Shown here: positions 1-64,000 of the stretch, piece by piece
Layout: each line of letters begins with the position of its first letter
How positions within the stretch are numbered: the stretch's first letter is position 1
DNA from: Nostoc sp. PCC 7107
GTDB lineage: Bacteria; Cyanobacteriota; Cyanobacteriia; Cyanobacteriales; Nostocaceae
Length of the DNA: 64,000 nucleotides
Assembly: GCF_000316625.1 (NCBI RefSeq)
Contig: NC_019676.1
Location: 4,606,501 to 4,670,500, forward strand
Direction of reading: 5' to 3'
Position numbers and translations under genes: made by a program
Notes under the pieces: model-generated
The model's input: the letters and a program-made list of their open reading frames with translations, nothing else
Database searches by the model: none
What the model was told of the DNA's origin: nothing

Positions 1-1530
1 GTTGTGAACGCCGTAGCAGGTGGTGTGAAAGAAGGTGGTTCTACCATCACCATGCAGTTGGTTAAAAATTTGTTCTTGTCGCAAAAACGCGCCATCACTC
101 GGAAATTAGCCGAGGCTGTATTGGCCATTCGCTTAGAGCAAATTTTGACCAAAGACCAAATATTAGAAATGTACCTCAATCAAGTTTATTGGGGTCATAA
201 TAATTACGGTGTGCAAACAGCCGCACGCAGTTACTTTGATAAGTCAGCCGAAACCCTAACCTTGGGAGAATCGGCAATGATGGCGGGTTTAATTCAAGCG
301 CCAGAAGAATTCAGCCCCTTTGCGAGTATGAAGCTGGCAAAACAAAAGCAAAAAGAAGTGCTGGGGCGGATGCTGGAATTGAAATGGATTACCCAGCAAG
401 AATATGATAATGCCTTAAAACAAGAAATCAAACTAGGCAGAATTAGGTCTTTTCAAGGTAGTGCTTTACCTTACGTTTCTAACACTGTGTCTCAGGAATT
501 AGCGAAGAAGTTTGGGCGTGACGCACTACTTAAAGGTGGGATGCGAGTTCAAACTACAGTTGATGCTAAATTCCAAACTATGGCAGAAGATACTGTCAAA
601 AAATGGCATAAAACACTTAGTGGACAAGGGTTATATAAGAACCAAATTGCTTTGGTTGCCATTGATCCACGGACACATTTTATTAAAGCATTGGTGGGTG
701 GTGTAGATCCTAAAGTCAGTGAGTTTAACCGAGCGACTCAAGCTTTACGTCAACCAGGCTCATCTTTTAAACCATTTGTTTACTATACTGCCTTTGCTAC
801 TGGTAAGTATGGGCCAGACAGTACGGTAATTGATGCGCCAGTAAGTTACCGCGATGGTAATGGTTGGTATTATCCCAGGAACTATGATGGTAGTTTTGGT
901 GGAGCAATGACCATTCGTAAAGCTCTATCTGTATCTCGCAACATTCCTGTAATTAAACTGGGTAAGGCGGTAGGGATGTCAAAGGTGATCGAAACTTGCC
1001 GAACTTTGGGAATTATGAGTCCGATGGAACCCGTGACTTCATTACCTTTAGGTGCGATCGGTGTGACACCTTTAGAAATGACTAGTGCTTATGCTACTTT
1101 TGCCAACTATGGGTGGCAATCACCACCAACAATTATTGCTCGGATAACCGATAGTAGCGGCAATGTGTTATTAGATAATACCCCGAAGCCCCAATTGGTG
1201 CTTGATCCTTGGGCATCAGCGGCAATTATTAATACAATGCAATCTGTAATTACTGAAGGTACTGGTAAAAATGCGGCAATCGGCCGCCCATCGGCTGGGA
1301 AGACAGGAACAACATCTTCGGAAAAAGATATTTGGTTTGTTGGTACTGTACCCCAATTGACAACTGCTGTTTGGGTGGGTCGAGACGATAACAGACAATT
1401 AGCCAGCGGTGCTACTGGTGGTGTTATGGTAGCTCCCATCTGGAAGGATTTTATGACCAAAGCACTTAAAGGTGTACCAGTGGAAAATTTCAAACCACCT
1501 TCTCAGTTTCCTCGCCCTAAATCAAATTAA
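1..1530 (+). CDS. Class A penicillin-binding protein (PBP1a-like), 5' end missing
   Basis: Bifunctional peptidoglycan synthase: a GT51 glycosyltransferase polymerises lipid II and a transpeptidase cross-links stem peptides on the outer face of the plasma membrane. The frame is open from base 1, so the membrane anchor and the first GT51 motif lie upstream of the window. Visible GT51 motifs are EGGSTITMQL (about window residues 11-20), RKLAEAVLAIRLE and EMYLNQVYWG. The transpeptidase domain has SSFK with Ser254/Lys257 in window numbering (the SxxK nucleophile motif), SRN (SxN) and KTGT. The C-terminus is short and lacks extra domains. The gene ends before a hairpin at about 1567-1594. The GTG at position 4 is not a credible start because it lies inside the GT51 domain. 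Assignment to the class is secure; which cyanobacterial paralogue it is cannot be told. Confidence 0.95.
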   Translation, partial: VVNAVAGGVKEGGSTITMQLVKNLFLSQKRAITRKLAEAVLAIRLEQILTKDQILEMYLNQVYWGHNNYGVQTAARSYFDKSAETLTLGESAMMAGLIQAPEEFSPFASMKLAKQKQKEVLGRMLELKWITQQEYDNALKQEIKLGRIRSFQGSALPYVSNTVSQELAKKFGRDALLKGGMRVQTTVDAKFQTMAEDTVKKWHKTLSGQGLYKNQIALVAIDPRTHFIKALVGGVDPKVSEFNRATQALRQPGSSFKPFVYYTAFATGKYGPDSTVIDAPVSYRDGNGWYYPRNYDGSFGGAMTIRKALSVSRNIPVIKLGKAVGMSKVIETCRTLGIMSPMEPVTSLPLGAIGVTPLEMTSAYATFANYGWQSPPTIIARITDSSGNVLLDNTPKPQLVLDPWASAAIINTMQSVITEGTGKNAAIGRPSAGKTGTTSSEKDIWFVGTVPQLTTAVWVGRDDNRQLASGATGGVMVAPIWKDFMTKALKGVPVENFKPPSQFPRPKSN

Positions 1531-1566
1531 AAGCATTTTTCCAAAGCCAACGACAGGTGTAGACGG

Positions 1567-1594
1567 GCGCGGAGGGGAAATTTCTTCTCTGCGC
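1567..1594. terminator. GC-rich imperfect hairpin downstream of the PBP gene
   Basis: GCGCGGAGGGGAAA pairs with TTTCTTCTCTGCGC allowing G-U pairs, giving a long stem between two convergent genes. It has no clean T-tract, so it may be a bidirectional terminator or a fragment of the dispersed 'GCGCAGAG' repeat seen elsewhere in the window. Confidence 0.4.
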
Positions 1595-1642
1595 CTTTGC
1601 TTTTCTGCGCGAAAGTCTTTGATAACAGATACTTAATTACCT

Positions 1643-1966
1643 CTAGGGCTGTTTTTCCAGTTCGGCTTTCATCCGTTCTAGGGTGAAGTTCATTTGATCA
1701 AACATCTGTTGTGGAGTTATGCCAAACTGACCTAATTGGGTTTTTAACTGTTCTACTGTCATTTGCGCCATAAAATCTTCTGATAGCTCGAAGCGCTTCA
1801 TAAAGATGCGATAGCGATCCATCATGGCTTCCATTTGGTCAATGAACAGTTTTTTGCCTTCGCGGTCAAATTTGCCATAGTTGTTACCAAGTTTGATTAG
1901 GGCTTGGTAATCTTCAAAAAGCTCTTTTGCTTCTTGCTGAACTATTTCAGAATCAAAGAATCCCAT
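1643..1966 (-). CDS. DUF1825 family protein
   Basis: A 107-residue soluble, helical, charged protein (start MGFFDSEIVQQEAKELFED) with no signal peptide or membrane segment. It matches the cyanobacterial DUF1825 family as I know it: small proteins found through most cyanobacteria with no known reaction. It is rich in Met, Phe and Glu, and most of its length should form amphipathic helices. It is convergent with the PBP gene and transcribed alone; a 297-bp gap separates it from the divergent DUF937 gene. The start ATG fits the conserved N-terminus. Function is unknown. Confidence 0.8.
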   Translation of the reverse strand: MGFFDSEIVQQEAKELFEDYQALIKLGNNYGKFDREGKKLFIDQMEAMMDRYRIFMKRFELSEDFMAQMTVEQLKTQLGQFGITPQQMFDQMNFTLERMKAELEKQP

Positions 1967-2263
1967 GTTGCTTATGTTTAACTGAGTAATGAAACTCAGC
2001 AGCTTATAGTGATGCTTATATTTTTATTCTAGTCTAGGGGATTCATCTAAAAAAACAACTTCGGTTAAAGTACGGTTTTTCAGCTAGATTCCAACACTTG
2101 ACTTTATTTGCTTTCTGTTAATGTGATTGTGTTTTATGAGAATCTGGTTTGATGACCTGTAGTTAAAGCAGCAACAAACAACTGTAATTCTTCAGACAGG
2201 TTGTTAATAGGATAAAGTTCAGTTAACCTGCATAAATATTATATTAAACAGGGAGAAAAATTT

Positions 2264-2788
2264 ATGGGACTGTTTGACCAAATTCTCGGTGCTGTTACTA
2301 ATGCTAATCAACAAGGTAGCTTGGGTCAACTAGGCGGTATTATCAACACCGTACAACAACTGAGCGATCGCACTGGTGCAGATTCCTCAACTATCCAAAC
2401 GGTTTTGGGGATTGTAGGCAATTATGTACGCTCTTCTTTACAAGAAAAGCAAGCTACAAGTGGCGAAGCCGAAGCTCAAGCTTTAGTCAATCAATATGCT
2501 GGTACTTCTCCTAATCCAGAAGCTGTAGATTCGCTGTTTTCTGGGGGTATGCAGCAGCAAGTGGCTGAAACAGTTTCTCAGCGCACTGGGTTAGATGCTG
2601 GAACTATTCAACAATTACTACCTTCAATAGTGCCGGTAGTTTTGAACTTCCTCCAATCAGGTGCCAACGCTCAAAATCCTCAATCTGGTAGTAATTCCTT
2701 GTTGAGTGCCTTTTTGGATGCAGACAGGGATGGCGATGTTGACATTGCTGATGCGATTCGTTTGGCTAGTCAGTACCTCGGTAAATAA
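2264..2788 (+). CDS. DUF937-type protein with a C-terminal EF-hand-like calcium loop
   Basis: A 174-residue protein beginning MGLFDQILGAVTNANQQG, typical of the DUF937/YidB-like family. The body is rich in Gln, Ser and Gly, with two repeated 'Q-(L/T)-GxDxxTIQ' type segments (about 30-60 and 90-125). Residues 152-163 form the loop DADRDGDVDIAD, which matches a 12-position EF-hand/dockerin calcium loop (acidic at 1, 3, 5, 9 and 12, Gly at 6). No signal peptide is visible. A good ribosome site (GGGAG) lies about 9 bases before the ATG. A 15-bp perfect inverted repeat follows the stop. Family assignment is good; calcium binding is inferred from the loop alone. Confidence 0.75.
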   Translation: MGLFDQILGAVTNANQQGSLGQLGGIINTVQQLSDRTGADSSTIQTVLGIVGNYVRSSLQEKQATSGEAEAQALVNQYAGTSPNPEAVDSLFSGGMQQQVAETVSQRTGLDAGTIQQLLPSIVPVVLNFLQSGANAQNPQSGSNSLLSAFLDADRDGDVDIADAIRLASQYLGK

Positions 2789-2795
2789 GCGGATC

Positions 2796-2854
2796 TATTG
2801 AAACAGAATATACCTGCTTATGCTGGCATCTGACGTATGTATTCTGTTTCAATA
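2796..2854. terminator. Perfect 15-bp inverted repeat between convergent genes
   Basis: TATTGAAACAGAATA (2796-2810) and its exact complement TATTCTGTTTCAATA (2840-2854) flank a 29-base loop, between the stop of the DUF937 gene and the stop of the MoaD-like gene. A bidirectional transcription stop is the simplest reading, although the loop is long for a terminator. Confidence 0.5.
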
Positions 2855-2884
2855 ACTTTTGCACTTTGCCTTTTAACTTTTTGA

Positions 2885-3145
2885 TTAGCCTCCACTCACA
2901 GGCGGAATCAGCACCACTTCATCACCATTTTGCAGTAATGTATCTGGTTCAACAAAAATCAAATTGATCCCAAAGCGAGTGATGTCCCGCCATTTAGCGA
3001 GTTCTGGGCGTTCTGCAATCAGGCGATCGCACACGGCTTTTACAGGTGTACCTTCAGGAAATTCCAGCGCTAATTCGGGAATTCCAAAGGCTTCTTGATA
3101 AGCAGCAAATAATTTTACCGTGACTGTGATTGCAGATTTAGACAT
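2885..3145 (-). CDS. MoaD/ThiS-family sulfur carrier protein
   Basis: A small beta-grasp ubiquitin-like protein of 86 residues when started at MSKSAITVTVKLF. The longer start at 3160 adds only MPSFC. It has the hallmark C-terminal Gly-Gly (PPVSGG) that is adenylated and converted to a thiocarboxylate for sulfur transfer, and the usual VxVxxFAA.. / GDEVVLIPPVSGG strands. In the molybdopterin pathway such proteins are the small subunit of MPT synthase; related copies serve other sulfur transfers. No moaE or other cofactor gene is adjacent here, so the acceptor pathway is not settled. It faces the DUF937 gene across an inverted repeat. Confidence 0.8.
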   Translation of the reverse strand: MSKSAITVTVKLFAAYQEAFGIPELALEFPEGTPVKAVCDRLIAERPELAKWRDITRFGINLIFVEPDTLLQNGDEVVLIPPVSGG

Positions 3146-3349
3146 ACAAAAGCTTGGCATTCTAGAACTTTTATCAATCTAGAGTTTCTCAGACCTAACA
3201 ATGACAAAGCAAGTTGAGAAACTGTCATTTGTATTCGTTAGCACAACTTGTATATTGCTAATGTGGTTTGCCAAAATATTACCATCCATTCGTCCAGAAA
3301 AAATCATGAGAATGGAAGCCAATGGGTAAATTCTGTCAAATCACAAGCA

Positions 3350-3655
3350 TTACTCCCACGTTGACACATCTCTCAGCACATCAGGAATTTCTCCCATCTC
3401 TAGGGGAAATTCCAACAAGGTTTCTCTATAACCTAAATACCCAGACTCAGCAAATGACAACAGCATTCGCTTGAGTGCGAACCAAACTTCTGACTCATAT
3501 TCCCAATCACCATAGCGCGAAGCCCGACCGGCAATGGAACGTAGCGCCCAAAAATAAGAATTTCTCACCACTGAACCGCCTTTCTTAAACTCTGGCAAGT
3601 CTTTGTGGTGAAGAAATAATACTTGATTGTCAATTCTGGCTTTCATAACAGCCAT
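3350..3655 (-). CDS. Conserved hypothetical protein, 101 aa
   Basis: I do not recognise a named family. The protein starts MAVMKARIDNQVLFLHHKD (a second ATG three codons in is possible), has no signal peptide or membrane segment, and is rich in aromatic residues (several Trp and Tyr), suggesting a compact soluble fold. It is monocistronic, with a heptamer repeat array just upstream (3688-3750) lying between it and the end of the receptor gene. Codon use and base composition look like those of its neighbours, so I regard it as a real gene. Confidence 0.6.
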   Translation of the reverse strand: MAVMKARIDNQVLFLHHKDLPEFKKGGSVVRNSYFWALRSIAGRASRYGDWEYESEVWFALKRMLLSFAESGYLGYRETLLEFPLEMGEIPDVLRDVSTWE

Positions 3656-3687
3656 TTTAATTGATTGAGACGGAATATATCATATAG

Positions 3688-3750
3688 CAGGAGGCAGGAG
3701 GCAGGAGGCAGGAGGCAAAAGGCAGAAGGCAGGAGGCAGGAGGCAGAAGG
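3688..3750. repeat. STRR array: nine CAGGAGG-type heptamers
   Basis: Nine contiguous 7-bp units follow CAGGAGG with the variants CAAAAGG and CAGAAGG. This is the short tandemly repeated repetitive sequence type known from Nostoc, Anabaena and Calothrix. It lies in the spacer between two divergently placed gene ends. Confidence 0.9.
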
Positions 3751-3816
3751 AAAAGTCTTATTGTTTCTGGCATTCAAGCTTTCAAATTGTCCTAATATAT
3801 CTGACTACTGCTATAT

Positions 3817-5919
3817 TTATAAACTTGAGCTTAAGCCTAAACGGAAAGTAAACCCAGGACTATAAATGCGATTCACTCGCTCGTATTGCTCACCTAGTAA
3901 ATTTTCTAAATAAACGGTGAGTCCTAAATTGCCAGCTACAGGGATACGACCACTAAAATCTAAGTTGAAGTAGGATGGTACAAAGTCTGTAATTTGGTCT
4001 CCGGCTCTATTAAATAAGGCTCGCCGCGCACCACTGTTGTATGTCATGTATAAGTTAGCTTGCCAACCAGAATTTTGATACCCAACACCAGCTTGCAATA
4101 AAGAATAGGGAATCAAACCTAACTGTAAGCCTCTTTCTGTACCTGTTTTAATTTGAGCATCTGTATAGGTATAGTTGAGAAAAGTTGACCAGCCAGAATT
4201 CAGTTTTAGTTGTAAGGCTGCTTCTAAACCATTGGTATCTACTAGCCCAATATTTGCCCAACGTCCGGCTATCACGCCCAAACGATTATCTATGCTGCTG
4301 CCGAAATAAGTAAACTGTCCAGTCAAATTTTCTGCAAATTTGACATCTAATCCCGCAGTCCAAGTAGAACCTGTTTCTGGGTCTAAATCTGGGTTTGGTT
4401 CCCAACCATGAACTGTGTCATAAACATATAATTGGTCTAGTCCGGGGTTGCGTTGTCCGCCAGCCCAACTTCCGCGCATCGCTAGTGTTGGTGTCAGGGC
4501 ATAACGTAAGCCCACACTAGGATTGAGATAATTACCAAACTCTGTATCAAAGCTTTGTCTGAGTCCTAAATCGAGTTGAAAATTTTTGCTGATATTCCAA
4601 CTATTGACAGCAAATAAAGCTGTGTTTAATAAATCTCTGTTTTCCGTTTCATTATTAGCAATGCGATCTGGGTTGGTACTTAAGACATCACCATTTAAGT
4701 TAGTATTTTTTAAATCCAATCCCCAACGTAATTTATTGCTCTGACTTAATTTCCACTCATGGTCTACCCTGGCTGATAACTGTTGTGTATCTAAAGCACC
4801 TGTACGATAAAAGTTACCTGTCGGGCCATAAGTACTGAAATAATCTTGATTGTAACCAATTGTAGTTGTGAGATTAGAGCGATCGCCATTACCTAAACGA
4901 GTTTTCCAAGATAAACCAATATTCAAGCCATCATGGTCTAAACGGTCTCTTTGTAAAGGGAAACCAAAAAAGATTAACCCTCGACGGCTACTCAGGGCGG
5001 TAACATCTAAATTCAAAGTATTTCGAGAATTTAAATCTAAACCGATGTTGCCAAAATAGCTACTTGTGGCTGTATCTGCATTAGATAAAAAACCTTGAGA
5101 ATCACGGTTAGCTGCGCCTACAGGAACACGATAACGGTTATCAGAAAAAAATCTTTCAAAACTGAAATTGTATCTCGCCACACCAACTGAACCACCAAAA
5201 CTAGTTTGTTGATTATTTAAGCTGAATGAGCCATATTCTACACTACCAGTTAGCTTTGGTTTGCCATAACCTTCTTTGGTGATGATATTAACAACTCCAC
5301 CAAAAGCTGAGGAACCATATAAGGTAGAAGCTACACCGCTAGATAATTCTACGCGTTCTATTGATTCTACAGGAATGCTATTTAAATCAGTTGTGCCATG
5401 ATAGGTGTTGACATTATTATTAATCTGTCTGCCATTAATCAAAAATACAGACTGATTAATTGCAGCACCTCGATAATATGTGCCTGTGTGAATATCTGCG
5501 CCATGACCAACATCATTAATTGCAAATCCAGGCAATCTTTTTAATACATCAGCAACGCTAGTTGCACCCTGCTTTTGAATTTCTTCTTTTTCAATCACAT
5601 AAACAGGTGTAGAGCCAGATAAAGTATCTTGTTCTCCAATTACTTCTGTGGAAATATCTGCATCTTCGGCAGGTTGTGTTTCTTCTTCTGGCTGAGTTTC
5701 TTGTTTAAACTCTACATCCGAACCAGTTTCTTGAGTTAGTAATTCAGCATTGATAATAGGTAACTCAATTTCTTTTAAGTTAGGAATACTTGTAGTTACT
5801 GGAGTTAATTCAGCGCCAGTTTGTTGAATTTCTGTTTCAATAGCTTCAGCAGGTAAAGTTATGAATAAATTTGGTAACGCAACTAGCAGCCAATAATTCT
5901 TTCTCACGTTTTGTCTCAC
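3817..5919 (-). CDS. TonB-dependent outer-membrane receptor (BtuB/siderophore type)
   Basis: A 700-residue outer-membrane active transporter. N-terminal region: a short basic stretch and hydrophobic segment ending in PAEA (about residue 25), then a Glu/Thr-rich linker to about 100. Plug domain about 105-220, including PVYVIEKEEIQKQG, LPGF, LINGRQIN, IERVELSSGVASTLYGSSAFGGVVNIITK. A beta-barrel follows, ending in an aromatic/hydrophobic terminal strand (FTFRLGLSSSL). The family takes up iron-siderophores, cobalamin or other scarce ligands using TonB-ExbBD energy. The substrate cannot be read from the sequence; the plug resembles BtuB-like receptors. No siderophore synthesis genes, ABC transporter or B12 box are nearby, so it is an orphan receptor here. 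Confidence 0.9.
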   Translation of the reverse strand: MRQNVRKNYWLLVALPNLFITLPAEAIETEIQQTGAELTPVTTSIPNLKEIELPIINAELLTQETGSDVEFKQETQPEEETQPAEDADISTEVIGEQDTLSGSTPVYVIEKEEIQKQGATSVADVLKRLPGFAINDVGHGADIHTGTYYRGAAINQSVFLINGRQINNNVNTYHGTTDLNSIPVESIERVELSSGVASTLYGSSAFGGVVNIITKEGYGKPKLTGSVEYGSFSLNNQQTSFGGSVGVARYNFSFERFFSDNRYRVPVGAANRDSQGFLSNADTATSSYFGNIGLDLNSRNTLNLDVTALSSRRGLIFFGFPLQRDRLDHDGLNIGLSWKTRLGNGDRSNLTTTIGYNQDYFSTYGPTGNFYRTGALDTQQLSARVDHEWKLSQSNKLRWGLDLKNTNLNGDVLSTNPDRIANNETENRDLLNTALFAVNSWNISKNFQLDLGLRQSFDTEFGNYLNPSVGLRYALTPTLAMRGSWAGGQRNPGLDQLYVYDTVHGWEPNPDLDPETGSTWTAGLDVKFAENLTGQFTYFGSSIDNRLGVIAGRWANIGLVDTNGLEAALQLKLNSGWSTFLNYTYTDAQIKTGTERGLQLGLIPYSLLQAGVGYQNSGWQANLYMTYNSGARRALFNRAGDQITDFVPSYFNLDFSGRIPVAGNLGLTVYLENLLGEQYERVNRIYSPGFTFRLGLSSSL

Positions 5920-6168
5920 ACCCAGTAAAAATAGTCACCAAAAGGTATTGTTGCGGTTATGGCAAAATCTTGTCAAACGACACACTGTCGTATTTCCAGT
6001 CAGTAATTGTTGATAAGTCAAGCAAATATTATGGTTATAAATTATTGGTCTGAAAAGTTATATAATTAAAGAAAAAACCAGAAGAAATTATATTTACTCT
6101 TCTAGCTAAATAATTTTAAATTTTGGTTTGACACTACAAATAAATCTGATAAAGGCTACTTAGCTTGA

Positions 6169-7086
6169 TTATGCTACTTCAACTGCAAGTTGAATTTCGT
6201 GTTGCAAGCGCTTGAGTAGATCTATAGTTGTCTCGTAGGCAACTTTTTGGTTTTTGTGTTCAAAGTACTCAGATGCCTTGTTCAAATCAGCGATCGCTCT
6301 TTGCTGATACCCTAGATAATACTGAGCAATGCCGCGATTCAAGTAAGCTTGTCCATTACTGGGATCTAGCCGAATAACTTCGGAAAAATTATTGACTGCA
6401 CCTGTGTTGTCGCCATTACGACCACACACACAACCAATGTTAAAATAAGCTCGATAATCCTGAGCGTTGAAACGAATCGCTAGATTAAAGTCGTGCATTG
6501 CTGCGGGTAAATTATGCAGATGAAAATGAGCTAAACCCCTATCGTTGTAAATATCTGCAAATAATATATTGGCTACTTGAGGGATTTGTGTTAGTGCCAT
6601 ATTAAAATCAGCAATTGCAGATGTGTGATCACCTAGGGTATTATGAGCTACACCTCGATTATAGTAGGCGCGAAAATCATGAGGTTTGTGAGCGATCGCT
6701 AAGTTATCATCGTCAATAGCACTGAGATAATTACCTTGTCTGTAATGTGCTAAACCTCGATTTAGATACGCTTCCAGATTATTTGGAGAAAAATTTATTG
6801 CTTCGGTACAATCTGCGATCGCTTGATGGTAATCTTGTAAATGAAGATAGGCAAGACAGCGGTTGCTGTAAGCAGAAGTAGTTTTTCCTGGCTGTTCAAT
6901 TACTTGGTTAAAATACTCTATCGCTTCCTCATAATGACCATGCTGCATCTGCATTACACCTAAATGAAACGAATCACTTGCTATTTTTTGGGTAAGCAAT
7001 TTAGATGATGCAGGTAAGAACTGAATAGCAAAAGTTAGAGGAAACACAACTAGCAAACTGAATAAAAACCGCCCAAAATTAGCCAT
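6169..7086 (-). CDS. TPR-repeat protein with N-terminal membrane/signal segment
   Basis: About 305 residues from the ATG at 7086; a TTG 30 bases upstream would add ten residues. An N-terminal hydrophobic stretch (FLFSLLVVFPLTFAIQFL) suggests a signal peptide or anchor, so the protein probably acts in the periplasm or at the membrane. From about residue 45 it consists of roughly seven 34-residue tetratricopeptide repeats with the usual A..Y.NRG.A....G....AI.D...A pattern. TPR arrays mediate protein-protein contacts; no partner is indicated. It is followed downstream by the TonB-dependent receptor in the same orientation after about 250 bp, and petJ lies just upstream on the same strand, but there is no tight operon. 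Confidence 0.85.
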   Translation of the reverse strand: MANFGRFLFSLLVVFPLTFAIQFLPASSKLLTQKIASDSFHLGVMQMQHGHYEEAIEYFNQVIEQPGKTTSAYSNRCLAYLHLQDYHQAIADCTEAINFSPNNLEAYLNRGLAHYRQGNYLSAIDDDNLAIAHKPHDFRAYYNRGVAHNTLGDHTSAIADFNMALTQIPQVANILFADIYNDRGLAHFHLHNLPAAMHDFNLAIRFNAQDYRAYFNIGCVCGRNGDNTGAVNNFSEVIRLDPSNGQAYLNRGIAQYYLGYQQRAIADLNKASEYFEHKNQKVAYETTIDLLKRLQHEIQLAVEVA

Positions 7087-7164
7087 AAGTACTAGCGACA
7101 ATTTCGGCAAAAACAAAATCGGCGGGACAATTAGCCCCGCAGTTTGTAGAACTCTATACTAACT

Positions 7165-7500
7165 CTACTTCCAAGCTTTGTCTGCTTGTCCTAGTACGTA
7201 AGCAGCTACATCTTCAATTTGGTTAGATTTTAGACGACCTGTGAAAGCAGGCATAGCATTTTTACCCTTTGTTACTTGGGCAATAATAGCCTCTGCTGAG
7301 TTCATACCATACTTTTCTAAATCTTCTTTCTTCAAGGTCTTTTGAGCATTAACTAAATTCTTACCACCTGCGTGACAAGAAGCACAATTAGCACTAAATA
7401 CTTTAGCTCCATTGACGGTATCGGCTGCTAAAGCTGGGCTGCTGAAGGCAAATGTAAAGATAGCAATACCTAACAGCATAACTGAAATGATTTTCTTCAT
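7165..7500 (-). CDS. petJ: Cytochrome c6 precursor
   Basis: Soluble lumenal electron carrier from cytochrome b6f to photosystem I (and to terminal oxidase), the alternative to plastocyanin. The 111-residue precursor has a signal peptide ending ALA at residue 25, giving an 86-residue mature protein, the usual c6 size. Haem attachment is CASCH (Cys39, Cys42, His43), and the sixth ligand is the Met in NAMPAF. The final AWK also fits the family. The gene is monocistronic and divergent from the histidine kinase at 7808. In cyanobacteria petJ is typically copper-repressed through PetR/PetP; a candidate palindrome lies 82 bp upstream (7582-7592). Confidence 0.97.
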
Positions 7501-7807
7501 GGAGTGTTCTCTCTCAAACCAACGTGAATTGCGGACGATATCATCCCTAATTGTCAGTTGATTAAATTCTCTTCGTCAAAAGACAGGCTGTCAAACTTCG
7601 CTGTAATGATGGCGAATAGCCATATCTAATCAGTTAAGAAAAGCTCATATCAGAATCAGCGATCGCACTCTTGCTATACTCATAATCAGTATGTAATTGG
7701 TAGCTGATTAAGCCTCATATTCATCAGGCAGAATGTTACATAGCTTCAACAAAAGGGAATTCTATATTTAACAGCCAAATAAAATCTATATAATCCCTCG
7801 AATTAGG
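7501..7807. promoter_or_regulatory. Divergent intergenic region petJ / histidine kinase
   Basis: This 307-bp gap must hold the petJ promoter (minus strand) and the kinase promoter (plus strand). On the minus strand a TTGACA (7592-7597) overlaps a palindrome and could be a -35 element. It contains one HIP1 octamer and no ORF. Confidence 0.5.
7582..7592. promoter_or_regulatory. Candidate petJ operator palindrome
   Basis: GACAG-G-CTGTC is an exact inverted repeat 82 bp upstream of petJ, overlapping a TTGACA-like -35. BlaI/MecI-type repressors such as PetR bind GACA..TGTC-like dyads, so this is a reasonable operator candidate. That link is inference. Confidence 0.35.
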
Positions 7808-9925
7808 ATGAAATCCCGAAAGCAAAGTATTCAAAAAAGTAATATTAAGAATTGTAATAAAAATGCTAGTACCTATACTAAAACTGTATCTCAACCAGTA
7901 GAACAACAGTTAAAACAGCTACAAAACAAACTGTTGTTATTAATACAACACAATCTTTTACCGATAATTGAGTGGAATACAGCCTTTGAGATCACAGAAT
8001 GGAATGCTGCTGCTGAAAAATTGTTTGGATACAGCAAAAGTGAAGCTCTTGGTTGCAATCTCACAGAATTAATTGTCCCAGAAAGTGAAAGGCTACAGGT
8101 TAGCAACATGATGAAGTTATTACTACAAGATTCATTAGTGGCTAACAATACTAGTATCAATAGAAATATTACAAAAAATCAAATAATGATTCTTTGTGAG
8201 TGGTCTAACACTCGTATAGTTGATTTAAATGGTCAGGTAATTAGTATTGTTTCAACGATACAAGATGTAACGCACATCAAAAGTTTTACAACAGCCCTAC
8301 GGGAAAACGAAAAAATTTATCAGTCAGTCTTAGATGCTATCACAGATATGGTGTTAGTAAAGGGAGCTAAATCGCGCATTATTTGGGCAAACAAAGCCTT
8401 CCGTGATTATTACGGAATGACAGAAGCACAACTGCAAGATTTGATTGATGCTCCTTTTAATGAACCAAAAAATACCCTCCAGTATATTAAAGATGATGCT
8501 TATGTATTTGAAACTGGAAAAACTCTAGAAATTCAAGAATCAGTGACAAAGTATGATGGGGAAGTACGCTTATTTAACACCATCAAATCTGCTATCCGTA
8601 ACGAACAAAATGCAGTGGTGATGACAGTAGGCGTATCTCGTGATGAAAGCGATCGCCAAAAAGCAGAAAAAGAAAAAGCCAAGTTATTAGCAATTCTCGA
8701 AGCCGCACCAGATTTTATCAGCACTGCTGATTTAACTGGAAAAGTTCTCTACTTTAATCAAGCTGCTCGCAGAATGTTAGGACTATCAGAAACAGAGTCA
8801 TTTCAAGGCAGAAATTTGTCCCAAAATCACCCCCAATGGACAAATGAAATCATCATGAATCAGGGAATACCAGAATCAATTCGCTGTGGTAATTGGGTAG
8901 GAGAAACAGCATTGTTGGGAGCAGATGGTCAGGAAATTCCTCTTTCTCAATTAATCATTGCTCACAAATCACCTGATGGAAAAATTGAATATTTATCAAC
9001 AGTTGCTAGAGATATTAGTGAATTAAAAGCTGCGGAAGAAGCTCTACAACAAAAAGCGCGAGATTTAGAGCAAACTCTCAAAGAACTCCAACACACCCAA
9101 GCACATCTGATCCAAAGCGAAAAAATGTCATCTATTGGTCAATTAGTTGCAGGAGTTGCTCACGAAATCAATAATCCTACAAGTTTTATTTACAGTAATA
9201 TTCAACCTGCTAACGAATACATCAACAATTTAATGGATTTAATTGAGCTTTATCAACAAAATTATCCTCATCCGACAAAAGTTATTCAAGACCACATCAA
9301 AGCTATAGACCTCGAATTTTTAATAGCAGATTTACCTCGCTTACTATCATCAATGAAAATCGGCGCAGAACGAATTACACAAATTGTTCTTTCCTTACGC
9401 AATTTTTCGCGGATGGATGAAGCAGAGTGTAAAGCTGTAGATATTCATTCTGGCATTGATAGCACTTTAGTTATTTTGGCACATCGCCTCAAGGCGCAAC
9501 ATAACCGCCCGGCGATCGCACTCATTAAAGAATATGGCAATTTACCTCTAGTAGAATGCTATCCAGGACAATTGAACCAAGTTTTTATGAACATTTTGGT
9601 AAATGCTTTAGATGCTTTAGAAGAACGAGATCAACAACGTTCTCTTGAAGAAATACAACAAACACCAAGTACTATCCAAATTCAAACTTTTTTATCAGAT
9701 AAACAACACGTTATAATTCGATTTATTGATAATGGGCTAGGTATACCAGAGAATTTACTCAAACGTTTGTTTGATCCTTTCTTTACAACTAAGCCAGTAG
9801 GTGTAGGTACAGGACTAGGTTTATCAATTAGCTATCAAATTGTCGTAGAAAAACATCATGGGAAACTTACTTGTCTATCAACACCAGGACAAGGAACTGA
9901 ATTTCAAATTGAGATTCCTCTCTAG
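7808..9925 (+). CDS. Multi-PAS sensor histidine kinase
   Basis: A 705-residue cytoplasmic two-component kinase with no membrane segment. Predicted order: PAS about 45-160 (IIEWNTAFEITEWNAAAEKLFGY), PAS about 165-285 (MVLVKGAKSRIIWANKAF), PAS about 290-415 (FISTADLTGKVLYFNQAA), a coiled coil about 415-440, HisKA with His452 in AHEINNP, and HATPase_c with N-box [22 protein letters not shown] and GTGLGLSIS. All motifs needed for autophosphorylation are present. No response regulator is adjacent, so the partner is unknown. The kinase core is closely paralogous to that of the GAF kinase at 28524. The sensed signal is unknown; whether a PAS binds haem or flavin cannot be judged by eye. Confidence 0.93.
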   Translation: MKSRKQSIQKSNIKNCNKNASTYTKTVSQPVEQQLKQLQNKLLLLIQHNLLPIIEWNTAFEITEWNAAAEKLFGYSKSEALGCNLTELIVPESERLQVSNMMKLLLQDSLVANNTSINRNITKNQIMILCEWSNTRIVDLNGQVISIVSTIQDVTHIKSFTTALRENEKIYQSVLDAITDMVLVKGAKSRIIWANKAFRDYYGMTEAQLQDLIDAPFNEPKNTLQYIKDDAYVFETGKTLEIQESVTKYDGEVRLFNTIKSAIRNEQNAVVMTVGVSRDESDRQKAEKEKAKLLAILEAAPDFISTADLTGKVLYFNQAARRMLGLSETESFQGRNLSQNHPQWTNEIIMNQGIPESIRCGNWVGETALLGADGQEIPLSQLIIAHKSPDGKIEYLSTVARDISELKAAEEALQQKARDLEQTLKELQHTQAHLIQSEKMSSIGQLVAGVAHEINNPTSFIYSNIQPANEYINNLMDLIELYQQNYPHPTKVIQDHIKAIDLEFLIADLPRLLSSMKIGAERITQIVLSLRNFSRMDEAECKAVDIHSGIDSTLVILAHRLKAQHNRPAIALIKEYGNLPLVECYPGQLNQVFMNILVNALDALEERDQQRSLEEIQQTPSTIQIQTFLSDKQHVIIRFIDNGLGIPENLLKRLFDPFFTTKPVGVGTGLGLSISYQIVVEKHHGKLTCLSTPGQGTEFQIEIPL

Positions 9926-10103
9926 GGTGAAAAATCTGAAGTATAAAGTATGAAATGAAAAAACTAGTAATGGCTTGTTAAGCCTTAAATGTTGCAATGT
10001 AACTTAGTTTTATCCACGTTCATCGGCGGTTAATTTATTCTAAATTTGATGCCCTATTTTAGTCTAGACATGCTACCAAAAATCACTATTCACTTACCTC
10101 TAG

Positions 10104-10586
10104 CTACTTCGCTGCTAAATTTGTCAGGTTTTCTGCTGTGACGCGACAAATTCGCCAATCATCTAAAATGGTGGCTCCCATACTGCGGTAGAATGCTTGT
10201 GCAGGCTCATTCCAATCTAAGACACTCCACTCTAAGCGCCCACAATTATGCTCGACGGCAATTTGCGCTAGTTTAGTTAAAAGTGCTTTACCAATACCTT
10301 GGCGGCGATACTCTGGTAAAACAAATAAATCTTCGAGATAAATTCCGGGCTTGGTAAGAAAGGTAGAATAGTTGTGAAAGAACAAGGCAAAACCGACAGC
10401 CTGGCCTTGATATTCTGCCAAGATGGCCTCGATATATTTTTGCGAACCAAATAGATGCTCTTGGAGTGCTGCAACATTCCCTGTAACAGCATGAGATAAT
10501 TTCTCATACTCCGCCAACTGTTTGATTAATTGAAATAGTACGTTGCTATCAGCAGGTTCAGCAAACCGCAAAATTAAATCGGTCAT
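10104..10586 (-). CDS. GNAT N-acetyltransferase (diamine acetyltransferase-like)
   Basis: A 160-residue single-domain GNAT enzyme using acetyl-CoA. Motif A is visible as LEDLFVLPEYRRQGIGKALL (the Q/RxxGxG/A pyrophosphate loop), followed by C-terminal WNEPAQAFYRSMGA. The overall pattern (IRFAEPADSNVLFQLIKQLAEYEK, FFHNYSTFLTKPGIYLEDLFV) resembles spermidine/spermine or thialysine acetyltransferases, so a small amine substrate is likely but unproven. The ATG (10584-10586) lies inside a heptamer repeat (10582-10630), so its upstream region is repeat-derived. It lies downstream of the sigma factor on the same strand, separated by about 150 bp of repeat-rich DNA. Confidence 0.85.
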   Translation of the reverse strand: MTDLILRFAEPADSNVLFQLIKQLAEYEKLSHAVTGNVAALQEHLFGSQKYIEAILAEYQGQAVGFALFFHNYSTFLTKPGIYLEDLFVLPEYRRQGIGKALLTKLAQIAVEHNCGRLEWSVLDWNEPAQAFYRSMGATILDDWRICRVTAENLTNLAAK

Positions 10587-10630
10587 TAGTCATAAGTCAT
10601 TAGTCCATAGTTATTAGTCCACAGTTGATG
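10582..10630. repeat. STRR heptamers (GTCATTA type) covering a start codon
   Basis: About seven 7-bp units (GTCATTA, GTCATAA, GTCATTA, GTCCATA, GTTATTA, GTCCACA, GTTGATG). The start codon of the acetyltransferase gene lies in the first unit. Confidence 0.75.
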
Positions 10631-10704
10631 ACCTGTAGTCAAGAGTAGGTTACAGGTTATAGAGTTGTTTATGAGATTCAGATGTCTGAACCACTGTAGC
10701 TATC

Positions 10705-10739
10705 ACTTTTGACTTTTGACTGTTAACTTTTGACTTTTA
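10705..10739. repeat. STRR heptamers (ACTTTTG type) covering the sigma-factor stop
   Basis: Five 7-bp units ACTTTTG, ACTTTTG, ACTGTTA, ACTTTTG, ACTTTTA. The last one contains the stop codon of the sigma-factor gene (minus strand). Confidence 0.75.
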
Positions 10740-11906
10740 AATCAGCCAACCCTTCAAGCGTTTAGCAATGTGCGGACGGCGTAATTTTCGCATAGCTTTG
10801 CTTTGAATTTGGCGCACTCGTTCACGCGATAAATTAAACATATTGCCAACTTCTTCTAGAGTGCATGGTTCACTGGTTGTAAGTCCATAGCGTAAAGATA
10901 TTACGTCTTTCTCTCTAGGAGTTAGCACATCACCTAAGACTTCCCAAATCTCCTGGCGCATCATGTTTTCATTCATTTTGGCTTCGGGAGAGAGGTTGTC
11001 CTCGTCTTCTAATAAGTCCATCAATTCGGTGTCTTCTTCTTTACCGACACGGTGGTTGAGGGAAAGTGCTTGGCGGCGTAGTTGTTGTAGTTGGCGTAAT
11101 TGTTGAACGGTCATTTCCAAAAAAGCGGCCATTTCTGCTTCTGAGGGGTTGTGACCAAGTTTTTGTTTAAGTTCGCGTTGAGCTTTTTTGAGTTTGTTAA
11201 GTTTTTCAACAATATGAATTGGTAGGCGAATTGTGCGAGCATCATTAGCGATCGCTCTGGTAATTGCTTGTCTAATCCACCAATAAGCATAAGTGGAGAA
11301 CTTGTAGCCTTTATCGGGGTCAAATTTTTCTGTCGCACGATTTAAACCCATCGCCCCTTCTTGAATTAAATCTAGAAAAGGCACTCCGCGATTTAAATAT
11401 CGCTTGGCAATTGATACAACTAGTCTCAGATTCGAGCGAATCATTTTGCGTTTCGCTACTCGACCTTGATACAAGCGGCTTTCTAATTGCTTTTCTGTTA
11501 AATCTAATTGAGCCGCTACTTGTACTTTAGTTGGTTGTTGCCCTAGTTGTTCTTGTAAAGCGGCTTGAATTTCTCTGACTTCTTCTAAAAATCGAACTCG
11601 CCGCGCTAATTCTACTTCTTCATCTGCTTTCAGCAACGGATAACGTGCCATTTCTTTAAAAAATGCACCTACCGCATCATCATGTTCGGTTTTGTTATAT
11701 CCTGAAGGTCGAGCTGCCGCCATCTCATCCCCATCACGTTCCTCTGAGTCGAGATTTTCTGGAATTGGGGGTTCTTCTTCTACCAATATTTCTAAACTTT
11801 CGAGTAGTTGCTCTTCTGTCTCGACAGCGGTTTCTAGTATTTCCATTGTTCCCAATTCAGCAATATTCATAGTTTCCTTTAGGGATGGTTGCTTTGTTTG
11901 GTACAT
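10737..11906 (-). CDS. sigC: Group 2 RNA polymerase sigma factor, SigC-like
   Basis: A sigma-70 family factor of 389 residues from the ATG at 11906 (AAGGA ribosome site). A TTG at 11933 or the ATG at 11870 (AAAGGA) are alternative starts. After an acidic N-terminal region without region 1.1, region 1.2 reads DAVGAFFKEMARYPLL. Region 2 includes RSNLRLVVSIAKRYLNRG, FDLIQEG-like FLDLIQEGAMGLNRA and YKFSTYAYWWIRQAI; region 3 and region 4.2 (TLEEVGNMFNLSRERVRQI) are complete. Group 2 factors are non-essential and redirect polymerase during stress, carbon/nitrogen change or stationary phase. The SigC assignment rests on the remembered N-terminal region 1.2 pattern and is less sure than the group assignment. 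Confidence 0.85.
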   Translation of the reverse strand: MYQTKQPSLKETMNIAELGTMEILETAVETEEQLLESLEILVEEEPPIPENLDSEERDGDEMAAARPSGYNKTEHDDAVGAFFKEMARYPLLKADEEVELARRVRFLEEVREIQAALQEQLGQQPTKVQVAAQLDLTEKQLESRLYQGRVAKRKMIRSNLRLVVSIAKRYLNRGVPFLDLIQEGAMGLNRATEKFDPDKGYKFSTYAYWWIRQAITRAIANDARTIRLPIHIVEKLNKLKKAQRELKQKLGHNPSEAEMAAFLEMTVQQLRQLQQLRRQALSLNHRVGKEEDTELMDLLEDEDNLSPEAKMNENMMRQEIWEVLGDVLTPREKDVISLRYGLTTSEPCTLEEVGNMFNLSRERVRQIQSKAMRKLRRPHIAKRLKGWLI

Positions 11907-11933
11907 AATTCCTTGACAGCTACTCGCTTGCAA

Positions 11934-12689
11934 TTTGGTAGTTTCCCCTGAGAAACAAATGCACCCTCTCTATAGCAAAGTACAAGTTTCTACTAATTAC
12001 TTAGCAAAACCAAAAATTCTTTTCTAGCTGTCATTTTTTGGTTCCTGCTAGATAGAACCCTCTCATCAATAATGGTTATTGCACCTAAAAATTAATTGTC
12101 TCAGGTTCTAACAGATATACTTCTTATTTTTTGATTAATCCCTAAATCTGTCAAACTCCCTCAACTATTCTCAACCTCAAAAAATATAAAAGAAACCCAG
12201 TAATTAGTTCCATTCCTTAAAATTTCCTATATTTTTATAAAATTTTTAGTTTTAGGGGTAGGAATTAATGTCTAAATTTAAAGTCTTGATTTTGGGGTTA
12301 TGAGAATTTCATAAACGTTTCTAAAGGTCAAAATTTCAGTAATTTAATTAACTGAAATCAATTATTTGTATAAAAGCATCTCATATACACCAACAATTGA
12401 ATATCTATCAATGGGCGGAAAAAGGCTATGCCATATTTCGTAAATAGGCAAATGATTTCATAAATAGTCAGAGATATATTTGTGTTTTTATCGTGGGTGG
12501 ACTTCAAATATTTATTGCACGTATAGCGAAGTTTGATTTGTCTAGTACGTTACATAACAGGAAACTTATCAAGTATCATTAGGGATAAAAGTAGTGCGAA
12601 ATACATTTTACCTTATATAGAGAAAAAACTTTGCTTTTTGAGAGCTAAGTGAAGGGATAATAAATTTCTGTCAATAAAAAACAAAAAAT
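11934..12689. other. 756-bp AT-rich intergenic region between sigC-like and priA genes
   Basis: No ORF worth calling and no RNA gene recognised. It must contain the divergent promoters of the sigma factor and priA. One ordered feature stands out, a pair of 15-bp direct repeats at 12436-12470. Confidence 0.6.
12436..12470. promoter_or_regulatory. Two direct repeats spaced exactly 20 bp
   Basis: TTTCGTAAATAGGCA (12436-12450) and TTTCATAAATAGTCA (12456-12470) match at 13 of 15 positions and start 20 bp apart, about two helical turns. A shorter related string, TTTCATAAACG, lies near 12307. This could be a tandem regulator site upstream of priA, but no regulator is known for it. Confidence 0.3.
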
Positions 12690-15263
12690 ATGTATATTAA
12701 TGACTTAAATTTACAAAATTTAGTAGTTGCCGAGCCAGGAGAATCGTACCAAGCTCAAAATTTGGGTAATCGCTACATTGAAGTTTTGGTAGACTGTCCA
12801 GGTGCTACAGATACAGAAGCAAAGCTATACGTATATCGAATAGCACCTAATTTAGAGATTAGACCAGGAGATATTTTAAGCGTGCCATTTGGCGCACAAC
12901 AATTAGGAGCGATCGCCATTCGGATTTTGGCAGAACCTCCAAGTAATATACCGTCTGAAAACATCAAAGATGTAGAAGATATCATCCAAAAAGATTTTTT
13001 TCGAGATAGCTATTGGAGCTTACTAGAACTAGTTTCAAAATATTACTATACATCTTTAATACAAGTAATACGGGTTGCTTTACCGCCTGGGTTGTTAGGG
13101 CGATCGCAACACCGCATTCGTCTTAAAAGAGAGAGCATTCCCAATGGTGCGGAAGAATTTCTGCGTTTATCAGCAGCGCGACAAATATTAGAGATTCTCC
13201 AATCTCAACCGGATGGAGACTATAGTTACAGATTTCTCAAACGCCAAGTCAAAAGTAAAGCTCAGTTTTATATAGGGAAAAAACAGTTAATTGATCGTGG
13301 TTGGGCAGAAACCTATGTAGAATTACCGAAATATTCTCGGCCACAAACAAAGCTTGTAGTCACATTAGTCTCTGATGGTTTGCACGTAGCCTTAAACAAG
13401 CGTCAACGGGAAATATTGAAAGTTCTACGTGATTGTGATGGCGAGTTGTGGCTCAATGAGTTTTTACAGATATGTAAGACAACTACCTCAACCCTCAGAG
13501 GGTTGGAACAGAAAGGTTGTGTTGTCATAGAAGAACGGGAAGTTTTGCGGGCAGAACAAAGTCCGACATTAACCCAAGATCAGGCAAAAACCTTAAATGC
13601 TGCCCAAGCTAACGCCTTAGCAACTATCAATAGTATCAATGGATTTGCTCAAGTCTTGTTACATGGAATCACAGGTTCCGGCAAAACAGAAGTATATTTA
13701 CAAGCGATCGCCCCCCTACTGCATCAAGGCAAATCAGCCTTAGTCTTAGTCCCAGAAATTGGACTCACACCCCAACTCACCGATAGGTTTCGCGCCCGCT
13801 TTGGTAACAAAGTCGCCGTATATCACAGCGCCCTTTCCGAAGGCGAACGTTACGACACCTGGCGACAAATGCTCACAGGTGAACCGCAAGTTGTGATTGG
13901 GACGCGTAGTGCAATTTTCGCCCCCTTACCCAAACTTGGTCTAATTATCTTAGACGAAGAACACGACAGCAGTTTTAAACAAGATTCTCCCATCCCCACC
14001 TACCACGCCCGCACTGTCGCCCAATGGCGGGCTGAGTTAGAAAATTGTCCCTTAGTTTTAGGTTCGGCAACTCCATCGTTAGAAAGTTGGGTGAGTGTTT
14101 CGGGGAGCAGGGGAGCAGGGGGGCCGGGGGGCCGGGGAGCAAAGGAAGAATATCTTACTCCCCACTCCCAACTCCCCACTTACTACCTATCACTACCAGA
14201 ACGCATTAACTCCCGCCCATTACCACCAGTTGAGGTGGTAGATATGCGGCTGGAATTGCAGCAGGGAAATCGCTCAATATTTAGTCGCAGTTTGCAAGAA
14301 GCATTAGGACAACTGCAAGAAAAAAAACAACAGGGAATTTTATTTATTCACCGCCGGGGATATAGTACCTTTGTTTCTTGCCGCAATTGTGGGTATGTTT
14401 TGGAGTGTCCCCATTGTGATGTGTCGTTAGCTTATCACCATACAGAAGAGGGAGCGCCCCAATTATTGCGGTGTCATTATTGTAATTATGGGCGATCGCA
14501 TCCTCAATTCTGCCCTGATTGTAGTTCGCCTTATTTAAAGTTCTTTGGTAGTGGAACGCAACGCGTCACCCAAGAATTAGCTAAACAGTTTCCCCAATTG
14601 CGTTTCATCCGGTTTGATAGTGATACCACCCGCAATAAAGGCGCACACCGTACCCTACTAACTCAGTTTGCTAACGGTGAAGCAGATTTATTAGTCGGGA
14701 CGCAAATGCTTACCAAAGGTTTAGACTTACCCCAAGTCACACTAGTGGGAGTTGTCGCCGCTGATGGACTGCTGCATTTATCAGACTATCGCGCCAGCGA
14801 ACGAGCATTTCAAACCCTCACCCAAGTAGCCGGACGCGCCGGGAGAGGCGATGATCCTGGGAGAGTGATAGTGCAAACTTACACCCCAGAACATCAGGTA
14901 ATTGAAGCAGTTCGCACCCACGATTATCAATCTTTTTGCCAAGCTGAATTAGAACAACGCCAAGACCTTGATTATCCTCCTTACGGCAGGTTAATTTTAT
15001 TGCGTCTCAGCAGCCTTGACCCTATACAAGTGCAGAATACTGCCCAAATCATTGCTACACACTTGGGTAGCAACGCAGGATTTGAAATCCTTGGCCCAGC
15101 ACCAGCAAGTGTAATGCGGGTAGCGAACCGTTACCGTTGGCAAATCTTGTTGAAATTTAGTCCAGATGAATTACCTCAGTTACCCAATTGGGAAGAAATT
15201 AGAGACTTATGTTGCGATCGCGTTAGCTTGACTATAGATGTTGACCCAGTGAATATATTATGA
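12690..15263 (+). CDS. priA: Primosomal replication-restart helicase PriA
   Basis: A superfamily 2 3'-5' helicase that reloads the replisome at collapsed forks. 857 residues, longer than E. coli PriA (732). An N-terminal DNA-binding region (about 20-290) precedes the helicase core: Walker A TGSGKTEVYL with Lys332, DEEH box LDEEHDSSFKQ, LGSATPSLESW, then Zn-binding cysteines (CRNCGYVLECPHCD and CHYCNYG...CPDC) and motifs QMLTKGLD and QVAGRAGR. Residues 471-497 are encoded by G-rich and C-rich heptamer repeats (14101-14181) inserted between the ATP-SLES motif and the conserved YYLSLPERI strand; the frame is kept. Helicase motifs are otherwise intact. The oxidoreductase gene follows 12 bp after the stop, suggesting cotranscription. 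Confidence 0.95.
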   Translation: MYINDLNLQNLVVAEPGESYQAQNLGNRYIEVLVDCPGATDTEAKLYVYRIAPNLEIRPGDILSVPFGAQQLGAIAIRILAEPPSNIPSENIKDVEDIIQKDFFRDSYWSLLELVSKYYYTSLIQVIRVALPPGLLGRSQHRIRLKRESIPNGAEEFLRLSAARQILEILQSQPDGDYSYRFLKRQVKSKAQFYIGKKQLIDRGWAETYVELPKYSRPQTKLVVTLVSDGLHVALNKRQREILKVLRDCDGELWLNEFLQICKTTTSTLRGLEQKGCVVIEEREVLRAEQSPTLTQDQAKTLNAAQANALATINSINGFAQVLLHGITGSGKTEVYLQAIAPLLHQGKSALVLVPEIGLTPQLTDRFRARFGNKVAVYHSALSEGERYDTWRQMLTGEPQVVIGTRSAIFAPLPKLGLIILDEEHDSSFKQDSPIPTYHARTVAQWRAELENCPLVLGSATPSLESWVSVSGSRGAGGPGGRGAKEEYLTPHSQLPTYYLSLPERINSRPLPPVEVVDMRLELQQGNRSIFSRSLQEALGQLQEKKQQGILFIHRRGYSTFVSCRNCGYVLECPHCDVSLAYHHTEEGAPQLLRCHYCNYGRSHPQFCPDCSSPYLKFFGSGTQRVTQELAKQFPQLRFIRFDSDTTRNKGAHRTLLTQFANGEADLLVGTQMLTKGLDLPQVTLVGVVAADGLLHLSDYRASERAFQTLTQVAGRAGRGDDPGRVIVQTYTPEHQVIEAVRTHDYQSFCQAELEQRQDLDYPPYGRLILLRLSSLDPIQVQNTAQIIATHLGSNAGFEILGPAPASVMRVANRYRWQILLKFSPDELPQLPNWEEIRDLCCDRVSLTIDVDPVNIL
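14101..14181. repeat. STRR-like insertion inside priA
   Basis: A G-rich block (GGGGAGCA/GGGGGCCG-type units, 14101-14144) and a C-rich block (CCCACT/CCCAACT units, 14157-14181) lie within the coding sequence. They encode a Gly/Arg/Ala-rich peptide and then TPHSQLPT. The strand bias and base composition differ sharply from the surrounding gene. Confidence 0.8.
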
Positions 15264-15275
15264 GGTTGTTGAATT

Positions 15276-16580
15276 ATGGTGAAAAAAGTAGCGATCGTTG
15301 GTGCTGGCCCTAGCGGAGTTCTACTCGCTCACTACTTGCTACGCCGTCAGGAAAGATATCAAATCGATATTTTTGATTTTCGCAGTGATCCGGAAACTAT
15401 TCCATTTTCCAAGTCTCGCACCTTTTCTATTGTCCTTAGTCAACGGGGAATAAATGCTTTACGGCAAATTGAAGGACTACAGGAGGCAGTTAAAGCCGTC
15501 AGTTTAGAAACCAACGGCGCAGTGCTGCACCAAAAGAATGGTAAAACACGGGTATTTAGTAGAAAATACTCACAATTGAGCCTTGACCGCACCAGCTTGG
15601 TAATTAAATTATTAGAACAGTTGACTATTAAAGGCGGTAATCAAGTCAATCTTCACTTCAACCATCAATGTACACAAGTAGATTTTGCCGCCAAGCAAGT
15701 AAAGTTTAAAAAACTTGATTCTGAAGTAGAAATCACCGTTGATTATGACTTATTAATAGGTGCAGATGGCGCACGTTCAGTAATTAGAGAAAGTTTTCTC
15801 ACCACAGATAACTTTCAGTGTGAAGAAAATTATGTTGTGAACGACTACAAATCTATTTTTCTACCACCCTTAGACCCAAAATTACTCATCAATTGGCAAC
15901 AAGGTAAAGTCCACTCTTGGCGGTTAGATAACGGTACAACCGTTTTATTGGTGTATCAGATGGACAGTAGCTGGAGTGGTGTTATCCTCTTTCCTCACAA
16001 GGATAAAACAATTCCTGAACTAGCTACCAAACAAAAAGTATTAAGCTATTTTAACCAAAATTTCCCAGAAATTGGGCAGATACTCCCAGAATCAGAAGCC
16101 GAAGAATTTGCTAATCGGTCTGTATCCAGAGTGCTGACAGTGCGTTGTAACCGCTACCATCAAGGCGATAGTGTACTGTTGATTGGAGATGCGGCACATG
16201 GAGTATCCCCCTCTCTCGGTCAAGGTTGTAACGCAGCATTAGAAGACGCAACTATTTTTAATCAAATTTTGGATGAATATTCGGATAATTTAGCCGTTGC
16301 TGTGGAACAGTTTACGCTTAAACGTCAAGCAGATGGCATTGCAGTAGTGGAATTAAGTGATTATGCTCTTCCTGTCTCGAAAAAGTTATTTTTTGAGTTA
16401 TTATTCAGAAATAGCCTGAGTAAATATTTATCTCCCATCTTACCTAAATTTTTCTTACCTTCATTATTTGAACTTGTCGCTGAAGGCAAACTTTCTTACT
16501 CAGAAATTTTCAATTTATATCAAAATTGGATAGCCAAAGTTAAAAAATCAAATCAAAAGATTTTATCAAAACAGAATTAA
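15276..16580 (+). CDS. FAD-dependent monooxygenase (kynurenine 3-monooxygenase-like)
   Basis: A 434-residue class A flavoprotein hydroxylase. It has the N-terminal dinucleotide fold VAIVGAGPSGVLLAH (GxGxxG, residues about 5-20), the DG motif LLIGADGARSVIRE (about 165) and the GD motif LIGDAAHGVSPSLGQG (about 300). These three motifs define NAD(P)H:FAD aromatic hydroxylases. Overall similarity seems closest to kynurenine 3-monooxygenases, but the substrate is not determinable. The C-terminal region (KKLFFELLFRNSL...) is hydrophobic and could be membrane-peripheral. It follows priA by 12 bp on the same strand, a spacing that suggests cotranscription without a functional link. Repeat-rich DNA starts 18 bp after its stop. 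Confidence 0.85.
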   Translation: MVKKVAIVGAGPSGVLLAHYLLRRQERYQIDIFDFRSDPETIPFSKSRTFSIVLSQRGINALRQIEGLQEAVKAVSLETNGAVLHQKNGKTRVFSRKYSQLSLDRTSLVIKLLEQLTIKGGNQVNLHFNHQCTQVDFAAKQVKFKKLDSEVEITVDYDLLIGADGARSVIRESFLTTDNFQCEENYVVNDYKSIFLPPLDPKLLINWQQGKVHSWRLDNGTTVLLVYQMDSSWSGVILFPHKDKTIPELATKQKVLSYFNQNFPEIGQILPESEAEEFANRSVSRVLTVRCNRYHQGDSVLLIGDAAHGVSPSLGQGCNAALEDATIFNQILDEYSDNLAVAVEQFTLKRQADGIAVVELSDYALPVSKKLFFELLFRNSLSKYLSPILPKFFLPSLFELVAEGKLSYSEIFNLYQNWIAKVKKSNQKILSKQN

Positions 16581-16597
16581 AGAGTCAGAATTCAGTG

Positions 16598-16785
16598 GGA
16601 CTTACGCACTCGCCACGTAAATAAAGGCCTTGAGATTGCTTCCCTACAGTCGCAATGACGAAAACAGGACTGACGCACAGGCTACGATTTTTCGTCATTA
16701 CGAGCAAAGCGAAGTAATCGCCAAGGCTAAATTTTTTTCACGAGTGCGTAACTCCTAGAAAATACGTTAGTTGTGCGTAACTCCT
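16598..16785. repeat. Composite inverted-repeat element (MITE-like), degenerate
   Basis: The left end GGACTTACGCACTCG (16598-16612) is complementary, with one mismatch, to CGAGTGCGTAACTCC (16741-16755). A further half-end, TGTGCGTAACTCCT, lies at 16772-16785. Inside is AGGACTGACGCACAGGCTAC (from 16666), the left arm of the 91-bp elements at 18224 and 21393, and a dyad (GCAATGACGAAA ... TCGTCATTACGAGCAAAGCG). The element ends 7 bp from the serS stop codon. Confidence 0.7.
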
Positions 16786-16792
16786 GATCTAA

Positions 16793-18073
16793 TTACAACA
16801 CCTCACGTCCTAAGAAAGGTTGTAAAACCTCCGGTATCAAAATAGTCCCATCTGGTTGTTGATAATTTTCCAAAATTGCCGCCATTGTTCTTCCCACAGC
16901 CAACCCGGAACCGTTGAGGGTATGGACAAACTGTGTGCCTTTTTTACCCGCTTCCTTAAAGCGAATATCAGCCCGTCGCGCTTGAAAATCAAAACAATTA
17001 GAACAACTAGAAATTTCTCGATACTTGCCAGAAGATGGTAGCCATACTTCTAAATCATAGGTTTTAGTTGCCCCAAAACCTAAATCACCACTACAGAGAT
17101 TAATCACCCGATAAGGCAATTTTAAAGCCTGTAAAATTGCTTCGGCATTCCCTACCAATTTTTCTAATTCATCAAAGGAAGTGCTGGGATTTACAACTTT
17201 CACCAATTCAACTTTATTAAATTGATGCAGACGGATTAAACCGCGCATATCTCGCCCATAACTGCCAGCTTCTCGCCGGAAACAAGGAGTATAAGCACAG
17301 TGGTAAATAGGTAAATCTTCCGCAGCTAAAATTTCCCCACGGTAAAGATTGGTAACAGGAACTTCGGCTGTAGGAATCAACCACAATTCATCATCAGCAC
17401 ACTTAAAACTTTCTTCAGCAAACTTGGGTAATTGACCTGTTCCTGTTAAAGAATCAGTATTTACTAATAAGGGTGGACTAACTTCTACATAGCCTGCTGC
17501 GGTTTGCGTTTTCAGCATAAAATTAATTAATGCTCTTTCTAACGCTGCGCCAGCCCCGATTAAGTTGACAAAGCGACTTTGGGCAACTTTAACAGCACGC
17601 TCAAAATTGAGAATACCCAGTTTTTCGCCAATTTCCCAGTGCGGCAGAATGTTTGGGTTCTGAGGTAAGTACTCATCACCCCAACGCCTCAACTCTACGT
17701 TTTCTTCCTCACCTTTACCTACAGGTGTGGAGTCACTGGGTAAATTGGGCAAAGCCAGAATCATCTGGGTAATTTCAGCCTTCAGTTCTTTTTCTTTTGG
17801 TTCCAGTTCACTCAATTGAGCTTTAATGGAATTACCTTCATCACGCAAAACTTGAATTTCTGGGTCTTGGGGATTAACACCAGATTTCATCTTCTGCCCA
17901 ACAAGTTTACCAATTTCGTTACTCCGAGCTTGGAGTTGACTGCGATTCGCCTCCAATTCTCGTTGTTGCTTGTCTAACTCTAATATCGGTTGAATGTCAT
18001 AATTACCACTGCGGCTATTCAACCGTTCTTGAACTAATTGCGGATTTTCCCGTATTTGCTTGATATCCAGCAC
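16793..18073 (-). CDS. serS: Seryl-tRNA synthetase
   Basis: Class II aminoacyl-tRNA synthetase charging tRNA-Ser (and tRNA-Sec where present). 426 residues, the normal bacterial length. The N-terminal long coiled-coil arm that grips the tRNA variable arm covers about 30-100 ([22 protein letters not shown]...). The catalytic core has motif 2 ([27 protein letters not shown] region) and motif 3 ([19 protein letters not shown]). The N-terminus [18 protein letters not shown] is the canonical start. It is transcribed alone; gdhA upstream is separated by almost 300 bp that contain a MITE. Confidence 0.98.
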
Positions 18074-18223
18074 AGATTTTTCTCAGTTTTTAGCCTAGAA
18101 TCTTCTTGATCAATACAGTTAACATACAAAAATTCAGCATATATGATTTTTGGCTGGCTGAAACTGGAAAAATTTTTCAAATATCAAATTTGCACGGTTG
18201 TGGGTTGCCAATTCAAATCAAAC

Positions 18224-18314
18224 AGGACTTACGCACAGGCTACGGAAAATCGAACCACAGAGACGCAGAGGTCACGGAGAAATGAGAGTTTGAGAGGTGT
18301 GTTGCGTAAGTCCT
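18224..18314. mobile_element. 91-bp MITE-like element, family A
   Basis: A 12-bp perfect terminal inverted repeat: AGGACTTACGCA (18224-18235) and TGCGTAAGTCCT (18303-18314). The interior reads ACAGAGACGCAGAGG and GAGAAATGAGAGTTTGAGAG. It is nearly identical to the copy at 21393-21485. No clear target duplication is seen here. Confidence 0.85.
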
Positions 18315-18370
18315 ATTAAAATAAATTTTGTAGAGACGTTGCATAGCAGCGTCTCTACTTTGTTAAATTA

Positions 18371-19660
18371 TCAAGGATAAAGACCGCGATCGCTTAATGC
18401 CTGTGCTACACGACCTACACCCAAGGTATAAGCTGCTAATCGTAGGGGAACTTGTCGCATTTGAGACTGCTGAATAACTTGACGGTAAGCTTGCACCATC
18501 AAATGTTCCATTTCGCGGTTGACTCGTTCTTCATCCCAGAATAGGTAAGATAAACCTTGCACCCATTCGAGATAACTCACCACCACACCCCCAGCATTTG
18601 CCAAAATATCTGGTAGCACAGTCACACCCCGCGCTTCTAAGACTCGGTTGGCTTCTAGAGTTACAGGGCCGTTAGCGGCTTCGGCGATCATTTGCGCCTG
18701 TACTTGATCGACATTCTCTGCTGTAATTTGGTTTTCTAAAGCAGCCGGAATCAAGACATCACAAGGCAAAGTCAGTAATTCGGCATTACTAATTGCTCTA
18801 GTGTGGGGAAAATTAAGCAGATTGTGATGATTTTCAGCGGCGTAAGCTTTTAATGCGGGAATATCCAACCCATCAGCAGCATATACCCCACCAGTGGCGG
18901 TGGAAACAGCTATCACTTTCGCTCCTGCTGCGTATAGTAATTCCGCTGCTGCACCACCAACATTCCCAAAACCTTGAATAACAACTCGGATTCCTGCTAA
19001 AGTTCTGCCTTGTTCGGCTAAAGCTTCCCGCACAATAATCATCGTCCCGCGTCCGGTGGCCTTTTCCCTACCGAGAGAACCACCAACGGAAAGCGGCTTA
19101 CCCGTCACAACCCCTGGTACAGCATGACCAACATTCACTGAATAAGTGTCCATCATCCAAGCCATTTCACGGGCAGAAGTACCCATATCTGGCGCAGGTA
19201 TATCTAGGGAAGGGCCGATATCTTTAATTAATTCGCTGGTGTAACGACGGGTAATGCGTTCTAATTCTCCTACACTATAATTTTCGGGGGCGATCGCAAT
19301 TCCTCCCTTTGCACCACCATAAGGAATACCCAACAACGCACATTTCCAAGTCATCAACATTGCCAGTGCGGAAACTTCCCGCAGTGTGACCGCCGGATGA
19401 TAGCGAATTCCGCCTTTGTAGGGGCCTAAAATATCCGAGTGTTGTACTCGATGTCCGGCTAATACCCGTATTTCACCATTATCTAGTTTTATGGGAATGG
19501 AAACTGTCACCACTCTGCGCGGGTGGCTGAGAATTTCCAATACACCTTGGTCTAATCTTAATTCTTTAGCCGCAGCTTCTAAGTAGCTACAAGCTTGATC
19601 AAAAGGGCATATATGCGCTGGGGTAGCGGCTTCCAGCGGCATTGTTGGTGTTGCAATCAT
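18371..19660 (-). CDS. gdhA: Glutamate dehydrogenase
   Basis: Interconverts glutamate and 2-oxoglutarate plus ammonium with NAD(P)H; in cyanobacteria it is secondary to GS-GOGAT. 429 residues, as in other cyanobacterial GdhA proteins. Substrate-site motifs are GPYKGGIRYHP (about 80-90) and PYGGAKGGIAIAP with the catalytic Lys, followed by the coenzyme fold GFGNVGGAAAELLYAAGAKV. The first 25 residues are non-conserved. A palindrome-like GTATC-N11-GATAC lies 20 bp upstream of the start (19681-19701). Glu/Leu/Phe/Val dehydrogenases share this fold, so a branched-chain substrate is a remote alternative. The carotenoid oxygenase gene ends 178 bp upstream on the same strand. Confidence 0.93.
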   Translation of the reverse strand: MIATPTMPLEAATPAHICPFDQACSYLEAAAKELRLDQGVLEILSHPRRVVTVSIPIKLDNGEIRVLAGHRVQHSDILGPYKGGIRYHPAVTLREVSALAMLMTWKCALLGIPYGGAKGGIAIAPENYSVGELERITRRYTSELIKDIGPSLDIPAPDMGTSAREMAWMMDTYSVNVGHAVPGVVTGKPLSVGGSLGREKATGRGTMIIVREALAEQGRTLAGIRVVIQGFGNVGGAAAELLYAAGAKVIAVSTATGGVYAADGLDIPALKAYAAENHHNLLNFPHTRAISNAELLTLPCDVLIPAALENQITAENVDQVQAQMIAEAANGPVTLEANRVLEARGVTVLPDILANAGGVVVSYLEWVQGLSYLFWDEERVNREMEHLMVQAYRQVIQQSQMRQVPLRLAAYTLGVGRVAQALSDRGLYP

Positions 19661-19680
19661 AAAAGTTTCTCCTAATCGCG

Positions 19681-19701
19681 GTATCTTTGCGAACCGGATA
19701 C
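19681..19701. promoter_or_regulatory. Dyad upstream of gdhA
   Basis: GTATC and GATAC are separated by 11 bases, between 21 and 41 bases before the gdhA start. The spacing does not match the NtcA consensus GTA-N8-TAC, so the identity of any binding protein is unknown. Confidence 0.25.
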
Positions 19702-19838
19702 ATATATGCCTAGCTTATCCTCTATACTCAAAAAAGTATTAATTTCTGTAGTTTTTGTTACAATTTTATTTTTTGTTAAAAAAACCACACTTCATGAGAA
19801 ATGTGTTTTATAAACAGTGAAGAATCAATATCTATACA

Positions 19839-21344
19839 TCAGGGATCAATTGGGCAAAATACCTCGGAAGTGAAATTACCATGAAATCCGTAGGGTATAT
19901 GATGTTTTAGGTGTAGACGAGCGATCGCACCTTTGGCTAAATCACTGGCATCTAAAATCACCACATCTGAACGGTGATGGGCTGCATCGTAAACTAAAGT
20001 AAGTATCCAGCCATCATCTTCTTTTTCAGCGCCAGGGCGTGGTACAAAAATTGGCTCCCCCACAAAACCACGGGGTGCATCACTCCAAAGTTGTTGTTCT
20101 CCCGTTTCTAAATCAAGTTTGAGAATGGCTTGTGGAGGTGCATTTCCCGTCTCTGCATGAGCCGCAGATATATACATGTACCGATAATAACGTCCAACTT
20201 GGTTGGGATTGACGCTAGGAAACTCACAACTTTTGTTGGTAATCAATTTCCGTTGTACTGTCTGACTATCAAGATTGAGGTGGAACCGCCAAATATTACC
20301 GGGGGGAAACTGATCAAAATCTATCTGGCGAAAATCGCTGGCAGGCTCTAGCTCAGGAAAATTATCATAGCAAATTGTATCAATGAATACTTCGTTCCCC
20401 ACCTCAAAAGCATTCGCGTGATGGAAAATAAAGCCCGCCTGAGTTTCTAAAACTTGGATGTTTTGCTGTCCTGTTTGGGGAGCGCGGGGAATTACTAAAA
20501 TGCGAGTAGGCTTGTTGGGCTGAAACTTAATACTTTCTGCTGCACTGCTGATTCCCAAGCTGAACAATATGGGATTAAAGGTGACAGGATTTTGAAAGAA
20601 GATGTAGTAATTGGGGGTAATCACAAAATCGTGGATAAAGCAGAAACCAGGAATAATGTAGTCATGATTTCTGAGAGCCTTACCTGTTTGGTCAAGTTCA
20701 AAAATACTAATTTTGGTAGATAGTCCTGGATTGCTGGAAAAATTCACCAGACAAGGTACGCCCCCATCTTGATAGCTACTGGGGTCAATTCGGGGATGAG
20801 CGCTAAAGGGTTGACCCTCTGACAAAAAACCGTGGAAATATTCTTTCCCCACGGTTTCTAGGGTGTAGGGGTCGAGGTGATAAGGTTCTTTTCCTTCCCA
20901 CAGTGCTAAAAGTTTCTTTCCCCAATAGATAACACTGGTGTTAGCAGGATTTTTGATTTTTAAATCGAAGATATTCGCTAACCAGCCGCCGGGCTTTTGA
21001 GTTCCAAAAGCACCACGATAAAGAATTTTTCCGGCTTTTTGTTCAGCTAAATAGTCTTCAGTTTGAACAAAACGATTGCGGAAATGAGCGCGACCATCAG
21101 TAAAGGTGATGCGGCTAATCATTCCATCGCCATCAATGGGGTGATGAATGCGTTGTCCATTCACATCTAACAGTCCAGGGCCATTTCTAAAGAGGGTACC
21201 TTGGAGTTCAGGCGGGATTTGTCCTTCTATGTCATCAATCCAATAGTCATATTCTTGGGTGATAGATTGATAGGCTTCCTGCCAATCTTCACGGGTGTAG
21301 GATTTTTGAATGGTTGGTGTTTGTTGGTTTGTTAAATTCTGCAT
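19839..21344 (-). CDS. Carotenoid cleavage oxygenase (RPE65/CCD family)
   Basis: A non-haem Fe(II) dioxygenase that splits carotenoids or apocarotenoids, likely membrane-peripheral. 501 residues. The four iron-ligand histidines are visible in order: SAHPRIDP, FIHDFVITP, FIFHHANAFE and the C-terminal YGFHGNF. The N-terminal FRNGPGLLDVNGQRIHHPIDGDGM is the signature of this family. Full length at both ends. Cyanobacterial members include apocarotenoid-15,15'-oxygenases and broader CCDs; which bond is cut cannot be predicted. It is followed downstream by gdhA on the same strand, with no evident functional link. A nested repeat pair starts just upstream of its ATG. Confidence 0.92.
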   Translation of the reverse strand: MQNLTNQQTPTIQKSYTREDWQEAYQSITQEYDYWIDDIEGQIPPELQGTLFRNGPGLLDVNGQRIHHPIDGDGMISRITFTDGRAHFRNRFVQTEDYLAEQKAGKILYRGAFGTQKPGGWLANIFDLKIKNPANTSVIYWGKKLLALWEGKEPYHLDPYTLETVGKEYFHGFLSEGQPFSAHPRIDPSSYQDGGVPCLVNFSSNPGLSTKISIFELDQTGKALRNHDYIIPGFCFIHDFVITPNYYIFFQNPVTFNPILFSLGISSAAESIKFQPNKPTRILVIPRAPQTGQQNIQVLETQAGFIFHHANAFEVGNEVFIDTICYDNFPELEPASDFRQIDFDQFPPGNIWRFHLNLDSQTVQRKLITNKSCEFPSVNPNQVGRYYRYMYISAAHAETGNAPPQAILKLDLETGEQQLWSDAPRGFVGEPIFVPRPGAEKEDDGWILTLVYDAAHHRSDVVILDASDLAKGAIARLHLKHHIPYGFHGNFTSEVFCPIDP

Positions 21345-21357
21345 GGTTTGGATTTAT

Positions 21358-21529
21358 TTCGCGCAAAGGCGCAAGGAGCAAGAGTTTGAAAATAGGACTT
21401 ACGCACAGGCTACGGAAGAACGAACCACAGAGGCGCAGAGTTCACAGAGAAATGAGAGTTTGAGAGATGTTTTGCGTAAGTCCTAGAAAAGTAGAATTTT
21501 ATGATTTCATCCCGCATTTATGCAACGCC
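21358..21529. repeat. Family B MITE-like repeat, left-truncated and interrupted
   Basis: The sequence on each side of the 21393-21485 element matches the uninterrupted copy at 31434-31504. Left half: CGCAAAGGCGCAAGGAGCAA; right half: GAATTTTATGATTTCATCCC, ending GCAACGCC at 21529. The outer left terminus is missing because the carotenoid oxygenase gene begins there. Confidence 0.75.
21393..21485. mobile_element. 93-bp MITE-like element, family A, with target duplication
   Basis: Termini TAGGACTTACGCA and TGCGTAAGTCCTA form a perfect 13-bp inverted repeat. The element is flanked by the direct repeat GAAAA (21388-21392 and 21486-21490). The empty site is visible in the related repeat near 31464. 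It has no coding capacity, so movement would need a transposase in trans. Confidence 0.88.
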
Positions 21530-21570
21530 GAATTTTTTTAATTCAGATTGCAAAATTGATTTAAATCACG

Positions 21571-22968
21571 TTATTCAATAACTTGTGATTCTGGTTCTGG
21601 GAGTATTAAATTTGATAAAAATGGTTCGTTTGGTAAGGTTTCGGCTTGGGTGTCGTCTTTTGGTAGCCAACTCAGAAATGCTAATGGTAATAAGGTGCTG
21701 AGATTTGTGATAATTACCAAAATCCACAGTGAGTCAAAGTTACTCTCTGTGATACCTAGCCAGTGCATGATAATGGCTCCAACTTCATAGGAAACCATAC
21801 CTGCTAAGTTGAAGACTGACATTAATAAAGCGAATAAAGTTGCTTCTACTCCAGGTGGGCAAAGTCTAGCGGCTAATACCAAAACTGGCATATAGGCGAT
21901 TTGTCCCATGACGGTAAGTATAAGGCTGTCTCCTAAACTAAACCAGCGGTCATCTATACCCAAACTACGGTTCGTGTGAGTTACCAACAGCAGCATTGTC
22001 ATACCTAAAACTGCCGAAATTACGGTACTCCAACCAAAAATGATGCGGAAGGGGACGCTTTTCAAAAAGCGTTGAAAAATCCAAATGCCGGATAAAGAAG
22101 CGAGACTGGTTACTAGGCGGACTCGGCCTAAAAATTCTGGTTCAAAGTGGAGTTCGTTGGTGCTGAAGTAGAAAAAGGCAGATTCAGCGGTTGGGGTAGC
22201 TTGTAAAATGAAGACGAAGGCGGCTGGTAGCCAAATTGTTTTTTGGCTGACTGCTTGGCGTAGTTGTTGGAGTTGATGCTTGACACTCAGAGAGTTGGCG
22301 TTATGAGGATCGTTAGTATCTTTATTAACAGGAGACTCAGCAATTAACCAAGCGACTCCCGAAACAATTAAAGGAAAGGTAGCGGTAATTAAAAATATTG
22401 TGCGGGTAGTAAAATGCTCCAGGAGCATCCCGCTAAAATATGCTGTGACTAAACCTCCAAATGCAGTTGCACCCCAGCAGAGAGATTGTAGTGAACCTGC
22501 ATCAGCTTGAGATTCGACTCTGGCTCGTTCTACAACTAGGGAATCAACTATGACATCACTAACGGCTACGGCTAGGGAACTGAGGGCGATCGCTGCGGTT
22601 GCTGCTAACCTACTATGAACTATTGTGGACATACTCACCCAAGCAATAGCTCCGAGTATCCCAGACAATATCAAGTAGGGACGGCGACGATAGCCAAAAA
22701 TGGGTAAGCCATCGGACATAAAGCCAAATAGTGGCTTAATCATCCAAGGTATGGCGACAACTCCCAACATTGCCGATACCTCAGCCGGACTCAGCAACAA
22801 TTCATCTTTTAAGAAAAAGCTAACAGCTAAACGCGCCAGTCCTAAAATCCCTTGGACAAAATAGACGCTCAGAATAGCAATTAACTCGGCACTGGGTTCA
22901 TGGCCGAAGAAGATTTTTTCTCTTACTGAGTCTTTGACCTTGGACAAGCCAGAGGAGTCAATGAGCAT
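21571..22968 (-). CDS. Folate/biopterin transporter (BT1 family, MFS)
   Basis: A 465-residue polytopic membrane protein with about 12 hydrophobic segments, beginning after a soluble N-terminus at FGHEPSAELIAILSVYFVQGILGLARLAVSFFLKDEL. The pattern PWMIKPLFGFMSDGLPIFGYRRRPYL is the signature of the FBT/BT1 family; members from cyanobacteria and plastids transport folates. The C-terminal tail is hydrophilic. The ATG start is well placed. No folate or pterin synthesis gene is adjacent, so the substrate rests on family only. It is monocistronic, between a repeat (21529) and the cyclase gene. Confidence 0.88.
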   Translation of the reverse strand: MLIDSSGLSKVKDSVREKIFFGHEPSAELIAILSVYFVQGILGLARLAVSFFLKDELLLSPAEVSAMLGVVAIPWMIKPLFGFMSDGLPIFGYRRRPYLILSGILGAIAWVSMSTIVHSRLAATAAIALSSLAVAVSDVIVDSLVVERARVESQADAGSLQSLCWGATAFGGLVTAYFSGMLLEHFTTRTIFLITATFPLIVSGVAWLIAESPVNKDTNDPHNANSLSVKHQLQQLRQAVSQKTIWLPAAFVFILQATPTAESAFFYFSTNELHFEPEFLGRVRLVTSLASLSGIWIFQRFLKSVPFRIIFGWSTVISAVLGMTMLLLVTHTNRSLGIDDRWFSLGDSLILTVMGQIAYMPVLVLAARLCPPGVEATLFALLMSVFNLAGMVSYEVGAIIMHWLGITESNFDSLWILVIITNLSTLLPLAFLSWLPKDDTQAETLPNEPFLSNLILPEPESQVIE

Positions 22969-23048
22969 TTGATGAATATTTTTTAAGTTTTGTCTACTTT
23001 TCTATAATATCTATTTCTTATGAAGTCTGAAATATGAAATTAGGTCTT

Positions 23049-25280
23049 TTAACCTCCTGCCTCCTGCCTCCTGCCTTCTGCCTTCAAAACTGCGATCGCT
23101 TTTGGTGGTACAGATGTAAAGCGAATCGTTACAGTATGTTCGTCAACGTCAGATTTTTTCATCACCTTGGCGTAAATATCTTCTTCGGTGCTGAGTTCGG
23201 TATTGAGTAATTTAAGTTTAAGATTATTTAATATTTCTAAGGAATTGAGCGATCGCATTTGGGCTACTTTTTCCGAAAGGCTAATCAATTCCCCGTGAAA
23301 TACTGTGCCAGATGCTTGTTTGCCTTGCAAAATTGTATACTCTACTAGAACTGGCTGAGTTAGAGTCACCATTTCCCCATCGTCGTTGGGCAAGAACAAG
23401 TTATATTGACCACCAACACCGCAAACTTCGTAAATAGTAATCGGTTCTCTGATGCCTTTCGGCTGGATTTGCATTTGACTGCCAATATGCAGTTTGATGT
23501 GGGCATCTTGGAGGGTATTTTCGGAAATTAAAACTTGTCCACCAACTGTATAAGTTTCTACACGGGAAGCCAAGTTGACATGGCTACCAATCACTGTATA
23601 TTGAGCGCGTTTTTGGGAACCAATATTCCCAGCAACCACTTCACCTGTATTAATTCCAATTCCCATTTCCAGGATAGGGAGATTCATTTTTTTATTGTGT
23701 TCATTGACTTGCTGCATTGCTAACTGCATCGCCACAGCACAAGCGATCGCTCTTTGAGAATCATCAGGGCGGTTAATCGGCGCACCAAATATGACAAAGA
23801 TACCGTCACCCATAAATTCATTAATCGTACCTTTGTACTGATTAATTACCTCCGTCATCGTTCCCAGGTAAAAATTGAGAATTGTCACTACTTGTTCTGG
23901 TGACAATTGTTCCGACATAGCCGAGAAACCACGTAAATCAGAAAATAGTAGGGTGACTTTGCGGCGATCGCCACCGATTTTTAAACCAGCAGGATTTTCG
24001 AGTAAATTAGCCACCACTTCATCTGTGAGGTAACGACCAAAAGTTTTCCGCATACCCGTCGCGCTTTCCGCAATGTATTGGGTAACTGCGATCGCGGAAC
24101 CTGCTAAAGCAAAAAATGAAGGGACAACTGGAATCCACCAACCAGCTAAAAAAGCTATAAAACTACTACCAACTAAAGTACCACTCGTTAACACCACATT
24201 AATCGGCAGGCGGATTCTTTGATGACTGCTGTGGCGTTGTATCCAGCATAAAGTTGCACCTGCGATCGACCAACTCAAAATCCACAGATATTCTAACGGT
24301 TCCGGTAAACTCTGAATTTGTTGACGACCATCTATAGCTGCACTCAAAATTTGACTAATCAAATTTGCATGAATAGTTATACCAGCCATACGTTCTGGTT
24401 CAGCAAAGACACTACTACTATATGGTGTGTAAAATAAATCTTTTAAACTTTCGGCAGTTGCGCCAATTAACACTACTTTATCTCGTAGCAAATTTGGTGG
24501 AATGCGATTTTCTTGGACTTGTGTGAGAGATATTTTCTGAAACTGTTGCATTCGTCCTCGGTAGTTGATCAGAACTTGATAACTACCAGCATTAGCGCGG
24601 ATGTAACTACCATCATTAGATTCAAAAATCGGGAAAATGCCTTTACCTAACTGCAAATAATTAGGGTTATTTGCCCATGGTTTCTCAGTAATACCTTCAG
24701 GCTTTAAATATAATAAAGCTAATTTTAAAGCAAAGCTTTCGAGAACTTCGTCATTTTTTAAATTAACGTAGAGCAATCCTCTTCTAATTCTGCCATCTCC
24801 ATCTATAGGCAAATCATTTGACCCAACTTGATGGCGTTGCTGCAATACCGGAGACGCATTAACTGGAGAACTGTCAATAGTATCAGAGACTTTCTTTACT
24901 CCAATTATATTAGGCGTAGATTTAAATACCTTAACTAAAGCTTGATGACCAGGATTAACAGGTAAATCACGATAAATATCTAAACCGATCGCCCTTGGTT
25001 TTTGTTGCTTAATTTGCTCTAATACACTAGCCAAAGCCACATCTGTCATTGGCCACTGCGTTTGCTGGCGAATATCCGCTTCATTAATTTCAACTATTAC
25101 AATCCGGCTATCAACTGATTCTGATGGACGCATCTGAAAAAAATGATCCAATGCGACTAATTCCACCAATTGCAGCCATCCTGTTAACCGCAATCCAATT
25201 ACTAAGGCTGTCACGCTAGGAACCGCAAATAGAACACCGCGCCATTGCCAAATTTGCGGCTTAAGTTTTGACCACATCAT
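23049..25280 (-). CDS. CHASE2-domain class III nucleotide cyclase (guanylate-cyclase-like residues)
   Basis: A membrane-bound receptor cyclase of 743 residues from the ATG at 25280. The TTG at 25310 lies in low-complexity repeat DNA and is unlikely. Order: N-terminal membrane helix, extracytoplasmic CHASE2 sensor about 35-330, three membrane helices about 335-405, then a class III cyclase domain about 440-620 with LLFSDLRGFS and GDG metal aspartates and NLASR transition-state residues. The residue normally Lys in adenylate cyclases is Glu488 (NEFMGDG), and the usual IGD Asp is Ser (VIGSHVN), a combination closer to guanylate cyclases. The last ten codons ([11 protein letters not shown] end) are supplied by a heptamer repeat. 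A DUF928 gene lies 72 bp upstream, probably in the same operon. Confidence 0.9.
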   Translation of the reverse strand: MMWSKLKPQIWQWRGVLFAVPSVTALVIGLRLTGWLQLVELVALDHFFQMRPSESVDSRIVIVEINEADIRQQTQWPMTDVALASVLEQIKQQKPRAIGLDIYRDLPVNPGHQALVKVFKSTPNIIGVKKVSDTIDSSPVNASPVLQQRHQVGSNDLPIDGDGRIRRGLLYVNLKNDEVLESFALKLALLYLKPEGITEKPWANNPNYLQLGKGIFPIFESNDGSYIRANAGSYQVLINYRGRMQQFQKISLTQVQENRIPPNLLRDKVVLIGATAESLKDLFYTPYSSSVFAEPERMAGITIHANLISQILSAAIDGRQQIQSLPEPLEYLWILSWSIAGATLCWIQRHSSHQRIRLPINVVLTSGTLVGSSFIAFLAGWWIPVVPSFFALAGSAIAVTQYIAESATGMRKTFGRYLTDEVVANLLENPAGLKIGGDRRKVTLLFSDLRGFSAMSEQLSPEQVVTILNFYLGTMTEVINQYKGTINEFMGDGIFVIFGAPINRPDDSQRAIACAVAMQLAMQQVNEHNKKMNLPILEMGIGINTGEVVAGNIGSQKRAQYTVIGSHVNLASRVETYTVGGQVLISENTLQDAHIKLHIGSQMQIQPKGIREPITIYEVCGVGGQYNLFLPNDDGEMVTLTQPVLVEYTILQGKQASGTVFHGELISLSEKVAQMRSLNSLEILNNLKLKLLNTELSTEEDIYAKVMKKSDVDEHTVTIRFTSVPPKAIAVLKAEGRRQEAGG
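23053..23085. repeat. STRR heptamers forming the 3' end of the cyclase gene
   Basis: CCTCCTG three times, then CCTTCTG and a partial unit: the reverse complement of the array at 3688. These units encode the last ten or so residues of the cyclase, and the stop codon follows directly. Confidence 0.9.
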
Positions 25281-25352
25281 AAATTTTAAAAGTAAAAAAG
25301 AAAAAGGCAAAAGATGTTAATGTTTTTACTTTTGCCTTTTATATTTTGAATT

Positions 25353-26126
25353 CTATTCGCTACTCATTTTTTCACTCATACAGCAGTCAAGAAATTGCTC
25401 TGAAGCTAGTGCAGTCAACTTAACTGATTTTAGTAGTGTCCACCAATCCATCCTGACACGCCAATTTTTCGGCTCAGTGCGACGTAACTGTGCTGAAGTA
25501 GCTAATGCTTCATACCAAATCCCAGCATCTGCATAAAGACTAGGTAACTTTCGAGGTTGCGCCTTAGCCAATGCTGCTGACAATGAGGCTTCTGCTTCAG
25601 TGCGTTCTACCCAACCATCTACCCAAGGATTTGTACTGGAATCTTGCGAGTTGCAAACAACCGTCAAATACCAATGGTAAGTTTTACCAACTCTCAGTTC
25701 CGGGGCATTATTAGGGAGTGTAAAACTAATAATTCCAGGTTTATTGGGTAGTGTCAAAGTTGTTTCATAAACAGAGTTTTCATCTTTATCAGTTAATAAA
25801 ATAAACTTGGCTGTTTTGACTGAAGATTGAGGAACAAACCAGAAAAATGTTGGGCGTTCAGCTAATGTTAGACCTAATTTATTTGGAGGTAGAAAAGAAA
25901 CTATTTTTTTATTACCTTTCAAACAAGCAGAACCACGCGTTGAACCCCCAGCACTTGCAGGTGGGTCTCCTCGTTTTGGTGGTTTAAATGCTTGGCTAAT
26001 TTGCCGTACTTGTGATTTGGGGGAAGATTCGGCTTTGACCTGTGCTGTGAGATGAGAAATTGGCAGAACATCCAAGCACAGTATTGAAAAGACTGCAAAA
26101 TGTACAGATGACTTAATCCATTTCAT
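25353..26126 (-). CDS. DUF928 secreted protein
   Basis: A 257-residue protein with an N-terminal signal peptide (SSVHFAVFSILCLDVLPISHLTAQ). It carries the DUF928 pattern: GLTLAERPTFFWFVP, a beta-rich middle (ISFTLPNNAPELRVGKTYHWYLTVVC) and a helical C-terminal part with WYEALATSAQLRR. DUF928 proteins are common in cyanobacteria, frequently near CHASE2 proteins, and no biochemical role is known to me. Here it is immediately upstream of the CHASE2 cyclase on the same strand (72 bp), which supports a joint role at the cell surface, perhaps as a periplasmic partner of the CHASE2 sensor. That is inference. Confidence 0.8.
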   Translation of the reverse strand: MKWIKSSVHFAVFSILCLDVLPISHLTAQVKAESSPKSQVRQISQAFKPPKRGDPPASAGGSTRGSACLKGNKKIVSFLPPNKLGLTLAERPTFFWFVPQSSVKTAKFILLTDKDENSVYETTLTLPNKPGIISFTLPNNAPELRVGKTYHWYLTVVCNSQDSSTNPWVDGWVERTEAEASLSAALAKAQPRKLPSLYADAGIWYEALATSAQLRRTEPKNWRVRMDWWTLLKSVKLTALASEQFLDCCMSEKMSSE

Positions 26127-26363
26127 ATTGATGATAGTGCCTTGGTCTTAGATTTACCAAAACTGATAAATTTTTACGTACGAGCCTGTTCCAGGAATTT
26201 AGTAAGACCTGGTATTCAGCAGTCAGCTAAATCTAAGTGTTCCCAAAAATAACCTCAGAATTTGCACTCACTAAAAAGTACTGAAAGCTGATGTATAAAT
26301 AGGTGGACTCAATAGTAATTCAAACTTGGCATCTTTACTGTTGACGATCGCTCTTTTAGCGCT

Positions 26364-26391
26364 GACTATTGACTATTGACTTTTGACGATT
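26364..26391. repeat. STRR heptamers (GACTATT type) before an oxidoreductase gene
   Basis: Four 7-bp units GACTATT, GACTATT, GACTTTT, GACGATT end 5 bases before the next start codon. The gene therefore has no recognisable Shine-Dalgarno sequence. Confidence 0.7.
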
Positions 26392-26396
26392 AACCA

Positions 26397-27428
26397 ATGA
26401 TTAAAATCGCAGTTATTGGGGTTGGGCGTTGGGGCGTACATTTACTGCGGAATTTTTTAGCGCATCCCCAAGTTAATGTAGTGGCGGTGGTAGATCCCCA
26501 TACAGAAAGATTAACAGCAGTTAAGCAGCAATTTAATTTGGATGAAAGTGTATTATTAACAACTCAGTGGCAAGATTTAAAGGAAATCCCAGATTTGACA
26601 GCAGTGGCGATCGCCACGCCAGCCACAACTCACTATCCTTTAATTAAAGATGCTCTCCAGCAGGGATACCATGTTTTAGCCGAAAAGCCTTTAACTTTAG
26701 ACCCCAAAGAATGTGAGGAACTTTGCTATTTAGCAGAGTTACAGCAATTAATTTTGATGGTTGACCATACCTATTTATTTCACCCAGCAGTCACAGCCGG
26801 AAAAGCGGTAGTAACCGCTGGTAAATTAGGTGAATTACGTTATGGTTATGCTTCTCGCACTCACTTGGGGCCAGTCCGCCAAGATGTGGATGCACTCTGG
26901 GACTTAGCGATTCATGATATTGCGATTTTTAACAACTGGCTGGGTCAAATACCTGTAAAGGTGCAAGCAACGGGGACTATTTGGTTACAAACTCCAGAAA
27001 ACTCACCATCTGGTTTAGCAGATTTAGTTTGGGTAACGCTGACATACCCAAATAACTTTCAAGCATATATTCATCTGTGCTGGCTCAACCCTGATAAACA
27101 AAGACGATTAGCCGTTGTCGGTAGTCTGGGTAGTTTAATCTTTGATGAAATGTCTCCTGCTGCACCGTTAACTTTATTACATGGTGAGTTTGAACGCCAA
27201 GGAAATCAATTTATTCCTGTGAATCAAAGCCGCGAAGTAGTGGAATTACAATCAGGGGAACCATTACAACAAGTGTGCGATCGCTTTATTCAATCCATAC
27301 TCCATAATCAACCTCCAGTTGTATCATCAGGTTGGGTAGGTGCAGAGTTAGTCAAAATTTTAGCTGCTTTAACCACATCTCTCAATCAGGGTGGACAACC
27401 TGTTCTTTTAACAAGCCTAATCTGTTGA
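26397..27428 (+). CDS. Gfo/Idh/MocA family oxidoreductase
   Basis: A 343-residue NAD(P)-dependent sugar or cyclitol dehydrogenase-like enzyme. The N-terminal Rossmann motif is IAVIGVGRWGVHLLRNF (GxGxxG), followed by VAIATPATTHYPL and the EKP motif HVLAEKPLTL with the conserved Lys. The C-terminal alpha/beta domain includes DLAIHDIAIFNNWLG, which carries the usual catalytic HD. Family members include myo-inositol, glucose-fructose and UDP-sugar oxidoreductases; the substrate here is unknown. It is monocistronic and divergent from the DUF928-cyclase pair. Confidence 0.88.
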   Translation: MIKIAVIGVGRWGVHLLRNFLAHPQVNVVAVVDPHTERLTAVKQQFNLDESVLLTTQWQDLKEIPDLTAVAIATPATTHYPLIKDALQQGYHVLAEKPLTLDPKECEELCYLAELQQLILMVDHTYLFHPAVTAGKAVVTAGKLGELRYGYASRTHLGPVRQDVDALWDLAIHDIAIFNNWLGQIPVKVQATGTIWLQTPENSPSGLADLVWVTLTYPNNFQAYIHLCWLNPDKQRRLAVVGSLGSLIFDEMSPAAPLTLLHGEFERQGNQFIPVNQSREVVELQSGEPLQQVCDRFIQSILHNQPPVVSSGWVGAELVKILAALTTSLNQGGQPVLLTSLIC

Positions 27429-27710
27429 GGTACTTAATACATTTGCTAATAAAATTGAACTAACCTCTGCGTTAAAAAACATTATTCATGTACCTTACTT
27501 AACGGAGAATTGCTATATTGCAGGGAACGAGGTTGAAATGCTTTTTAGGCGAGTGTAGGGTTTAGGGGTATAAATGAGCAAAATCATGACAACCTTACAC
27601 CCAACCTCAACAATTAACTTGTGTGTCAGTCTTTTGTATTACTTCTGCGGGAATTGGTGAAGGCTGTAGAGACTCAGCTAGAGTAAATATATATAAATAC
27701 AAGTTTTCAA

Positions 27711-28196
27711 ATGACTATTTACTTTTATAAAGTTTGGCAACCTTACGGTTGTTTTTCTAACTTTTCTTCCCATCCTATCCAAATCCACGGTACTTATTGG
27801 TCAACAGTTGAGCATTATTATCAAGCCCAAAAGTTTGTCGGTAGCAAAGATGCCGCGATTATACCTGTGATTCATGCTGCGACTACACCAGAAGAGGCTG
27901 CTGCTTTAGGGCGCTGTAATTCACGCACACTGCGTTTAGATTGGGATGTAGTCAAGACTCAAGTTATGCGCGAGGCTGTACTCAAAAAATTTTTCACCCA
28001 TAGCGATATTCGAGAAGTTTTACTAGCCACAGGTGACGAGATGATTGTTGAGAATTCTCCCACAGACTATTTTTGGGGTTGTGGTACAGATAAAACTGGT
28101 AACAACCATCTTGGTAAAATTTTGATGAATGTGCGCGAAGAAATCCGCCGATTACGCCTTTACTCAGTAATTACTAGTGATTGTCTCACAGAATAG
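27711..28196 (+). CDS. NADAR/YbiA-like family protein (DUF1768)
   Basis: A 161-residue protein with the family signature CFSNFSSHPIQIHGTYWSTVEHYYQAQKF, ALGRCN and the C-terminal NHLGKILMNVREE. Known members hydrolyse N-glycosidic bonds: YbiA-like proteins act on toxic intermediates of riboflavin biosynthesis and others act on NAD/ADP-ribose derivatives. The conserved Glu in the VEHYYQ segment is present. No riboflavin gene is near. A GGGAATG-CTGA-CATTCCC hairpin lies just after the stop. ADP-ribose-linked members occur in NAD-based defence, but nothing here shows that for this one. Confidence 0.85.
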   Translation: MTIYFYKVWQPYGCFSNFSSHPIQIHGTYWSTVEHYYQAQKFVGSKDAAIIPVIHAATTPEEAAALGRCNSRTLRLDWDVVKTQVMREAVLKKFFTHSDIREVLLATGDEMIVENSPTDYFWGCGTDKTGNNHLGKILMNVREEIRRLRLYSVITSDCLTE

Positions 28197-28523
28197 CTAC
28201 ATATAAAAAAATAGCGGTACTGATACGGGAATGCTGACATTCCCTAAACTCAAAAAATTTAGCAATTGTTTCAATATATTTACTTAATTTGTTTGCATAA
28301 AAATAAAAAAATTATAAAAATCTCTTAAAATCATAGAAAAAATTTTGGAATTTGACGATTTGCATAATATCACCGAATACAGCATTCGGTAGTAAGTATA
28401 AAATTAGTTGATAATTAATATTTTCTCTTTAGTTATTAAACGTTAAAGATAGAAATGGCGGCTCAGGTTTGGCGACATTTTTCTAAGATTGTTTAATTAT
28501 TTTTTTATTAGGTTTACTAGGCA
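28197..28523. other. 327-bp AT-rich gap with two small hairpins
   Basis: A hairpin GGGAATG/CATTCCC (28227-28244) follows the NADAR stop and may act as its terminator, although no T-run follows. A second dyad, ACCGAAT-ACAGC-ATTCGGT (28372-28390), lies about 135 bp upstream of the GAF kinase and could be an operator. No ORF was found. Confidence 0.45.
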
Positions 28524-31307
28524 ATGGAATATACTGATAACCCAAGCGGTTCGCAGCCTTCTTTTCAGCAAGAAGGCTTATTACACCGGATAATTAACCG
28601 GATCAGGCGATCGCTGGAACTGCCAGATATTTTAACAGCCACCGTTGCCGAAATTCGTTTGTTTTTAGCTACAGACCGAGTTATGGTGTATCGGTTTGAG
28701 GCTGATGGTAGTGGTGAGGTGATTGCTGAATCTATTGATGGCCAGAGTTTACCATCCCTGCTAGGGTTGCACTTTCCGGCGACAGATATTCCCACAGAAA
28801 GCAGAAACAGGCTGCTGTTAGAACGGCAACGTGTAATTGTCGATGTATCTAGTAGCAAAGTTGGGTTATCGTCACTACAGTCAAACGACACAGAAGAACT
28901 CTTAGAAAGTGACAATATCCACTATCGACAAGTACATCCCTGCCACATTCAATATCTCACAGTAATGGGAGTACAGTCTTCCCTCGTGGTGCCAATTTTA
29001 CATAACGAAATCCAAGGGGAATCACTAAAACCTTCACTGTGGGGATTATTGGCTGTTCACCACAGTCAACCACGAGAAATTTTGCCAGTAGAATTGACTT
29101 TAGTCCAGCAAGTTGTAGATCAAGTTGCGATCGCTATTGCCCAAAGTAATCTGTATACCCAAACTCTAGCAAGACAAAAGCGAGAAGAGACAATTAATCG
29201 CGTGACTACCCTGCTGCATAAATTACCAAAGCTTGAATTACAGGACGCTTTAGAAGCAACTATCACAGCCTTAGATGGCATAGGCGGTAGACTTTACATT
29301 GAGCCAACGGCAGAAATTTACACCTATGGCGATCAACCAAAAATGCCATTAGAGTTAGAAACTAGCATCATCGAACAACATCCTGTCTGGCAAAAATGGA
29401 TGGATGAATGCAAACAAGGTCAAATTTGGGTGACAAATAACCTTTATAATGAAGCACATTTGCGTGTGTTAGCATTTGCATTTCGGTTAACCCAAATTCG
29501 AGGTATGTTAGTCATGCCTTTGCAATACCGAGAGCAATTTATTGGTGTGTTAAGTGTTTTTCGCCCAGAATTCAACACGGAAATATTATGGGCTGGACAA
29601 CGTGAGCAAAATTCTCAACAACAGTTACCACAAATTTCTTTTGATGTGTGGCGAGAAGAAAGAACCGGGCAAGCCATTGCGTGGACAGATGATGAAATTT
29701 CTTTAGCACAGGCTTTATCTTCTAGCTTTTCTATTGCTATTCAGCAGCAACAAATGTACCAAGAAGTACAAATGCTCAATGCTAACTTAGAAGTGCGAGT
29801 AAAAGATAAAACTGCGGAGTTAGAAAAATCATTATCGTTTACTAAAGTAATCAAACAAGTTTCTGAGCAAATTCGCCGTTCATTAGACTTAAAAACTACA
29901 TTACAAACTATTGTCCATGAAGTGCGATCGCTGCTTAATTCTGATAGAGTCATCATTTATCAAAAAAATGGCGCATCTGATGGTGAAGTTATTGTTGAAG
30001 AAATCAATGGTAATTGGTTATCAACTTTGGGAATTAAAACACCAGAAGGCTGTCTCCCTGATGAATCTGATCGTTTTTTTTCTCAGGGTAAAGTTAAAGC
30101 AATTAATAATGTCTCTACATATTCTTTAAGTGCTTGTCACCAAAAATTTTTGCAGAGTCTGCAAGTACAAGCTAATTTAACTGTTCCCATCAATATAGGT
30201 TCGCAACTTTGGGGTTTACTAATTGTGCATCAGTGTGCAACTCCCAGAAATTGGCAAGATACAGAAATTAATTTAATCCAACAGTTAGCAGATCAAGCTG
30301 CGATCGCTATTCAGCAAGCTCAACTTTATGAGCAAAGTTGTGCCGCTGAAACTGAAGCTAGAGCTAAAGCTACACAATTAGAACAAGCTTTGTTAGAACT
30401 TCAAGCAGCACAAACCCAATTAATTCAAACGGAAAAAATGTCTAGTTTGGGACAGCTAGTTGCAGGTGTCGCCCATGAAATTAACAACCCAGTTAATTTT
30501 ATCTACGGTAATTTACACTATGCAAGTAAGTACACTCAAGATTTATTAAAAATAATCGACCTTTACCAATTACACTATCCCCAACCGCATCATGAAATTA
30601 GCTCCACAGCCAAAGCTATTGATTTAGAATTTTTAGCTGAAGATTTACCAAAAATGATTTCTTCTATGCAAGTTGGAGCCGAGCGTATTCGCTCAATTGT
30701 CTTATCTTTACGTAATTTTTCCCGCTTAGATGAGGCAGAAAATAAACCAGTTGATTTACATGAAGGCATAGATAATACTCTCTTAATTTTGCAACACCGC
30801 TTGAAAGCAAGTGTTTATTTTACTGGCATAGATATCATCAAAGACTATAGTGATTTACCATTGATAGAATGCTATGCAGGACAAATAAATCAAGTCTTTA
30901 TGAACATTCTTACTAACGCCATTGATGCTTTAGAAAATCAAGGGGACTTAGCACAAAAAAAATCTCTGCTCCCTAAGCCTCAGATTTCGATTTCTACCAG
31001 ATTATCAACAGACAGATCACGTGTATTAATTCGCATTGCTGATAATGGGCCAGGAATGACGGAAGACGTGAGGAGACGCATTTTTGATCCATTTTTTACC
31101 ACCAAATCCGTAGGTAAAGGTACAGGGTTGGGACTAGCGATTAGTTACCAGATTATTGTCGATAAACATGGTGGGATGATGGACTGTATCTCCGAATTAG
31201 GTAAGGGAACAGAGTTTTGGATAGAGATTCCTATTAAATTGTTACGCAAACTTAATATTGAAGACCAACAGGAAGTAGAAAATGCTCTAGAAATAGACTT
31301 ACAATAG
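28524..31307 (+). CDS. Three-GAF sensor histidine kinase, possible bilin-binding photoreceptor
   Basis: A 927-residue soluble kinase. GAF1 (about 30-215) resembles phytochrome/cyanobacteriochrome GAF domains: DRVMVYRF, a DIP motif (FPATDIP) and Cys140-His141 in [22 protein letters not shown] degenerate GAF covers about 220-400. The last GAF (about 450-620) carries Cys538-His539 in [10 protein letters not shown] followed by VQANLTVPI, also cyanobacteriochrome-like. A coiled coil (about 610-640) leads to HisKA with His651 (AHEINNP) and HATPase_c with [21 protein letters not shown] and GTGLGLAIS. Cys-His is the canonical bilin attachment pair, so light sensing is plausible but unproven; the usual DWSG is DGSG in GAF1. 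No response regulator is adjacent. Confidence 0.92.
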
Positions 31308-31747
31308 TGGACTTATTTTTCCGGCGTTGCTGATTGAGGGGATGATTTTTGTCTCACGCAAAGGCAAGGCAGCGCGTTGGGCGGGTTTCCCGACTTGTTC
31401 GCGTAGCGTCTCCGATTAGGAGAAGCGACTGCCGCGCAAAGGCGCAAAGAGCAAGAGTTTGAAAATTAGAATTTTATGATTTCATCCCGCATTTATGCAA
31501 TGCCATTTTTCCTATTCAATAAATGATATTTTCTCAAATGTTGAGAATCAGGAGGCGCTGTAAACTGGGTTTCATTGCTTGTTTTAAGTGGTGAAATAGA
31601 TTAAATCCCTGGCTAGAATAAACAAGAGGAAGAAATAATCGAAGTTAGTAAATGCTTGGGTGTTGTTGTGTTTAGAGAAATCAGTGTAAGCTTGTATCAA
31701 GTTCAATAAACAGTTAAATAATCACCAGATAGTGAAAATAGCGCCTT
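31308..31747. other. 440-bp gap holding a complete MITE-like repeat
   Basis: The first 200 bp are the family B element at 31323-31504 with its target duplications. The remaining 240 bp are AT-rich leader DNA of the next gene with no ORF or recognisable RNA. Confidence 0.6.
31323..31504. mobile_element. 182-bp MITE-like element, family B, with 8-bp target duplication
   Basis: Termini GGCGTTGC and GCAATGCC (inverted, one mismatch), with further partial pairing GGGGATGA / TTCATCCC. It is flanked on both sides by ATTTTTCC (31315-31322 and 31505-31512). Its middle contains a second short dispersed repeat (GCGTAGCGTCTCC ... GGAGAAGCGACTGC, about 31400-31434), so it is itself composite. Confidence 0.88.
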
Positions 31748-32518
31748 ATGTCAATTATTGCGCTCAGAGCATGGTATGTTCAGGATTATGAACCGATCGC
31801 CCAATTAGAAAAACGCCCGCCAGACATTCGTCTTAGTAAAAAAAGTCTATTGCGATCGGCGTTACGTGCAGATTTTTTAGAAGATAGCGATATAGTGAAA
31901 AAATCTGTTTGGTTTGAGCGTTATCTGGAAGGAGAAAATATTGAATTTTATGTTGAAGGTAGTGGTGGTTATTGTGTAGCTAATATTGACTTGATCAGTC
32001 ATGAAATTTATTTCACCAAACAAGCATTATTAGCCCAATTAGACCCAACTATTTTTTTATGCTATCAAACTGAGTATGGCGCAGCAAGTGATGCCCTGCG
32101 AGAGGGATTGCAAAAAAGCTTAGAAATTTTGAATATGCGATCGCGCCTGCCTTTAACATTGGTAGAATCTTATAGACCAAGCGATGGAACTCTGCGGTTA
32201 AATCGAACTATGATGCGAAAAATCCGTAAGAGTCTGTTGTTTATTGCTGACACTACACCTATAGCCAGCATCGATGGTAAAGAAAATCAGCAATTAATTC
32301 CTAGTCCCAATGTTTGCATAGAAATTGGTTATGCAATCCAAAGTAAACGCTCGGAACAAATTTTGTTAGCACAGATGCAGCGCCCAGAGTTAGAAGGTAA
32401 AATTCCTTTTGACTTACCTACGCAACAGATTCTGCAATTTAAAAATAGTACAGAACTCAATAAAATGCTCATCAAAGCATTAGAAATTCAGTTAGCACGG
32501 TTTAAGCTATTTTATTGA
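31748..32518 (+). CDS. Unknown protein with a TIR-like/nucleotide-binding C-terminal half
   Basis: A 256-residue protein not assigned to a named family with certainty. No signal peptide or membrane segment. The N-terminal half (about 1-95) has no motif I recognise. The second half, from about 97, has the order expected of TIR_2/STALD-type nucleotide-binding folds: a strand-like TIFLCYQTEY, then KSLLFIADTTP, then PNVCIEIGYAIQSKRSEQILLA with Glu192 at the position of the catalytic Glu of TIR NADases, then IPFDLPTQQILQF and a C-terminal helix. The gene is convergent with and overlaps by 12 bp the glycosyltransferase. TIR-like function is inference from this pattern; a deoxyribosyltransferase-like fold is the main alternative. 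Confidence 0.55.
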   Translation: MSIIALRAWYVQDYEPIAQLEKRPPDIRLSKKSLLRSALRADFLEDSDIVKKSVWFERYLEGENIEFYVEGSGGYCVANIDLISHEIYFTKQALLAQLDPTIFLCYQTEYGAASDALREGLQKSLEILNMRSRLPLTLVESYRPSDGTLRLNRTMMRKIRKSLLFIADTTPIASIDGKENQQLIPSPNVCIEIGYAIQSKRSEQILLAQMQRPELEGKIPFDLPTQQILQFKNSTELNKMLIKALEIQLARFKLFY

Positions 32519-33547
32519 AGTTCTCTCTATATCTACAATTAGCTCTCGACTTTCTGTTGTATTGAAATTGCTATACTGCACAAATTCACTCTGCAAATCT
32601 ATATTATCAGCAACTTCAAATGATTGCCTAAAATTATCAGCCTGTTTTGCTTCTATCCTGCGCTTAATTAATGCCCTAATCGGCACATCAACTATTATAT
32701 TAAATAAATATTTACTGGCAATTAAAAGCTTTCCATCTCTAAGAAGAAGCAGTATTTGATGAAATGAATGAACTGCTTCTCTGTAATAGTGCTGATAGTA
32801 GTCTTCTTCAATTTTATGTTTCAAGATAATACAGTAAATAGTATATTGAATCCCAATTAACAAAGACTGATAATACTTCAAAATAGAACCATATTTAGCT
32901 TTTTCATAAAGATAATTGAGGTCTCCTCCTAACCCTCGCCATGCTCTATTTTTAGCAGGAGCTTGGTAATGATTTGCCTTGGCTGTGGGAATTTTAATAA
33001 TTTTTCCTGGTTCGCGTTGCACTCTTCGAGCAAATTCATGCTCCTCGCAACAATAAGTTTTGAAATATCGAATATTAGTATCAAACCGAAAATGCTTGGC
33101 AACTATACGTCTTAGAGAAAATAGGCTACCAGAGCCAAAAGTGAGTTCATTGCTATCACATGAACTATGGCATTGATATACTCCTCCCCAACCAAATAAA
33201 ACTTCAGCATCTTGCAGATATGCTTTAACAATTTCATCTAAACAGTCAGGAAAAATACTAACATCATCATCACAAAATACAATAATCTCTCCTTGGGATT
33301 GTTTTAAAATTCGATTTCTTGAATAACAAATGCCTCGATTTTTTTTATTACGAAAAAACTGTAATCTCTTTAACTTTTTTTTGTACTCATGCAATACATC
33401 TTGAGTTTGATCAGATGAGCAATCATCAATAACAATAATTTCATAGTTGGAATATGTCAGCATTTCTAATGCAGCAAGACAGTGCTGATGCAAACTTGCG
33501 GCTCTGTTGTATGTCGAAATTCCAAGCGTTACTAATGGTTGAGACAT
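32507..33547 (-). CDS. Family 2 glycosyltransferase
   Basis: A 346-residue GT-A fold enzyme from the ATG at 33547 (MSQPLVTLGISTYNRA). The GTG nine codons upstream is less likely. The donor-binding motifs are complete: STYNRAASL, IIVIDDCSSDQT, NRGICYSRN and the DxD-like FCDDDVSIFPD, then an acceptor region with EHEFARRVQREPGK (ED-like motif). A hydrophobic stretch after about residue 230 suggests membrane association. GT2 enzymes build polysaccharide, glycolipid or glycan chains; donor and acceptor are unknown. It stands alone rather than in a polysaccharide cluster, and its stop overlaps the end of the TIR-like gene. Confidence 0.88.
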   Translation of the reverse strand: MSQPLVTLGISTYNRAASLHQHCLAALEMLTYSNYEIIVIDDCSSDQTQDVLHEYKKKLKRLQFFRNKKNRGICYSRNRILKQSQGEIIVFCDDDVSIFPDCLDEIVKAYLQDAEVLFGWGGVYQCHSSCDSNELTFGSGSLFSLRRIVAKHFRFDTNIRYFKTYCCEEHEFARRVQREPGKIIKIPTAKANHYQAPAKNRAWRGLGGDLNYLYEKAKYGSILKYYQSLLIGIQYTIYCIILKHKIEEDYYQHYYREAVHSFHQILLLLRDGKLLIASKYLFNIIVDVPIRALIKRRIEAKQADNFRQSFEVADNIDLQSEFVQYSNFNTTESRELIVDIERTSIK

Positions 33548-33661
33548 ATCCACTTCTGTGTATTTTGAAATCACAAAAAATTGCCAATAGAGGTATTATC
33601 AACATCATAATAAACGCCTCTGAAACAAATAGCTGGAAATTCTGGCTAATTCCAGCGCTGG

Positions 33662-34684
33662 CTAACCTACTCCAATAGTTTCACGATTGTGTGGCTTTAA
33701 CATAAATGCCATATCAGGGCCACTCGGCACAATCCCACCAGGATTAAGTGGGAAAAGATTACCATAATAATCTTGCTTGACACTTTCTAAATCACAAGTG
33801 CCTGCAACACTTGGTAACTGATATAATTCGCGCAAGTAGGCTCCTAAATTGGGATAGTCTTGAATGCGGCGACGGTTACACTTGAACAACCCATAATACA
33901 CAATGTCAAACCGAAACAGTGTGGTGAATAAACGTACATCTGCTAAGGTAACGTGGTTGCCACAAAGATATCGGCTGGTATTTAAGGCTGCATCAATTTC
34001 ATCAAGAGTGGTGAACAGTTCATCACAAACTTGGTTGTAGGCTGCTTGAGTTTGGGCAAAGCCGCAACGATAAACACCATTGTTCACACTTGTGTAAATC
34101 TTTTGGTTCCACCAGTCTATTTTCTCTTTTAGTTCTGCTGGGTAGAGATTCAATGTGGGATTTGTCGCAAACTCATTAAATTCTGAGTTCAGTATGACAA
34201 TAATTTCGGCACTTTCGTTATTGACAATGGTTTTGGTTTGTTTGTCCCATAACACGGGAACTGTACTGCGCCCAGTGTAACCCGGTTGGGCAAGCTGATA
34301 CAATTCAGCCAGAGTTTGACAACCTTCGTCTTCGCTGGTAAATACCCAACCTCCAGACTCCGCAGAAGGTTCAACCGTGGTGACTGAGATAACATCTTCT
34401 AGCCCTTTGAGCGCCCTGACAACTAGTGTGCGGTGCGCCCAAGGACAACCTAAACCAACATAAAGTTTGTAACGTCCCGCAGCTGGTTGATAAATATTTC
34501 CTTCCGCTGAACTAACAACATTTCTAAACTGGCTGTCGGGACGAATATATTCTCCTGATTTATTGCGAGGGGCGAGTCGGGACATCATAATCTGCCAAAG
34601 AGTTGTCCAGACAAATTTACCCAAACCGATGATGAGCTTTGGCGGCAAAGATTTGCCTTTTTTTGGAGTTTTTGTGTCAGTCAT
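33662..34684 (-). CDS. Glutathionyl-hydroquinone reductase (Xi/omega-like GST)
   Basis: Reduces glutathionyl-quinone adducts using glutathione. About 340 residues from the ATG at 34684; a TTG upstream would add 11. The catalytic motif is VGLGCPWAHR with the nucleophilic Cys. Family features are STVPVLWDKQTKTIVNNESAEI (glutathione-binding ESA), then the helical C-terminal domain YLCGNHVTLADVRLFTTLFRFD and the terminal NPGGIVPSGP. The length matches the 320-350 residue bacterial enzymes. An N-terminal hydrophobic/basic stretch (PPKLIIGLGKFVWTTLWQIMM) is unusual and may be a peripheral membrane helix. Substrate in a cyanobacterium could be quinone adducts formed in oxidative stress. Confidence 0.92.
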   Translation of the reverse strand: MTDTKTPKKGKSLPPKLIIGLGKFVWTTLWQIMMSRLAPRNKSGEYIRPDSQFRNVVSSAEGNIYQPAAGRYKLYVGLGCPWAHRTLVVRALKGLEDVISVTTVEPSAESGGWVFTSEDEGCQTLAELYQLAQPGYTGRSTVPVLWDKQTKTIVNNESAEIIVILNSEFNEFATNPTLNLYPAELKEKIDWWNQKIYTSVNNGVYRCGFAQTQAAYNQVCDELFTTLDEIDAALNTSRYLCGNHVTLADVRLFTTLFRFDIVYYGLFKCNRRRIQDYPNLGAYLRELYQLPSVAGTCDLESVKQDYYGNLFPLNPGGIVPSGPDMAFMLKPHNRETIGVG

Positions 34685-34742
34685 AGTTGAGAAGGAAGCA
34701 AATGCACTTATGCTCAATTACAACTCTATTGTCGCGGAAAAT

Positions 34743-35417
34743 TTAATTATCATCTTCAGTGCAGACTAATTGTCCTTGTTTATATGCTTGCCTGAGAGCG
34801 ATCGCTTCTGCCACAATATGCTGGGCGCTCAATCCTTCTTCATCCATCATGCGTTGCAAAGTCACACCAGTCTGTTCTGAAGATTCATGAATTGGCGGAA
34901 TTTGACAATATCTCCCCCCATTTTTTGTCCGTCGCCAAATACTAGGTTTTTCCGATTTAGTTGTTTTAGGGGTACGCTGCTGTTTAATTAAAAAACGCAC
35001 ACTCTCTTGATTGATAATGCTTAAATCCAGTAACCGATTGATGACTTGTTGGTACTTTTTGCTATTTTCTGCCAACTGATATATGGTTCTTGGCTCAACT
35101 TGGGCGACATCTTGAGGTGAAAACTTCGCAAATGCTGCTGCTATCTTGAGATAGCGCTTTTCTTCACCTTGCCAACCATGATCTAAAAGTAGCTGTTTAT
35201 AGTCTTGTAAAGACAACTGTATTTTTTGTTCTGCTAACCAAAAGGCATGATGCAATATTGCCTTAGTAACATCAGTGAGCCTTTGAAAAGCTAAACTGTC
35301 GATTTTATCATTCTTTGGGTGATTAGCTTTGTGTTCAGAAGATTGCTCAAACTTCGATTTAGTGATGGTTTGAGAATTCACTTGGGTTGCAACTATACCC
35401 TGTAATGGTGTCATCAT
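34743..35417 (-). CDS. Hypothetical protein, 224 aa
   Basis: No family recognised. The protein starts MMTPLQGIVATQVNSQ with a polar, probably disordered first 40 residues. Residues about 45-150 are predicted helical (LTDVTKAILHHAFWLAEQKIQLSLQDYKQLLLD), followed by a Lys/Thr-rich linker and a C-terminal segment with WRRTKNGGRYCQIPPI. No membrane segment and no enzyme signature. Codon use resembles its neighbours. A possible DNA- or protein-binding role is only suggested by the basic linker. It lies upstream of the glutathionyl reductase on the same strand (58 bp) and downstream of the SprT-like gene, behind a terminator. Confidence 0.55.
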   Translation of the reverse strand: MMTPLQGIVATQVNSQTITKSKFEQSSEHKANHPKNDKIDSLAFQRLTDVTKAILHHAFWLAEQKIQLSLQDYKQLLLDHGWQGEEKRYLKIAAAFAKFSPQDVAQVEPRTIYQLAENSKKYQQVINRLLDLSIINQESVRFLIKQQRTPKTTKSEKPSIWRRTKNGGRYCQIPPIHESSEQTGVTLQRMMDEEGLSAQHIVAEAIALRQAYKQGQLVCTEDDN

Positions 35418-35500
35418 AGTTATTGATATCGTTTAAACTTCGCGTCAGCAACGCATCGCTCAGAGGTCTATCGCTAGAACAATTGTACTACTAGAATCTC

Positions 35501-35534
35501 CATAAAAAACCCCAAACATACTTAATTTTGGGGT
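35501..35534 (-). terminator. Rho-independent terminator of the SprT-like gene
   Basis: Read on the minus strand, ACCCCAAA pairs with TTTGGGGT and is followed directly by TTTTTTAT. It lies about 50-85 bp beyond the stop of the SprT-like gene, a textbook intrinsic terminator. Confidence 0.85.
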
Positions 35535-35584
35535 AAAGCTGTGGAACCTTGATAGGGTGGGATTTTTCCGGCGAAAGTTCTTTA

Positions 35585-36526
35585 TCAACTCTGATGAGAA
35601 GTTAACTTTTTTAACCAACTATCTGCTTCTGCGTAGAATTTAAACTTCCTCTCATCAGTGCGAAACTGGGTGGTGTGAACCATTCGTTTACCATTTACCC
35701 ATTTTGTGCCGTGGTGCTTATGCAGTAATTCGTGATACAAAACAAACTCAGTAACAAACTTGGGTACATTAACATTATCAAGGGTTGTACTCATAACTAC
35801 CCGATCTCTCGCTGGTTCATAATGTCCAAATTTACGGTAGGTTTTGATTTGGCTCCATGTCAGCCGCGGTTTGACAAGATTAGCCGCAAAGTATTCATGG
35901 TTGAGTTTGTCAAACAAGTCATTTAAATTATAAAAATTACCTTGAGGATTTTCGGCAATTACATCAGCAATTAAATCCAAATTTAGGAGAACGGAACTAT
36001 ATTCTTCCAAACTAGCATATTCTCTAATCAGTCTAGTGCTTTCTGGATTTTTGCCCAATAGCATACATTTTACTAATGCTTGCAAGACTTCTTCAGATGC
36101 ACTAATAAAACCTTCATTTATCTTCAATGAAACAGCTTTACTAGACTTTTTACCTTGGTATAATCCGGCTAAATTAATAAATTCAATCATGACTACAACT
36201 GAATCTTGTCCTTCTAAAGAGAGAATTTCTTGAGTCATTTGTCGCACATGGTAAGTGCTAATTAGGTGAAGCTTTAAGTTTTGTTCTTCTGTGAGAAATT
36301 TGCACCAGGAATAGATTTTACGAGATGAATTAGTCAGATTTGCAGGGGTGATTTGCAGATTAGCACAAATATGTTCAATTGTGGCTACTATGTTGTTTAA
36401 AGTATCAGTTATTTGTTGATATTGGGCAGTATTTGGCGTAGGAGTAGATGCTAGATGGAAAATATTTTTTAAAATATGATTTTGCTGAACTTTGATATTT
36501 TTAATGCTGATAGTCTCAACTTTCAT
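35585..36526 (-). CDS. SprT-like zinc metalloprotein
   Basis: A 313-residue protein whose C-terminal third looks like a SprT/Spartan-type metalloprotease core: a motif resembling SprT N-termini (NDLFDKLNHEYFAANLVKPRLTWS), RDRVVMSTTLD, and the zinc site His265-Glu266-x-x-His269 in YHELLHKHHG. The N-terminal 200 residues are helical and do not match a family I know. Spartan-like proteins in eukaryotes cut DNA-protein crosslinks, but bacterial SprT-like proteins are mostly unstudied. It is monocistronic with its own terminator and lies directly downstream of kdpD on the same strand (24 bp gap), so read-through from kdp is possible. Confidence 0.75.
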   Translation of the reverse strand: MKVETISIKNIKVQQNHILKNIFHLASTPTPNTAQYQQITDTLNNIVATIEHICANLQITPANLTNSSRKIYSWCKFLTEEQNLKLHLISTYHVRQMTQEILSLEGQDSVVVMIEFINLAGLYQGKKSSKAVSLKINEGFISASEEVLQALVKCMLLGKNPESTRLIREYASLEEYSSVLLNLDLIADVIAENPQGNFYNLNDLFDKLNHEYFAANLVKPRLTWSQIKTYRKFGHYEPARDRVVMSTTLDNVNVPKFVTEFVLYHELLHKHHGTKWVNGKRMVHTTQFRTDERKFKFYAEADSWLKKLTSHQS

Positions 36527-36550
36527 GAGATGTTAGAGAATGAATAATGT

Positions 36551-37711
36551 TCAGATTTTAACTGAAGAATTTTTATCACTAGCAATAATATGAATATCAA
36601 TATTTTTTAATAAGCGCACTAGTTTTTGGGTTAACGAGCCTTTAAGGAGAATTTGCCAGCGAGATCGCTGACTTTCTCCAATGACAATTTGAGTAATGCG
36701 GTATTTTTCAGCAACTTCGGCGATCGCCTGGGCTATGTTACCATTGGTGACACGCAGAAAAGTCCCGGCAAATTCTTGACAGAGCTTTTCACAGTTGTGA
36801 ATATGTAAGCTTTCATCCTTACTTAAGAAGCGTTCAGGATCAGCGACAAACACAACATACAGTGGTGCATTCATGTAATTAGCCAGTCTCGCACCACGTC
36901 GCAGTAATTGTAAGGAATTTGGGTAAGTAGATATACAGACTAAAACTCGTTCATGAATGTTACAAAATTGTCCATTTGGTGTAGAAGCGATCGCATCTTC
37001 TTCAATGTTATCTGCTACCTCTCGCAAAGCCAATTCTCGTAAAGCAATCAAGTTGCGGCGCTGAAAAAAGTTATCTAAAGCTTGTTGAATTTTGGGTTGT
37101 GCGTAAATTTTCCCTTCTAACAACCGTTCTTGCAGAGTTTCCGGTGTAACATCTACTACAACTACTTCGTCAGCCGCTTCTAAAATTCTATCTGGAACCC
37201 TTTCTCGAACAACTACCCCAGTAATTCGAGCTACCAAGTCATTGAGACTTTCTAAATGCTGCACATTCATTGTGGAGTAGACATCAATACCCGCAGCCAA
37301 AATTACTTCTACATCTTGGTAGCGTTTCTCTCGTGGGGAACCAGGGACATTGGTATGGGCGAGTTCATCAACTAAAACCAATTGAGACTTAGAGCCATAG
37401 CTGCTTGTGGGTAGACATCGCTGTAAAATTGTCTCTGTATCCATTTCCGTCAGCGTCAACCCACCTCTAGAAATTTCCTTACGGGGAATGATTTCTAACC
37501 CTACGGCTTTTTCTGCCGTATCTTTACGTCCGTGGGTTTCCAACAGTCCAATAACTACATCAATTCCTTCTTGTTTGAGCGCATTTCCTTCTTCTAACAT
37601 CCGATAGGTTTTACCAACACCCGGAGCCATCCCAATGAAGATTTTATGTTTACCTCGACGTACTGGATAAGAAGAATTGATAGCTGCACCTGAATTAGTG
37701 TTATCTAACAT
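36551..37711 (-). CDS. kdpD: Truncated-type KdpD (sensor N-terminal half only)
   Basis: 386 residues from the ATG at 37711; a TTG would add 11. It contains the KdpD N-terminal domain: Walker A GMAPGVGKTYRML, LLETHGRKDT, LVDELAHTNVPGSPREKRYQDVE and STMNVQHLESLND (about 20-230). A universal-stress-protein-like domain (about 255-380) ends in IVIGESQRSRWQILLKGSLTQKL. The membrane helices and histidine kinase of E. coli KdpD are absent. This short form is the normal cyanobacterial type, described in Anabaena as the last gene of kdpABGCD, not a decayed gene. It probably senses K+ or nucleotide state and acts with another kinase or regulator. No kdpE is present in the window. Confidence 0.92.
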   Translation of the reverse strand: MLDNTNSGAAINSSYPVRRGKHKIFIGMAPGVGKTYRMLEEGNALKQEGIDVVIGLLETHGRKDTAEKAVGLEIIPRKEISRGGLTLTEMDTETILQRCLPTSSYGSKSQLVLVDELAHTNVPGSPREKRYQDVEVILAAGIDVYSTMNVQHLESLNDLVARITGVVVRERVPDRILEAADEVVVVDVTPETLQERLLEGKIYAQPKIQQALDNFFQRRNLIALRELALREVADNIEEDAIASTPNGQFCNIHERVLVCISTYPNSLQLLRRGARLANYMNAPLYVVFVADPERFLSKDESLHIHNCEKLCQEFAGTFLRVTNGNIAQAIAEVAEKYRITQIVIGESQRSRWQILLKGSLTQKLVRLLKNIDIHIIASDKNSSVKI

Positions 37712-37778
37712 GATGGCGTGAGTTGATAGCAAAAAGTTGAACAAACACTCCGCGTTACTCTGCTTTGAAAAACATAGT

Positions 37779-38381
37779 TTATTGATTCAGCTTACGATTG
37801 ATATCTTGCAAATCCAGTGCATAATTCAAGCGGAGAATATTAATTCCTGGTTCGCCAAAAATCCATAAAAATCTGCCATCAGTAAACTTATTCAGTAAAG
37901 GTATGATGTCATCTTCTTTGATACCACGAGCATTAGCGACTCTGGCTATTTGTTCTCTGGCGGCTTTTAAAGAAATATGTGGATCTACACCTGAGCCGGA
38001 GGTATAAATTAAATCTTCAATTGGTTGAATACTTTCTTCTTGGTATTCATTGGCTTTTTCAATCACGCGGTTGAGCAACTCTGGGTTACTAGGAGCAAGA
38101 TTACTACCACCAGATATCCCATTTGGTTTAGCCTTTCTGCCTTGGCTATATCTTACTGTGCTAGGACGACCTTGAAAATAGCGATCGTCAGTGAATATTT
38201 GACCAATCAACGCCGAGCCAATAGGTTTGTCATCTATATTCAGCATGACGCTCCCATTAGCTTGAAAAGGAAATAAACCTTGACCGATTACCAGGATAGC
38301 TAAAGGATAAATTAGTGCCGTTAGCAACCACAATATCAAAGTTATACGAATTGCTCTGAGAGTTTCTCGAAACATTACCAT
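37779..38381 (-). CDS. kdpC: K+-transporting ATPase subunit C
   Basis: The small subunit of the KdpFABC high-affinity K+ pump, which stabilises the complex and raises ATP affinity. 200 residues: one N-terminal membrane helix (TLILWLLTALIYPLAILVIGQGLF) and a periplasmic domain with the conserved SALIGQIFTDDRYFQGRPS, SGGSNLAPSNPEL and TSGSGVDPHISLKAAREQIARVA. All family landmarks are present. A second ATG two codons in (38375) is equally possible. It lies 28 bp after kdpG and 67 bp before kdpD in one transcription unit. Confidence 0.97.
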   Translation of the reverse strand: MVMFRETLRAIRITLILWLLTALIYPLAILVIGQGLFPFQANGSVMLNIDDKPIGSALIGQIFTDDRYFQGRPSTVRYSQGRKAKPNGISGGSNLAPSNPELLNRVIEKANEYQEESIQPIEDLIYTSGSGVDPHISLKAAREQIARVANARGIKEDDIIPLLNKFTDGRFLWIFGEPGINILRLNYALDLQDINRKLNQ

Positions 38382-38409
38382 AAAAAGTGCTGAGGATTAA
38401 ATTTATTTT

Positions 38410-38670
38410 TTAGAAACGTTCTGGTTGAAAAACTACAATCAATAAGTAAATTATCAGCCCTAAAATAATCGCTCCTAAAACACCATACGCCCAAGTAAAT
38501 TGAATTTGTAATGTGGTATTAGTAGCTGCATAAACTCCGCGAGAAATTCCTAAATTGAGAACAAGTCCAATCAGAATTCCCAATACCAGTTTTTGTTTAC
38601 GCCATTGTGGCAAAATATAGGCGATCGCCCGCATTAAATTTATCGGCTCGTTATTCATATTTATCTGCAA
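38410..38670 (-). CDS. kdpG: KdpG: small membrane subunit with a KdpF-like C-terminus
   Basis: 82 residues from the ATG at 38658, or 86 from a TTG at 38670 that has the better ribosome site (AGGGGA at close spacing). Two membrane helices: about 25-45 (LVLGILIGLVLNLGISRG) and about 60-80 (YGVLGAIILGLIIYLLIVVF), ending QPERF. The second helix plus ERF tail looks like the small lipid-like subunit KdpF. Its place between kdpB and kdpC matches the extra gene called kdpG in Anabaena sp. L-31. I infer that KdpG is KdpF with an added N-terminal helix. The function of the extra helix is unknown. Confidence 0.8.
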   Translation of the reverse strand: MQINMNNEPINLMRAIAYILPQWRKQKLVLGILIGLVLNLGISRGVYAATNTTLQIQFTWAYGVLGAIILGLIIYLLIVVFQPERF

Positions 38671-38700
38671 CTTTCCCCTAATAACAGGGCAAAAAATAAA

Positions 38701-38814
38701 TTTTTTTCTTCTTTTACTTTTGCCTTTTTACCCTTCGGGTTCGCCACTTGCTTTATGCCGGGAAACCCGTCCACCGCAGTGGCTCACTTTTGCCTTTTTA
38801 CTTTTTTTGCCTTT
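38701..38814. repeat. Composite dispersed repeats in the kdpB-kdpG spacer
   Basis: Poly-pyrimidine units of the TTTTGCC/TTTTTAC heptamer type flank a short GC-rich repeat (CCCTTCGGGTTCGCC ... GGGAAACCCGTCC) of the sort dispersed in Nostoc genomes. Nearly the whole 144-bp spacer consists of repeats. Confidence 0.7.
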
Positions 38815-40920
38815 CTAAGCCAGCCCTACTGCTGTAATCACCAAATCTAATAGCTTAATCGCAATAAACGGTGCAATCACGCCACCTAAGCCATAAATCA
38901 AAAGATTGCGTTTGAGTAATTGATTAGCTGTCAGCGGTCTAAATTTCACACCTTTTAAAGCTAAAGGAATTAATGCGGGAATAATCACAGCGTTGTAAAT
39001 TAATGCTGATAGCACAGCGGAATTTGTGCTAGTTAAATTCATAATATTCAGACTTTGCAGGTTAGTGGCTGCAAAAATTACCGGAATAATTGCAAAATAC
39101 TTAGCAATATCATTAGCAATAGAAAATGTTGTCAATGCCCCACGGGTAATTAACAGTTGTTTACCAATACTGATAATATCGATGAGTTTGGTAGGGTCAG
39201 AATCTAAATCTACCATGTTGGCTGCTTCTTTAGCAGCTTGAGTACCAGTATTCATCGCCACACCAACATTTGCCTGTGCCAATGCGGGAGCATCGTTAGT
39301 CCCGTCGCCTGTCATGGCGACTAGCTTGCCTTCAGCCTGTTCTCGTTGAATGACGCTGATTTTATCTTCGGGTGTGGCTTCAGCAATAAAATCATCCACA
39401 CCAGCTTCTTTAGCAATCACCGATGCGGTAATATGGTTATCTCCAGTGAGCATAACAGTCCGTACACCCATCCGACGCAATTGGGCAAAACGCTCACGAA
39501 TGCCTGGTTTGACAATATCTTTGAGATAGATCACACCATAAATTTCTAGATCTAAGCAAACTCCTAGAGGTGTACCCCCTTGTTGAGAAACTCGTTGGTA
39601 TGCAGCATCTAGTTCTGGGGTATCTCGGCCGTTGCGGGAAAGAACAAATTCTTTAATCGCGCCAACTGCACCTTTGCGGGCTTCCCGTCCATTGACTAAA
39701 TTTGTCCCACTCATCCGGGTTTTGGCTGAGAATTCCACGGCTGCGGCTTGGTGGGGATCAAAATCTAATCGTGCGCCGAATCTTTCTGCAAGTCGCACAA
39801 TGGATTTACCTTCTGGTGTATCGTCAAATATGCTGGCTATTAGGGCGATATAAGCCAATTCCTGCGTAGAATGACCGTTAACCGGGATAAATTCTTCAGC
39901 TAAACGGTTGCCGAGGGTAATCGTGCCGGTTTTATCGAGAACTAATGTGTTGATATCGCCGCAGGCTTCCACTGATCGTCCAGAGGTAGCGATAACGTTA
40001 AATTGAGCGACTCGATCCATCCCTGCAATACCAATGGCGCTGAGTAAGCCGCCGATGGTTGTGGGGATCAATGCTACTAATAACGCAATTAAAACAGGGA
40101 TGCTGACAGGACTTTGAACGTAGTAGGCAAATGCTGGTAAGGTAGCGACAACAAACAGAAATATTAAGCTTAATACTGCTAGTAAAACTGTGAGGGCGAT
40201 TTCGTTGGGTGTTTTGCTGCGTTCTGCACCCTCTACTAAGGTAATCATCCGATCAATAAAGCCTTTGCCGGGATCAGCTGTGACGCGGATGATTAACTCG
40301 TCAGAGATGATGCGTGTTCCACCTGTAACGGAACTAGCGACATCTGAACCTGATTCTTTGAGAACTGGTGCAGATTCACCCGTAATTGCAGATTCATCCA
40401 CTGAGGCGACACCCATAATCACTTCCCCATCAGCAGGAATGATATCGCCAGCAACGATATATACGTTGTCACCTTGTTGGAGACTAGTGGAAGAAACCTC
40501 GCTAATTGAGCCATCGGCGGCGAGTTTTTTGGCGATGGTTTCTGATTGTGTCGATCGCAACGCATCGGCTTGGGCTTTACCTCGTCCTTCGGCTACGGCT
40601 TCGGCAAAGTTAGCAAACCAGATTGTAAAAAACAATATCCCAGTGAGGATTCCGTTGAACAGTTGCGGATTTCGCTGTTGGGTAGGGCCGAATAAGTTGG
40701 GATCAATGGTAACGGCGAAGGTAACGAGTGTGCCAATCCACACCACAAACATCACCGGATTTTTGATAGCTACTATGGGATTTAGCTTAATAAAAGCATC
40801 CCTAATTGCCCTGGTGTAAATTACTTGATTATTTATTTTGGCTTTTTTCCGCACTTGGCGGCGATCGCTCGGACGCGTTCTTGGTGTTTTTGATTTTGGG
40901 GTAGGTGCAACTGGATTCAT
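38815..40920 (-). CDS. kdpB: K+-transporting ATPase subunit B (P-type ATPase)
   Basis: Catalytic subunit of KdpFABC: it hydrolyses ATP through an aspartyl phosphate to drive K+ uptake. 701 residues, plasma membrane. The phosphorylated Asp329 lies in [12 protein letters not shown], the actuator loop is TGES, and the hinge motif is [20 protein letters not shown]. Seven membrane segments are expected: two before the actuator, two around 245-300, three at the C-terminus. The first 40 residues are basic and variable. The upstream spacer to kdpA carries a heptamer array. All catalytic motifs are intact. Confidence 0.98.
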
Positions 40921-40942
40921 ATATTCAGTAATGCAAGAGAGG

Positions 40943-40984
40943 AAGAAGGCAGGAGGCAGGGGGCAGGGGGCAGGAGGTAGGGGA
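40943..40984. repeat. STRR heptamers in the kdpA-kdpB spacer
   Basis: Units CAGGAGG, CAGGGGG, CAGGGGG, CAGGAGG, TAGGGGA in the 113-bp gap between kdpA and kdpB, 20-30 bp upstream of the kdpB start. Confidence 0.85.
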
Positions 40985-41033
40985 AGCAGAGGAAGAATTA
41001 TTTCTTGTTTCTAACTCCCAACTCAGCACTTTT

Positions 41034-42719
41034 CTAACTGCCAGATGCTAGTTTAAATCCTTCGGCGATGGGGCCTAGGGCTAAAACGGGAAAAAATGTC
41101 AACACGCCTAAAATCAGTACTATGCCTGCTGTAACTGTGGTGAATAGTAATGAATCGGTTTTGAGTGTTCCTGCTGTTTCTGGTGTGACTGGTTTGCGAG
41201 ACATATTATCAGCTAATAGCAAGATGGCAATAATTGGGATATAGCGCCCAGCCAACATACTCAACCCAGTGCTTAAATTCCACCACAGGGTATTATCATT
41301 TAGTTTCTCTAAGCCGGAACCGTTATTAGCTGCGGCTGAGGCATATTCATAAACTACTTGAGAAATACCATGAAAGCCTGGGTTTGTAATTCCTGAGAGG
41401 GAGAAAGGATAAGCTAGGGCGATCGCGCTGGGAATTAAAATCATCATGGGGTGAATCAACAGCACAACGCTGGCGAGGATGATTTCGCGCTTTTCAATTT
41501 TGCGTCCTAAAAATTCCGGTGTGCGTCCCACCATCAACCCCGTTAAGAACACGGTGAGAATTAAGTAAATTAACAAGTAAGCTATACCTGTACCTTGTCC
41601 TCCCCAGATTATTTGCACAAATAAATTAAATAACGTCACAAATAATCCTTGAGGCATGAGAGAATCAAGCATTCCATTAACTGCACCAGTCATTGTGGCG
41701 GTGGTAGTCACTGCCCACAGTGCTGTTTGTATGACTCCAAATCTGACTTCCTTACCTTCTAAATTCGGCAGTTCTACTCCCAATGTGCCGTTAACAAGGG
41801 GATTTCCTTGCAGTTCGCCACTGACTGTTACCCAAACTAAAATCACAAAAGCGGTAAATACCATCCAAAATAACAGCCAAGCTTGTTTGAGATTTTTGGC
41901 AAACATCCCGTAGGTGAATATCAAGGCTGCGGGAATGGAAATCATGGCGATGAGTTCGATTAAGTTAGACGCGCCATTGGGATTTTCAAAGGGATGGGCG
42001 GAATTGGCTGCAAAGAAACCACCGCCGTTCTCACCCAACATTTTAATCATCTCAAAGGACGCGACAGGGCCTCTGGCTAGATATTGTGTGCTGCCCTCTA
42101 GAGTTTCCACAATCAATGGGTTATCTAGGGTTTGCGGTACGCCTAATAACACGAGAGCGATCGCCCCAACTACCGAAATTGGCAGTAATATCCTGGTAAT
42201 GCCACGAATTAGGTCAACATAAAAGTTACCCAACCTTTTACTAGTCAAACCACGAATAAAGGCGATCCCCACCGCCAATCCTGTACCAGCCGAGGTGAAC
42301 ATCAAAAAGCCTAAAGCTGCTACTTGGCTGAAGTAACTCAGGGTTGTCTCTGGGGTGTAGTGTTGTTGATCAGTGTTGGTGACAAAAGAAATGACAGTGT
42401 GTAGTAAGGTATGCCAACGCGGGGCAAAAAAGCCATTGGGATTCCAAGGTAAAAATCTTTGATAATGTATCAAACCAAAAACTAAAATCCCCATAACAAG
42501 ATTGCTGGCAAGAATCGCCCGGATATATTGCCAGCCTGTCATATCATCTTTTCTGTTAACACCTGCTACCAGATAAATGCTGTGTTCAATTGGGTTCATT
42601 AGGGGATCAAGCAGCGTTCTCGCTCCCATGAACACACGCGCTATGTATCTTCCCAATATAGGGGCGATCGCTATGACAAAGCACAGCGTCAGTCCGATTT
42701 GTAAAAAACCTTGTCCCAT
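41034..42719 (-). CDS. kdpA: K+-transporting ATPase subunit A (K+ channel-like)
   Basis: The K+-selecting membrane subunit of KdpFABC. 561 residues with about ten hydrophobic helices and the four-fold SKT-like pore repeats, including [35 protein letters not shown] (selectivity loop) and NNGSGL. The length equals the E. coli protein (557) closely. It is first in the operon kdpA-B-G-C-D. The 565-bp upstream region, shared with the divergent rseP, holds an inverted repeat (42802-42825) that could be its operator. Confidence 0.98.
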
Positions 42720-43284
42720 TTATTTTGCGCTCAGTTTAACTTAATACTCGCAAGCTAATTATTTTCGATATATTGTGGATTTCCACTTAAAGTATGTAAT
42801 CTATGTCTCAAGATAGAGAGACATAATGTTTTACTTCTGGCTCCCGAATTCTGCTATAAGAGTGAACTATTTGACGATGAAATTGTGAGCAATTTGGCAA
42901 TATTTTATTGAGTCTCAATACATCTATCTAGATTTACTCTGTTTATTCACTACAATTTTTTAGTTACTTTTTAAAGTTTCTGTCAAGAGTATTTAAAATT
43001 TAATATTAGTTACTGTTTGTGGTAATGATCAGGCTTGTTTATGTAATTGCACTAATTTAACAGTAGTTGAGTATACTAATTCCCCTTAAATATGGAATGC
43101 AGATAAACGAAAGATTGAATGGTGATGGTGGCAGAAAAATTGACGAGAGTACATCTTCAATCCAATTTGTGGATATTGATTCCAACTAATCAAGCTCAAC
43201 AGCAGTGACAGGATTTATCTGTGTACTCCATCCCCAACTACTACAATAAACATATATATCCGAATATTTTGACTAATTTGCTTT
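42720..43284. promoter_or_regulatory. 565-bp divergent promoter region kdp / rseP
   Basis: AT-rich and without an ORF or recognised RNA. It must drive kdpABGCD leftward and rseP rightward. The only ordered element seen is the dyad at 42802-42825. Confidence 0.5.
42802..42825. promoter_or_regulatory. Inverted repeat upstream of kdpA
   Basis: TATGTCTC-AAGATAGA-GAGACATA: perfect 8-bp arms with an 8-bp spacer, 83-106 bp before the kdpA start. A candidate operator for K+-regulated transcription; the regulator is not in the window. Confidence 0.4.
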
Positions 43285-44358
43285 ATGTCAGTTTTAGCAG
43301 CGATCGCCGTCTTGGCTGTTTTAATTTTGGTACACGAACTGGGACACTTTGTAGCAGCACGGTCTCAAGGCATTTATGTTAACCGCTTTTCTTTGGGTTT
43401 CGGCCCGGTTTTGTGGAAATATCAAGGAACGGAAACCGAATATGCTGTCCGTGCTTTTCCCTTGGGTGGCTTTGTGGGCTTTCCTGATGATGACCCAGAT
43501 AGTGAAATTCCCCCCAACGACCCGAATTTGCTGCGTAACCGTCCCGTTTTAGATCGGGCGATCGTCATCAGTGCAGGAGTAATAGCAAATTTAATATTTG
43601 CCTATTTAGTGCTAGTTATCCAACTGGGTATTGTTGGTATCCCAGAAAAGTTCAACTATCAACCCGGTGTGCTTGTTCAACCAGTTAATGAACAATCCAT
43701 TGCCTATCAAGCCGGCATTAGAGAAGGTGATATTGTTTTAGCAGTTAATGGTCAAGAACTTCCTGCTTCTGACCAAGCCACTGCTATCTTGACCAAAGAA
43801 ATTCAAACTCATCCCAATCAGGAAATTGCTCTCAAAGTTCAGCAGCAAAATCAACAAGTTTCCCTAAAATTAACCCCAGCACAAGGCACTGATGGTAAAG
43901 GTCTTGTTGGCATTCAACTAGGGCCAAATGGTAAACCCATTTTTCGTAAACCTAATAGTCCTTTCGAGATTTTTGGTATTGCTGCTAATCGCTTCCAACA
44001 GTTATTTATCGGTACACTCAACGGTTTTGGGCAGTTAATTACTAATTTTCAACAAACCATCGGTCAAGTTTCAGGGCCAGTTAATATCGTCAAAGTTGGT
44101 GCAAAATTAGCCGCTGATGACAGCACGAATTTACTATCTTTTGCAGCGATTATTAGCATTAACTTAGCCATTATCAATATCTTGCCTTTACCAGCATTAG
44201 ACGGCGGACAATTAGCTTTTCTATTGATTGAAGGTTTGCGCGGTAAACCCTTACCTAGCCGTATTCAAGAAGGTGTAATGCAAACTGGTTTGGTGCTACT
44301 TCTTGGCTTAGGCATTTTCTTAATAGTCAAAGAAACCATCCAATTAACTACTCAGTAG
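43285..44358 (+). CDS. rseP: RseP/S2P-type site-2 intramembrane metalloprotease
   Basis: A zinc protease of the plasma membrane that cuts transmembrane anti-sigma factors or signal peptides within the bilayer. 357 residues. The catalytic HExxH is His17-Glu-Leu-Gly-His21 in the first helix. A PDZ domain covers about 130-205 (VNEQSIAYQAGIREGDIVLAVNGQE), and the third ligand motif is LPALDGGQLAF (LDG) near 310, followed by the C-terminal helix. One PDZ is typical for cyanobacterial S2P. It is followed by an intrinsic terminator, so it is a single gene; nth comes after a repeat. Confidence 0.95.
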   Translation: MSVLAAIAVLAVLILVHELGHFVAARSQGIYVNRFSLGFGPVLWKYQGTETEYAVRAFPLGGFVGFPDDDPDSEIPPNDPNLLRNRPVLDRAIVISAGVIANLIFAYLVLVIQLGIVGIPEKFNYQPGVLVQPVNEQSIAYQAGIREGDIVLAVNGQELPASDQATAILTKEIQTHPNQEIALKVQQQNQQVSLKLTPAQGTDGKGLVGIQLGPNGKPIFRKPNSPFEIFGIAANRFQQLFIGTLNGFGQLITNFQQTIGQVSGPVNIVKVGAKLAADDSTNLLSFAAIISINLAIINILPLPALDGGQLAFLLIEGLRGKPLPSRIQEGVMQTGLVLLLGLGIFLIVKETIQLTTQ

Positions 44359-44379
44359 AAATGGTACAAAATTAAGGCG

Positions 44380-44440
44380 CTCAGACTCAAGTCTGAGGCT
44401 AACCAAACCAAGCCTGCTTGTGCAGGCTAATTTATTTTTT
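44380..44440 (+). terminator. Two tandem hairpins after rseP, the second with a T-tract
   Basis: CTCAGACT/AGTCTGAG (44380-44397) is followed by AGCCTGC-TTGT-GCAGGCT (44411-44428) and AATTTATTTTTT. The second is a good rho-independent terminator. The paired hairpins resemble a dispersed repeat. Confidence 0.7.
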
Positions 44441-44478
44441 AGTTACTAATTTCTGAGTAAATAGGCACTTATTTTTTA

Positions 44479-44590
44479 GGCGTTGCTGATTAGTTGGATG
44501 ATTTTTATCTTTCGCAGAGACGCAGAGGGGCGGAGAATAAGAGTTTGAGAGATTGAACTTTTAATTTTCATCCTCATATTCAGCAGTGCC
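44479..44590. mobile_element. 112-bp MITE-like element, family B
   Basis: It starts GGCGTTGCTGATTAG and ends CAGCAGTGCC, with an internal CGCAGAGACGCAGAGG and AGAGTTTGAGAG core shared with family A. Flanks ATTTTTTA (44471-44478) and TTTTTTTA (44591-44598) differ at one position, consistent with an 8-bp target duplication. Confidence 0.75.
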
Positions 44591-44627
44591 TTTTTTTACT
44601 TTTGCCTTTTTACTTTTGCCTTTTACC

Positions 44628-45296
44628 ATGACCACTACCCGCAAATCTCCCTCAAAAAAACAACGGGCGTTAGAAATTCTCCATCGCCTGAAGCATCTTT
44701 ATCCAGATGCAACTTGTTCATTAAATTACTCAACACCTGTACAACTACTAGTTGCAACAATTCTCTCCGCTCAATGTACAGATGAGCGTGTCAATAAAGT
44801 TACACCCAATTTATTTGGTCGTTTTCCCGATGCAGCTAGTTTAGCCAATGCTGATTTAGCAGAATTAGAAAATTTAGTGCGTTCTACAGGGTTTTATCAC
44901 AATAAAGCCAAGAATATACAAGCCGCCTGTCGAATGATTGTGAATGAATTTGGCTCGGTTGTGCCTAACCAAATGGAGCAGTTATTAAAATTGCCTGGTG
45001 TAGCACGGAAAACGGCAAATGTTGTTTTAGCTCATGCTTATGGGATAAATGCTGGGGTGACGGTTGATACTCACGTTAAGCGTTTGAGTCAGCGCTTGGG
45101 TTTAACTAAATACGCTGAACCAGTCAAAATTGAACAAGATTTGATGAAGTTATTACCCCAAGCAGATTGGGAAAATTGGTCAATTCGGCTAATTTACCAC
45201 GGTCGCGCTGTTTGTAAAGCCCGTTCTCCTGCTTGTGGAGCTTGTCAGATGGCTGATTTATGTCCTACATCTGACAAAGTGATCACGATAGGCTAG
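44628..45296 (+). CDS. nth: Endonuclease III (base-excision repair)
   Basis: DNA glycosylase/AP lyase that removes oxidised pyrimidines. The ATG at 44628 gives 222 residues; an upstream ATG at 44586 would translate repeat DNA (MPFFTFAFLLLPFT) and is rejected. Helix-hairpin-helix LPGVARKTANVVLAHAYG with the catalytic Lys, VDTHV with the catalytic Asp, and a [4Fe-4S] cluster motif C-x6-C-x2-C-x5-C (CKARSPACGACQMADLC) are all present. The first 15 residues are basic. The gene starts at the end of a heptamer-rich stretch (TTTTGCC/TTTTTAC units, 44592-44627), which replaces a normal ribosome site. Confidence 0.96.
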   Translation: MTTTRKSPSKKQRALEILHRLKHLYPDATCSLNYSTPVQLLVATILSAQCTDERVNKVTPNLFGRFPDAASLANADLAELENLVRSTGFYHNKAKNIQAACRMIVNEFGSVVPNQMEQLLKLPGVARKTANVVLAHAYGINAGVTVDTHVKRLSQRLGLTKYAEPVKIEQDLMKLLPQADWENWSIRLIYHGRAVCKARSPACGACQMADLCPTSDKVITIG

Positions 45297-45368
45297 GCAA
45301 TATCAAGAGTATCCCTAGAATTGATTCGGACACTGTAGAATGGAAAATGCTGTCTTTATTTAGAATGT

Positions 45369-45671
45369 ATGGCGAAGAAGAGTATGATTGAGCGCGAGAA
45401 AAAACGCGCCAAGTTAGTGGCTAAGTATGCCGAAAAGCGGGAAACTCTGTTGGAAGAGTTCAGACAGGCTGAATCTTTAGAAGAGAAGCTGGACGCTCAT
45501 CGGAAAATTCAACAACTACCCCGGAACAGTGCGCCCAACCGTCGCCGCAATCGCTGTTGGGTAACTGGTCGTCCTAGAGGTGTTTACCGTGACTTTGGAC
45601 TGTCTCGGAACGTTCTGCGGGAATGGGCGCACGAAGGTTTATTACCTGGAGTGGTTAAGTCTAGTTGGTAG
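45369..45671 (+). CDS. rpsN: 30S ribosomal protein S14
   Basis: A 100-residue ribosomal protein of the small-subunit head, needed for 3' domain assembly of 16S rRNA. The sequence has the usual [17 protein letters not shown] start and the [32 protein letters not shown] core, ending KSSW. It is the zinc-free form (no CxxC pairs). Unlike most bacteria it is outside the S10/spc clusters, as in other cyanobacteria. It is transcribed alone after nth. Confidence 0.98.
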
Positions 45672-45672
45672 T

Positions 45673-45795
45673 TATTGGTCATTAATCATTGGTGAGTCAG
45701 TGCGGTCTTCTCCCTTTGGGAGAGGCTAACGCCAAGGGGGTTTCCCCCATGAGTAACTGGCAAACCCGAAGGATCATTAGTCATTGGTTATTAAC
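45673..45795. repeat. Dispersed repeat cluster after rpsN
   Basis: GTCATTAATCATTGG-type heptamers flank a GC-rich dyad-rich repeat (CTTCTCCCTTTGGGAGAGGC, AAGGGGGTTTCCCCC). It is repeat DNA without coding capacity, similar to the pieces at 38745 and 31400. Confidence 0.65.
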
Positions 45796-45813
45796 TAAAG
45801 ACAAATGACAAAA

Positions 45814-46143
45814 TTATTGACCACAACAACGGTCTATACCCAGACTTTCTAAGAGTAGATCGCTGACAGCGTTAGCGATCGCAAACTCTCCATAAAAACT
45901 TTTGGAAAAATCAAACGCCTGCATCTCTGTGACAATGGCAATTACCAGAGAGCCTAAGTCGTTCTCTCCTTCCATACGTTGACGCACAAAGATTTGTGCG
46001 GCGCGTTGAGCAATCTTTTGGTTGATTGCTTCGGGGATAAATTCTGTATCTAACCACCGCAACAAACGCTCTTGTAACCACTCACCTTCAAGGAGGGGAT
46101 TGTTAGCTGGTGGTAGGGTGATGGATGGGATTGGTTGTGTCAT
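45814..46143 (-). CDS. Conserved hypothetical protein, 109 aa
   Basis: No named family recognised. A soluble, mainly helical protein beginning MTQPIPSITLPPANNPLLEGEWLQERLLRWLDTEF and ending GIDRCCGQ. It has no signal peptide or membrane segment. The sequence (KIAQRAAQIFVRQRMEGENDLGSLVIAIVTEMQAFDF) looks well organised and has normal codon use, and I take it as a real cyanobacterial gene. It is divergent from aat with 104 bp between start codons. The vicinal Cys pair at the C-terminus is the only feature suggesting metal or redox involvement. Confidence 0.65.
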   Translation of the reverse strand: MTQPIPSITLPPANNPLLEGEWLQERLLRWLDTEFIPEAINQKIAQRAAQIFVRQRMEGENDLGSLVIAIVTEMQAFDFSKSFYGEFAIANAVSDLLLESLGIDRCCGQ

Positions 46144-46247
46144 TTTGGTAAACGCAGAGGGACGCTTAATATATCCCAGAGGAGCGCAGAGGATGGCGAT
46201 CGCATCAAATTGCGTTCCTCTGAATTTTTTTATTTTTAGTTTGATCT

Positions 46248-46823
46248 ATGCAATATGATATCGCTGCTATTATTCAAGGCTATGCTCAAGGCTATTTTCT
46301 CATGGCTGATGACGATCATGGCTTGGGTTGGTATGGTAGCCGCGATCGGACTTTGATTCCTTTAGATCAACGATTCCGCTATCCTAAGTCTTTGCAGCGT
46401 GTTTTGAATCAAGAACGGTTTACAGTGGCGATTAACCGCGATTTTCTGGCTGTTGTGGCTGGCTGCGCGAACCGGGAAACAACCTGGATATCAGATGAAT
46501 TAAAAGAAATTTACTTTTTACTACATGAAGCAGGTTTTGCTCACAGTTTTGAAACTTGGCAAGGTGATGAACTCGCAGGGGGTATTTTAGGAATAGTCAT
46601 TGGCGGTGCTTTCATCGGTGAATCGATGTTTTACCGCATTCCCGAAGGCTCAAAAGTAGCAATGGTCAAGTTAGTGGAAAGATTGCGCCAAAAACAATTT
46701 GTGCTGTTTGACGCTCAAATGATGAACCCGCATTTAGAACGCTTTGGCGCTTACGGTATTGGCGATGAAGAATATCAAACTTTACTCCAGAAAGCATTGC
46801 AGCGTCGCTGTTATTTGGTATAG
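46248..46823 (+). CDS. aat: Leucyl/phenylalanyl-tRNA-protein transferase
   Basis: Cytosolic N-end-rule enzyme that adds Leu or Phe from aminoacyl-tRNA to proteins with N-terminal Arg or Lys, marking them for ClpS-ClpAP-type degradation. 191 residues: the compact cyanobacterial form. Motifs are [54 protein letters not shown] (the catalytic GG..GES M/F core) and [15 protein letters not shown]. No clpS is adjacent. Transcribed to the right; the next gene starts 52 bp on. Confidence 0.93.
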
Positions 46824-46875
46824 AAATGTAGTGCAATAGCTACGTTTCTCATTATCAATTTATTAAAAAATTTGC

Positions 46876-47421
46876 ATGGGTGCGGAACCTTATTGGTACT
46901 ACACAGATTATCAACCTGATCTCAATGCAGCATTACAGAAGCTCCGCCAAAGAGAATTTCAAGCAGGTCGATATAATCCTGCAATACCATTGCTTGATTT
47001 TCCGATTACAGAAAATTCTCCTGCTCCTGGAGCGCAGCATATATCCATTGAAGCAGCACTAGAAGCCTCGGATGCAGATGGAACACGTTCAATTCTTGAT
47101 ATTCTTCGAGTTGATGATAGGCCATGTCCACTCTCAAGAGATGAGTTTGAAGAGGCGTTAGGAGGTGGAGAAGAATTTTATCAAATACTTGGTGAAGTTT
47201 TTAACACTGCTTTTCTACTATCTCCAGCAGAACTTATGACTTTATTCGGTACTGAGCAACCAACTCATGACATGATTCAGTCCGTACTTCTTGGTAACAC
47301 TAATCCTAATGGCAAAAATCAATTTTGGCACAGTATTGATAGAGGTACGGCAAGATACATCATTGTTTATGCAGACAACCAGCCAAGTGAGATTTTCTTT
47401 GCTGGGTATTCTTTTGATTGA
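46876..47421 (+). CDS. Hypothetical protein, 181 aa (MGAEPYWYYTDY family)
   Basis: I do not know a function. The N-terminus (MGAEPYWYYTDYQPDLNAALQKLRQREFQAGRYNP) matches a sequence type I associate with small accessory proteins of scattered distribution in bacteria, including actinobacteria. Two parts: an alpha/beta N-terminal half with LRQREFQAGRYNPA, and a C-terminal half (FWHSIDRGTARYIIVYADNQPSEIFFAGYSFD) with beta strands. No signal peptide. It sits directly upstream of the interrupted DUF5063 gene on the same strand (57 bp from stop to start), so the two probably formed an operon before the IS insertion. An immunity-like role is possible but unsupported. Confidence 0.6.
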   Translation: MGAEPYWYYTDYQPDLNAALQKLRQREFQAGRYNPAIPLLDFPITENSPAPGAQHISIEAALEASDADGTRSILDILRVDDRPCPLSRDEFEEALGGGEEFYQILGEVFNTAFLLSPAELMTLFGTEQPTHDMIQSVLLGNTNPNGKNQFWHSIDRGTARYIIVYADNQPSEIFFAGYSFD

Positions 47422-47540
47422 TAAGTTTTTCTGTCTTTTCATAATAAAATTTATTGTTTAACAAACAAAAATTCCCACATGGAACTGTCTAATTTAGATG
47501 CAGGAACAAAAATTAAAAAATTTGCTGAGACTGTTTGTAA

Positions 47541-48686
47541 TACCAATTCAAAAAATGTTTGCGACAGATAAGGCATTGAGGATGAAGTCATAACCAGTCA
47601 AAGAAGCAGCAATTTGAGGAGTGAGGAGAGCTAGGAGTTGAGCAACCTTGGTTTGCAGATGCTCGCCTGTTATCAAATAGCTCCCATTTCAAGTCTTGCT
47701 TGAGATATTCCCAAACGCGCTCTATGGGATTGAGTTCAGGAGAATGAGCAGGCTGGAACAAAAGAACAATATTCTCTGGAATTTGTAAACGTTTAGCTTG
47801 ATGAAATAAGCCGTTATCAACTTGGAGAATGTTAAGTGATTTGGGATAACAGGCAGCGAACTCGTTCAAAAATTGTTGGTAGCATTCGGTATCAACATGA
47901 GAAAACTGCCAAAATAAACTTTCCCCAGTAAGTGGTTCAACTGCTCCATATAGCCAGAACGCTTTAAATTGCCACTGCCAATCACCAATAGGCTTAACTC
48001 CGGGAAGAGTAATTTTACGTCCTTCAATGGTTTTGAGTCCAAATCGACTCTCATCTTGTACAAAATAACGAATATTTTCGTACTGAGGCAAGATAATGGC
48101 ACTGTATTGAGCAATTAATTGCAAGTCATCACCGAGTTTTTTTTAAAAGACTCTAGTTTTTCTTCGTCCTGTTTTCGGTTACGCGGACGTGGGACTTTCA
48201 GCTTGGCTTTGAGCCTGTAACGTGCCAGATGATGTACAGTTGCGTACTCAGCTTGCACACCCAAGGTTTTTTCTAACCAATGTTGTATTTGTGTGTACCG
48301 TTGAAACCCACCTTCTGGTTGTTCGAGTTGTTTTTTCAAACTCGATACAGCCCAATCTGGTATTGCTCTTTTTCGACCTGAACTCGTTCCAAATTCAACA
48401 ACCGCCTCAATTCCTCCTTCTCGATAATCTGCCAACCATCGATGTACTGTAGCTCGATGTTTTCCCAAGATTTTAGCAATCTCACTTACACTCATTTCTT
48501 GCCCTTTAATCAGATATAGGGCTTGTATACGTTCTTTGCTCCGAGACTGTTTTTGATGTTTGAGCAACTTCTCTAGTTCCTCGACACTTTCTTCTATCTC
48601 GATTTGTGTTACCCCTACCATCACATACCCTGAATGCTACTTCTGTCTATTTTTACCATCTGTCGCATTCTTTTTTCAAATTGGTA
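47541..48686 (-). mobile_element. IS630-family insertion sequence, about 1146 bp
   Basis: Terminal inverted repeats of about 29 bp: TACCAATTCAAAAAATGTTT at the left and the complement of TACCAATTTGAAAAAAGAAT at the right, each continuing into GCGACAGAT. The flanks show a TA(A) duplication (TAA at 47538-47540 and 48687-48689), as expected for IS630/Tc1-mariner elements. It carries one transposase gene in two overlapping frames on the minus strand. Confidence 0.9.
47548..48624 (-). pseudogene. IS630-family transposase, two frames plus a damaging frameshift
   Basis: The first frame (48115-48624) holds helix-turn-helix domains (SVSEIAKILGKHRATVHRWL). The second, reached by a -1 shift at an A8 run near 48140, holds the DDE catalytic triad: Asp in VQDESRFG, Asp in LQVDNGLFHQ and Glu in LNPIERVWEYLK. 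A -1 shift at A-runs is a known expression mode of such elements. A further frameshift near 47663-47668 puts the C-terminus (GEHLQTKVAQLLALLTPQIA ... SLTGYDFIL) out of frame; read correctly, it ends at a TGA inside the terminal repeat (47548-47550). This copy is therefore probably inactive, unless the last shift is a sequencing error. Confidence 0.85.
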
Positions 48687-49248
48687 TAAGTATTGTGATT
48701 GGGCAGAAGGTTATAGTGATAATCCAGAGCAGGACATAATAACGGCTCGAAAGCTTTTAGCTGAACTTCATTTGGGTATAATTGATTTGCTTGAAATTGA
48801 TTTACCTGATATGAATTGTGAGGAAGAAGTAGAAACTGTTCGTTCATCTTACGAATTAAGCAGTATTTATCAACGATTAAAGATATTGCCAATTGATAAT
48901 TACTGGGATGTGTTTGAACCACTGAATCTAGAAGATAATCAACCTGTACTCAACAGTATTATCGATGATTTAAATGATATTTATCAAGACTTAAAGAGAG
49001 GTCTTATAATTTACAATCAGGCTTATTTTATGGAAGCATTATGGGAATGGTGTTTTCATTTTGAAATTCATTGGGGCGCTCATTTAGTGGGAGCGCAAAG
49101 GGCAATTCATAATTATTTTTCGTAGCAAGATTGATAGACAAATTAAATTTAAATGTTTACTTTAAAACCTTGTTCTAATCTCGTAAAGATGAACTGCGAT
49201 CGCTAATTTATATAAAAGATTATTAGCGATGAAAAATCGGAACTAAAA

Positions 49249-49812
49249 TCACTCCAGTAACCAGCTAAATAAATCTTCTACTGTTAAGCTTAAATCTTTA
49301 GCAAATTCTGGAACTGGTAACTTTGTTTCCGGTTCTTTATAAACATTAGTTGGTTGATTTGGCAAGTAAACAAACACAGATTTTTCTTTAGGATCAATTA
49401 ACCATCCCATCTGAGTTCCATACTTGAGATAATGGAGAATATTCTTGATAACTTTAGTTTGACTTTGATCAGGAGATAAAATTTCAATTGTCCAATCTGG
49501 TGCAGTTGAGAAGACATTCGCAACCCCACCATTTTCTTGACGAGGTATTCTATCCCACAAAAACACAGAAACGTCAGGAACAATTGAGCGATTGCCAAAT
49601 GTACAACGCAGTTCACAAAAAGCCCGCGCAATTTTTTGGGGTTTTACAACTAAATTAATTGCAGGTGCTAACTCTGTTTGAATTGCACTATCTTCTCCTT
49701 GTGGCATTGGTTTTTGAATAATACGTCCATCAATATATTCACTAGCAGGTTCTGTCTCTGGTAAATTGAGGAATTCTGTAAGAGTCAGAGTTTTAGCAGG
49801 GATTTGTACCAT
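49249..49812 (-). CDS. Uma2 family (DUF820) putative endonuclease
   Basis: A 187-residue PD-(D/E)XK-like fold protein of the Uma2/DUF820 family, which is heavily expanded in cyanobacteria. Family marks: LTLTEFLNLPETEPASEYIDGRII, RSIVPDVSVFLWDRIPR (the PD motif), WTIEILSPDQSQTKVIKNILHYLKYGTQMGWLIDPKEKSVFVY (the EI..K-like active-site region). Nuclease activity is inferred from fold only, and the biological role of the family is unknown. The gene is monocistronic and convergent with the DUF5063 remnant. No mobile element is attached directly. Confidence 0.88.
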   Translation of the reverse strand: MVQIPAKTLTLTEFLNLPETEPASEYIDGRIIQKPMPQGEDSAIQTELAPAINLVVKPQKIARAFCELRCTFGNRSIVPDVSVFLWDRIPRQENGGVANVFSTAPDWTIEILSPDQSQTKVIKNILHYLKYGTQMGWLIDPKEKSVFVYLPNQPTNVYKEPETKLPVPEFAKDLSLTVEDLFSWLLE

Positions 49813-49911
49813 TTAATGCTTCCTTACAAAAGCTACGTTGTACTACTGCTCTTTGTTATTCTACAGATTAATATATTTGTTATTTATTTTTTGCGGAAGT
49901 CATAACCACTT

Positions 49912-50721
49912 TTACACTTTTTGTTCAGTCACCAAAGTTAGGCTTACCCATTCACCTTTATCGCTGTAAGTGCGAACCATACGCTGGCGTAGGTTAGGTT
50001 GAATTAACCAACCAACTTCTAAAAATAAGGGTTGACGTAATTTTACTTGCAATGGCGATGTTGCTGAAGCTCCGTTAGGTAATAATAAAATTTGTACTTG
50101 CTTTTGTGGGTCTTGGTCAAAGTGAATTATAGAACCTTTGATAGTTGCTGTTGAAGTGATGGTTCTTTGTCCAAAAGTCAAACTCTGGACTAATCGTCCA
50201 GTATCATCTAAATGTAATTTTAAAGTTGAAGAGAAAGTATCAGGCGATCGCCAGTCAGGATATATTGTAATTGCTTCACCGTGCCATTCTCCCAATAAAT
50301 CATTTACGGTTAAGGGAGGATTCTCTACTGGTGCGGTTCCGGCTAAATGTTCTCTAATTAAAGTTAGTTTATCTAGCTGTCCGTTTTTATCAAATAACTG
50401 CACTAAACGTAAGCGGCGATTTTCATAAATTAAACCTAGTTCTGCACCAAATTCGGTAAATGGTGCTAACTGAATCGAACCTTGGGAAAAAGCACCATTT
50501 TCAAAGAATAGTATACTCTTAGCTAAAGAACTGTATTCTAAGACTAAATCTTCTTGTCCTTCACGGTGGACAATTTGACGCATAGTTTGGTTTTCGTTTA
50601 ATCCTTCAAAGGAAACAACACTTTTAATATCTTCTAAAAGTGTCCCTGGGGGTGAAAATCGCGTGAATGAACCTTGCCATTCACCGAGATTTTGTAATAA
50701 GCATTCCCATTGAGATGTCAT
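49912..50721 (-). CDS. DUF3598 family protein (calycin/lipocalin-like)
   Basis: A 269-residue protein matching the cyanobacterial DUF3598 pattern: MTSQWECLLQNLGEWQGSFTRFSPPG, a duplicated beta-barrel arrangement with LLGEWHGEAITIYPDWRSPDTFSS starting the second half (about 140), and a C-terminal strand RQRMVRTYSDKGEWVSLTLVTEQ. The two halves both start with a GEW-G motif, suggesting an internal duplication of a lipocalin-like domain. It could bind a pigment or lipid, but no function is established. It lies downstream of ftsX on the same strand with a 167-bp gap containing a short heptamer repeat. Confidence 0.85.
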   Translation of the reverse strand: MTSQWECLLQNLGEWQGSFTRFSPPGTLLEDIKSVVSFEGLNENQTMRQIVHREGQEDLVLEYSSLAKSILFFENGAFSQGSIQLAPFTEFGAELGLIYENRRLRLVQLFDKNGQLDKLTLIREHLAGTAPVENPPLTVNDLLGEWHGEAITIYPDWRSPDTFSSTLKLHLDDTGRLVQSLTFGQRTITSTATIKGSIIHFDQDPQKQVQILLLPNGASATSPLQVKLRQPLFLEVGWLIQPNLRQRMVRTYSDKGEWVSLTLVTEQKV

Positions 50722-50888
50722 GTTATTTGTCCTTGGTCATTTATAGCAGGAGGCTGGAGGTAAAAGTTTTACTATGCCTGGTATTCGTGCTTTTTAAATG
50801 TCGTCACCTATAGTTCGACTGCTATATCATTTGTTATTTGTTATTTGATAAATATCATAGAGAACGCTTAACCATTGACTATTATTGA

Positions 50889-51827
50889 CTAAGCCTTAGC
50901 AAATCGATGCACTGCAAATAAGCTGCCTATTAATCCTACCGTTGCACCGAAACTTAAGAGAATCAGAGGTAATAATAAGATTTGTGTGGGTGCAAGTTGC
51001 AAACCATTGGCAAGGAATTGGATAAACTCTGGTTGATTAGCGAGTAATTTGCCTAAAAATTGTTCGATGACGGAAATAAAACTCCAAGCGATCGCACCGC
51101 CAACTAAACCAAATAAAATTCCCTGTAAAATAAACGGTAGGTAAATCCAGGCGGAAGTTGCGCCTACTAGTTGCATAATTTCAATTTCGTGCCGTCGCGC
51201 CAAGACAATCAGGCGAATGGTGGTAGTAGTAACAGCGATCGCAGTTAAAGTCAAAATACTGGTAATTGTCAAAGTAAACCAGTTCAAACCTCGATGCAAC
51301 TGAGCGATGCGTTTTACGGCTTCATCTACATACTGCACCGTATCAACTCCCCGCAATTTCGCCAGATGTGTGGCTAAAACTGGTACAGCTTGAGAGTTAC
51401 GCGCTTTTACCTTCATCTCATCAACTAAAGGATTTTCCCCTAGCTGTTGAGTCGCACCGTCAATATCCGCAATTCTCAAATCTTTGACTAATTTTGTCCA
51501 AGCTTCTTCTTTTGTAACCGTTTGCATCGCCACAACTTCAGGTATTTTCACTACCAAATGTTCTATGCTTTTAGCGTCTATTCCTGGTTCTAAATATACG
51601 GAAACCTCTAACTGGCTACCAAATTGATTCAGGAGTTTTTCTACCTGCCACGAAGTTTGCAGACTCAAACCAAACAAAAATAATAACACCGCCACAGTGC
51701 TAACAGCAGCCCAATTCATCCAACCGCCACGTAATAATCCTAAAAAGGTTTCTTTGAGTAAATAGTCAAGTTTAGTAAAAAATTTGAACACAGACACCCC
51801 AACATTTAAAAAGTAAATCGTAATCAC
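50889..51827 (-). CDS. ftsX: Cell-division ABC-like permease FtsX
   Basis: The membrane partner of FtsE, which couples division to peptidoglycan hydrolase activation at the septum. 312 residues from the GTG at 51827; a second in-frame GTG twelve codons on would give a slightly shorter protein. Four membrane helices: one near 40-65, then a periplasmic domain (QLEVSVYLEPGIDAKSIEHLV) to about 185, and three C-terminal helices including VLARRHEIEIMQLVGATSAWIYLPFILQG, the FtsX signature. ftsE is not in the window, so the pair is unlinked here. It lies 96 bp downstream of flv1 on the same strand. Confidence 0.93.
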   Translation of the reverse strand: MITIYFLNVGVSVFKFFTKLDYLLKETFLGLLRGGWMNWAAVSTVAVLLFLFGLSLQTSWQVEKLLNQFGSQLEVSVYLEPGIDAKSIEHLVVKIPEVVAMQTVTKEEAWTKLVKDLRIADIDGATQQLGENPLVDEMKVKARNSQAVPVLATHLAKLRGVDTVQYVDEAVKRIAQLHRGLNWFTLTITSILTLTAIAVTTTTIRLIVLARRHEIEIMQLVGATSAWIYLPFILQGILFGLVGGAIAWSFISVIEQFLGKLLANQPEFIQFLANGLQLAPTQILLLPLILLSFGATVGLIGSLFAVHRFAKA

Positions 51828-51923
51828 CCTTTATACTCGATGTGATTAAGTTTACCCATGTCATTCTCACTAATAAAGTGCTGAGTAAGAAACACTCAAC
51901 ACTTTTAACTCAGCACTCAGCAC

Positions 51924-53636
51924 TCAATAATGCGTAGCCGACTTGCGATAATGCACCGCCGTCACACCATCTTGATTCAACACCTTACCGTTTTCCACAG
52001 TCGCATAAACTAGCCAGTGGTCGCCAGATTCCATCCGGTGCTGCACTTTACATTCTAAGTATGCTAAAGCATCAGCCAAAATCGGAGAACCATTTGTACT
52101 TTCTTCAATGGCGACACCAGCAAATCGGTCTTCTCCAGGGCCGAAGGGTTTGAGGAAATGTTTCATCAACCCTATGTGACTGCCCTCTTTGAGAATATTC
52201 AGGACAAATTCGTTACCTGAGTGGGTCAGTGGTTCTACTGCCCGTTCTTTAGCAACGGCAATAGTTAACCCTGGTGGATTAAAGCTGGCTTGGGCTACCC
52301 ATGAAGCTAACATGGCGCTGGCTCTATCTTCTTGTTTGGCTGTCAGCACACACAAAGAACCAACAATGCGTCCTACTGCTTGTTCAACATTGGTGGCGGG
52401 GATACTTTGCGATCGCACTTTTTTGGCTTTCTTCAGTGCTTGAGCAAAGTCGGTTCCGGCTTCTTCGCACAATTGCAAGGTAGCATCATCTGGTTTAAAC
52501 TTGACGCGGATGGTATCAAACCCAAAGCGATAGCCAGCATCTTTAAGTCGGCTTTCAATTAAATCGACCGCCTCACCACTCCAACCAAAGGAACCAAAGA
52601 CACCAGCTAGTTTATTATTAGTTCCTGTAGATAACACAATCCCTAAAGCTGTTTGCACAGGTGTCGGTGCGTGACCACCTAGCGTTGGCGAACCCATGAC
52701 AAAACCAGCAGATTTTTCCACAGCCGCGCGGATTTCTTCTGGTTCAGTAAATTCGCAGTTAATTGATTCTACCGCCACACCAGCTTTTGTGATGCCACGA
52801 GCGATCGCTTGGGCTAAGGTGGCAGTATTTCCATAAGCAGAAGCATAAATTAATGCCACTGTCAAGTCAGCCGAGGTTTGCTGTTGACTCCATTGGCGAT
52901 AAGCTTTAGTCAGTTCAATTAAGCCGTAACGTACTAAAGGCCCGTGTCCTGTAGCATACAAACGTGCTGGAAAATCCGCGAGTTTGTCTAGTGCCGTTTC
53001 GACTTGCCGCGCGTGGGGAGCCATGAGGCAGTCATAATAATAACGGCGGTCTTCGTTAATAATTTCCCAGCCTTCATCTAATACTTGGTCGCCGCAGATA
53101 TGCGCCCCAAATAACTTATCGGTGTAGAGAATTTCGGTTTGGGGGTCGTAGGTGCAGAGTTCATCGGCGTAGCGGGGGTTGGGTGTAGGAATGAATTGCA
53201 AGTTATGTCCCTTACCCAAATCTAGGGTTTCTTCCCCCCGCATCACAATCATTGGTAAGTCGGGATTTTCTAAAGCACCGCGTAAATTTATCGCCCCTGG
53301 GTTAGAACAAACAAAGGTAATTTGGGGTGCAATTTCTAGTAAAGCTTTTAAAGTCGCGGCGCGGTTAGGGTTGATGTGACCGAGAATGACATAATCAATC
53401 GCTGTCACATCAATACGCTGTTGCAACGCATCCAGATAAATTTGCGTGAAAGTTTCCCCAGGCGGGTCAATCAAAACTATTTTGTCAGCTTGAATTAAAT
53501 AAGAGTTAGCTGTAGTCCCTTTAGCTAGGGCATATTCAATTTCAAATCTTAACCTTGCCCAACTGCGCGATCGCATTACAGTTGTATCTGTAGCAATGGG
53601 CAATACTTGTACATCACGAGGTTTAGTATCTGGCAT
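51924..53636 (-). CDS. flv1: Diflavin flavoprotein Flv1 (A-type flavodiiron family)
   Basis: The partner of Flv3 in the Flv1/Flv3 complex that reduces O2 to water after photosystem I under fluctuating light. 570 residues: beta-lactamase-like domain (about 30-265), flavodoxin domain (about 265-410, VALIYASAYGNTATLAQAIARG) and C-terminal flavin reductase domain (about 430-570, LTAKQEDRASAMLASWVAQASFNPPG). The diiron ligand motif is non-canonical: GHINPNR instead of HxExDH, with other changes such as NPRYADEL. Loss of the ligands is typical of Flv1 (and Flv2) and separates it from Flv3, which is the gene at 62328. In Anabaena the flv1A-flv3A pair is close together; here an 8.7-kb island lies between them. 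Confidence 0.93.
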   Translation of the reverse strand: MPDTKPRDVQVLPIATDTTVMRSRSWARLRFEIEYALAKGTTANSYLIQADKIVLIDPPGETFTQIYLDALQQRIDVTAIDYVILGHINPNRAATLKALLEIAPQITFVCSNPGAINLRGALENPDLPMIVMRGEETLDLGKGHNLQFIPTPNPRYADELCTYDPQTEILYTDKLFGAHICGDQVLDEGWEIINEDRRYYYDCLMAPHARQVETALDKLADFPARLYATGHGPLVRYGLIELTKAYRQWSQQQTSADLTVALIYASAYGNTATLAQAIARGITKAGVAVESINCEFTEPEEIRAAVEKSAGFVMGSPTLGGHAPTPVQTALGIVLSTGTNNKLAGVFGSFGWSGEAVDLIESRLKDAGYRFGFDTIRVKFKPDDATLQLCEEAGTDFAQALKKAKKVRSQSIPATNVEQAVGRIVGSLCVLTAKQEDRASAMLASWVAQASFNPPGLTIAVAKERAVEPLTHSGNEFVLNILKEGSHIGLMKHFLKPFGPGEDRFAGVAIEESTNGSPILADALAYLECKVQHRMESGDHWLVYATVENGKVLNQDGVTAVHYRKSATHY

Positions 53637-53961
53637 AATTTTTGAATAACTTGTTTATTTTTAAGTATTTATTATGGATTAAACAGCAATTGCTACATAT
53701 AAGTCCACAATTGCCGCAAAAGAGTACCTATTTTAATTAAAGCTTAATTTAGTTGATTAAATTTTCAGCATTTCTTATGAAGAGGATAACAAAATTAATT
53801 GCAGATATCTAGTACAACAAGGCAAAAGTCAAAAGTCAAAAGGAAAAAGAAAAAATCTTGATACCACAAACCTTTTAGCAATTCCCAATGGTCTGTTTAT
53901 TTACGCCGGCCTGTACTAGCGATCACATCTTGCTGAGATTGGGATTTGCGAAAGCGATCGC
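53637..53961. other. 325-bp gap upstream of flv1 with a heptamer array
   Basis: It holds the flv1 promoter region and a short STRR array (53823-53843, CAAAAGT units). No ORF. The pseudo-toxin gene starts the accessory island at its right edge. Confidence 0.5.
53823..53843. repeat. STRR heptamers (CAAAAGT type)
   Basis: CAAAAGT, CAAAAGT, CAAAAGG: three perfect or near-perfect 7-bp units, followed by an A-rich tail. Confidence 0.7.
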
Positions 53962-54323
53962 CTATTCTTCCTGATGTTGCTCAAAATCAGCTAATATTTG
54001 TTTAATTTCTTCTGCTGAGATATCTTCTTGCTCAGATTTTGAGTAGATGGTTACTAAAATAATATTTGTATCTGTCTTGACATAATAAATTATTCGATAC
54101 CCACCACTTTTACCTTTTTGAACATCAGTATTTTTAACTCGTAGCTTAAAAATTGTGTATCCAACTCCAGGTATTGGGTTTCCTGGTAATTCACCTGGTT
54201 GCAGCTGTTCTACAATTGACTGTACATCATTACGGATACTGCGTACTTCTTGGCTAGAATACGCAGGTTGCGTTGAAATTTAGCCGTAGCTTCAACTTAA
54301 ATCAATGGTGGTTCACTCTGCAT
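53962..54323 (-). pseudogene. RelE/HigB-like toxin, inactivated by a stop codon and a frameshift
   Basis: The ATG at 54323 overlaps the antitoxin stop (ATGCAGAGTGA), the usual arrangement of such pairs. Translation gives MQSEPPLI, then TAA where CAA would be expected, then VEATAKFQRNLRILAKKY. The frame then shifts by one base (TAC-GC-AGT for an expected TAC-CGC-AGT) into SIRNDVQSIVEQL, GVGYTIFKLRVKN, GKSGGYRIIYYVKT and IYSKSEQEDISAEEIKQIL, ending at TAG (53962-53964). These blocks are the conserved RelE-type mRNA-interferase signature. Two independent lesions show the toxin is dead, unless the assembly is wrong. The antitoxin remains intact. Confidence 0.8.
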
Positions 54324-54552
54324 CAATCCCTTGCCAAAGTTGAGAAATCGGTACAGTATTTCCATTCATCGCATCGTACCAACCTTGACAAAAACTTTCT
54401 TTTGCTGATTCAACAAGTTCTTCATCATCTTCATTTTCTTCTGTAATGAGGATAATGACTCGGACTCGGCTGTGTTTTGCTATGGTTAAGGGTTCGTCTA
54501 AGGAAAGTTGACCAAGTTCATCAACAGTTCCTTGAACCTCAATTGCTTTCAT
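54313..54552 (-). CDS. Antitoxin of a RelE-type pair
   Basis: 79 residues from the ATG at 54552 (MKAIEVQGTVDELGQLSLDEPL). The longer ORF from 54624 adds a non-conserved leader that crosses a divergent promoter region and is rejected. The N-terminal part is a small beta domain of the kind found in cyanobacterial antitoxins next to RelE toxins; the C-terminal part is acidic, then helical (ESAKESFCQGWYDAMNGN), and would wrap the toxin. Its stop codon overlaps the start of the decayed toxin by 11 bp. With the toxin dead, it may survive as an autoregulator, an anti-addiction gene or a relic. Confidence 0.75.
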   Translation of the reverse strand: MKAIEVQGTVDELGQLSLDEPLTIAKHSRVRVIILITEENEDDEELVESAKESFCQGWYDAMNGNTVPISQLWQGIDAE

Positions 54553-54618
54553 TGGCGTGAATCTGAGTTTGCTGTTAATAGTATAGGACTTATAACCATA
54601 CATAACGAATCCACAACC

Positions 54619-54810
54619 ATGCAAAATCTCACCAGAATTACCCGCAATCCAGAGGTGATGGGTGGTAAACCCTGCATTCGGGGAATGCGCGTTACTGTTG
54701 GTACTATCTTCGGCTTAATGGCATCTGGACAAAGCAATAATGATATTCTCCAAGCGTATCCGTACCTGGAAGAAGCTGATATTTATGAGGCACTTGCCTA
54801 TACTGTATGA
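54619..54810 (+). CDS. DUF433 antitoxin-like protein, C-terminally shortened
   Basis: 63 residues from the ATG at 54619 (MQNLTRITRNPEVMGGKPCIRGMRVTVG). This is the DUF433 family, winged-helix-type proteins commonly paired as antitoxins with PIN-like DUF5615 toxins. The conserved PEVMGGKPCIRGMR and YPYLEEADIYEALAY blocks are present. The stop TGA stands where a Trp codon (TGG) is common, and the next codons (CGA GTT GAA GTT TAA) continue the usual RVE tail, so about five residues are lost. The usual toxin partner is not present downstream; the next genes are an unrelated PIN pair. It starts 66 bp from the divergent antitoxin at 54552. Confidence 0.8.
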   Translation: MQNLTRITRNPEVMGGKPCIRGMRVTVGTIFGLMASGQSNNDILQAYPYLEEADIYEALAYTV

Positions 54811-54865
54811 CGAGTTGAAGTTTAAAATAAGCTCAGATAGATGATTTTTAGAACTCTTGTAAGCA

Positions 54866-55099
54866 ATGAATACAAATACACAATTTAACGCTAAAGTTAA
54901 TAACGGCACAATCGAGATTCCCGTTGAGTATCAAGACGAGATACACAACGCCGAAATAGTGCAGATTGTGATATTGAAACCTTTGTCACAAAAGAAACAT
55001 TTTCCACAAACCGGTATCATAGCCCAGCTAACTGCAAATCCTATCCAGATTGCCGATTTCAAACCACTCACCAGAGAAGAAGCAAATGAACGCTGGTGA
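54866..55099 (+). CDS. Antitoxin of a PIN-domain pair (VapB-like)
   Basis: 77 residues: a short beta-rich N-terminus (FNAKVNNGTIEIPVEYQDEI) of the kind that forms a small DNA-binding barrel, then a polar C-terminus ending KPLTREEANERW that should bind the toxin. The sequence does not show a clear AbrB signature, so the class rests mainly on context: it overlaps the PIN toxin by 14 bp (55086-55099), the classic translational coupling of toxin-antitoxin operons. Confidence 0.7.
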   Translation: MNTNTQFNAKVNNGTIEIPVEYQDEIHNAEIVQIVILKPLSQKKHFPQTGIIAQLTANPIQIADFKPLTREEANERW

Positions 55100-55532
55100 G
55101 GTGACACGGTGCTTTGTTGATTCCAATATTTGGCTTTATCGTTTTATTCTGAACTCTAGCGAGCCAAGCGCTGTACAAAAGCAACAAATAGCTACAACCG
55201 TTACCAGTCAAGAAAACCTACTTGTTAGTACGCAAGTTATCAATGAAGTTTGTGCAAATTTAATCCGTAAAGCAGGTTTTGATAATTCACAGATTCAAAA
55301 CTTAATTGAAGATTTTTCCGAAGGTTGTGAAATATTGCCTGTCTCACTAGAAACACTTCAGTATGCAGTCAAATTGCGCTCTCACTATTTGTTCTCGTTT
55401 TGGGATAGTCTGATTGTTGCTAGTGCAGTTTTAGGGCAAGCAAGTATTTTGTACTCAGAAGATATGCAAAATGGCTTAATGATTGAAAATTTCTTAGAGA
55501 TTGTGAATCCATTTGTAGAGCCAAAGACTTGA
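55086..55532 (+). CDS. PIN-domain toxin (VapC-like ribonuclease)
   Basis: 148 residues from the ATG at 55086 (MNAGEVTRCFVDSNIWLY). PIN domain with the four acidic metal ligands visible: Asp in FVDSNIWLY, Glu in INEVCANLIRK, Asp in SFWDSLIVASA and Asp in LYSEDMQNG. Family members are Mg-dependent RNases that cut tRNA or rRNA. The frame is intact and all ligands are present, so this is the one apparently functional toxin in the cluster. Coordinates of the start are set by the overlap with the antitoxin. Confidence 0.85.
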   Translation: MNAGEVTRCFVDSNIWLYRFILNSSEPSAVQKQQIATTVTSQENLLVSTQVINEVCANLIRKAGFDNSQIQNLIEDFSEGCEILPVSLETLQYAVKLRSHYLFSFWDSLIVASAVLGQASILYSEDMQNGLMIENFLEIVNPFVEPKT

Positions 55533-55971
55533 CTCTTGAAGTTTACGCCAAGACATCAAAATGAGAATAGCTATATTTTGTCTTTGATTTATAAGTTTTA
55601 CTTAAGCTGTGGTAACGACAACATAAGCATTTGCCACAAATAAATAAGCTGTTGTTACGACAACAAATACATTCATAAGTTTTGTTAATGCTGTATTAAC
55701 GACAATATAAGCGATCGCCACAAATAAACAAGCTGTCGTTACGACAACAAATACATTCATAAGTTTTGTTTATACTGTGCTAACGACAACATAAGCGTTT
55801 GTCACAAATGAACAAGCTGTCGTTACTACTGCAACTTTATTTGTGACGAACGGATAAGCTGTGGTAACGACAACAACTTTATTCTTAACGTCTGTTTCTT
55901 GGTTAGTAACAAATGGACAAGCTGTAGTTACCACGGGAACTTAATTAGTAACGTAGCTACTGCAAAAGTGC
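55533..55971. other. 439-bp gap consisting largely of 42-bp periodic repeats
   Basis: About 360 bp of this gap is the repeat block at 55600-55960. Otherwise only the ends of two convergent genes are present; no independent ORF can be supported. Confidence 0.7.
55600..55960. repeat. 42-bp (2 x 21) tandem repeat downstream of the NACHT gene
   Basis: The pentamer GCTGT (once ACTGT) recurs at 55606, 55648, 55690, 55732, 55774, 55816 and 55858: seven occurrences at exactly 42-bp intervals, then 55921 (63 bp, 1.5 periods). Each unit carries a TAACGACAACA-like part and a CACAAATAAA-like part that are themselves related, a 21-bp half-period. Read on the minus strand it would encode a degenerate heptapeptide (VVVTTAY / LFVANAY / TKLMNVF), but with stop codons in places. 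Confidence 0.85.
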
Positions 55972-58900
55972 TTAAATGATTCTGGTGAAGAGGATTTGCT
56001 TTAAGCTTCGTATTGTGCGAGTCGTAACATTACGCTGATGCCAAGCTTGATAGAAATCAGGGTAAGGCAGATTTTGGGCGCATTCCCAGGCTAAATCGTA
56101 GTATTCACCATCTAGTTGCCAATAATTACTTAAAGCTTTGACTGCTTGAAGACGATCTTCGCTATTTTGTAGAAATTCTTCTAAGCTTTCTGCTGCCCAT
56201 CTAGAAGAGTACTTATTTATACTAGTTTGTAGCACATATACCAAAGCCAAGATTGCTTCTTTATTACCTGGGTCGATTCTCCATAAGCTATCTGCTACCA
56301 ACCAACGGGTAGGATCATTATCTCTAGAGTTATTGGCAGGGATGGATTTCAGCACTTTTTCTAAGGCAGAGATCGCTGTTTCATCACCTATAGCAATTTC
56401 CTCCAAGCTATCCTTTGCCCAAAAACGGATTTTTTCATCCAGTGTTTTTGATTGTATTAGTTGCACTAAGGCAGAGATCGCAAAATCATGACCTGTGCTA
56501 ATTTTTTTTAAGCTTTTTGTTGCATACTCACTGGTATCGTCATCCAGCGTTTTGGATTCTAGCACTTTCACCAAGGCTGAAATCGCTATTTTATTGCCTG
56601 GGTCGACTTCTCCTAATATACTTGCTGCATAACTACGGTTTTTGTTATCTACAGCTTTGGATTGCAGTACTTTCACCAAAGAAGCGATCGCAAATTCATC
56701 ACCTGTACCGATTTCCTCTAAGTTATATGCTGCATCTTGACGGGTTTTGTCATCCACAGTAGTTGATTGCAGCAAATCTACCAAGGCAGAAATCGCCACT
56801 TTATTCCCTGGATCGATTTTGCCTAAATTTTCTGCTAACCGACAACGAATTTTGTTATTGAGAGTTAAGGATTGTAGCACTGCTTCCAAGGTAGCGATCA
56901 TAAATTCATTACCTGTGCCGATTTCCTCTAAGTTATATGCTGCCTTCTCACGAGTTCCGTCATTCACAGTTGTGGATTGCAGCAAATCCACCAAGGCAGA
57001 AATCGCTATTTTATTACCTGGATCGATTATCCCTAAGCTTTCTGCTAACCGACGACGAATTTTGTTATTCAGAGTTGAGAATTGTAACCGTTGCTCCAAG
57101 ATAGTGATCGCTGTTTCATTGTCTGTACTGATTTCCCTTAACCAGTATGCTATCGACCGACAGGTGTTGTTATCGACTGTTTTTGATCGCAGTAGCTTCA
57201 CCAAGGCGTTGATCGCAATCTGATTACCTGGGTCGGTTCTCCCTAATATAATTGCTGCCCTCCGACGGATGTTGTAATCTCCAGTTTTTGATTGTAGTAA
57301 TTGTTTCAAGGCGGCGATCGCAATCTGATTGCCTGAATCGGTTCTTCCTAATATAGTTGCTGCCTGCAAACGGATGTCGTCGTCATCCAAACTTGTAGAT
57401 TGCACCACTTGTTCTAAGGCGGTAATTACTGTTTTATTGCCTGGGTTTATTGTCTCTAAGCTTTGTGCTACATTCCAACGGACTTTATCATCTACATTGC
57501 TTGATTGCAGTAGTTCTACTAACGATGCGATCGCAAATTCATTGCCTTTGCCGATTTTTTCTAAGATATTTGTAGCCTGCGAACAGATTGTGTCATCTAA
57601 AGTACTTGATTGTAGGACTTCCACTAAGGCAGCGATCGCAAATTCATTGCCTTTGCCGATTTTCTCTAAGCTTTCTGCTACACGCCAACGGGTTACATTA
57701 TCAGCAGTTGTGGATTGCAGTAGTTGTAACAAGGCTGGGATCGCAAATTCATTTCCTGGGTCAATTTTCTCTAAACTCTCAAATGCCTCTAAACGGTTGT
57801 AGTAATCCGCAGTTGCAGATTGCAGCACCCGCACCAAAGCAAAAATTACTGTTTCATTGCTTGGATCGATTTTCTGTAAGCTTTCTGCTACCTTTCTAAG
57901 GGTGGAGTCGCTCACATCTGGTAATTTTAGAAGTTGGACTAAAGCGGCGATTGCTCTTTTATTGCCTATACCTATTTTTTCTAAACTATATATTACATTT
58001 CCACCTGTTCTGTTATCCAGATTAATGGATTGCAGTAATTGAGCCAAAGCTGCGATCGCAGTTTCATTACCTGTGCCAATTTTCCCTAATATCTTTATTG
58101 CCTCTAAATGAGTATCTTCATCCACTGTTGTGCATTGCAGTAATTGAGACAAGGCTGCGATCGCAGTTTCATTACCTGTGCCAATTTTTCCTAAAATCTT
58201 TATTGCCTCTAAATGAGTATCTTCATCCACTGTTGTGCATTGCAGTAATTGAGCCAAGGCTGCGATTACCGCTTCATTGTCTTTGCCAATTTTCTCTAAA
58301 CTTTTTTTTACTGGAAAAAATAAGAATACTCTGCCAGATGTTTTACTTTGTGCCACCTGCAAACGAGTGTGGTGATCCGCAGATGTGGCTTTTAGCACTT
58401 GCACTAAGGATGCGATCATTGTTTCATTGCGGGGATCGATTTCCCCTAACCTATCTGCTACATATCTGCGGGTGTTGTCATCCAGAATTTTAGATTGCAG
58501 CACTTGTTCCAAAGGCGCTATTGCTTTTGTGCGTTCTGTCTCTTGCAATACTGATCTAGCAGCCTCTGAAATTGAATCACGAAATTTTACCCAATTCTGT
58601 TTTTTAGATGAATAGCCAAAGTCCCATTTGATAATTTGCGCTACTATTTCATCTGCTTGTGAACAATCTTTAAATTCAGCAATTCCCACCGCCGCTAAAA
58701 AGTAGGCGCGATATTCATAAAAACCCTTGTCTACATCTTTCCTATTCCACTGACCACATCCATCTTTAAAATTAATTAAAGCATTAATAAACTCTTGCTT
58801 TTGCTGTTTTAAATTTTCTTCTGGTCGTCCTAACCACAGCAATATTGTCTGCTTCCACTGTGGTTCAAAGATGCGATAAGTTCCCTTACTAGGATTTTTG

Positions 58901-60096
58901 GGAACATGGTTGAAAAAGAAATCCCAGTGATTAATCGCTTTAGCAGCAAAATACTCTTGAAATGAGGCATGAAAAAAAGCGTAAACTTTTTTATCATCTA
59001 CTCCTATACAGTTCAACCAGCCACGATTTAGTGCCAATTTCAGCAGCACCTGATCTTCTTGTTCCTTAAAGACGGAATTAACAAAATCTTGCCGCAAGCG
59101 AAAACGGGTTGTTTCTTTGTCTATTGCTGTTTTAGCTAATTCCCCAAGTTTGAGATTGAGTTGTTGCTCTTGGTGAAATGTTGTAGGAAATTTGTCTTGT
59201 TTCCACTCATAAAATTTATCAACAAATCGCTGATAAAGTCCAGCTTGAGTATCGGGTAACTTCCCATCTACCGATTGCCAATTCAAGCACAGCAGCGTCA
59301 ACCGCAGAGGATTTTTCACTAAATCCTGAATCCGTTCTTTACCTGGTTCTTTCAAAGCAGTACATAATTGCTTTCCAGCTTCGGGATTAGCCGCAAACCA
59401 TTTGTGAATAAATTTCTCTACTTGTTCTGGATAAGAAAAATCTAAAGTGCGATAAATATCAAAATCATCAAGTGCATTAATACCGCCATCCCACAAATTA
59501 ACTCGACAAGTTAATACAATTCGCGCTTGACTAATTAATCCTGATTCACGAAATTGTCGGGCAATTTCTGTTAGCGGATTCCCTGAAAATGCAGACATTT
59601 CATCTAATCCATCTAGCACTAGCCAGACATGATTTTGATTAAACAGAGCAATAAAATCATTTTCCTGTTGCTGAGTAGGTTTAGCTTTACCTTTTTTCCT
59701 CACAGCAGTAGTTAGCCAAGTCTTTAATAGATATTCCTCTAATTTTTGCCCATACAAATCTGCTAAAGATACCCAAATCACAATTGACTGTTGAATCTCA
59801 CGAGATACCCAATCAGCTATCTGCTGTAATAGTGTTGTTTTTCCTGCGCCTGGTTCACCAATAATTGCAATTCGCCTACCCTTGCTTTTCGGCGTGTTCT
59901 TTTGTTTGAGAACTTCTTCTAAAAAAGCATCATGCTCAAATGTTTTGGTGACTTCTGTCTCCTTGTACAGTTCTGAACCCTGTTCTGGAGATATATCATC
60001 CTTATCCTTACGCTTGGGTGGTTTTTTACGCTCAACTAATCCCAGTGGTACATAAACATCATCAACTTGCAGTGCAACGCCTTCAGTTAATGTCAA
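55972..60096 (-). CDS. NACHT-domain STAND ATPase with about 20 C-terminal HEAT-like repeats
   Basis: 1374 residues from the TTG at 60096. An N-terminal linker contains VYVPLGLVERKK. The NACHT NTPase covers about 72-330: Walker A GEPGAGKTTLL (Gly80-Thr87), Walker B VWLVLDGLDEM, and further STAND landmarks TCRVNLWDG, NPLRLTLLCLNW and FFHASFQEYFAAKAI (about 395). From about 545 to 1330 come some 20 HEAT/PBS-lyase-like repeats of about 35-37 residues (A..AL..LLQS.T.D...R..AA..L..I..GN). This architecture matches bacterial NLR-related antiphage proteins (bNACHT type), in which the repeats sense a target. Conserved residues (LTPDDWREICREIIAERRKLTTNPLT) lie in frame upstream without an ATG or GTG, back to a TGA at 60202-60204. 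The true start is thus unclear. Confidence 0.8.
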   Translation of the reverse strand: MTLTEGVALQVDDVYVPLGLVERKKPPKRKDKDDISPEQGSELYKETEVTKTFEHDAFLEEVLKQKNTPKSKGRRIAIIGEPGAGKTTLLQQIADWVSREIQQSIVIWVSLADLYGQKLEEYLLKTWLTTAVRKKGKAKPTQQQENDFIALFNQNHVWLVLDGLDEMSAFSGNPLTEIARQFRESGLISQARIVLTCRVNLWDGGINALDDFDIYRTLDFSYPEQVEKFIHKWFAANPEAGKQLCTALKEPGKERIQDLVKNPLRLTLLCLNWQSVDGKLPDTQAGLYQRFVDKFYEWKQDKFPTTFHQEQQLNLKLGELAKTAIDKETTRFRLRQDFVNSVFKEQEDQVLLKLALNRGWLNCIGVDDKKVYAFFHASFQEYFAAKAINHWDFFFNHVPKNPSKGTYRIFEPQWKQTILLWLGRPEENLKQQKQEFINALINFKDGCGQWNRKDVDKGFYEYRAYFLAAVGIAEFKDCSQADEIVAQIIKWDFGYSSKKQNWVKFRDSISEAARSVLQETERTKAIAPLEQVLQSKILDDNTRRYVADRLGEIDPRNETMIASLVQVLKATSADHHTRLQVAQSKTSGRVFLFFPVKKSLEKIGKDNEAVIAALAQLLQCTTVDEDTHLEAIKILGKIGTGNETAIAALSQLLQCTTVDEDTHLEAIKILGKIGTGNETAIAALAQLLQSINLDNRTGGNVIYSLEKIGIGNKRAIAALVQLLKLPDVSDSTLRKVAESLQKIDPSNETVIFALVRVLQSATADYYNRLEAFESLEKIDPGNEFAIPALLQLLQSTTADNVTRWRVAESLEKIGKGNEFAIAALVEVLQSSTLDDTICSQATNILEKIGKGNEFAIASLVELLQSSNVDDKVRWNVAQSLETINPGNKTVITALEQVVQSTSLDDDDIRLQAATILGRTDSGNQIAIAALKQLLQSKTGDYNIRRRAAIILGRTDPGNQIAINALVKLLRSKTVDNNTCRSIAYWLREISTDNETAITILEQRLQFSTLNNKIRRRLAESLGIIDPGNKIAISALVDLLQSTTVNDGTREKAAYNLEEIGTGNEFMIATLEAVLQSLTLNNKIRCRLAENLGKIDPGNKVAISALVDLLQSTTVDDKTRQDAAYNLEEIGTGDEFAIASLVKVLQSKAVDNKNRSYAASILGEVDPGNKIAISALVKVLESKTLDDDTSEYATKSLKKISTGHDFAISALVQLIQSKTLDEKIRFWAKDSLEEIAIGDETAISALEKVLKSIPANNSRDNDPTRWLVADSLWRIDPGNKEAILALVYVLQTSINKYSSRWAAESLEEFLQNSEDRLQAVKALSNYWQLDGEYYDLAWECAQNLPYPDFYQAWHQRNVTTRTIRSLKQILFTRII
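58032..58262. repeat. Near-identical 105-bp direct repeats in the HEAT region
   Basis: Two full copies (period 105 bp, 35 codons) differ by only a few bases, for example TCTTTATTGCCTCTAAATG at 58092 and again at 58197, followed by a partial third copy. They translate to the nearly identical HEAT unit QLLQCTTVDEDTHLEA, pointing to recent expansion. Confidence 0.85.
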
Positions 60097-60201
60097 AGGA
60101 TTTGTTGTCAGCTTTCGCCGTTCTGCAATTATTTCACGACAGATTTCACGCCAGTCATCGGGAGTTAACTTTGTCCCCTCCTCCCCTAGAGACGACTGTA
60201 G

Positions 60202-60648
60202 TCAGTTGTTATTTATTGTCCCAATAGTGATTGATTGACCAGCTATTCCACCTTTCTCTACCGTGAGATTGTCTGCTAACTTCGCAAAGTTATTTACAAC
60301 TGACGGATGAGACTGGATTTCGGCTGCATTATTTTTAATTTTCCTAGCAGCCTCAGACTGACTGCTGTTAACTGCTGCTTCCACATCCACAACAGCTTGA
60401 GCAATTTCGGGGTCTTGTGCGGCTTGTGTAAGTTCCAGCACTGCTTGACCGTAATCTAATAGCTGCGGTTCATTACTGGTAAGAGATGGTGCTTTATTCT
60501 TTTGGCGCAGTAATTCTATCAACTTACCAGGAGCAGTCCATAAAACATCACCAAGATTTTCGCCTGTTTTCTCCACAGCCTTGGTCAAAAGTGTGGTAAT
60601 AACAGCAGAGATCGCAGTAGCTACAGCAGTCAAGCTCACAGTTATCAT
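60202..60648 (-). CDS. Small protein with N-terminal membrane helix, in frame with the NACHT gene
   Basis: 148 residues, no named family. It has a hydrophobic N-terminus (MITVSLTAVATAISAVITTLLTKAVEKTGENLGDVLW, helix about 3-25), then a helical region about 60-130 (PQLLDYGQAVLELTQAAQDPEIAQAVVDVE) and ends GGIAGQSITIGTINNN. I associate this pattern with small proteins or N-terminal domains coupled to NACHT/AAA proteins in cyanobacteria. The stop TGA (60202-60204) is followed in the same frame by 35 sense codons to the TTG start of the NACHT gene, and those codons read like conserved NACHT N-terminus. It may be a separate partner, or the first domain of one split fusion. Confidence 0.65.
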   Translation of the reverse strand: MITVSLTAVATAISAVITTLLTKAVEKTGENLGDVLWTAPGKLIELLRQKNKAPSLTSNEPQLLDYGQAVLELTQAAQDPEIAQAVVDVEAAVNSSQSEAARKIKNNAAEIQSHPSVVNNFAKLADNLTVEKGGIAGQSITIGTINNN

Positions 60649-60809
60649 AAATCCACTATCAATAAGCCAAATAGCGGCAGGATTTTATGTGTCTATTCTA
60701 CTGGTAAAATTACTGATGCGCTAAACCTGGAGGCGATCGCTCTTGGCGGCTGTTTAGTCAGTTATTGGGTAAGATGAAGTGCGATCGGCACGACTCATAA
60801 ACGATAATC

Positions 60810-61619
60810 TTACCTATATTTCTCCACAGATTCCACAGCAACATTAAATTGTTGAGCAATCTGTTCTACACTCATCCCAGTTTTTAGTAACAGTGGGACA
60901 GCAACTTTCAAAATTTCAGAGCGACCTTGTTCTAGACCTTGTTCTAGACCTTGTTCTAGACCTTCAGCTTTGGCTTCTTGATATACTCTTGTTTGCTCTA
61001 TAGTCAGTCCTAGCATAGCTTCTACTTCCTCTCGACTCAAAGACGAAAACTTGTAAACAGCAATTGTCGTGATAATTTCGATGATTTCGGTTTTTGGCAA
61101 TATACCTGTTTCTTCTAATTTTACTCGTTGAATTAGTTGCTTGGCTTGCTCTGCCATTGTTTCCGAGGATGCGGTTGTCAACTGCATTAAGTTGATGCCT
61201 ATTGGCAGCGTATCAGAAGTACCTAACTCATCCAAATAAATGCGCTGCACTTGGTCGCTGTTTAAAAATATGCGATGAGTTCTTTTATCGTTTGGCTCTA
61301 AAGAGCGTGATGGAAATATTACCACACAGTACCAATCATCGTATTGAGATTGATTGCGGTTCAAATACATCAATGATTCAGTAAAAAACCGATGATAAAG
61401 ACCTTCATCTTTCTGAAATTGCACTTCGGCAAAAAAGATAACTCTAGATGTTGCGTCTTCTGGTGGTAGGAAAACACCATCAATCCGAAAAGCGGTTTCT
61501 TTCACCTCCACTGACTCAAATCGATAGTTTTGCGCCTGTGGAGGACGATTATCAACGAGTTCAAAGATTAAGGCTGGAAATCGCTTGAAAATTTGGTAAT
61601 AAATGGAGTCACGTTTCAC
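60810..61619 (-). CDS. DUF2887 / Rpn-like PD-(D/E)XK family protein
   Basis: A 269-residue protein of the DUF2887 type, part of the transposase-like Rpn nuclease family, abundant in cyanobacteria. Marks: SIYYQIFKRFPALIFELV, RIDGVFLPP (nuclease Asp), IFFAEVQFQKDEGLYHRFFTE (E-x-Q/K active-site pair) and SLMYLNRNQSQYDDWYCVVIFPSR. A coiled-coil region (LTIEQTRVYQEAKAEGLEQG...) contains three tandem 12-bp repeats giving LEQGLEQGLEQG, and the C-terminus has a helix-turn-helix-like MSVEQIAQQFNVAVESVEKY. RecA-independent recombination is known for some Rpn proteins; that is not shown here. It lies upstream of the NACHT module on the same strand, with a 161-bp gap. Confidence 0.82.
   Translation of the reverse strand: MKRDSIYYQIFKRFPALIFELVDNRPPQAQNYRFESVEVKETAFRIDGVFLPPEDATSRVIFFAEVQFQKDEGLYHRFFTESLMYLNRNQSQYDDWYCVVIFPSRSLEPNDKRTHRIFLNSDQVQRIYLDELGTSDTLPIGINLMQLTTASSETMAEQAKQLIQRVKLEETGILPKTEIIEIITTIAVYKFSSLSREEVEAMLGLTIEQTRVYQEAKAEGLEQGLEQGLEQGRSEILKVAVPLLLKTGMSVEQIAQQFNVAVESVEKYR
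60925..60963. repeat. Three 12-bp tandem repeats inside the DUF2887 gene
   Basis: CCTTGTTCTAGA is repeated three times (60925-60960) with a partial fourth unit, encoding the Leu-Glu-Gln-Gly units. A repeat number change would add or remove four residues without breaking the frame. Confidence 0.9.
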
Positions 61620-61704
61620 AAAAATATCAAAATATTTTGATTATTCAGGATTAATTTTATCAGTCTTTATCTGCATATCTAACAACAAAGCGCTCACTCT
61701 ATAA

Positions 61705-62160
61705 TTAAGGTATAAAATCTGCGTCAAGAATCTGAGCTACAGAAAAAGGTGATTCTTGTGGGAATAGTTCTGATGGAAGTCGATATTTTCTGATGGTATC
61801 ATTTCTAGCATCTGTATAACAGTCTAGAAATACATCCTCTAAAACAGATTTTAAACTGGGACTATCTTCTAGAAGATAAATTATTTGTCGTCTTTGCTCA
61901 ACAATAGTATTACGCCACCCTCTGGCATTGTCATCTTTTTCTTCTATCCAGAATTGCAGTTTTAATAAATGTTCAATTAAGATTATTAGACGATTTTTAA
62001 GTTCTTTCTTTTCACTTCGCCCCATACTATCAATTTCTTCAATTAAATTCGCAATATCTAATTGTTCCAGTTTACCTTCCTGCAAAAGTTTAACTGTAGT
62101 TTGTATCCATAAGTAAAAATCTTGTTCATATAATGTTTTGTTAGTCTCAGAGGTCAACAT
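61705..62160 (-). CDS. DUF29 domain protein
   Basis: A 151-residue helical protein with the DUF29 pattern: LYEQDFYLWIQTTVKLLQEGKLEQLDIANLIEEIDSMGRSEKKELKNRLIILIEHLLKLQFW and W-R-N-T-I-V-E-Q-R. DUF29 proteins are found in large numbers in cyanobacteria, often in accessory regions, and their function is unknown. It is preceded by about 165 bp from flv3 and followed by the DUF2887 gene 85 bp on, same strand. No catalytic motif stands out. Confidence 0.88.
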   Translation of the reverse strand: MLTSETNKTLYEQDFYLWIQTTVKLLQEGKLEQLDIANLIEEIDSMGRSEKKELKNRLIILIEHLLKLQFWIEEKDDNARGWRNTIVEQRRQIIYLLEDSPSLKSVLEDVFLDCYTDARNDTIRKYRLPSELFPQESPFSVAQILDADFIP

Positions 62161-62327
62161 AAAAATTTCTCCTGACTCAACAGAATATTGATTACATTAT
62201 ATAGTGAATAAATATTAGCTATTTTATGGTATGCCCTAAAGCATGATAGCGATCGCACTTCCCCTAATTCTCAAAAGTGCGATCGCTATTCATTTTTTAC
62301 AAGTCCTCTGATGAGTATCAAAAAGTT

Positions 62328-64000
62328 TTAGTAGTGATTTCCTACTTTGCGATGATGCACAGCTGTCAGTGCTTCAGGTTTAGAAACTCGTCCACCGTTG
62401 ACGGTGCTGTATACCGCCCAGTGGTCGCCGCAGTCCATCCGGCTGACGACTTCGCATTCCATATATGCTAAAGCGTCGGCGAGGATGGGTGTACCATCTT
62501 CGGCGGGTTGGGTTCGCACACCTGCAAAGCGGTCTGCACCGGGGGCAAATCGTTTGAGGAAGTGGCGCATAAGTGTTTGATAATTGCCTTCTTCTAAGAT
62601 ATTTAACACGAAGCGATCGCCTACTTGCATTAATGATTCAATCGCCCGGTCTTTGGCGACTGCAATGGAGAATCCCAAGGGTTTGAAGCTGGCTTGCGCT
62701 ACCCAAGAAGCTAACATCGCGCTGGATACGTCGCCTTTTTTGGCGGTAATAATATATAGTCCGCCACTGAGTCTACCAAGGGCTTTATCTAAGTCTGCAC
62801 TCAGGGATTTCATCGCTTTGATACTGCGATCGCGTGTGACCCATTGCCCTAAGTCTGTGCCTGCTTCTTCACACTGCTTGTAAGTAATTTCGCTGGGGGA
62901 TTCACTAATTTGAATGACGGGGAATGCTACGTGCAGTCCTAACGCCCGGAATTTGTTCAACAGGGGATAAGTTGGTTCATCATTACCACCGCCAGTCTCA
63001 AATATACCGATGGCTTGTTTATCTTTGACTGAGCCTAAGACTGTGCTGAGTGCAGCTTGAGCAATGTTATCACCAGCCGATGGAGGCACACCAATTACTA
63101 TTCCCGAACAGCGCCCAACGAGTTCGCGTAATTCTTGTAAATCTGTTGCTGAACCTAAATCTACTATTTCTACAGCTACGCCAGTTTTGTTAATACCGTT
63201 AATTACTGCTTGCGCTAGGCGATCGCTATAACCGTATTCCGAAACGTAAAATAAACCAATGCTGGTTTCTGGTTTAGCTTGGGTCTGGCTCCAGTTACGG
63301 TAACGTTTGGTTAATTCCTCAACGTTGTGATAGAGTAACGGCCCGTGACCTGTAGCAATCATTTTAATCGCAGGCAATTCACCCATGCGCTTCATTGCAG
63401 ACAATACCGAGCGCGAATTTGGCCCCATCAGACATTCGTAGTAATATTTAAAATCAGCTTCTATAGTTTTTAAGTCTTCGTCAAATGTGGCATCGGAGCA
63501 GTAGTGCATTCCGAAAGCGTCGCAAGTAAAGAGAATTTGGTCTTTGTGGTCGAAGCTGAAGATTGTATCCGGCCAATGCAGGTTAGGTGCAATCACAAAT
63601 TCTATCTCGTGACCGTTACCTAAATCTATGCGATCGCCATTTTTGACAATTTGCCGTTTAAATGGCTGATGCACTAAGTCTTCCAAAAATTGAATTGCGA
63701 CTTTGGAAGCCACAACGGTAATTTCTGGAGCCATTTGTAACAAATCTTTTACTAAGCCGCTATGGTCAGGCTCAGTGTGGCTGACAATCAAATAATTAAT
63801 ATCTTGAGGATTAATCAACCCTGTCAGAGTATCAAAATACAGCTGGCGGAATTTCTCATGGGAGGTATCAACTAAGGCAATCTGCTCACCGCGAATCAAA
63901 AATGAGTTGTAGGTAGTACCATTTTGTAAACCAAACTCAATATCAAAGCGATCGCGATCCCAATCTAGAGAGCGAATTGCTGTTGTCTCTGGTGCAATTT
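62328..64000 (-). CDS. flv3: Diflavin flavoprotein Flv3, 5' end missing
   Basis: The O2-reducing partner of Flv1 in the Mehler-like reaction. The frame is open from the window edge (AIRSLDWDRDRFDIEFGLQNGTTYNSFLIRGEQ continues upstream of the first internal start), so about 20-30 N-terminal residues are missing. The diiron-binding motif is canonical: SHTEPDHSG (HxExDH), then FTCDAFGMHYC and ATGHGPLLY. A flavodoxin domain (ETSIGLFYVSEYGYSDRLAQAVINGI) and a C-terminal flavin reductase domain (ITAKKGDVSSAMLASWVAQASFKPLG) follow. Canonical ligands distinguish it from Flv1 at 51924. Flv4 also has canonical ligands, but the pairing with Flv1 in Anabaena gene order favours Flv3. Confidence 0.92.
   Translation of the reverse strand, partial: IAPETTAIRSLDWDRDRFDIEFGLQNGTTYNSFLIRGEQIALVDTSHEKFRQLYFDTLTGLINPQDINYLIVSHTEPDHSGLVKDLLQMAPEITVVASKVAIQFLEDLVHQPFKRQIVKNGDRIDLGNGHEIEFVIAPNLHWPDTIFSFDHKDQILFTCDAFGMHYCSDATFDEDLKTIEADFKYYYECLMGPNSRSVLSAMKRMGELPAIKMIATGHGPLLYHNVEELTKRYRNWSQTQAKPETSIGLFYVSEYGYSDRLAQAVINGINKTGVAVEIVDLGSATDLQELRELVGRCSGIVIGVPPSAGDNIAQAALSTVLGSVKDKQAIGIFETGGGNDEPTYPLLNKFRALGLHVAFPVIQISESPSEITYKQCEEAGTDLGQWVTRDRSIKAMKSLSADLDKALGRLSGGLYIITAKKGDVSSAMLASWVAQASFKPLGFSIAVAKDRAIESLMQVGDRFVLNILEEGNYQTLMRHFLKRFAPGADRFAGVRTQPAEDGTPILADALAYMECEVVSRMDCGDHWAVYSTVNGGRVSKPEALTAVHHRKVGNHY

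Follow-up and report, generated by a model that had tools for sequence, protein, structure and literature searches.

A candidate stop-codon readthrough junction with a conserved RNA pseudoknot between an effector gene and a NACHT receptor gene in filamentous cyanobacteria

Pseudoknot-stimulated stop-codon readthrough is known mainly from viruses. In murine leukaemia virus gag-pol, as described in the portion of the source drawn on here, a UAG stop is followed by an 8-nt unpaired spacer and a compact two-stem H-type pseudoknot (PMC4178896). As far as that portion describes it, the viral element resembles the junction reported here from Nostoc sp. PCC 7107 in its in-frame stop, short spacer (9 nt here), H-type pseudoknot and presumed output of a free product and a minor fusion; the cyanobacterial junction differs in lying in bacterial chromosomal and plasmid genes, in using mostly UGA and rarely UAG, in its spacer and stem sequences, and in joining an effector to a receptor instead of Gag to Pol. 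A UGA-CUA readthrough context is described, in the relevant excerpt, for alphaviruses and vertebrate genes (PMC4132726); many of our junctions likewise have CUA after UGA, and C follows the stop in 123 of 130, but CUG is nearly as common, a pseudoknot follows, and bacterial release factors differ. Bacterial SECIS elements, according to part of a further source, are RNA structures within the coding sequence directly past UGA (PMC8211752). Unlike the elements in that account, the junctions studied here also use UAG, are followed by a pseudoknot and not a stem-loop, and occur where SelB was not found.

For BASS, the key paper is reportedly Dyrka 2020. Bacterial NLR-associated amyloid signalling, in the sections of the source used here, involves BASS motifs and BELL domains (PMC7889193). 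In common with the systems of those sections, the present loci from filamentous bacteria pair an NLR-type gene with a small, helical effector that bears a motif at its C-terminus, and in 10 of 14 hand-picked relatives lacking the pseudoknot the tail motif recurs in the next protein; in contrast to them, the receptor of the pseudoknot systems encodes no second motif copy and would gain the motif solely by readthrough. A literature search, with bioRxiv and most subscription journals outside its reach, found no published description of such a junction. If the reading proposed below is true, cellular bacterial genes join pseudoknot-stimulated stop-codon readthrough, and immune-type systems gain a new receptor-effector wiring of one mRNA, two products and one shared motif, a Gag/Gag-Pol-type solution to immune signalling.

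The split reading frame in Nostoc sp. PCC 7107

The window analysed comprises 64,000 nucleotides of contig NC_019676.1 (positions 4,606,501 to 4,670,500). On its minus strand, a 148-codon frame (ORF1, 60648-60205) is terminated by a TGA at 60204-60202, the proposed readthrough codon, past which the same frame stays open for 1409 codons up to its own stop at 55974-55972 (ORF2, 60201-55972 with the stop). The single in-frame TGA between a 148-residue protein and a NACHT ORF, as proposed in the initial annotation, is thus real. The annotation had also described 35 codons after the TGA without ATG or GTG and a TTG at 60096 as the first possible start; this was borne out, and these codons, which begin LQSSLGEEGTKLTPDDWREI, contain no TTG either. 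The TTG (60096-60094) is the first canonical start codon of the ORF2 frame, and is unlikely to be the true start, with protein-level constraint detected upstream of it.

ORF2 encodes a NACHT NTPase followed by HEAT repeats and NCC-H (NACHT PF05729, 2e-13; HEAT_2, 2.5e-51; NCC-H, 1.8e-11), and its NACHT domain carries a P-loop, which places it among the NACHT STAND NTPases. The best PADLOC match, mad8 (2.7e-6), covers only the P-loop region. The adjacency of a small effector gene and an NLR-type gene required of BASS/BELL systems is present. For ORF1, Pfam and NCBIfam gave no consistent or named family. Its AF2 model (mean pLDDT 72.4) has a long first helix at residues 6-26, so that the earlier description as a membrane-helix protein is plausible on the model, and a helical, Bell-like domain with an amyloid-motif-like C-terminal tail, assigned at low confidence to about residues 131-148 (pLDDT below 50 at residues 131-143). 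Searching this model against the PDB with Foldseek returned a best E-value of 2.4 and no match to a HeLo-type fold.

The RNA element and its distribution

An H-type pseudoknot follows the stop, behind the 9-nt spacer CTACAGTCG (60201-60193; alignment A1). Stem 1 is formed by UCUC (60192-60189) and GGGA (60177-60174), stem 2 by GGGAG (60185-60181) and CUCCC (60164-60160); both were assigned from alignment, pairing and covariation, with strong support for stem 1 and moderate support, from weaker covariation, for stem 2. The purine run GGGGAGGAGGGG noticed earlier after the TGA is real (60186-60175), but need not be a ribosome-binding site, because it holds strands of this conserved pseudoknot: it takes in the whole 5' strand of stem 2, along with all but one of the four bases on the 3' side of stem 1. 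Stem 1 is fully paired in 142 of 151 junctions, compared with 35% for shuffled partner strands, in a count where the partner was picked to favour pairing and ties were resolved to steps of 3; the offsets are therefore no evidence for codon-sized insertions. On a tree of 106 receptors, two-sided compensatory events numbered 18, 20 and 5 at stem-1 pairs 1, 3 and 4, where shifted controls gave 0-2; in a fixed register, pairs 1 and 3 had 13 and 15 events, with a maximum of 9 among 981 other column pairs. Support for stem 2 is lower (80.6% of cells paired; in a fixed register, 36%, 70% and 82% paired at three of its pairs). In alignment A1 the pseudoknot has two common lengths, which are 3 nt apart, as expected if the region is translated, and synonymous divergence is 0.073 over spacer and pseudoknot versus 0.24-0.29 downstream (11 sequences), which indicates that synonymous sites over the pseudoknot are under constraint. 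An Rfam scan of the junction gave no family match and one chance match.

Within the order Cyanobacteriales, 108 of 388 genomes have the stop, spacer and compact pseudoknot; the same stop, frame and RNA fold span 18 of its families, and the junction was also found in four sampled genomes outside the order. The columns of the stop are part of the search model, R1, which favours stops; the search itself is blind to frame. At least 150 places were listed: 130 used in the main statistics, 8 examined separately and 12 examined later, the last being outside the junction, stem-1, start-codon, ORF1-group, tail-copy, compensatory-change and Shine-Dalgarno (SD) statistics. Of the 142 model matches examined, a stop is present in 140, and in each of these its frame stays open longest among the three downstream frames (130/130 and 10/10 further stop-bearing junctions), with TGA in 135, TAG in 5 and TAA in none; the other two are a TGG, a natural single-ORF fusion, and a chance match. 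Over 151 distinct junctions the stops are TGA 146, TAG 5 and TAA 0, and the UAG version also occurs in one genome outside the order. For comparison, among 44 ordinary ORFs in the window, 17 end in TAA, 14 in TAG and 13 in TGA. The codon after the stop (n=130) is CTA 54, CTG 52, CCA 7, CAG 4, CTC 3, CCG 3, AAG 3, ATA 2, GTG 1 and GTA 1. Five downstream frames are shorter than 100 codons. The 12 later places comprise ten with an in-frame TGA (one of them, L266, with only 41 downstream codons), a chance match (L267) and the TGG locus (L269); the 8 separate ones include L017, whose downstream frame is only 32 codons long, and L019, which has its own start and no junction stop. In L010/L049, a single locus, the receptor is interrupted, and L030 is a deletion fusion. 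A plasmid of Tolypothrix sp. PCC 7601 encodes a relative of ORF1, of which a near copy in PCC 7712 has the junction. One exact pattern searched for in viral contigs gave 0 matches. The comparison of homologues suggested in the initial annotation found a sense codon at the TGA position once: in L269, TGG lets a hydrolase-type effector, tail, linker and receptor run as one open frame. Taken across genomes, these patterns indicate that, in filamentous cyanobacteria, selection maintains a stop between a small effector gene and a gene resembling an immune receptor.

Alternative readings of the junction

The receptor might be made separately, from a non-canonical codon immediately past the stop, with initiation either coupled to termination or driven by the pseudoknot, which would recruit ribosomes. 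Most loci lack a canonical start near the stop (the median first start in the ORF2 frame is codon 30), the purine-rich strands could resemble a ribosome-binding sequence, and at three loci a start directly follows the stop (GTG in L022 and L153, ATG in L266); since these, and some loci with a start at codons 20-25, offer a nearby start, a separate receptor is also possible there. As a general account we consider this unlikely, and the non-canonical start proposed in the initial annotation is disfavoured: ten different codons follow the stop, CCA, CAG and AAG among them, SD-like runs occur in the 17 nt upstream of the junction stop in just 5/130, against 30/124 upstream of ORF1 starts, the frame is conserved, which initiation would not need, the 3-nt length difference fits a translated RNA, and L269 is naturally fused at the same point. 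A start at a normal codon further in (codon 20-50), with the junction serving translational coupling or as a regulatory RNA, would agree with three plasmid records, in which the downstream CDS is annotated 54, 87 and 306 nt past the ORF1 stop. This appears more improbable still. In 17 of 117 receptors no ATG, GTG or TTG precedes Walker A, the first one lying inside it (12) or beyond it (5), and the first ATG falls past the start of Walker A at 79 of 117 loci; moreover, receptors with their own start bear the tail motif N-terminally. In the 6 of 11 sequences without a start before codon 35, pN/pS over codons 16-35 is 0.28, evidence that the codons after the pseudoknot are protein-constrained upstream of any start codon. 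With annotated starts placed 54-306 nt past the stop in these plasmid records, many such receptor N-termini may be mis-annotated.

Selenocysteine insertion through a SECIS-like hairpin would account for an RNA structure directly 3' of a UGA inside a coding sequence, yet we regard it as scarcely credible: selB exceeded the cut-off in 0 of 41 genomes, where the best matches were EF-Tu-sized frames of about 415 aa, tRNA-Sec was barely above the cut-off in 3 of 41, the window's genome not among them, with two of the three identified on checking as tRNA-Leu and tRNA-Tyr, and UAG replaces UGA in the junctions noted above. A recently inactivated gene or an assembly error would likewise leave a single in-frame stop between two domains, but its probability is negligible given a stop, frame and RNA fold common to 18 families and the four outside genomes, with 151 distinct junctions. 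This conservation contradicts the initial annotation's inactivated defence gene and indicates that the locus is not a disrupted gene. The annotation's remaining option, readthrough giving two products, is the one that stop and frame conservation, the pseudoknot and the absent starts strongly support. A programmed stop-codon readthrough element joining effector to receptor is in our judgement, with a probability of about 0.8, the best explanation of the junction as a whole; the conserved stop and frame, the covariation of the pseudoknot, the absent starts, the complementarity with motif-duplicated relatives and the one natural fused ORF argue for it.

A readthrough model and the effector tails

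On the readthrough reading, the conserved folded RNA after the stop most likely lets some ribosomes through. The majority would terminate at the UGA and release the free small effector, a putative helical Bell-like domain with an amyloid-type tail, while the compact pseudoknot 9 nt past the weak stop UGA-C would let a near-cognate tRNA decode that codon on a minority of ribosomes, which would then stay in frame; readthrough itself, its level and the amino acid inserted are what we infer from the comparative evidence. A search for a dedicated suppressor tRNA ran ARAGORN on stretches of the window's genome that include all 76 of its Rfam tRNA places: no UCA, CUA or UUA anticodon was assigned, two anticodon loops were unassignable, and the stretch of one place, L239, gave no gene. 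The readthrough product, an effector-tail-receptor fusion (ORF1-NACHT-HEAT) with an estimated mass of some 170-175 kDa for its 1558 residues, would act as the receptor: upon a trigger, its NTPase part would oligomerise, and the clustered tails would template the abundant free effector, which would then act, probably at the membrane, with cell death or defence as the presumed output. The effector:receptor ratio would be set by readthrough, following Gag/Gag-Pol logic, and its level may respond to translation stress during infection. Readthrough would thereby stand in for the second motif copy of the two-gene BASS systems.

The proteins flanking the junction vary. ORF1 (n=130) is Bell-like in 118 cases, alpha/beta-hydrolase-like in 10, phosphorylase-like in 1 and a fragment in 1, and these groups precede many ORF2 types, with NB-ARC, NACHT, nSTAND and PsbP-like partners among them, which indicates that the junction element is portable among effector/receptor pairs. 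We consider it probable that stop, 9-nt spacer and pseudoknot form a transferable RNA element which has spread through filamentous cyanobacteria and joins unrelated effectors (Bell-like, alpha/beta-hydrolase-like, nucleoside-phosphorylase-like) to unrelated partners, supplying the receptor's motif and stoichiometry by readthrough, and which is possibly the first non-selenocysteine readthrough-pseudoknot family in cellular bacterial genes.

In the 14 hand-picked relatives lacking the pseudoknot, chosen with the exclusion of truncated, broken or fused ORF1s (L020/L050, L030, L046), the receptor has its own start, and a copy of the effector tail opens the next protein in ten. For two of these ten (L041, L191), visual inspection did not identify the next protein as an NTPase receptor. 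Across 123 pseudoknot systems, the mean tail-copy score was 22.0 versus 22.1 for a shuffled control built for this set only, with one pair each scoring at least 35; a motif shared, as encoded, by effector C-terminus and NLR N-terminus is thus not seen above the shuffled level in these systems. The two patterns indicate that tail-motif duplication and the pseudoknot junction are complementary arrangements. Related receptor bodies, 77.5-87.6% identical, occur both with and without a pseudoknot junction, and in L019 the tail copy is fused straight to the linker.

The junction at the window locus and in relatives

In the window, the small effector gene ORF1 (148 codons, 60648-60205, minus strand) ends at a TGA (60204-60202, minus strand), beyond which a receptor-type frame of 1409 codons, ORF2, continues in the frame of ORF1 on the same strand to a stop at 55974-55972. 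The first ATG, GTG or TTG in the ORF2 frame is the TTG at 60096, codon 35; the reading of ORFs and start codons thereby bears out the initial annotation, which had described one shared frame broken by a single TGA and start-free up to this TTG. Pfam assigned NACHT (2e-13), HEAT repeats (2.5e-51) and NCC-H (1.8e-11) to ORF2, and gave no convincing match for ORF1. The AlphaFold model of ORF1 predicts a helical domain and a low-confidence tail (mean pLDDT 72.4), and had no structural match in the PDB. Upstream neighbours on the minus strand (60810-62160) encode a DUF2887 protein (2.3e-77) and a DUF29 protein (1.3e-51). Two small overlapping ORFs on the plus strand (54866-55532), convergent with the NACHT gene, resemble by eye a putative antitoxin and PIN-type toxin.

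A search with ORF1 found relatives in 26 of 60 genomes. At many fetched loci, ORF1 is followed by the stop, usually CTA or CTG, usually [AC]AG, TCG and a G-rich stretch, and the frame beyond this junction is a further ORF, mostly STAND-type. From loci L001-L050, 32 junctions were extracted by regular expression, and a covariance model was built from 31. The junction is conserved: the model matches 108 of 388 genomes and 62 of 149 genera of the Cyanobacteriales, and, in a sample of the phylum, 34 of 386 genomes, including four outside the order, each of which on individual reading has an in-frame stop (three TGA, one TAG). Carriers include Nostoc flagelliforme FACHB-838, a Calothrix MAG, Tolypothrix sp. 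PCC 7712, Allocoleopsis franciscana PCC 7113, Nostocales cyanobacterium HT-58-2 and Nostoc sp. C057. The window's genome has two matches, the second lying ahead of a receptor that was grouped with NB-ARC-type proteins in clustering.

Stop codon and RNA pseudoknot

The order-wide search yielded at least 150 model matches, 130 of which entered the first analysis, and the last 12 of those listed were read afterwards. Among the matches listed, the first 130 junctions carry TGA (125) or TAG (5) and never TAA, and in all 130, of the three frames downstream, that of the stop stays open longest, with a median of 549 codons (limited by the fetched length) vs 14 for the better other frame; four of these frames are shorter than 100 codons and close within the fetched DNA. 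The last 12 comprise ten TGA junctions with the stop's frame longest (in L266 by just 41 codons vs 39), one chance match (L267) and one locus with TGG (L269). Of the 142 listed matches examined, 141 are real junctions, and 140 of these keep the stop, L269 being the exception; the covariance model is blind to frames but includes the stop columns, which biases it towards stops, and the TAG and TGG variants were recovered despite this bias. A set of 151 distinct junctions, which includes the first 130 and leaves aside the last 12, has 146 TGA, 5 TAG and 0 TAA, and the window's ordinary ORFs (44 non-overlapping, at least 120 codons) end in TAA (17), TAG (14) and TGA (13).

Numbered from the stop's T, the window's pseudoknot forms stem 1 between positions 13-16 and 28-31 and stem 2 between about 20-24 and 41-45; in a shorter common form, later positions lie 3 nt earlier. 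Over the 31 sequences, 87.8% of cells in both stems are paired vs 78.9 ± 1.5 in shuffled sets (96.8% for stem 1 alone), with 34 two-sided changes vs 14.4 ± 3.9 (reached in 0/500 shuffles); the pairs with a two-sided change (125/500) and the number of further pair types (351/500) were not above shuffled. Among the 151 junctions, 90.7% reach a pseudoknot score of at least 18 vs 7.6% of codon-shuffled copies, and all four stem-1 pairs form in 142 vs 35% with shuffled partner strands, a count biased towards structure by picking the partner position to favour pairing. Stem-1 types include CCCG/CGGG, UCCG/CGGA, UCGG/CCGA, CCUG/CAGG, CCGG/CCGG and UCUG/CAGA, several of which are each found across four to seven families. 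When changes were placed on a tree of 106 receptors, again with the partner chosen to favour pairing, two-sided events numbered 18, 20 and 5 at stem-1 pairs 1, 3 and 4 vs 0-2 in shifted controls, pair 2 being almost invariant. In a fixed register (83 sequences), these pairs have 13, 15 and 2 events; among 981 other column pairs the maximum is 9, and 26 reach 3. Support for stem 2 is weaker than for stem 1 in this register, with 4 events at 20-42 (90% paired), 2 at 19-43 (36%), 1 at 21-41 (95%) and none at 22-40 (70%) or 23-39 (82%). The strongest background pair, with 9 joint changes, joins column 6 (third position of the first codon past the stop) to column 29 (the base just past stem 1), and may reflect additional pairing or shared lineage.

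Probable translation across the stop

The layout of the junction matches the readthrough signal of murine leukaemia virus as set out in PMC4178896, namely UAG, an 8-nt spacer and a two-stem pseudoknot, and a C following the stop marks a weak stop according to PMC4132726. By stop-codon readthrough, the ORF2 receptor would gain the tail of ORF1, its proposed amyloid-motif-like C-terminus. One genome encodes such a protein as an ordinary gene fusion: L269 (G379:C439) is a single open frame over the whole fetched stretch (744 codons), running from an alpha/beta-hydrolase-type effector through the tail NAVLQGNNISGGNVGNTGVFQNNTIENVNF, the TGG codon and the linker PQSSGEALTKES to an NB-ARC-like receptor; a sense codon at the TGA position of a homologue, for which the initial annotation had proposed looking, was thus found once, with the two parts fused.

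The main remaining rival is non-canonical initiation downstream of the stop. Plasmid records annotate the downstream gene separately, with starts 54, 87 and 306 nt past the ORF1 stop. An SD-like run lies ahead of the stop at 5 of 130 junctions vs 30 of 124 ahead of ORF1. Walker A could be recognised in 117 receptors; in 17 of them no ATG, GTG or TTG comes before it, the first falling inside the motif (12, as second residue) or after it (5), and in 79 the first ATG lies beyond the beginning of the motif. In 11 NACHT-type sequences, five of which have a start at codon 23, synonymous divergence is 0.073 in the first 16 codons, 0.244 in codons 16-35 and 0.286 in codons 35-62, and pN/pS falls from 0.44 in codons 16-35 to 0.17 in codons 35-62. 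The six sequences that are start-free before codon 35 have a pS of 0.045 over the first 16 codons, 0.206 (pN/pS 0.28) in codons 16-35 and 0.201 (pN/pS 0.25) in codons 35-62. The low pS over the first 16 codons points to RNA constraint there, and the low pN/pS of the start-free six in codons 16-35 indicates that protein constraint sets in upstream of any start codon. Selenocysteine insertion is not supported: SelB exceeded the cut-off in 0 of 41 genomes, two of the three tRNA-Sec matches over the cut-off were checked and both were other tRNAs, and the UAG variants of the junction count against it. No suppressor anticodon was found among the tRNAs of the window's genome. An array of 27 tRNA genes in this genome (L236:1310-3946; 3484809-3487445) contains one anticodon (tcca) that ARAGORN could not assign, and L237 holds a further tRNA with an unassigned anticodon (tg).

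The junction has no matching Rfam family, and literature searches found no description of such a junction among the papers listed. Readthrough pseudoknots and NLR amyloid signalling are each of known kinds; what appears to be new is their joint occurrence in cellular genes of bacteria.

Effectors, receptors and the tail

Of 130 ORF1 products, 118 are Bell-like (a provisional label of our own), 10 alpha/beta-hydrolase-like (one with PGAP1, 1.6e-5, in Pfam), one is nucleoside-phosphorylase-like by eye, with no Pfam match to the 111-residue part searched, and one is a fragment. Most ORF2 products belong to one of two clusters, either NB-ARC-like (82) or NACHT-like (37); nSTAND, PsbP-like and other modules are less common. 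In L187 and L133, the junction links a Bell-like ORF1 to an unexpected partner, a PsbP-like protein (by record annotation and Pfam match, respectively). Tails look alike by eye between effector types (hydrolase-type L186, Bell-type L108). By analogy with the BASS/BELL literature (PMC7889193), the tail may act by amyloid templating and the effector at the membrane.

In ten of 14 ORF1 relatives lacking the pseudoknot, the next ORF has a start codon of its own, and the N-terminal region of its product repeats the ORF1 tail (local scores 37-94); the other four are two truncated ORF1s without receptor, one at a contig end and one without a receptor-like neighbour. The same comparison in 123 pseudoknot systems gave a mean score of 22.0 vs 22.1 when shuffled, a tail copy not above the shuffled level, with one pair of at least 35 in each set. 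Receptor bodies 77.5-87.6% identical exist both with and without pseudoknot (L038, L039 and L035 vs L048; L006 and L008 vs L007 and L004), and in L019 the tail copy runs stop-free into the linker ISSERERVKSNPP, which elsewhere comes after the stop. This pattern is as expected if the receptor needs the tail and acquires it through a second copy, through readthrough or, in the single case of L269, through simple fusion. In L035, L038, L039 and L041, a repeated hairpin-like stretch separates ORF1 from the following gene, which has its own start. L030 (G004:C1:3120986-3124363), which lacks junction and NACHT, appears to carry a deletion that joins ORF1 in frame to the HEAT portion of a receptor.
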